A stretch of 12,600 nt of DNA, from contig CAAENW010000016.1 of the NCBI GenBank assembly GCA_900757265.1, positions 1 to 12,600 of the forward strand, given 5' to 3'. Shown here one piece after another: positions 1 to 12,600 of this stretch; position 1 is the stretch's first letter; every line of letters starts with the position of its first letter. Under the pieces are notes generated by a model that had not been told where the DNA came from, did no database searches, and saw only the letters and a program-made list of their open reading frames with translations. The position numbers and the translations under genes were made by a program. Origin of the DNA: an uncultured Collinsella sp. (GTDB taxonomy: Bacteria > Actinomycetota > Coriobacteriia > Coriobacteriales > Coriobacteriaceae).

Positions 1-1194
1 CTTGCGGGCGGCGTTGCGCGCCTTGCAGGCCTGTTGCGCCTTCTTGACGATCTCGCGGGCGGGCTTGGGATGCTCCTCCAAGTAATCGGCGAGGCCGTCG
101 GTCACGATCTTGAGCGTGAGCGCGCGCATATAGGAGCTACCGAGCTTTGCCTTGGTCTGGCCCTCAAACTGCGGATCGGGCAGCTTGACCGAGATAACGG
201 CCGAAAGGCCCTCGCGCACATCGTCGCCGGTCAGGTTGGCGTCTTTTTCCTTGAGCAGGTTCTGTTTGCGCGCGTAGTCGTTGATCACGCGGGTGAGCGC
301 GGTGCGGAAGCCCTCAAGGTGCATGCCGCCCTCGGGAGTGTAGATGTCGTTGGCGAACGACATGACGTTCTCGCCGTAGCCGCTATTCCACTGCAGGGAA
401 ACCTCAACCTCGCCCATCTTGGCCACAGGCGCGTCCGGATCCGATTTGCCCTCGATGTAGATGGGCTCCTTAAAGGCCTCAGGGACGTCCTTGCCCTCGT
501 TGAGAAACTTGACGAAGTCGACGATGCCGCCCTCGTAGCAAAACTCCTCCACGTGGGGAGTCGCCTCGCGCTCGTCGGTCAGCACGATTTTGAGGTTCTT
601 ATTGAGGAACGCCGTCTCCTGCAGACGGTTGTGCAGCGTATCGAAATCGTAGATGCAGGTCTCGAAGATCTCGTCGTCGGGCCAGAAGGTGACGGTGGTG
701 CCCGTCGAATCCGAGGTGCCCACGACCTCCATCTTCTTGACGGTCTTACCGCGCGAGAATTCCATCTCGTAGGTGTTGCCATCGCGACGAACCTGAACGA
801 CCACGCGCTTGGACAGTGCGTTGACGACGGAGATGCCCACGCCGTGCAGGCCGCCCGAGACCTTATAGGCCGAGTTATCGAACTTACCGCCGGCGTGCAG
901 GATCGTCATGACGACCTCGAGCGTCGGGATCTTTTTAACAGGGTGCTCGTCGACGGGGATGCCGCGCCCGTCGTCGACGACCGTGATGGAGTTGTCGGCG
1001 TGGACCGTCACCTGGATCTCGGTGCAGAAACCGGCCATGGCCTCGTCGACGGAGTTGTCAACGATCTCCCACACCAGGTGATGCAGACCGCTGGCGCTCG
1101 TCGAGCCGATATACATGCCCGGGCGCTTACGAACGGCCTCGAGACCTTCGAGAATCTTAATCTCGCCGCCATCGTAATCGTTTTCGTTTGCCAC
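1..1194 (-). CDS. gyrB: DNA gyrase subunit B, N-terminal part (runs off the window edge)
   Basis: ATPase subunit of the type II topoisomerase that introduces negative supercoils with GyrA. The 398 visible codons cover the GHKL ATPase domain and the transducer domain; the C-terminal TOPRIM part (full GyrB is about 640 residues) lies beyond position 1. Visible motifs: RPGMYIG near residues 24-30, the N box EIVDNSVDEA (43-52, with E43 and N47), the G1 box DDGRGIP (74-80), and the ATP lid with HAGGKFDNSAYKVSGGLHGVG (100-120). The start is GTG at 1194, chosen because an AAGGAGG Shine-Dalgarno sequence lies four bases upstream and because the first residues lead straight into the conserved LEGLEAVRKRPGMYIG block. 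It lies behind a terminator, so it probably has its own promoter rather than belonging to the dnaA-recF transcript. gyrB rather than parE is supported by the position next to recF and the DUF721 gene. Confidence 0.96.
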   Translation of the reverse strand, partial: MANENDYDGGEIKILEGLEAVRKRPGMYIGSTSASGLHHLVWEIVDNSVDEAMAGFCTEIQVTVHADNSITVVDDGRGIPVDEHPVKKIPTLEVVMTILHAGGKFDNSAYKVSGGLHGVGISVVNALSKRVVVQVRRDGNTYEMEFSRGKTVKKMEVVGTSDSTGTTVTFWPDDEIFETCIYDFDTLHNRLQETAFLNKNLKIVLTDEREATPHVEEFCYEGGIVDFVKFLNEGKDVPEAFKEPIYIEGKSDPDAPVAKMGEVEVSLQWNSGYGENVMSFANDIYTPEGGMHLEGFRTALTRVINDYARKQNLLKEKDANLTGDDVREGLSAVISVKLPDPQFEGQTKAKLGSSYMRALTLKIVTDGLADYLEEHPKPAREIVKKAQQACKARNAARK

Positions 1195-1217
1195 ACGTCC
1201 TCCTTCAGTCAAGAAAA

Positions 1218-1246
1218 TGTGTACAGCCTTACTAGTTTATCGTAAA
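1218..1246 (-). promoter_or_regulatory. Possible gyrB promoter
   Basis: On the minus strand, TTTACG (1246-1241) and TACACA (1223-1218) are separated by 17 bases, giving a weak sigma-70-type match that would start transcription about 15-20 bases before the gyrB GTG. The -10 match is only three of six. TAAACT within 1231-1240 is an alternative -10 with no obvious -35. The location between a terminator and gyrB is the main support. Confidence 0.25.
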
Positions 1247-1273
1247 AAAATACCCTCGGGAACGAGGGTATTT
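1244..1273 (-). terminator. Intrinsic terminator after the DUF721 gene
   Basis: An 11-base-pair perfect stem (arms 1248-1258 and 1263-1273, core CGAGGGTA/TACCCTCG) closes a four-base loop. On the minus strand it is followed by a run of T (seven in all, three of them within the stem). The plus-strand side lacks a U tract, so it works in one direction, ending the leftward dnaN-recF-DUF721 transcript 26 bases past the DUF721 stop codon and insulating gyrB. Confidence 0.9.
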
Positions 1274-1299
1274 GGCTCTACAAGGCCACCAGATGCGAT

Positions 1300-1863
1300 T
1301 TAAGGCTCTTTTTTGCTTTGCACGCCCTTGGCCCACTCGGCACTGGCTCTCATGGCGTTCTCGAGGGCCTCGCGCAGTTTTTGGTCTTCGATGGGCGCCA
1401 CTTGGCGCTCGATCTCGGTGCGCTCGGCCTCACTTAGGTCGGCGCGCGGGGCCGGCGGGTGCTCGGTCACGGCCGGGCGTAGGCGCTCCTTGGCGGCGGG
1501 CGGCGTGTGACCGGGCGCGGTGGTTTTGAACACCAGGCCGTCCACATGCGCACCGGCACGCTCCATGCGCGCGCGGATGATCTCGCGCAACAGCGTCATT
1601 TCCTGCGTCCACGAGGGCGAGTCGAGATACACCAGCAGCTCATTGGACTCGGGCAGGTAGCGCAGGCCCGTCACATGCCGCCCCTCGCGCGTGCCCGAGC
1701 ACACCGCGTTCCATGCGCGATAGACCGCGCGCGACTCCTCGGCGGCCTCCATCTGCGCACGGCGCTCAGGCGTCGCCGACGCCAGGATGCGCTGGCGCTC
1801 TGCGTTCAAAAAGCCATTGAAGGCGACCGTTTCGCTCTCGCGCTCGTAATTAGCACGTCTCAC
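1300..1863 (-). CDS. DUF721/DciA-family protein (probable DnaB helicase-loading factor)
   Basis: 187 residues. The DUF721 core spans about residues 45-113: a WNAVCSGTREGRHVTGL segment, a predicted strand LLVYL (76-80), then DSPSWTQEMTLLREIIRARM (81-100), matching the family pattern of W..v.G....ht followed by a hydrophobic strand and S..W..El. A Pro/Ala-rich linker and a charged helical C-terminal tail (about 142-187) follow. In actinobacteria the gene between recF and gyrB is the DciA orthologue (Mycobacterium Rv0004), which works with the replicative helicase at initiation; the function here is inferred from family and position. The start is GTG at 1863, overlapping the recF stop by 14 bases; the AAGGTGGTGAG just upstream could serve as ribosome binding site, and coupling to recF is likely. 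No in-frame ATG is available near the start. Confidence 0.85.
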   Translation of the reverse strand: MRRANYERESETVAFNGFLNAERQRILASATPERRAQMEAAEESRAVYRAWNAVCSGTREGRHVTGLRYLPESNELLVYLDSPSWTQEMTLLREIIRARMERAGAHVDGLVFKTTAPGHTPPAAKERLRPAVTEHPPAPRADLSEAERTEIERQVAPIEDQKLREALENAMRASAEWAKGVQSKKEP

Positions 1864-2956
1864 CCATGCTCACCACCTTGGCTCGATCAAGCAGGTCATC
1901 GGTAAAGTACCCCAGGTTGGTCGTAGTTATGACCGTCTGGATATCATCGCCGATCAGCCGCAGGAAAGCGCCGCGACGCTCGCCGTCGAGCTCGCTCATC
2001 ACGTCGTCCAGAAGCAGCAGTGGGGCGGTGCCCAGGACATCGCGAGCCACGGCAACCTCGGCCACCTTCCAGGACAGCACCAGCGTGCGCTGCTGTCCTT
2101 GGCTGGCAAATGAACGGGCGGAGCGACCAGCCACGGTGAACTCGATCTCGTCGCGATGCGGTCCCACCAACGTCACGCCGCGGCGAATTTCCTCGTCGGC
2201 ATGCTCGTCAAGGGCGGCCAGCATGCGCTCGTACGCCCAGCCCTTCAGCTCTTCGCGATCCTCGACCTGGGGCAAATCCCCCAGCGTGGACGCATAGGTC
2301 ACGTTGGCGGTCTCACCTGACGCCACTTGCCCGTAGGCAGTGTGCACATGGCCCGCCAGCCGGTCGAGCAGGGCCAACCGGTGCACGAGCAGGGCCGAGC
2401 CCGCGCGGGCAATCGAATCGTTCCACGCGCCGAGCATCTCGCGGCAGCACCAGGTCTCCTTGAGCAAGGCGTTACGCTGGGTCACGCAGCGCCCATAGGT
2501 GCTCGCAAGATCGGCATAGCGTGCGCTCAGCTGCATGCCAAAGTCATCGAGGGCGGCTCGGCGCACACTGGCGCCTCGCTTAACCATGTCCAGATGGTCG
2601 GGGCAAAACAGCACGCTCGGCAGAACCCCGCGCACACCGGCGGCAGAGCATCTCTTGCCGTTGCGGCTAAACGAGCGCTTACCGTCCTCCGCGCTCAATC
2701 CCATATCAAGCACGCGGCCGTCGCCCTCGATCCTCAGCTCGACCTTGCACGAGCCCACGCCGTCATGGACGAGCTCGGCTGCGGTCGGATGCCTAAACGA
2801 GGCGCCGCTCGTCAGCAGTTGCAGCGCCTCTATGAGATTGGTCTTTCCCGCCGCGTTGGGTCCCGCAAGTATCGTCACGCCCTCGTCCAGGGCAAGGCGA
2901 TAGCTATCGAAGCTGCGGTAGTGCGCGACGGAAAGATCGCGGGCGAACATGGTCAT
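1850..2956 (-). CDS. recF: DNA replication and repair protein RecF
   Basis: SMC-like ATPase that helps load RecA on gapped DNA and supports restart of stalled forks. 368 residues, normal for the family. Motifs in order: Walker A AGPNAAGKTN (31-40, K38), a VRRAALDDF segment (131-139), VGPHRDEIEF (264-273), the ABC-type signature FASQGQQRT (283-291) and Walker B PLLLLDDVMSELD (312-324). All appear intact. The start at 2956 gives MTMFARDLSVAHYRSF; the ATG six bases downstream (2950) is equally possible. Neither has a recognisable Shine-Dalgarno sequence, and the start lies nine bases past the dnaN stop codon, so translation is probably coupled to dnaN. It overlaps the DUF721 gene downstream. Confidence 0.97.
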   Translation of the reverse strand: MTMFARDLSVAHYRSFDSYRLALDEGVTILAGPNAAGKTNLIEALQLLTSGASFRHPTAAELVHDGVGSCKVELRIEGDGRVLDMGLSAEDGKRSFSRNGKRCSAAGVRGVLPSVLFCPDHLDMVKRGASVRRAALDDFGMQLSARYADLASTYGRCVTQRNALLKETWCCREMLGAWNDSIARAGSALLVHRLALLDRLAGHVHTAYGQVASGETANVTYASTLGDLPQVEDREELKGWAYERMLAALDEHADEEIRRGVTLVGPHRDEIEFTVAGRSARSFASQGQQRTLVLSWKVAEVAVARDVLGTAPLLLLDDVMSELDGERRGAFLRLIGDDIQTVITTTNLGYFTDDLLDRAKVVSMGETC

Positions 2957-2965
2957 GGCGCAGCG

Positions 2966-4069
2966 CTAGATGCGGACCGGCATGACCAGGTACAGGTAGT
3001 TGATCTTGTCGTAGGACTTAAAGATGCCCGCCTGCGAGTAGCTCTTGAGCTCCAGCGTGATCTCCTTCTCCTTGGACAGGGCATTGAGGCAGCCGAAGAT
3101 GTAATGGTAGTTGAAGGCGATGGTACCCGACTCGCCCTCGGCCTCGACATCGATCGTCTCCTGCGCAAGGTCCTGGTCATTGGAAATGGAGGACAGGCCC
3201 ATCTGCCCGTTCTCGACATCGATCTCGAACTTGACGGCGGGGTTGGCGCTCGCGATAACGGCCACGCGCTTGAGGGCGGCGTTAAAGGCGGCGACGTCGA
3301 TCTTGACGCTCGTCACGCACGAATCGGGGATGAGCTGCTTGTAGTTGGGGTACACGCCCTCGATACGGCGCGACACGTAGGTGGTGTTGCCGGCCTCGAA
3401 GACGACCTGGGTGTCGGTAGCCCCGATCATGATGGTCGCCTGGCTGGCCATGATGTTCAGCGCGTCGTTAAAGGCGTCGGCCGGAACGTTGAGCTCAAAG
3501 GAGCCCTCGAGGGTCGAGGTCTCGACCTGCGTATCGCACACGGCCAAGCGGAAGGAATCGGTCGCTACCAGGCGTACGGTGTTGTTCTCGACCTTCATGT
3601 GCACGCCGCCCAGGATGGGGCGAGCCTTGTCGGTCGAGGTGACGCGCCACACGCGGCCGACCATTTCGGACAAGACATCGGTCGGCAGCTCCACGGCACT
3701 CTCGATGGCATAGGCCGGAAACTCGGGGAAGTCATTGGCATCGAGCGTGTTCAGCCTAAAAGAGCTCTTCTCGCAACCAATCAGCACCTGGCGCTCGGAC
3801 AGCTCAAAGGTGACCGGGGCATCGGGGAGGGTCTTGGTGATATTGGAGAGCATCTTACAGGGGATAACCATCTCGCCCTCTTCTTCGACATGCGCCGCGA
3901 TGCGATGACGGATCGAGATAGTGTAGTTAGAGGTCTGGAATTCCAAGATGCCGCCTTGGGCCTTAACGAGCACGCCCGACAGGATGGGAAGGGTGGATGC
4001 CGAAGCGACACCCTTCATAACGACGCCGATGGCTTGTGTAAGCGAGCTCTGGCTGACGGTGAACTTCAT
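2966..4069 (-). CDS. dnaN: DNA polymerase III subunit beta (sliding clamp)
   Basis: Ring-shaped processivity clamp that tethers DNA polymerase III and other clamp-binding proteins to DNA. 367 residues, the usual length, covering three clamp domains. Recognisable motifs: MKFTVSQSSLTQAI at the start, TLPILSGV (26-33), RPILGGV (150-156), ATDSFRLA (169-176), EGVYPNY (237-243) and the C-terminal pocket residues LVMPVRI (361-367). The ATG at 4069 is preceded by GAAAGG at a spacing of about ten bases. The leader is very AT-rich and overlaps the proposed origin-unwinding element, so dnaN may have its own promoter there in addition to read-through from dnaA. recF follows after nine bases. Confidence 0.98.
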   Translation of the reverse strand: MKFTVSQSSLTQAIGVVMKGVASASTLPILSGVLVKAQGGILEFQTSNYTISIRHRIAAHVEEEGEMVIPCKMLSNITKTLPDAPVTFELSERQVLIGCEKSSFRLNTLDANDFPEFPAYAIESAVELPTDVLSEMVGRVWRVTSTDKARPILGGVHMKVENNTVRLVATDSFRLAVCDTQVETSTLEGSFELNVPADAFNDALNIMASQATIMIGATDTQVVFEAGNTTYVSRRIEGVYPNYKQLIPDSCVTSVKIDVAAFNAALKRVAVIASANPAVKFEIDVENGQMGLSSISNDQDLAQETIDVEAEGESGTIAFNYHYIFGCLNALSKEKEITLELKSYSQAGIFKSYDKINYLYLVMPVRI

Positions 4070-4079
4070 CTTTTAATAC

Positions 4080-4137
4080 CTTTCTATAGATATAAATATC
4101 TTAATAATAGTAATAGCACTGACGAAACTGTTGATTA
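4080..4137 (-). other. Putative origin-unwinding element: DnaA box, DnaA-trios, AT-rich DUE
   Basis: Read on the minus strand, the element runs as a DnaA-box-like TAATCAACA (4137-4129, seven of nine against TTATCCACA), a 12-base spacer GTTTCGTCAGTG, five perfect DnaA-trio triplets (4116-4102; CTA TTA CTA TTA TTA, whose complement read 3' to 5' is five [G/A]AT units), then an almost pure A/T stretch to about 4083 that contains the near-palindrome AGATATAAATATCT. This order matches the basal unwinding system described in B. subtilis (DnaA box, GC-containing spacer, DnaA-trios, unwinding region) and lies in the usual place between dnaA and dnaN. The assignment is by pattern only; the same bases also form the dnaN leader. 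Confidence 0.6.
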
Positions 4138-4201
4138 CTCCCTAAGACGCAGGTCAGACCCAGAAAGAGAATCGACAGCAACCTGTGTGCAACAGGGGTG
4201 G

Positions 4202-4295
4202 TTTTCCACGTTCAAAACCTGCGCAAAACTTTTCATCACCGCGAGTTGGGTTTTAGACACCTTATGCCCGTGGTTTCGACAAGTTTTCAACAGGT
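4202..4295. other. DnaA-box-like cluster just downstream of dnaA
   Basis: This part of the 238-base dnaA-dnaN gap holds TTTTCCACG (4202-4210, seven of nine to the canonical box), TTTCGACAA (4274-4282) and TTTTCAACA (4284-4292). The remainder, about 4138-4200, shows no clear signal beyond a small CCTGT/ACAGG inverted pair at about 4182-4196. Likely part of oriC together with the unwinding element at 4080-4137. Confidence 0.5.
4282..4295 (+). other. DnaA-box-like element, copy 1 of a shared 14-mer
   Basis: AGTTTTCAACAGGT on the plus strand. The reverse complement of the same 14 bases occurs twice in the 7401-7745 gap. The core TTTTCAACA matches seven of nine positions of the canonical DnaA box. 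Confidence 0.55.
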
Positions 4296-4307
4296 GTCTC
4301 TATTTCC

Positions 4308-6032
4308 CTACGAGCGCAGTGTAATTTTATCGCGCAGCGACTTGAGGTCTTCGGTGACGGTGCGGTCTTCCTGGATCATCTTCTGGACCTTTTTGTAACT
4401 CGTGCTGACGGTCGAGTGGTTGCGGTTGCCAAATTCGGCGCCCACCGCCGTGGTCGTCATCTCGCACATCTCGATGGCCAGGTAGATAGCGATATGGCGT
4501 GCTTTGGCGATATTGGCGTTGCGACGCGGGCCGATGAGCTCCTCGTGCGTCACGCCGTACTGCTCTTCGATGACGGACTGAACCGTCTGGACGTTGATCT
4601 TTTTGGCCGATGTGTCAAAGTACTGGCTGGCGATGGCGTCGATATCGTCAAAGGTGAGCTCCCCGCCCTCGCGCTCGCGGTCGCCCGCCTCGCCGGCGCA
4701 GCGCTCGCAAAAGCTCTCGAGTTCGCGGATGTTGGTGCCCGAGACCTCGGCCATGTGTTTAAAGTGCTCGTCGGTTAGGTGCCCGCCGTCGCCCCCATAG
4801 GCCGCCAGCAGCGAGTCGTCGCCTGCCTCGGGAGCGGCGACGATGGTGTTCTCGTAATAGCGCTGCAAGATCTTGTATTTCATTTCGTAGCTGGGCTCTG
4901 CGACCAGGCAGAGCATGCCGGCGTTGAAGCGGCTGGTTAGACGCTCGTCCATGCTCAGGTCCTTGGGGGCGCGGTCTGCCGCGATGACGACCTTCTTGTT
5001 GTTGCGGATGAACTCGTCCATGAGCTGGAAAAAGTAGTCCACGCTCGCGCGCTTGCCGATGATGTTTTGGATGTCGTCGATGATGAGCACGTCCACGCCG
5101 TGGTACGCCTGCATGATGGGGGCGTTGCTCTTCTTTTGGCGGTCGAACTCGGTCATCAGGTCGTCCAGATATGCCTGGGAGTTGGCATACTTGACCTTGA
5201 TCTCGGGCGACTTTTCGGCGAGCTCGTTTTTGATGGCAAGCAGCAGGTGCGTCTTGCCCAGGCCCGATTTGCCGTAGATGAACAGTGATGTGCACGTGCC
5301 CCGCTCGTCCGCGAGGGCGGCAAACTTGAGTGCCGAGCGATAGGCATGGCTGTTCTCGGGGCCGTAGACAAAGTTCTCAAAGGTAAATTTTGAGTTCGCG
5401 GCGAGCGGGGCTCCATCCGTATTCTGTTCGGCCGGCGCGGTCGGTGCTGGCATGGGTGAAGCGGGGGTCGCAGCTTGCGTGGATTTAGTTGGCGCTCCGC
5501 CCTTCATCTGGTTCATCATGCGACGAAAATCATCGGCCGAGAGCGTGTTCTTGATTGCAATGCCCGAATCCGCGCCCGTCGTTGCGTCGTGAGCGATGGG
5601 CATGTGCGTGACGGGTGCGTTCGTTGACGTCGCCGCCGCGGTCGGCAACGGTGCCATGGTTTCACGGGAAACATCGCTGTGCTGGTGCCCGATTGTCGGC
5701 ACGTCGCCTGCGGAGGCCGGCGCCGCCGGGGAAGCAGCGGGGGCCGTGGCGGGCGCCGTCGCGGCAGCGGATTCCGTCGCGGCGCCTTGCGGTGCCACGA
5801 TGTCGAGCGCAATCGGTGCAAAGGCGATTTCTTCCAGATAGGCCTCAATGGTCGGCTGATGCTTTTTGAGCTGCGCGATGGCAAAGCGCGAGGGGGCCTC
5901 GATCGTGAGCGTATCTTCGGTTAGGCTTATGGCGCGCGATTGCCCCAGCATGTTGATGAGGCGTGCATCTTGGCCGTCGCGCTGGCAAAAGGCGATGGCA
6001 TCCCCCAGGATGATGCTTGCTTCCTCGTCCAC
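4308..6032 (-). CDS. dnaA: Chromosomal replication initiator protein DnaA
   Basis: AAA+ ATPase that binds DnaA boxes and melts the origin. 574 residues, longer than the usual 440-520 because of domain II. Domain I covers about 1-80. Domain II (84-213) is Ala/Pro/Thr-rich and probably disordered. The AAA+ domain III (about 215-435) shows FENFVYGPENSHAY, Walker A GKSGLGKTH (254-262, K260), Walker B VLIIDD (315-320), sensor I ADRAP (352-356) and the Arg finger in LTSRFN (R368). DNA-binding domain IV (about 480-574) has GPRRNANIAKARHIAIYL and the DnaA signature GNRNHSTVSTSYKKV (535-549), with Asn at the position that is normally Asp in R-D-H. The start is GTG at 6032, preceded by GGGAGAG five bases away; the ATPase gene ends 15 bases upstream, so the two are probably co-transcribed. 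The stop TAG is at 4310-4308. Confidence 0.98.
   Translation of the reverse strand: MDEEASIILGDAIAFCQRDGQDARLINMLGQSRAISLTEDTLTIEAPSRFAIAQLKKHQPTIEAYLEEIAFAPIALDIVAPQGAATESAAATAPATAPAASPAAPASAGDVPTIGHQHSDVSRETMAPLPTAAATSTNAPVTHMPIAHDATTGADSGIAIKNTLSADDFRRMMNQMKGGAPTKSTQAATPASPMPAPTAPAEQNTDGAPLAANSKFTFENFVYGPENSHAYRSALKFAALADERGTCTSLFIYGKSGLGKTHLLLAIKNELAEKSPEIKVKYANSQAYLDDLMTEFDRQKKSNAPIMQAYHGVDVLIIDDIQNIIGKRASVDYFFQLMDEFIRNNKKVVIAADRAPKDLSMDERLTSRFNAGMLCLVAEPSYEMKYKILQRYYENTIVAAPEAGDDSLLAAYGGDGGHLTDEHFKHMAEVSGTNIRELESFCERCAGEAGDREREGGELTFDDIDAIASQYFDTSAKKINVQTVQSVIEEQYGVTHEELIGPRRNANIAKARHIAIYLAIEMCEMTTTAVGAEFGNRNHSTVSTSYKKVQKMIQEDRTVTEDLKSLRDKITLRS
5658..5673 (-). other. Degenerate parS site inside dnaA
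   Basis: On the plus strand the 16 bases GGTTTCACGGGAAACA match the parS consensus TGTTTCACGTGAAACA at 14 of 16 positions. It encodes the peptide VSRET (residues 121-125) in the disordered domain II of DnaA; VSRET is also what a perfect parS encodes in this frame. ParB binding here is inferred, not shown. Confidence 0.5.
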
Positions 6033-6047
6033 TATCTCTCCCGTTCT

Positions 6048-7400
6048 TTAGCTCTGAGCTCGCACGCGAGCGGCGCCGAGTTCGGTCAGATGGTATTTCT
6101 GGCCATGCTTGATGACCAAGCCGGCCTGCGCCAAGTCATTGAGCGTGCGTGACCAAGTGGGGGCCGAGTTTCCAAACGCCCTCGCCAGATCGGTAGCACC
6201 GCACGCTTGATTTTGCGCCAGATAGCCCAGCGCGGCGTTGCCGCGATCGCTTACGAACACGTCCGGTTGTGGCTGCGCATACTGATTTGCTGCATTAGGA
6301 TACATCATTTGAGCTGCTGGTTGTTGAGAACTCTGCATCGGCGGCATTTGCTGTTGAAAACTTTGAGGCCACTGTTGGTAAGGCTGCGGAGGCATCTGCT
6401 GGGCCCAGGGGTTGTACTGCTGCTGCGGCATCTGCTGGTACGGCTGCTGATATCCCTGCTGGTACTGCTGCGGGAACTGCTGGCCATACCCCAGTGGCTG
6501 CATCTGCTGATATGGATATCCCTGTTGGTACGGCTGATAGCCCATTTGCTGGCCACCCGGTGCCCCCGTCGCCTGCTGCATTGCTGCTGTATCCTGATCC
6601 GCCAGCGGCATGGCCTCTGGCATGTTTGGCGGCATCGACATCGACGCCGCCTGGGGCTCTTGTGTAGGAAGCATTCCGGGCTGCTGCATCTGTCCCACGC
6701 GGGGCTGCATCTGTTGCGTTGCCATGGGCTGCTGCGCAAAAGCTCCCGGCAGGGGATATGCGGGCTGCTCCGTCTCGGGCCGCACGGCAGCACCGCGCCC
6801 GCCGGCGCGTTCGATTTCCTGCACGCGTTTAGGGTCCAGGCTTACCGTAACCACGGTGCCGTTGCCCATATTGTCCTCGATGGACACGGCCCCGCCGGCG
6901 TTTTCCAAATACTCCTGCACCATGGGAAACCCTGCTCCGGTTCCACGGATATAGCGCTTCATCTTGCTGTTTGCGCTGGTAACGCCAAAGTCGAAAGCGC
7001 GCTCCTTGTCGTCGATGCCGGGTCCTTGATCAGCAAAGCGGATGGTGTCTCCGCCGTCCAGAATCGAGATGATGGGCTCGGCAAAGTGTGCGTGGATAAA
7101 GTTTTCGACAATCTCGCGGATGACCATGAGCGAGATGTGGCCACCTTGCTCTTTCATACACTGGTAGACGGTGTTGGTCGTCTCTTCCAAATACGTGCGG
7201 ACATCTTGCGGATCAATGACGATCACACGCGGTGTCGACAGCATGTCGTCATAGACGGCGATGCGCGCGGCGTACATGGCTTTTGACGCCTGCGTGGTCG
7301 TCTGCTCGCCTTCCTTACGCTCTTCGCGCACGCCGGTGATGTGCTCGTTGTCGGGTGCCGGGTCTCCGGAATCGACCATGGTGTAAAAGTCGTCAGACAT
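6048..7400 (-). CDS. GHKL ATPase - Gln/Pro-rich linker - winged-helix protein, upstream of dnaA
   Basis: 450 residues with three parts. Residues about 50-190 form a GHKL (histidine-kinase-like) ATP-binding domain: N box IREIVENFIHAHF (94-106, E96 and N100), G1 box DQGPGI (124-129), G2 GTGAGFPMV (153-161) and a closing GNGTVVTVSL strand. There is no phosphoacceptor-His/dimerisation domain and no membrane segment, so it is closer to SpoIIAB/RsbW-type anti-sigma kinases than to a sensor kinase. Residues about 211-380 are a low-complexity Gln/Pro/Met/Tyr-rich linker. Residues 381-446 resemble a MarR-like winged helix, with a helix pair (GYLAQNQACGATDLARAFG), a likely recognition helix and the wing VIKHGQKYHLTELG. 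It ends 15 bases before dnaA and so probably shares its transcript. The ATG at 7400 is the first start after an in-frame TGA; the ribosome binding site is weak (AAAG, 12 bases away). A nucleotide-responsive DNA-binding regulator is an inference; I know no characterised protein of this layout. Confidence 0.85.
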   Translation of the reverse strand: MSDDFYTMVDSGDPAPDNEHITGVREERKEGEQTTTQASKAMYAARIAVYDDMLSTPRVIVIDPQDVRTYLEETTNTVYQCMKEQGGHISLMVIREIVENFIHAHFAEPIISILDGGDTIRFADQGPGIDDKERAFDFGVTSANSKMKRYIRGTGAGFPMVQEYLENAGGAVSIEDNMGNGTVVTVSLDPKRVQEIERAGGRGAAVRPETEQPAYPLPGAFAQQPMATQQMQPRVGQMQQPGMLPTQEPQAASMSMPPNMPEAMPLADQDTAAMQQATGAPGGQQMGYQPYQQGYPYQQMQPLGYGQQFPQQYQQGYQQPYQQMPQQQYNPWAQQMPPQPYQQWPQSFQQQMPPMQSSQQPAAQMMYPNAANQYAQPQPDVFVSDRGNAALGYLAQNQACGATDLARAFGNSAPTWSRTLNDLAQAGLVIKHGQKYHLTELGAARVRAQS

Positions 7401-7481
7401 GCCGCTCGCAATCTTTCAAAAGGTTTCGAACAAATAGTAGCTCACCGTGCAATGTTTCTCATCTTTCGACAACTTTTCAAA

Positions 7482-7495
7482 ACCTGTTGAAAACT
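7482..7495 (-). other. DnaA-box-like element, copy 2 of a shared 14-mer
   Basis: ACCTGTTGAAAACT on the plus strand, so the box TTTTCAACA reads on the minus strand. Identical to the copies at 7535-7548 and, inverted, at 4282-4295. Confidence 0.6.
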
Positions 7496-7534
7496 TTGGA
7501 AAACGGACGAAAAGTTCTCAACATTGCCAACATG

Positions 7535-7548
7535 ACCTGTTGAAAACT
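7535..7548 (-). other. DnaA-box-like element, copy 3 of a shared 14-mer
   Basis: ACCTGTTGAAAACT again, same orientation as the copy starting 53 bases to its left (about five helical turns), placing both on nearly the same DNA face. Confidence 0.6.
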
Positions 7549-7643
7549 CGATGAAATATCGTGAAAAGTTGCCATGCACCGCTAAATCGAGCTCGGCTTA
7601 TGGGGGAACCGTGTGAACTGCGCAACCTTTTACCTTTGATTTC

Positions 7644-7673
7644 TTGACATTTGAACATTGATTTCCCTACAAT
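7644..7673 (+). promoter_or_regulatory. Strong sigma-70-type promoter for rpmH-rnpA operon
   Basis: A perfect -35 TTGACA (7644-7649) and a -10 TACAAT (7668-7673, five of six) are separated by 18 bases. Transcription would begin near 7680, leaving a leader of about 65 bases before rpmH. No other promoter-like sequence is visible until after the jag terminator, so it probably serves rpmH through jag. Confidence 0.88.
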
Positions 7674-7745
7674 CTTCAAGCTCACGTGTCTATATCTGCG
7701 TCCGCGCCCCCGTGGACACTCGAAATGCAGCAGGAGGAACTTAAG

Positions 7746-7880
7746 ATGAAGCGTACGTATCAGCCTAATAAGCGTAAGCGTGCCAAGACCCATGGCTTCC
7801 GTGCCCGTATGGCCACCAAGGGTGGTCGTGCCGTGCTCGCCCGTCGTCGCGCCAAGGGCCGCAAGCGTCTCACTGTCTAG
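7746..7880 (+). CDS. rpmH: 50S ribosomal protein L34
   Basis: 44 residues, extremely basic, with the full family sequence pattern: [20 protein letters not shown] at the start, then [24 protein letters not shown]. It is a component of the large ribosomal subunit. The ATG at 7746 is preceded by AGGAGGAA six bases away, an excellent ribosome binding site. An in-frame upstream extension (from about 7686) is rejected because L34 begins with MKRTYQP. It is the first gene of the rightward operon, with rnpA 20 bases downstream, the near-universal partner arrangement. Confidence 0.98.
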
Positions 7881-7900
7881 CAGCGATACACACATCTCGC

Positions 7901-8239
7901 ATGAAGACTATTAAGTCTCGGCAAGATTTCGAGCATGTGTTCAGTCAGGGGCGTCGTTTCAATCACCCTCTGATTCGAATGACCATATGTGAATCGGTTG
8001 GCGAAGGCGACTCCGGAAGGGTCGCCTTCGTTGGTGCTAAACGGCTCGGTTGTGCTGTCGTGCGCAACCGTTCTAAGCGTGTGATGCGCGAGGCCGCCCG
8101 CAGCTGTGGATTTCCCGTTGCGGGTTATGACATCATCTTGTTCGCAACTCCCAAGACGAGGGTTTCCTCGCCGCAGGAGATGGACAATGCATTGCGTTCG
8201 CTTATGAAACGCGCCGGCGTTGCCGGGGAGGAGCGATGA
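7901..8239 (+). CDS. rnpA: Ribonuclease P protein component
   Basis: Small basic protein that binds the RNase P RNA and helps it mature the 5' ends of tRNAs. 112 residues, standard length. It starts [20 protein letters not shown], has the family strand [17 protein letters not shown], and carries the RNR signature [13 protein letters not shown] (55-67) that contacts the RNA. No clear Shine-Dalgarno sequence precedes the ATG at 7901, so translation may depend on re-initiation after rpmH. Its TGA overlaps the yidD ATG by four bases (8236-8239), implying coupled translation. Confidence 0.97.
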
Positions 8240-8460
8240 GCAATCACGTTTTGCGACGTGTTGCCATCGCTCCTATTCGCATATATCAACAGGTTATTTC
8301 GCCCTTATTGCCTGACGCCTGCATTTATTACCCAACGTGCTCGCAATACGCCGTCCAGGCGATTGAGAAGCACGGTGTTTTGAGAGGCTGCTGGCTTGCC
8401 GTGAGGCGCATCGCTCGCTGCAATCCCCTGCACGTCGGCGGTTATGACCCTGTGCCCTAG
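8236..8460 (+). CDS. yidD: Membrane protein insertion efficiency factor YidD
   Basis: 74 residues, typical for this small family thought to assist YidC-dependent membrane insertion at the inner face of the membrane. Conserved features visible: [33 protein letters not shown] (31-47) and [14 protein letters not shown] (61-74). The cysteines C29, C35, C52 and C62 are present. An ATGA overlap joins it to rnpA. The GGGGAGGAG at 8225-8233, within rnpA, is a suitable ribosome binding site. Confidence 0.96.
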
Positions 8461-8489
8461 CGGGCACTCGCTATCGGAGGAAAACTTAC

Positions 8490-9260
8490 ATGTGGGATTG
8501 GATCGTTAACATCCTTTTCGAGCTGCTCAAGCTCATCCAGACCTTTGCGGTCGACTGGGGCCTGTCCATCATCATCCTGGTGGTCATCATCCGTCTGCTG
8601 CTGACGCCGCTTATGCTCAAGTCGACCAAGTCGACGGCTCGCATGCAGGTGTTGCAGCCCAAGATGCTCGAGATCCAGGAGCGCTATGCCGACGATCCCC
8701 AGCGTCAGGCCGAGGAAATGCAGAAGTTCTACAGCGAGAACAAGTTCAACCCGATGGCTGGTTGTCTGCCGCTGTTGATTCAGATGCCTGTCCTGTTCGC
8801 CCTATTTACGCTGCTGCGTAACCTGCCGGACTACTTTAACGACGGCACGTTCTCGTTCTTTAATATTCTGCCCGACCTGACCACCACGCCGAGTGCCTCC
8901 TTTGCCGATGGCTTTATGGTCGCGCTGCCTGCGCTGGTCTGCCTGATCCTGTTCGCTGTCCTGACCCTGATTCCGCAGCTCTATATGTCGCGCAACCAGA
9001 CCGGCCAGCAGGCTCAGAGCATGCGTATGATGGCCGTTGTCATGACGGTCATGATGCTTTGGATGGGCTGGAGCCTTCCCGTTGGTGTTCTGCTGTACTA
9101 CGACGTCTCGTCTGCTTGGCAGGTTATCCAGCAGATTTTTGTGACGCAGAAGGTCATCGACAAGGCGAAGGCCGATGAGGAGGAGCGCCTTAAGAACGCG
9201 CCGCTGCAGGTTGAGGTTACTCGTCGCGAGAAGAAGCCGCGCCCGCACAAGAAGAAGTAG
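8490..9260 (+). CDS. yidC: Membrane protein insertase YidC (Oxa1 family, short form)
   Basis: Inserts and folds membrane proteins, alone or with SecYEG. 256 residues, the short form without the large periplasmic domain of Gram-negative YidC and without a lipoprotein cysteine. Hydrophobic segments are at about 22-42, 90-109, 141-163, 178-194 and 197-216. The conserved positive residue in the substrate groove is R35 in VVIIRLLLTPLM. FNPMAGCLPLLIQMPVLFALF (86-106) and the cytoplasmic hairpin 45-85 are characteristic. The tail (244-256) is rich in Lys/Arg, which in this family binds ribosomes. The ATG at 8490 follows GGAGG with nine bases spacing. yidD ends 29 bases upstream. Confidence 0.97.
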   Translation: MWDWIVNILFELLKLIQTFAVDWGLSIIILVVIIRLLLTPLMLKSTKSTARMQVLQPKMLEIQERYADDPQRQAEEMQKFYSENKFNPMAGCLPLLIQMPVLFALFTLLRNLPDYFNDGTFSFFNILPDLTTTPSASFADGFMVALPALVCLILFAVLTLIPQLYMSRNQTGQQAQSMRMMAVVMTVMMLWMGWSLPVGVLLYYDVSSAWQVIQQIFVTQKVIDKAKADEEERLKNAPLQVEVTRREKKPRPHKKK

Positions 9261-9304
9261 TGGGATATCAATCTTATTTAGGTACCTAACTTTTGGAGTA
9301 CGTT

Positions 9305-9874
9305 ATGTCTGAAGAGATCATCGAGGATATGCTTGAGGAGGTTGCCCCGCAGGTCGCGGGCGATTATCCCGAGATTGCACAGCGCTACAAGGCTGGTGAA
9401 GAGCTGACCGACGAGGAGCTCGACACCATTGCCGATGTCGCGATTTCCATCCTGCGTTCCATTCTTTCGCACTTCGATGCCGCCAACTCTCCTATCGATG
9501 AGTATGAGGGCGACGAGGGTGAGCTGATTCTGGATGTAACGGCTCCCGACCTTGCTGTTCTCATTGGCCGTCATGGTCGCACCCTTGATGCCCTTCAGGT
9601 TATGTTCTCATTGCTGGTGAGCCGCAAGCTTGGCTTTAGGTATCCGGTTGTAGTGGACGTCGAGGGATACAAGAGCCGCCGTCAGGACAAGGTTGCCTCC
9701 ATGGCACAGTCTGCAGCCGAGCGTGCCATCCGCACTCATAAGAGTGTTTCGCTTCCGCCCATGAATGCCTATGAGCGCCGACTGGTTCACATTGCACTTC
9801 GTGGCAATGATGCCGTCGATACTCATTCTGAGGGTTCTGACCCTGGTCGCCATGTGGTGATTGTTGCTCGATAA
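9305..9874 (+). CDS. jag: Jag/KhpB family RNA-binding protein (KH and R3H domains)
   Basis: 189 residues. Residues about 1-45 are acidic and helical, with no canonical Jag_N domain, so this is a short form. A KH domain follows (about 48-120) with the GXXG loop in LIGRHGRTLDAL (86-97), then the R3H domain (about 123-189) with the R-x3-H motif R158 to H162 in ERRLVHIAL and the closing THSEGSDPGRHVVI. Homologues (KhpB/EloR) bind RNA with KhpA and affect cell elongation and division in Firmicutes; the role here is inferred. I chose ATG at 9305 over the upstream TTG at 9293 because GGAG ends six bases before the ATG and would lie inside the coding region for the TTG start. It lies 44 bases after yidC and ends the operon at a strong terminator. 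Confidence 0.93.
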   Translation: MSEEIIEDMLEEVAPQVAGDYPEIAQRYKAGEELTDEELDTIADVAISILRSILSHFDAANSPIDEYEGDEGELILDVTAPDLAVLIGRHGRTLDALQVMFSLLVSRKLGFRYPVVVDVEGYKSRRQDKVASMAQSAAERAIRTHKSVSLPPMNAYERRLVHIALRGNDAVDTHSEGSDPGRHVVIVAR

Positions 9875-9892
9875 TCTGCTCGAGCTTATGCT

Positions 9893-9924
9893 AAGGGGAC
9901 GTGGTTTCCACGTCCCCTTTTTTT
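9893..9924 (+). terminator. Intrinsic terminator after jag
   Basis: A 12-base-pair perfect stem (AAGGGGACGTGG at 9893-9904 with its complement at 9908-9919) closes a TTT loop and runs into seven T residues (9918-9924). It begins 19 bases past the jag stop and closes the rpmH-to-jag operon. The rsmG start region lies within 50 bases downstream. Confidence 0.95.
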
Positions 9925-9970
9925 GTCAAAAGTTCTCGATACACTGATTTTTGTCAGAAAGGAGCTTTCG

Positions 9971-10708
9971 TTGTTAGTACTTACTGATCAGCAAGCTGAC
10001 GAGATGTTGACTCGTCTATCTTCCTATTGCAAAGAGTATTCCTTGAGCGTATCTGATGTTGAGCTGAGGAAATGTATTCAGCATTTGGATTTGGTTCTGG
10101 AAACAAATAAGACAACTAATCTCACCCGTATTCTTAACGTAGAAGATGCTGCGGTACTTCATATCCTCGACTCACTTGTTTTGCTCCCCTATATCAATAA
10201 GGCTCCTGAGGGAGCTTTGCTCGATATGGGAACAGGTGCGGGCTTCCCAGGTATTCCTTTAACCATAACCACACATCGTAAAGCTACTTATATTGACTCT
10301 GTTGGCAAGAAGGTTGATGCTGTCAATTCTTTTGTTCATGCTCTTGGATTGAAACATGCTCATGCGGTCCATGATCGTCTTGAAGAATATGCTCGAAGCC
10401 ATAAGAAGCAGTTCTCTGTCGTAACTGCCCGCGCACTGGCTCCTCTACCGATTCTTGTTGAGTATGCAGCTCCGTTCCTCAAGGATGGAGGGCTATTTGT
10501 TATCACCAAGGGCAATCCTTTGGATGAGGAGCTTGCTTCCGGCATGTCAGCAGCTAAGATTTGTGGCTTCACTTTGCTTCTGAATGACGCAATCGATTTG
10601 CCTGAGGGCTTGGGCCACAGAGAGTTCATTGTTCTTAAAAAGAGTCATCCAGCATCCGTTTCATTGCCTCGTGCAAATGGCATGGCAAAGAAGAATCCGC
10701 TTGCCTAG
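9971..10708 (+). CDS. rsmG: 16S rRNA (guanine-527-N7)-methyltransferase RsmG
   Basis: SAM-dependent methyltransferase (GidB) that makes m7G527 in 16S rRNA. 245 residues. The SAM-binding motif is LLDMGTGAGFPGIPL (83-97), followed by VTARALAPL (151-159), GGLFVITKG (173-181) and the terminal strand HREFIVLKK (216-224). I chose TTG at 9971 because AGAAAGGAG lies exactly six bases upstream; longer in-frame readings back to 9923 would start inside the terminator's T tract. Its promoter should lie in 9925-9960, where TACACT at 9940-9945 is a possible -10 with no good -35. The DNA is visibly more AT-rich than the genes to the left. The TAG stop is one base before the first parS site. Confidence 0.93.
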   Translation: MLVLTDQQADEMLTRLSSYCKEYSLSVSDVELRKCIQHLDLVLETNKTTNLTRILNVEDAAVLHILDSLVLLPYINKAPEGALLDMGTGAGFPGIPLTITTHRKATYIDSVGKKVDAVNSFVHALGLKHAHAVHDRLEEYARSHKKQFSVVTARALAPLPILVEYAAPFLKDGGLFVITKGNPLDEELASGMSAAKICGFTLLLNDAIDLPEGLGHREFIVLKKSHPASVSLPRANGMAKKNPLA

Positions 10709-10709
10709 A

Positions 10710-10725
10710 TGTTTCACGTGAAACA
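10710..10725. other. parS site 1 (ParB-binding centromere)
   Basis: A perfect TGTTTCACGTGAAACA palindrome, extended to 18 bases by flanking A and T. It begins two bases past the rsmG stop codon. Confidence 0.97.
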
Positions 10726-10748
10726 TAATGGATACTAACAACTTGCAG

Positions 10749-10764
10749 TGTTTCACGTGAAACA
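10749..10764. other. parS site 2
   Basis: A perfect TGTTTCACGTGAAACA. Starts exactly 39 bases after the start of site 1. The flanks (G and T) do not extend the palindrome. Confidence 0.97.
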
Positions 10765-10787
10765 TGGCGGTTGATATCGAATCGGAA

Positions 10788-10803
10788 TGTTTCACGTGAA
10801 ACA
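10788..10803. other. parS site 3
   Basis: A perfect TGTTTCACGTGAAACA, again 39 bases on from site 2, extended to 18 bases by flanking A and T. It lies 39 bases before the parA start codon, so ParB bound here could also affect parA transcription. Confidence 0.97.
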
Positions 10804-10842
10804 TCCTCCGTTTGACAGCTTTAATACACACCAGGAGGGACC

Positions 10843-11643
10843 GTGGGATTTCGCGACGTTAAGCGTTCTAAGAGCGCAAAAGACACGCGTATCATTGCAA
10901 TCATCAATCAAAAAGGCGGCGTCGGTAAGTCAACGACGGCTGTAAACCTTGCAGCAGCACTGGGTGAGCAGGGTCGTAAGACACTGATTGTCGATTTTGA
11001 TCCGCAGGGAAACAGTACCAGTGGATTTGGAATTGAAAAAGAAGACCTTGATCACTGCATCTATGATGCATTGTTGAATGATGTGCCGGCAGAATCGCTT
11101 GTTCTTGATACAAATTGCAAAAAGGTATTCGTAATTCCAGCTACGATTCAGCTTGCAGGTGCCGAAATTGAGCTCGTAAGCGCAATTGCTCGTGAAACCC
11201 GCCTCAAAGATTTGCTTGAGCCGATTCAGGACGAGTTCGATTTTATTTTCATTGACTGTCCTCCTTCGCTCGGCCTGCTTACTATCAATGCCCTGACCGC
11301 AGCAGATAGCGTTTTGATTCCAATCCAGTGTGAGTATTACGCACTCGAGGGCGTTACGAAGCTGCTTGAGTCAATGAAGATGGTCAAATCACGTCTGAAC
11401 AAGGGCTTAGACACCTATGGCGTGCTTATGACCATGTATGACTCACGTACTTCTTTGTCGAATCAGGTTGTTGAGGAAGTTCAATCGTACTTTGGTGATA
11501 AGGCGTTTAAGACGCTGATTCCCCGTACGGTTAAAATCTCTGAAGCTCCGTCTTTTGGAGAACCGGTAATTACCTATGCACCTCAAAATAAGGGTGCAAA
11601 AGCGTATATGAACCTTGCAAAAGAGGTGATCAAGCGTGCCTAG
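10843..11643 (+). CDS. parA: Chromosome-partitioning ATPase ParA (Soj)
   Basis: Deviant-Walker ATPase that binds DNA non-specifically when ATP-bound and moves ParB-parS complexes apart. 266 residues. Deviant Walker A is KGGVGKSTT (24-32, signature K24 and catalytic K29), A' is VDFDPQGN (50-57), Walker B is FIFIDCPPSLG (134-144), and MTMYDSRTSLSNQVVEEVQ (196-214) carries the family's DNA-binding Arg region. The start is GTG at 10843 with AGGAGG four bases upstream. The N-terminal 14 residues before RIIAIINQKGG are a short basic extension. parS sites lie directly upstream, and parB overlaps the end by eight bases. TTGACA at 10812-10817 looks like a -35 but has no matching -10 at normal spacing before the start codon. 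Confidence 0.97.
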   Translation: MGFRDVKRSKSAKDTRIIAIINQKGGVGKSTTAVNLAAALGEQGRKTLIVDFDPQGNSTSGFGIEKEDLDHCIYDALLNDVPAESLVLDTNCKKVFVIPATIQLAGAEIELVSAIARETRLKDLLEPIQDEFDFIFIDCPPSLGLLTINALTAADSVLIPIQCEYYALEGVTKLLESMKMVKSRLNKGLDTYGVLMTMYDSRTSLSNQVVEEVQSYFGDKAFKTLIPRTVKISEAPSFGEPVITYAPQNKGAKAYMNLAKEVIKRA

Positions 11644-12541
11644 TGCAAAGAAACGTGGAGGATTGGGACGTGGACTCAATGCTTTGGTCTCAGAGGCAGA
11701 GTATGAGACCGGTAGTTCGGCTGCATCGGCTTCAAATGCCGCATCTGAAACTAAACTGCCTATTGAGGATATCGTTCCCAACCCTAATCAGCCGCGAATT
11801 CATTTTAACGAAACTGAACTTCGAGAGTTGAGCGAGTCGATTCAAGAACATGGCGTTTTGCAGCCTCTGTTGGTTCGCAAGCATGGAAACGGCTATGAGA
11901 TCATTGCTGGTGAGCGCCGTTACCAGGCGTCAAAGCTTGCTGGTCTTGAGGAACTGCCTGTCATCATTAAGGAAGTTAATGATGAGGAGATGCTCGCTCT
12001 TGCTCTTATCGAGAATCTTCAACGTTCTGATTTGAATCCCGTCGAAGAGGCGAAGGGTTATCGTCAGCTCATTGATGCCAGCGGTATGACACAAGAGGCG
12101 TTATCAAAGGCTGTCAGTAAGTCTCGTTCTGCAATTACAAATTCACTTCGTTTGCTAGATCTTCCCGAAGTCGTACAACAGATGATTTTCGAGGGAAAGC
12201 TTACTGCGGGACATGCGAGAGCGATTCTTGCAGTTCCATATGAAGATGCCAGGATTCGACTTGCTGAGAAGGTTGTTGCAGAAGGTCTTTCCGTTAGAGC
12301 GACAGAAAATCTTGCTCCGTTGTTTTCTGCCGGAGAGACGCCAAGGACTCCGAGGCCAGCAACACCTCAGTCATTCAAAAAGGCCGCTCGAGTCCTTCGT
12401 CAAGTTTTCAACACGAATGTTCGTGTGAAGAGCTCGCGTGGTAAGAACAAAATTGAAATCGAGTTCAAAGACGAAGAAGAGCTCTCCCGTATCCTTGGCG
12501 AGATGATTCAATTTGGGCAGGAGGATCAGGATGAAGAGTAA
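11636..12541 (+). CDS. parB: Chromosome-partitioning protein ParB (Spo0J), CTPase
   Basis: CTP-dependent DNA clamp that loads at parS, spreads, and is moved by ParA; it also recruits SMC in many bacteria. 301 residues. The ParA-stimulating N-terminal peptide is KRGGLGRGLNAL (6-17). The ParB/Srx domain has NPNQPR (49-54), HGVLQPLLVR (72-81), GERRYQASK (92-100) and ENLQRSDLNPVEEAKGY (126-142), the CTP-binding boxes. The helix-turn-helix that reads parS is at about 150-178 (MTQEALSKAVSKSRSAITNSLRLLDLP). The C-terminal dimer domain is at about 245-292, after a Pro/Thr-rich linker. The start is GTG at 11636 with GAGGTGAT five bases upstream, overlapping the parA stop by eight bases; the alternative downstream ATGs would remove the ParA-contact peptide. 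Confidence 0.97.
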   Translation: MPSAKKRGGLGRGLNALVSEAEYETGSSAASASNAASETKLPIEDIVPNPNQPRIHFNETELRELSESIQEHGVLQPLLVRKHGNGYEIIAGERRYQASKLAGLEELPVIIKEVNDEEMLALALIENLQRSDLNPVEEAKGYRQLIDASGMTQEALSKAVSKSRSAITNSLRLLDLPEVVQQMIFEGKLTAGHARAILAVPYEDARIRLAEKVVAEGLSVRATENLAPLFSAGETPRTPRPATPQSFKKAARVLRQVFNTNVRVKSSRGKNKIEIEFKDEEELSRILGEMIQFGQEDQDEE

Positions 12542-12600
12542 GGTTCTCGCGGTCATTGCGTTTGCAACCACCGTCGCCGCTGGTGCTTTTGCTGGTTATA
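12531..12600 (+). CDS. N-terminus of an unidentified exported or membrane-anchored protein (runs off the edge)
   Basis: 23 codons are visible: MKSKVLAVIAFATTVAAGAF followed by AGY. Two lysines before a hydrophobic Ala/Val-rich stretch look like a signal peptide or a single N-terminal membrane anchor. The ATG at 12531 has AGGAGG six bases upstream, inside parB, and overlaps the parB end by 11 bases in another reading frame. The good ribosome binding site and signal-like start make it a real gene rather than a chance ORF, but the family cannot be told from what is visible. Confidence 0.6.
   Translation, partial: MKSKVLAVIAFATTVAAGAFAGY

Follow-up and report, generated by a model that had tools for sequence, protein, structure and literature searches.

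In many bacteria of the gut class Coriobacteriia, dnaA is preceded by a gene for a protein that joins a GHKL-type ATPase to a winged helix; what does this protein do there? The locus was analysed in a 12,600-nucleotide stretch of DNA from an uncultured Collinsella sp. (contig CAAENW010000016.1), hereafter the window. An original prediction, made from the letters alone, had proposed that the protein couples a nucleotide or partner signal to dnaA expression or to origin activity. Its observation proved right; its interpretation, which sequence evidence makes plausible, is unproven and partly supported. The family is old, strongly tied by position to dnaA and apparently unstudied. Given that the gene stands directly before dnaA in most sampled Coriobacteriia and in many deep-branching actinobacteria, the protein probably helps to control the step that dnaA starts, the copying of the chromosome.

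The gene (6048–7400, minus strand) runs from an ATG start to a TAA stop codon at 6048–6050, encodes 450 amino acids and is presumably the first gene of an operon with dnaA. HATPase_c (PF02518) matched residues 93–190 of the protein above the Pfam cut-off (E = 5.3e-11). The GHKL ATP-binding domain as a whole, delimited by this match, the AlphaFold2 model and the folds of histidine kinases and SpoIIAB, spans residues ~45–190 (6831–7268, minus strand). Its N box, E96-x-x-E99-N100, lies at 7101–7115, its G1 box, D124-Q-G-P-G128, at 7017–7031 and its G2 box, G153-T-G-A-G157, at 6930–6944, all on the minus strand. The complete ATPase domain with all three boxes that had been predicted is thus present. 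The predicted lack of a phosphoacceptor domain also held, with no DHp or HisKA family among the 12 Pfam families listed for the protein at E up to 1.

At the C terminus (residues ~381–450; 6051–6260, minus strand), Pfam, AlphaFold2 and the relatives together identify a winged-helix DNA-binding fold. The Pfam matches there, HVO_A0261_N (1.3e-7), MarR_2 (2.3e-4) and HTH_IclR (1.1e-3), were all below cut-off. AlphaFold2, run on a 34-row alignment, gave confident domains at residues ~41–200 (10-residue means 86–98) and 381–450 (means 94–98) and predicted the region between them poorly. A compact relative (L119), modelled on a 74-row alignment, showed the same two domains with a mean pLDDT of 86.7. 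The winged helix named in the original prediction was therefore confirmed, and the profile search and structure prediction proposed with it recovered GHKL domain, disordered linker and winged helix alike. The linker (residues ~201–380; 6261–6800, minus strand), recognized by low pLDDT, composition and a survey of lengths, is of lineage-specific length. It is rich in glutamine and proline (51 and 31 of 180 residues), and with ~180–195 residues it is slightly longer than the 170 first given. A CTGCTG-type tandem repeat of period 12/24 at 6414–6482 encodes a portion of its glutamine-rich sequence.

Downstream, the gene is followed on the same strand after 15 nt by dnaA (4308–6032, minus strand; Bac_DnaA 1e-41, Bac_DnaA_C 8.2e-21), whose GTG start at 6032 agrees with the 15-base distance originally reported. 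The minus strand showed no terminator-like site within 5950–7800, and an Rfam scan of the window gave no match. Judged by strand and spacing, the two genes are likely to be co-transcribed. On the other side, the region between the gene and the divergent rpmH (7401–7745) holds four DnaA boxes (7474–7482, 7485–7493, 7515–7523 and 7538–7546) and the rpmH promoter (7644–7673), so that the gene does start at the edge of a box cluster, as had been noticed. Across the window, TTTTCAACA occurred 12 times with at most one mismatch against 2.05 expected.

A second cluster, which the original prediction did not mention, lies between dnaA and dnaN (4070–4307), with DnaA boxes (for example, at 4284–4292) and a DnaA-trio-like repeat, TAATAATAGTAATAG, at 4102–4116. 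Per kilobase, degenerate boxes numbered 5.8 upstream of the gene, 4.6 between dnaA and dnaN and 0.55 inside the gene in loci of the class, and 5.4, 12.2 and 0.85, respectively, outside it. The word TAGTAG, which we take to resemble a DnaA-trio element, was enriched mainly at dnaA–dnaN, where one orientation predominates in three of four groups of relatives (reverse/forward 10/0, 20/2 and 18/3). The window's own family, with four loci, does not show this enrichment; a weak one was seen upstream of the gene in two groups. The dnaA–dnaN region is likely, from these sequence signals, to be the unwinding side of a bipartite origin, which would place the gene between its two box clusters. Elsewhere in the window, DciA (PF05258, E = 2.5e-6), the ancestral helicase operator, is encoded at 1300–1863 on the minus strand between recF and gyrB. 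GC content is ~57–67% in most segments of the left part and falls to ~44–48% over rsmG, parA and parB (~9750–12600).

Among Collinsella genomes, 20 loci carried the window gene with 81–99% identity across the best segment. Class-wide, the gene was present in 264 of 296 sampled genomes (E ≤ 1e-6) and in 111 of 125 genera. Surroundings were inspected at 110 class loci: the 30 top matches plus 80 further picks, for the most part a single one from each genus. Same-strand dnaA lay directly downstream in 106; at the other four (L075, L112, L128 and L129) the contig ends before dnaA could appear. Divergent rpmH flanked the gene on its other side in 99 of 108 tabulated loci. Spacing between gene and dnaA, over 105 rows including the window, had a median of 19 nt and a maximum of 406 nt, with 86 rows at 100 nt or less. 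Start codons of relatives were picked by a mechanical rule, and two loci with broken or mis-seeded frames (L085 and L107), both with dnaA downstream, were left out of the protein tables. In five class loci (L081, L085, L086, L087 and L100), the block of gene and dnaA is inverted against dnaN with the pair intact. Strict DnaA boxes in these loci favour the gene's side 11 to 1, and a portion of the gene-side boxes may derive from old dnaN-proximal DNA.

When the 32 class genomes lacking a match were re-examined with a 34-row profile, 18 gave weak matches only (best 4.6e-10). Among the 32, 21 also lacked a dnaA match, and their origin is therefore probably absent from the assembly. Of the remaining 11, which have dnaA, contig ends cut two short, and the other nine (L197–L202 and L205–L207) have rpmH and dnaA with no profile match between them, so the gene is dispensable in some lineages. 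Two of these nine genomes (G162 and G227) belong to a genus, g18, whose other members carry the gene. The gene is therefore close to universal in the class, with losses in some lineages.

A search of the phylum with the 34-row profile (E ≤ 1e-15) matched 157 of 396 genomes, 38 in the class and 119 outside it. Outside the class, dnaA followed on the same strand in 34 of 40 loci inspected, with a median spacing of 12 nt and 100 nt or less in all 34; in the remaining six, no more than 371 nt of contig is left beyond the gene. One of these six contigs (L145) stops 23 nt beyond the gene; its protein has the same sequence end as P0301, an ATP-binding protein of Miltoncostaea marina (Thermoleophilia), and the family is present in at least two classes of the phylum. 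In seven outside genomes without a match (L208–L214), no profile match was found near dnaA; in two with weaker matches (L215 and L216), the gene precedes dnaA. Two BLAST matches, one to DnaA upstream in L145 and one to GHKL in L213, have no profile support. Linkage to dnaA and oriC was thus found across relatives: each of the 140 loci in which the contig continues, 106 in the class and 34 outside, has dnaA as the next gene, in the same orientation. The neighbourhood survey suggested with the original prediction, which asked whether the gene always precedes dnaA, therefore came out in its favour for position but not for presence, nine class genomes being without the gene.

Over 94 loci, mean divergence was practically equal for the family (0.591) and DnaA (0.602), which speaks for constraint on the family. 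Family distances correlated with those of DnaA at r = 0.611 and with those of YidC at r = 0.698; tracking DnaA no better than YidC, they give no sign of special co-evolution with DnaA. Vertical descent with no particular bond to DnaA would be expected to give such correlations. One family protein bears a Firmicutes label (P0359), and such labels err. Another, labelled Clostridiales (P0158), is 100% identical to the L119 protein, which comes from a genome of the class, and that label is probably wrong. Public names for family members are generic (ATP-binding protein, histidine kinase, anti-sigma regulatory factor and hypothetical protein).

Loss of the ATP-binding residues in homologues, named beforehand as a result that would speak against the original prediction, was rare. 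N100, D124, G126, G128, G153, G155 and G157 are kept in 128 of 128 aligned sequences and E96 in 125, so that all eight ATP-site residues are retained in 125 of 128, the three exceptions lacking E96. In the winged helix, R386, G401, T415, R418, L420, L423, K435 and G442 are retained in 87–98% of rows. The fold is recognizable in the 39 aligned members from outside the class, with R418 in 39 of 39 rows (L146 was left out of the combined alignment). Conservation does not extend to the linker, whose median length is 181 residues for the window's family but 33 for most of the other families in the class and 23 for members outside it; the long linker stressed in the original prediction holds for Collinsella and its kin, but not for members outside the class.

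Two of the upstream boxes form an inverted pair (7474–7493) with a 2-nt spacer, a candidate control site that the original prediction did not mention and that is conserved in relatives. The window has one mismatch to the consensus, YTWTCMACA-NN-TGTKGAWAR. Allowing at most 2 mismatches of 18, 69 of 114 loci carry the pair ahead of the gene: 13 of 14 in the window's family, 6 of 24 in group f2, 2 of 9 in group f3, 26 of 33 in the rest of the class and 22 of 34 outside it. Control sequence gave 0 of 90 dnaA–dnaN regions, 3 of 114 gene bodies and none in shuffled sequences. The 2-nt spacer was clearly preferred, and the distance from pair to gene start had a median of 143 nt (range 1–228; 73 nt in the window). 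Exactly one pair at ≤1 mismatch, just upstream of the gene, was present in each of 25 of 27 genomes, 26 of the 27 having been selected for a pair at the locus. As the consensus came from the loci first counted, the test was run on other genomes. Among 52 gene-bearing genomes outside the definition set, the pair was just upstream in 32 (14 of 18 in the class, 18 of 34 outside) and at five other places in total, and it was absent in all six genomes of family f36. A motif search with DnaA boxes masked showed an inverted-repeat excess at spacers 2 and 4 (outside the class, 39 versus 19.6), which was traced to this one element. Other enriched words come from the rpmH promoter and ribosome-binding site or are confined to single lineages (for example, CCAGGTCA, 4 of 9 f3 loci).

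The pair also occurs without the gene. It was found in 8 of 19 phylum genomes that lack the gene, in seven of them within ~0.7 kb of the dnaA match, and we therefore regard it as an element of the dnaA region independent of the gene and do not claim it as the protein's operator. Because it also resembles DnaA boxes, DnaA may be its reader; it is perhaps an inverted DnaA-box pair, or a site read by both proteins. Position 6 of the half-site follows the box type of the lineage (A in Collinsella kin, mostly C elsewhere). Position 3 was T in 36 and A in 8 cases outside the class versus 15 T and 30 A in other boxes, and T in 40 and A in 5 in other class families versus 73 T and 97 A. This base preference hints at a special reader, though common ancestry could produce it as well. 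The nine gene-less class genomes kept the pair (≤2 mismatches) in one case, but gene-bearing relatives in the families of these losses are weak too (2 of 9 in f3; 4–5 mismatches in L096, L121 and L127), so the losses are no guide to the reader.

We favour, with moderate confidence, an ATP-dependent one-component DNA-binding regulator dedicated to the dnaA operon, the surrounding origin or both. The GHKL domain, given its residues and fold, would bind ATP. The winged helix would bind DNA, most simply the box-rich region between rpmH and the gene with its conserved 20-bp inverted repeat. From the pairing of the two domains, that binding may change with nucleotide state or with a partner bound to the GHKL domain. 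The putative output is dnaA transcription, starting ahead of the gene, and/or access of DnaA to the origin; with dnaA next in its unit, the protein would control its own level along with that of DnaA. In favour are the position and close spacing to dnaA, the pairing kept in inverted blocks, the age and constraint of the family and the candidate site upstream. Against this reading stand the nine losses, an inverted repeat that also occurs in gene-less genomes, distances that show no special co-evolution with DnaA and the missing E96 in 3 of 128 sequences. A bolder form, which we put forward tentatively, is a phylum-old ATP switch: lying between the two box clusters of a bipartite oriC, the GHKL ATPase would bind origin DNA through its winged helix at the single-copy inverted repeat of DnaA-box-like halves, and would compete with DnaA for this one control site of the dnaA operon or share it. 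Coriobacteriia, Thermoleophilia and other deep Actinomycetota would have retained such a switch, which would be missing from many other genomes of the phylum.

Position alone is weak proof of a tie to initiation, since genes of the origin cluster keep their order anyway. The protein could be a transcription regulator with an unrelated regulon, merely resident in a conserved origin cluster like rpmH, yidC, jag and rsmG. The cluster does include other non-replication genes, and the gene's dispensability in some lineages fits as well; yet the gene is on dnaA's strand and just before dnaA in every readable locus, moves with dnaA in inverted blocks and is linked to it in at least two classes, which makes residence without function there improbable. 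Pairing retained under block inversion would also suit regulation of DnaA by protein contact, in the manner of DiaA, HobA or SirA, with the GHKL domain binding DnaA (for example, its domain I), the winged helix anchoring at the origin and the inverted pair being DnaA's own site. The pair's likeness to DnaA boxes, its following of the lineage box type at position 6 and its occurrence without the gene speak for this, as does the description of DnaA domain I as a hub for taxon-specific regulators in the available excerpts of PMC13270200; the sampling described in those excerpts has no occurrence of Coriobacteri- or Collinsella and one of Rubrobacter. Contact regulation is nonetheless unlikely in our view: families of known DnaA-binding regulators were not among the Pfam matches at E up to 1, divergence tracks DnaA no better than YidC, and the winged helix is well conserved and so points to DNA. 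Quite unlikely, too, is an anti-sigma factor or serine kinase of the SpoIIAB/RsbW type that has gained a winged helix and would perform ATP-dependent partner switching on a sigma factor or an antagonist. The gene is flanked directly by rpmH (or, in inverted blocks, by dnaN) and dnaA rather than by sigma or anti-anti-sigma genes, by sequence the protein stands closer to the ATPase domains of histidine kinases (sporulation kinase B, 5.4e-11), and HATPase_c_2 (PF13581) was matched by 1 of 34 members at E ≤ 0.01.

In the open-access literature searched, we found no paper on the regulation of initiation in Coriobacteriia, which are common gut bacteria, or in other deep Actinomycetota. Nor did that search yield a description of the gene or its place, a possible objection to the original prediction, though one may exist outside that set. 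SCO3872, a DUF3566 protein given as always close to oriC in the excerpts available of PMC4255298, differs from the GHKL–winged-helix protein. A conserved, predicted ATP-binding and DNA-binding protein co-encoded with dnaA is one candidate for initiation control in Coriobacteriia, and it offers clear mutants (N100, E96 and the winged helix) and a clear target DNA, the pair at 7474–7493.

Among known systems, the catalytic domains of sensor histidine kinases (HK853, PhoQ, WalK and sporulation kinase B) are nearest to the window's GHKL domain by sequence and are also among its top Foldseek matches. PF02518 was found in 34 of 34 family members, but no HisKA-type family occurred among the 25 families listed for them, and no response-regulator gene was an immediate neighbour in the loci inspected. 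A plain sensor kinase was rejected, no DHp family being among the matches listed for the window protein or the 34 members. SpoIIAB shares its GHKL fold with the window protein, but SpoIIAB and RsbW are single-domain proteins, whereas the window protein and its aligned relatives add a linker and a winged helix; given that helix and the neighbours, a plain homologue of either was set aside. DIP2311 of Corynebacterium diphtheriae (PDB 3lmm), which we take to combine AlbA_2, HATPase_c_4 and a winged helix and to belong to COG2865 (predicted transcriptional regulators), likewise has a GHKL domain followed by a winged helix. Its rmsd of 8.0 over both domains indicates a different domain arrangement, neither HATPase_c_4 nor AlbA_2 was among the window protein's Pfam matches at E up to 1, and we know of no linkage of DIP2311 to dnaA. 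From winged-helix regulators of the MarR, IclR and TrmB types, the window's winged helix differs in being joined to a GHKL ATPase. DiaA, HobA, SirA, Hda and YabA are known regulators of DnaA; the likeness to them is one of proposed role only, none of their families being among the Pfam matches of the window protein at E up to 1. If the dedicated regulator is real, a GHKL protein would sense nucleotide state at the origin, for which we know of no precedent among initiation regulators, and the phylum-old switch, if true, would represent a kind of initiation control with no counterpart known to us.
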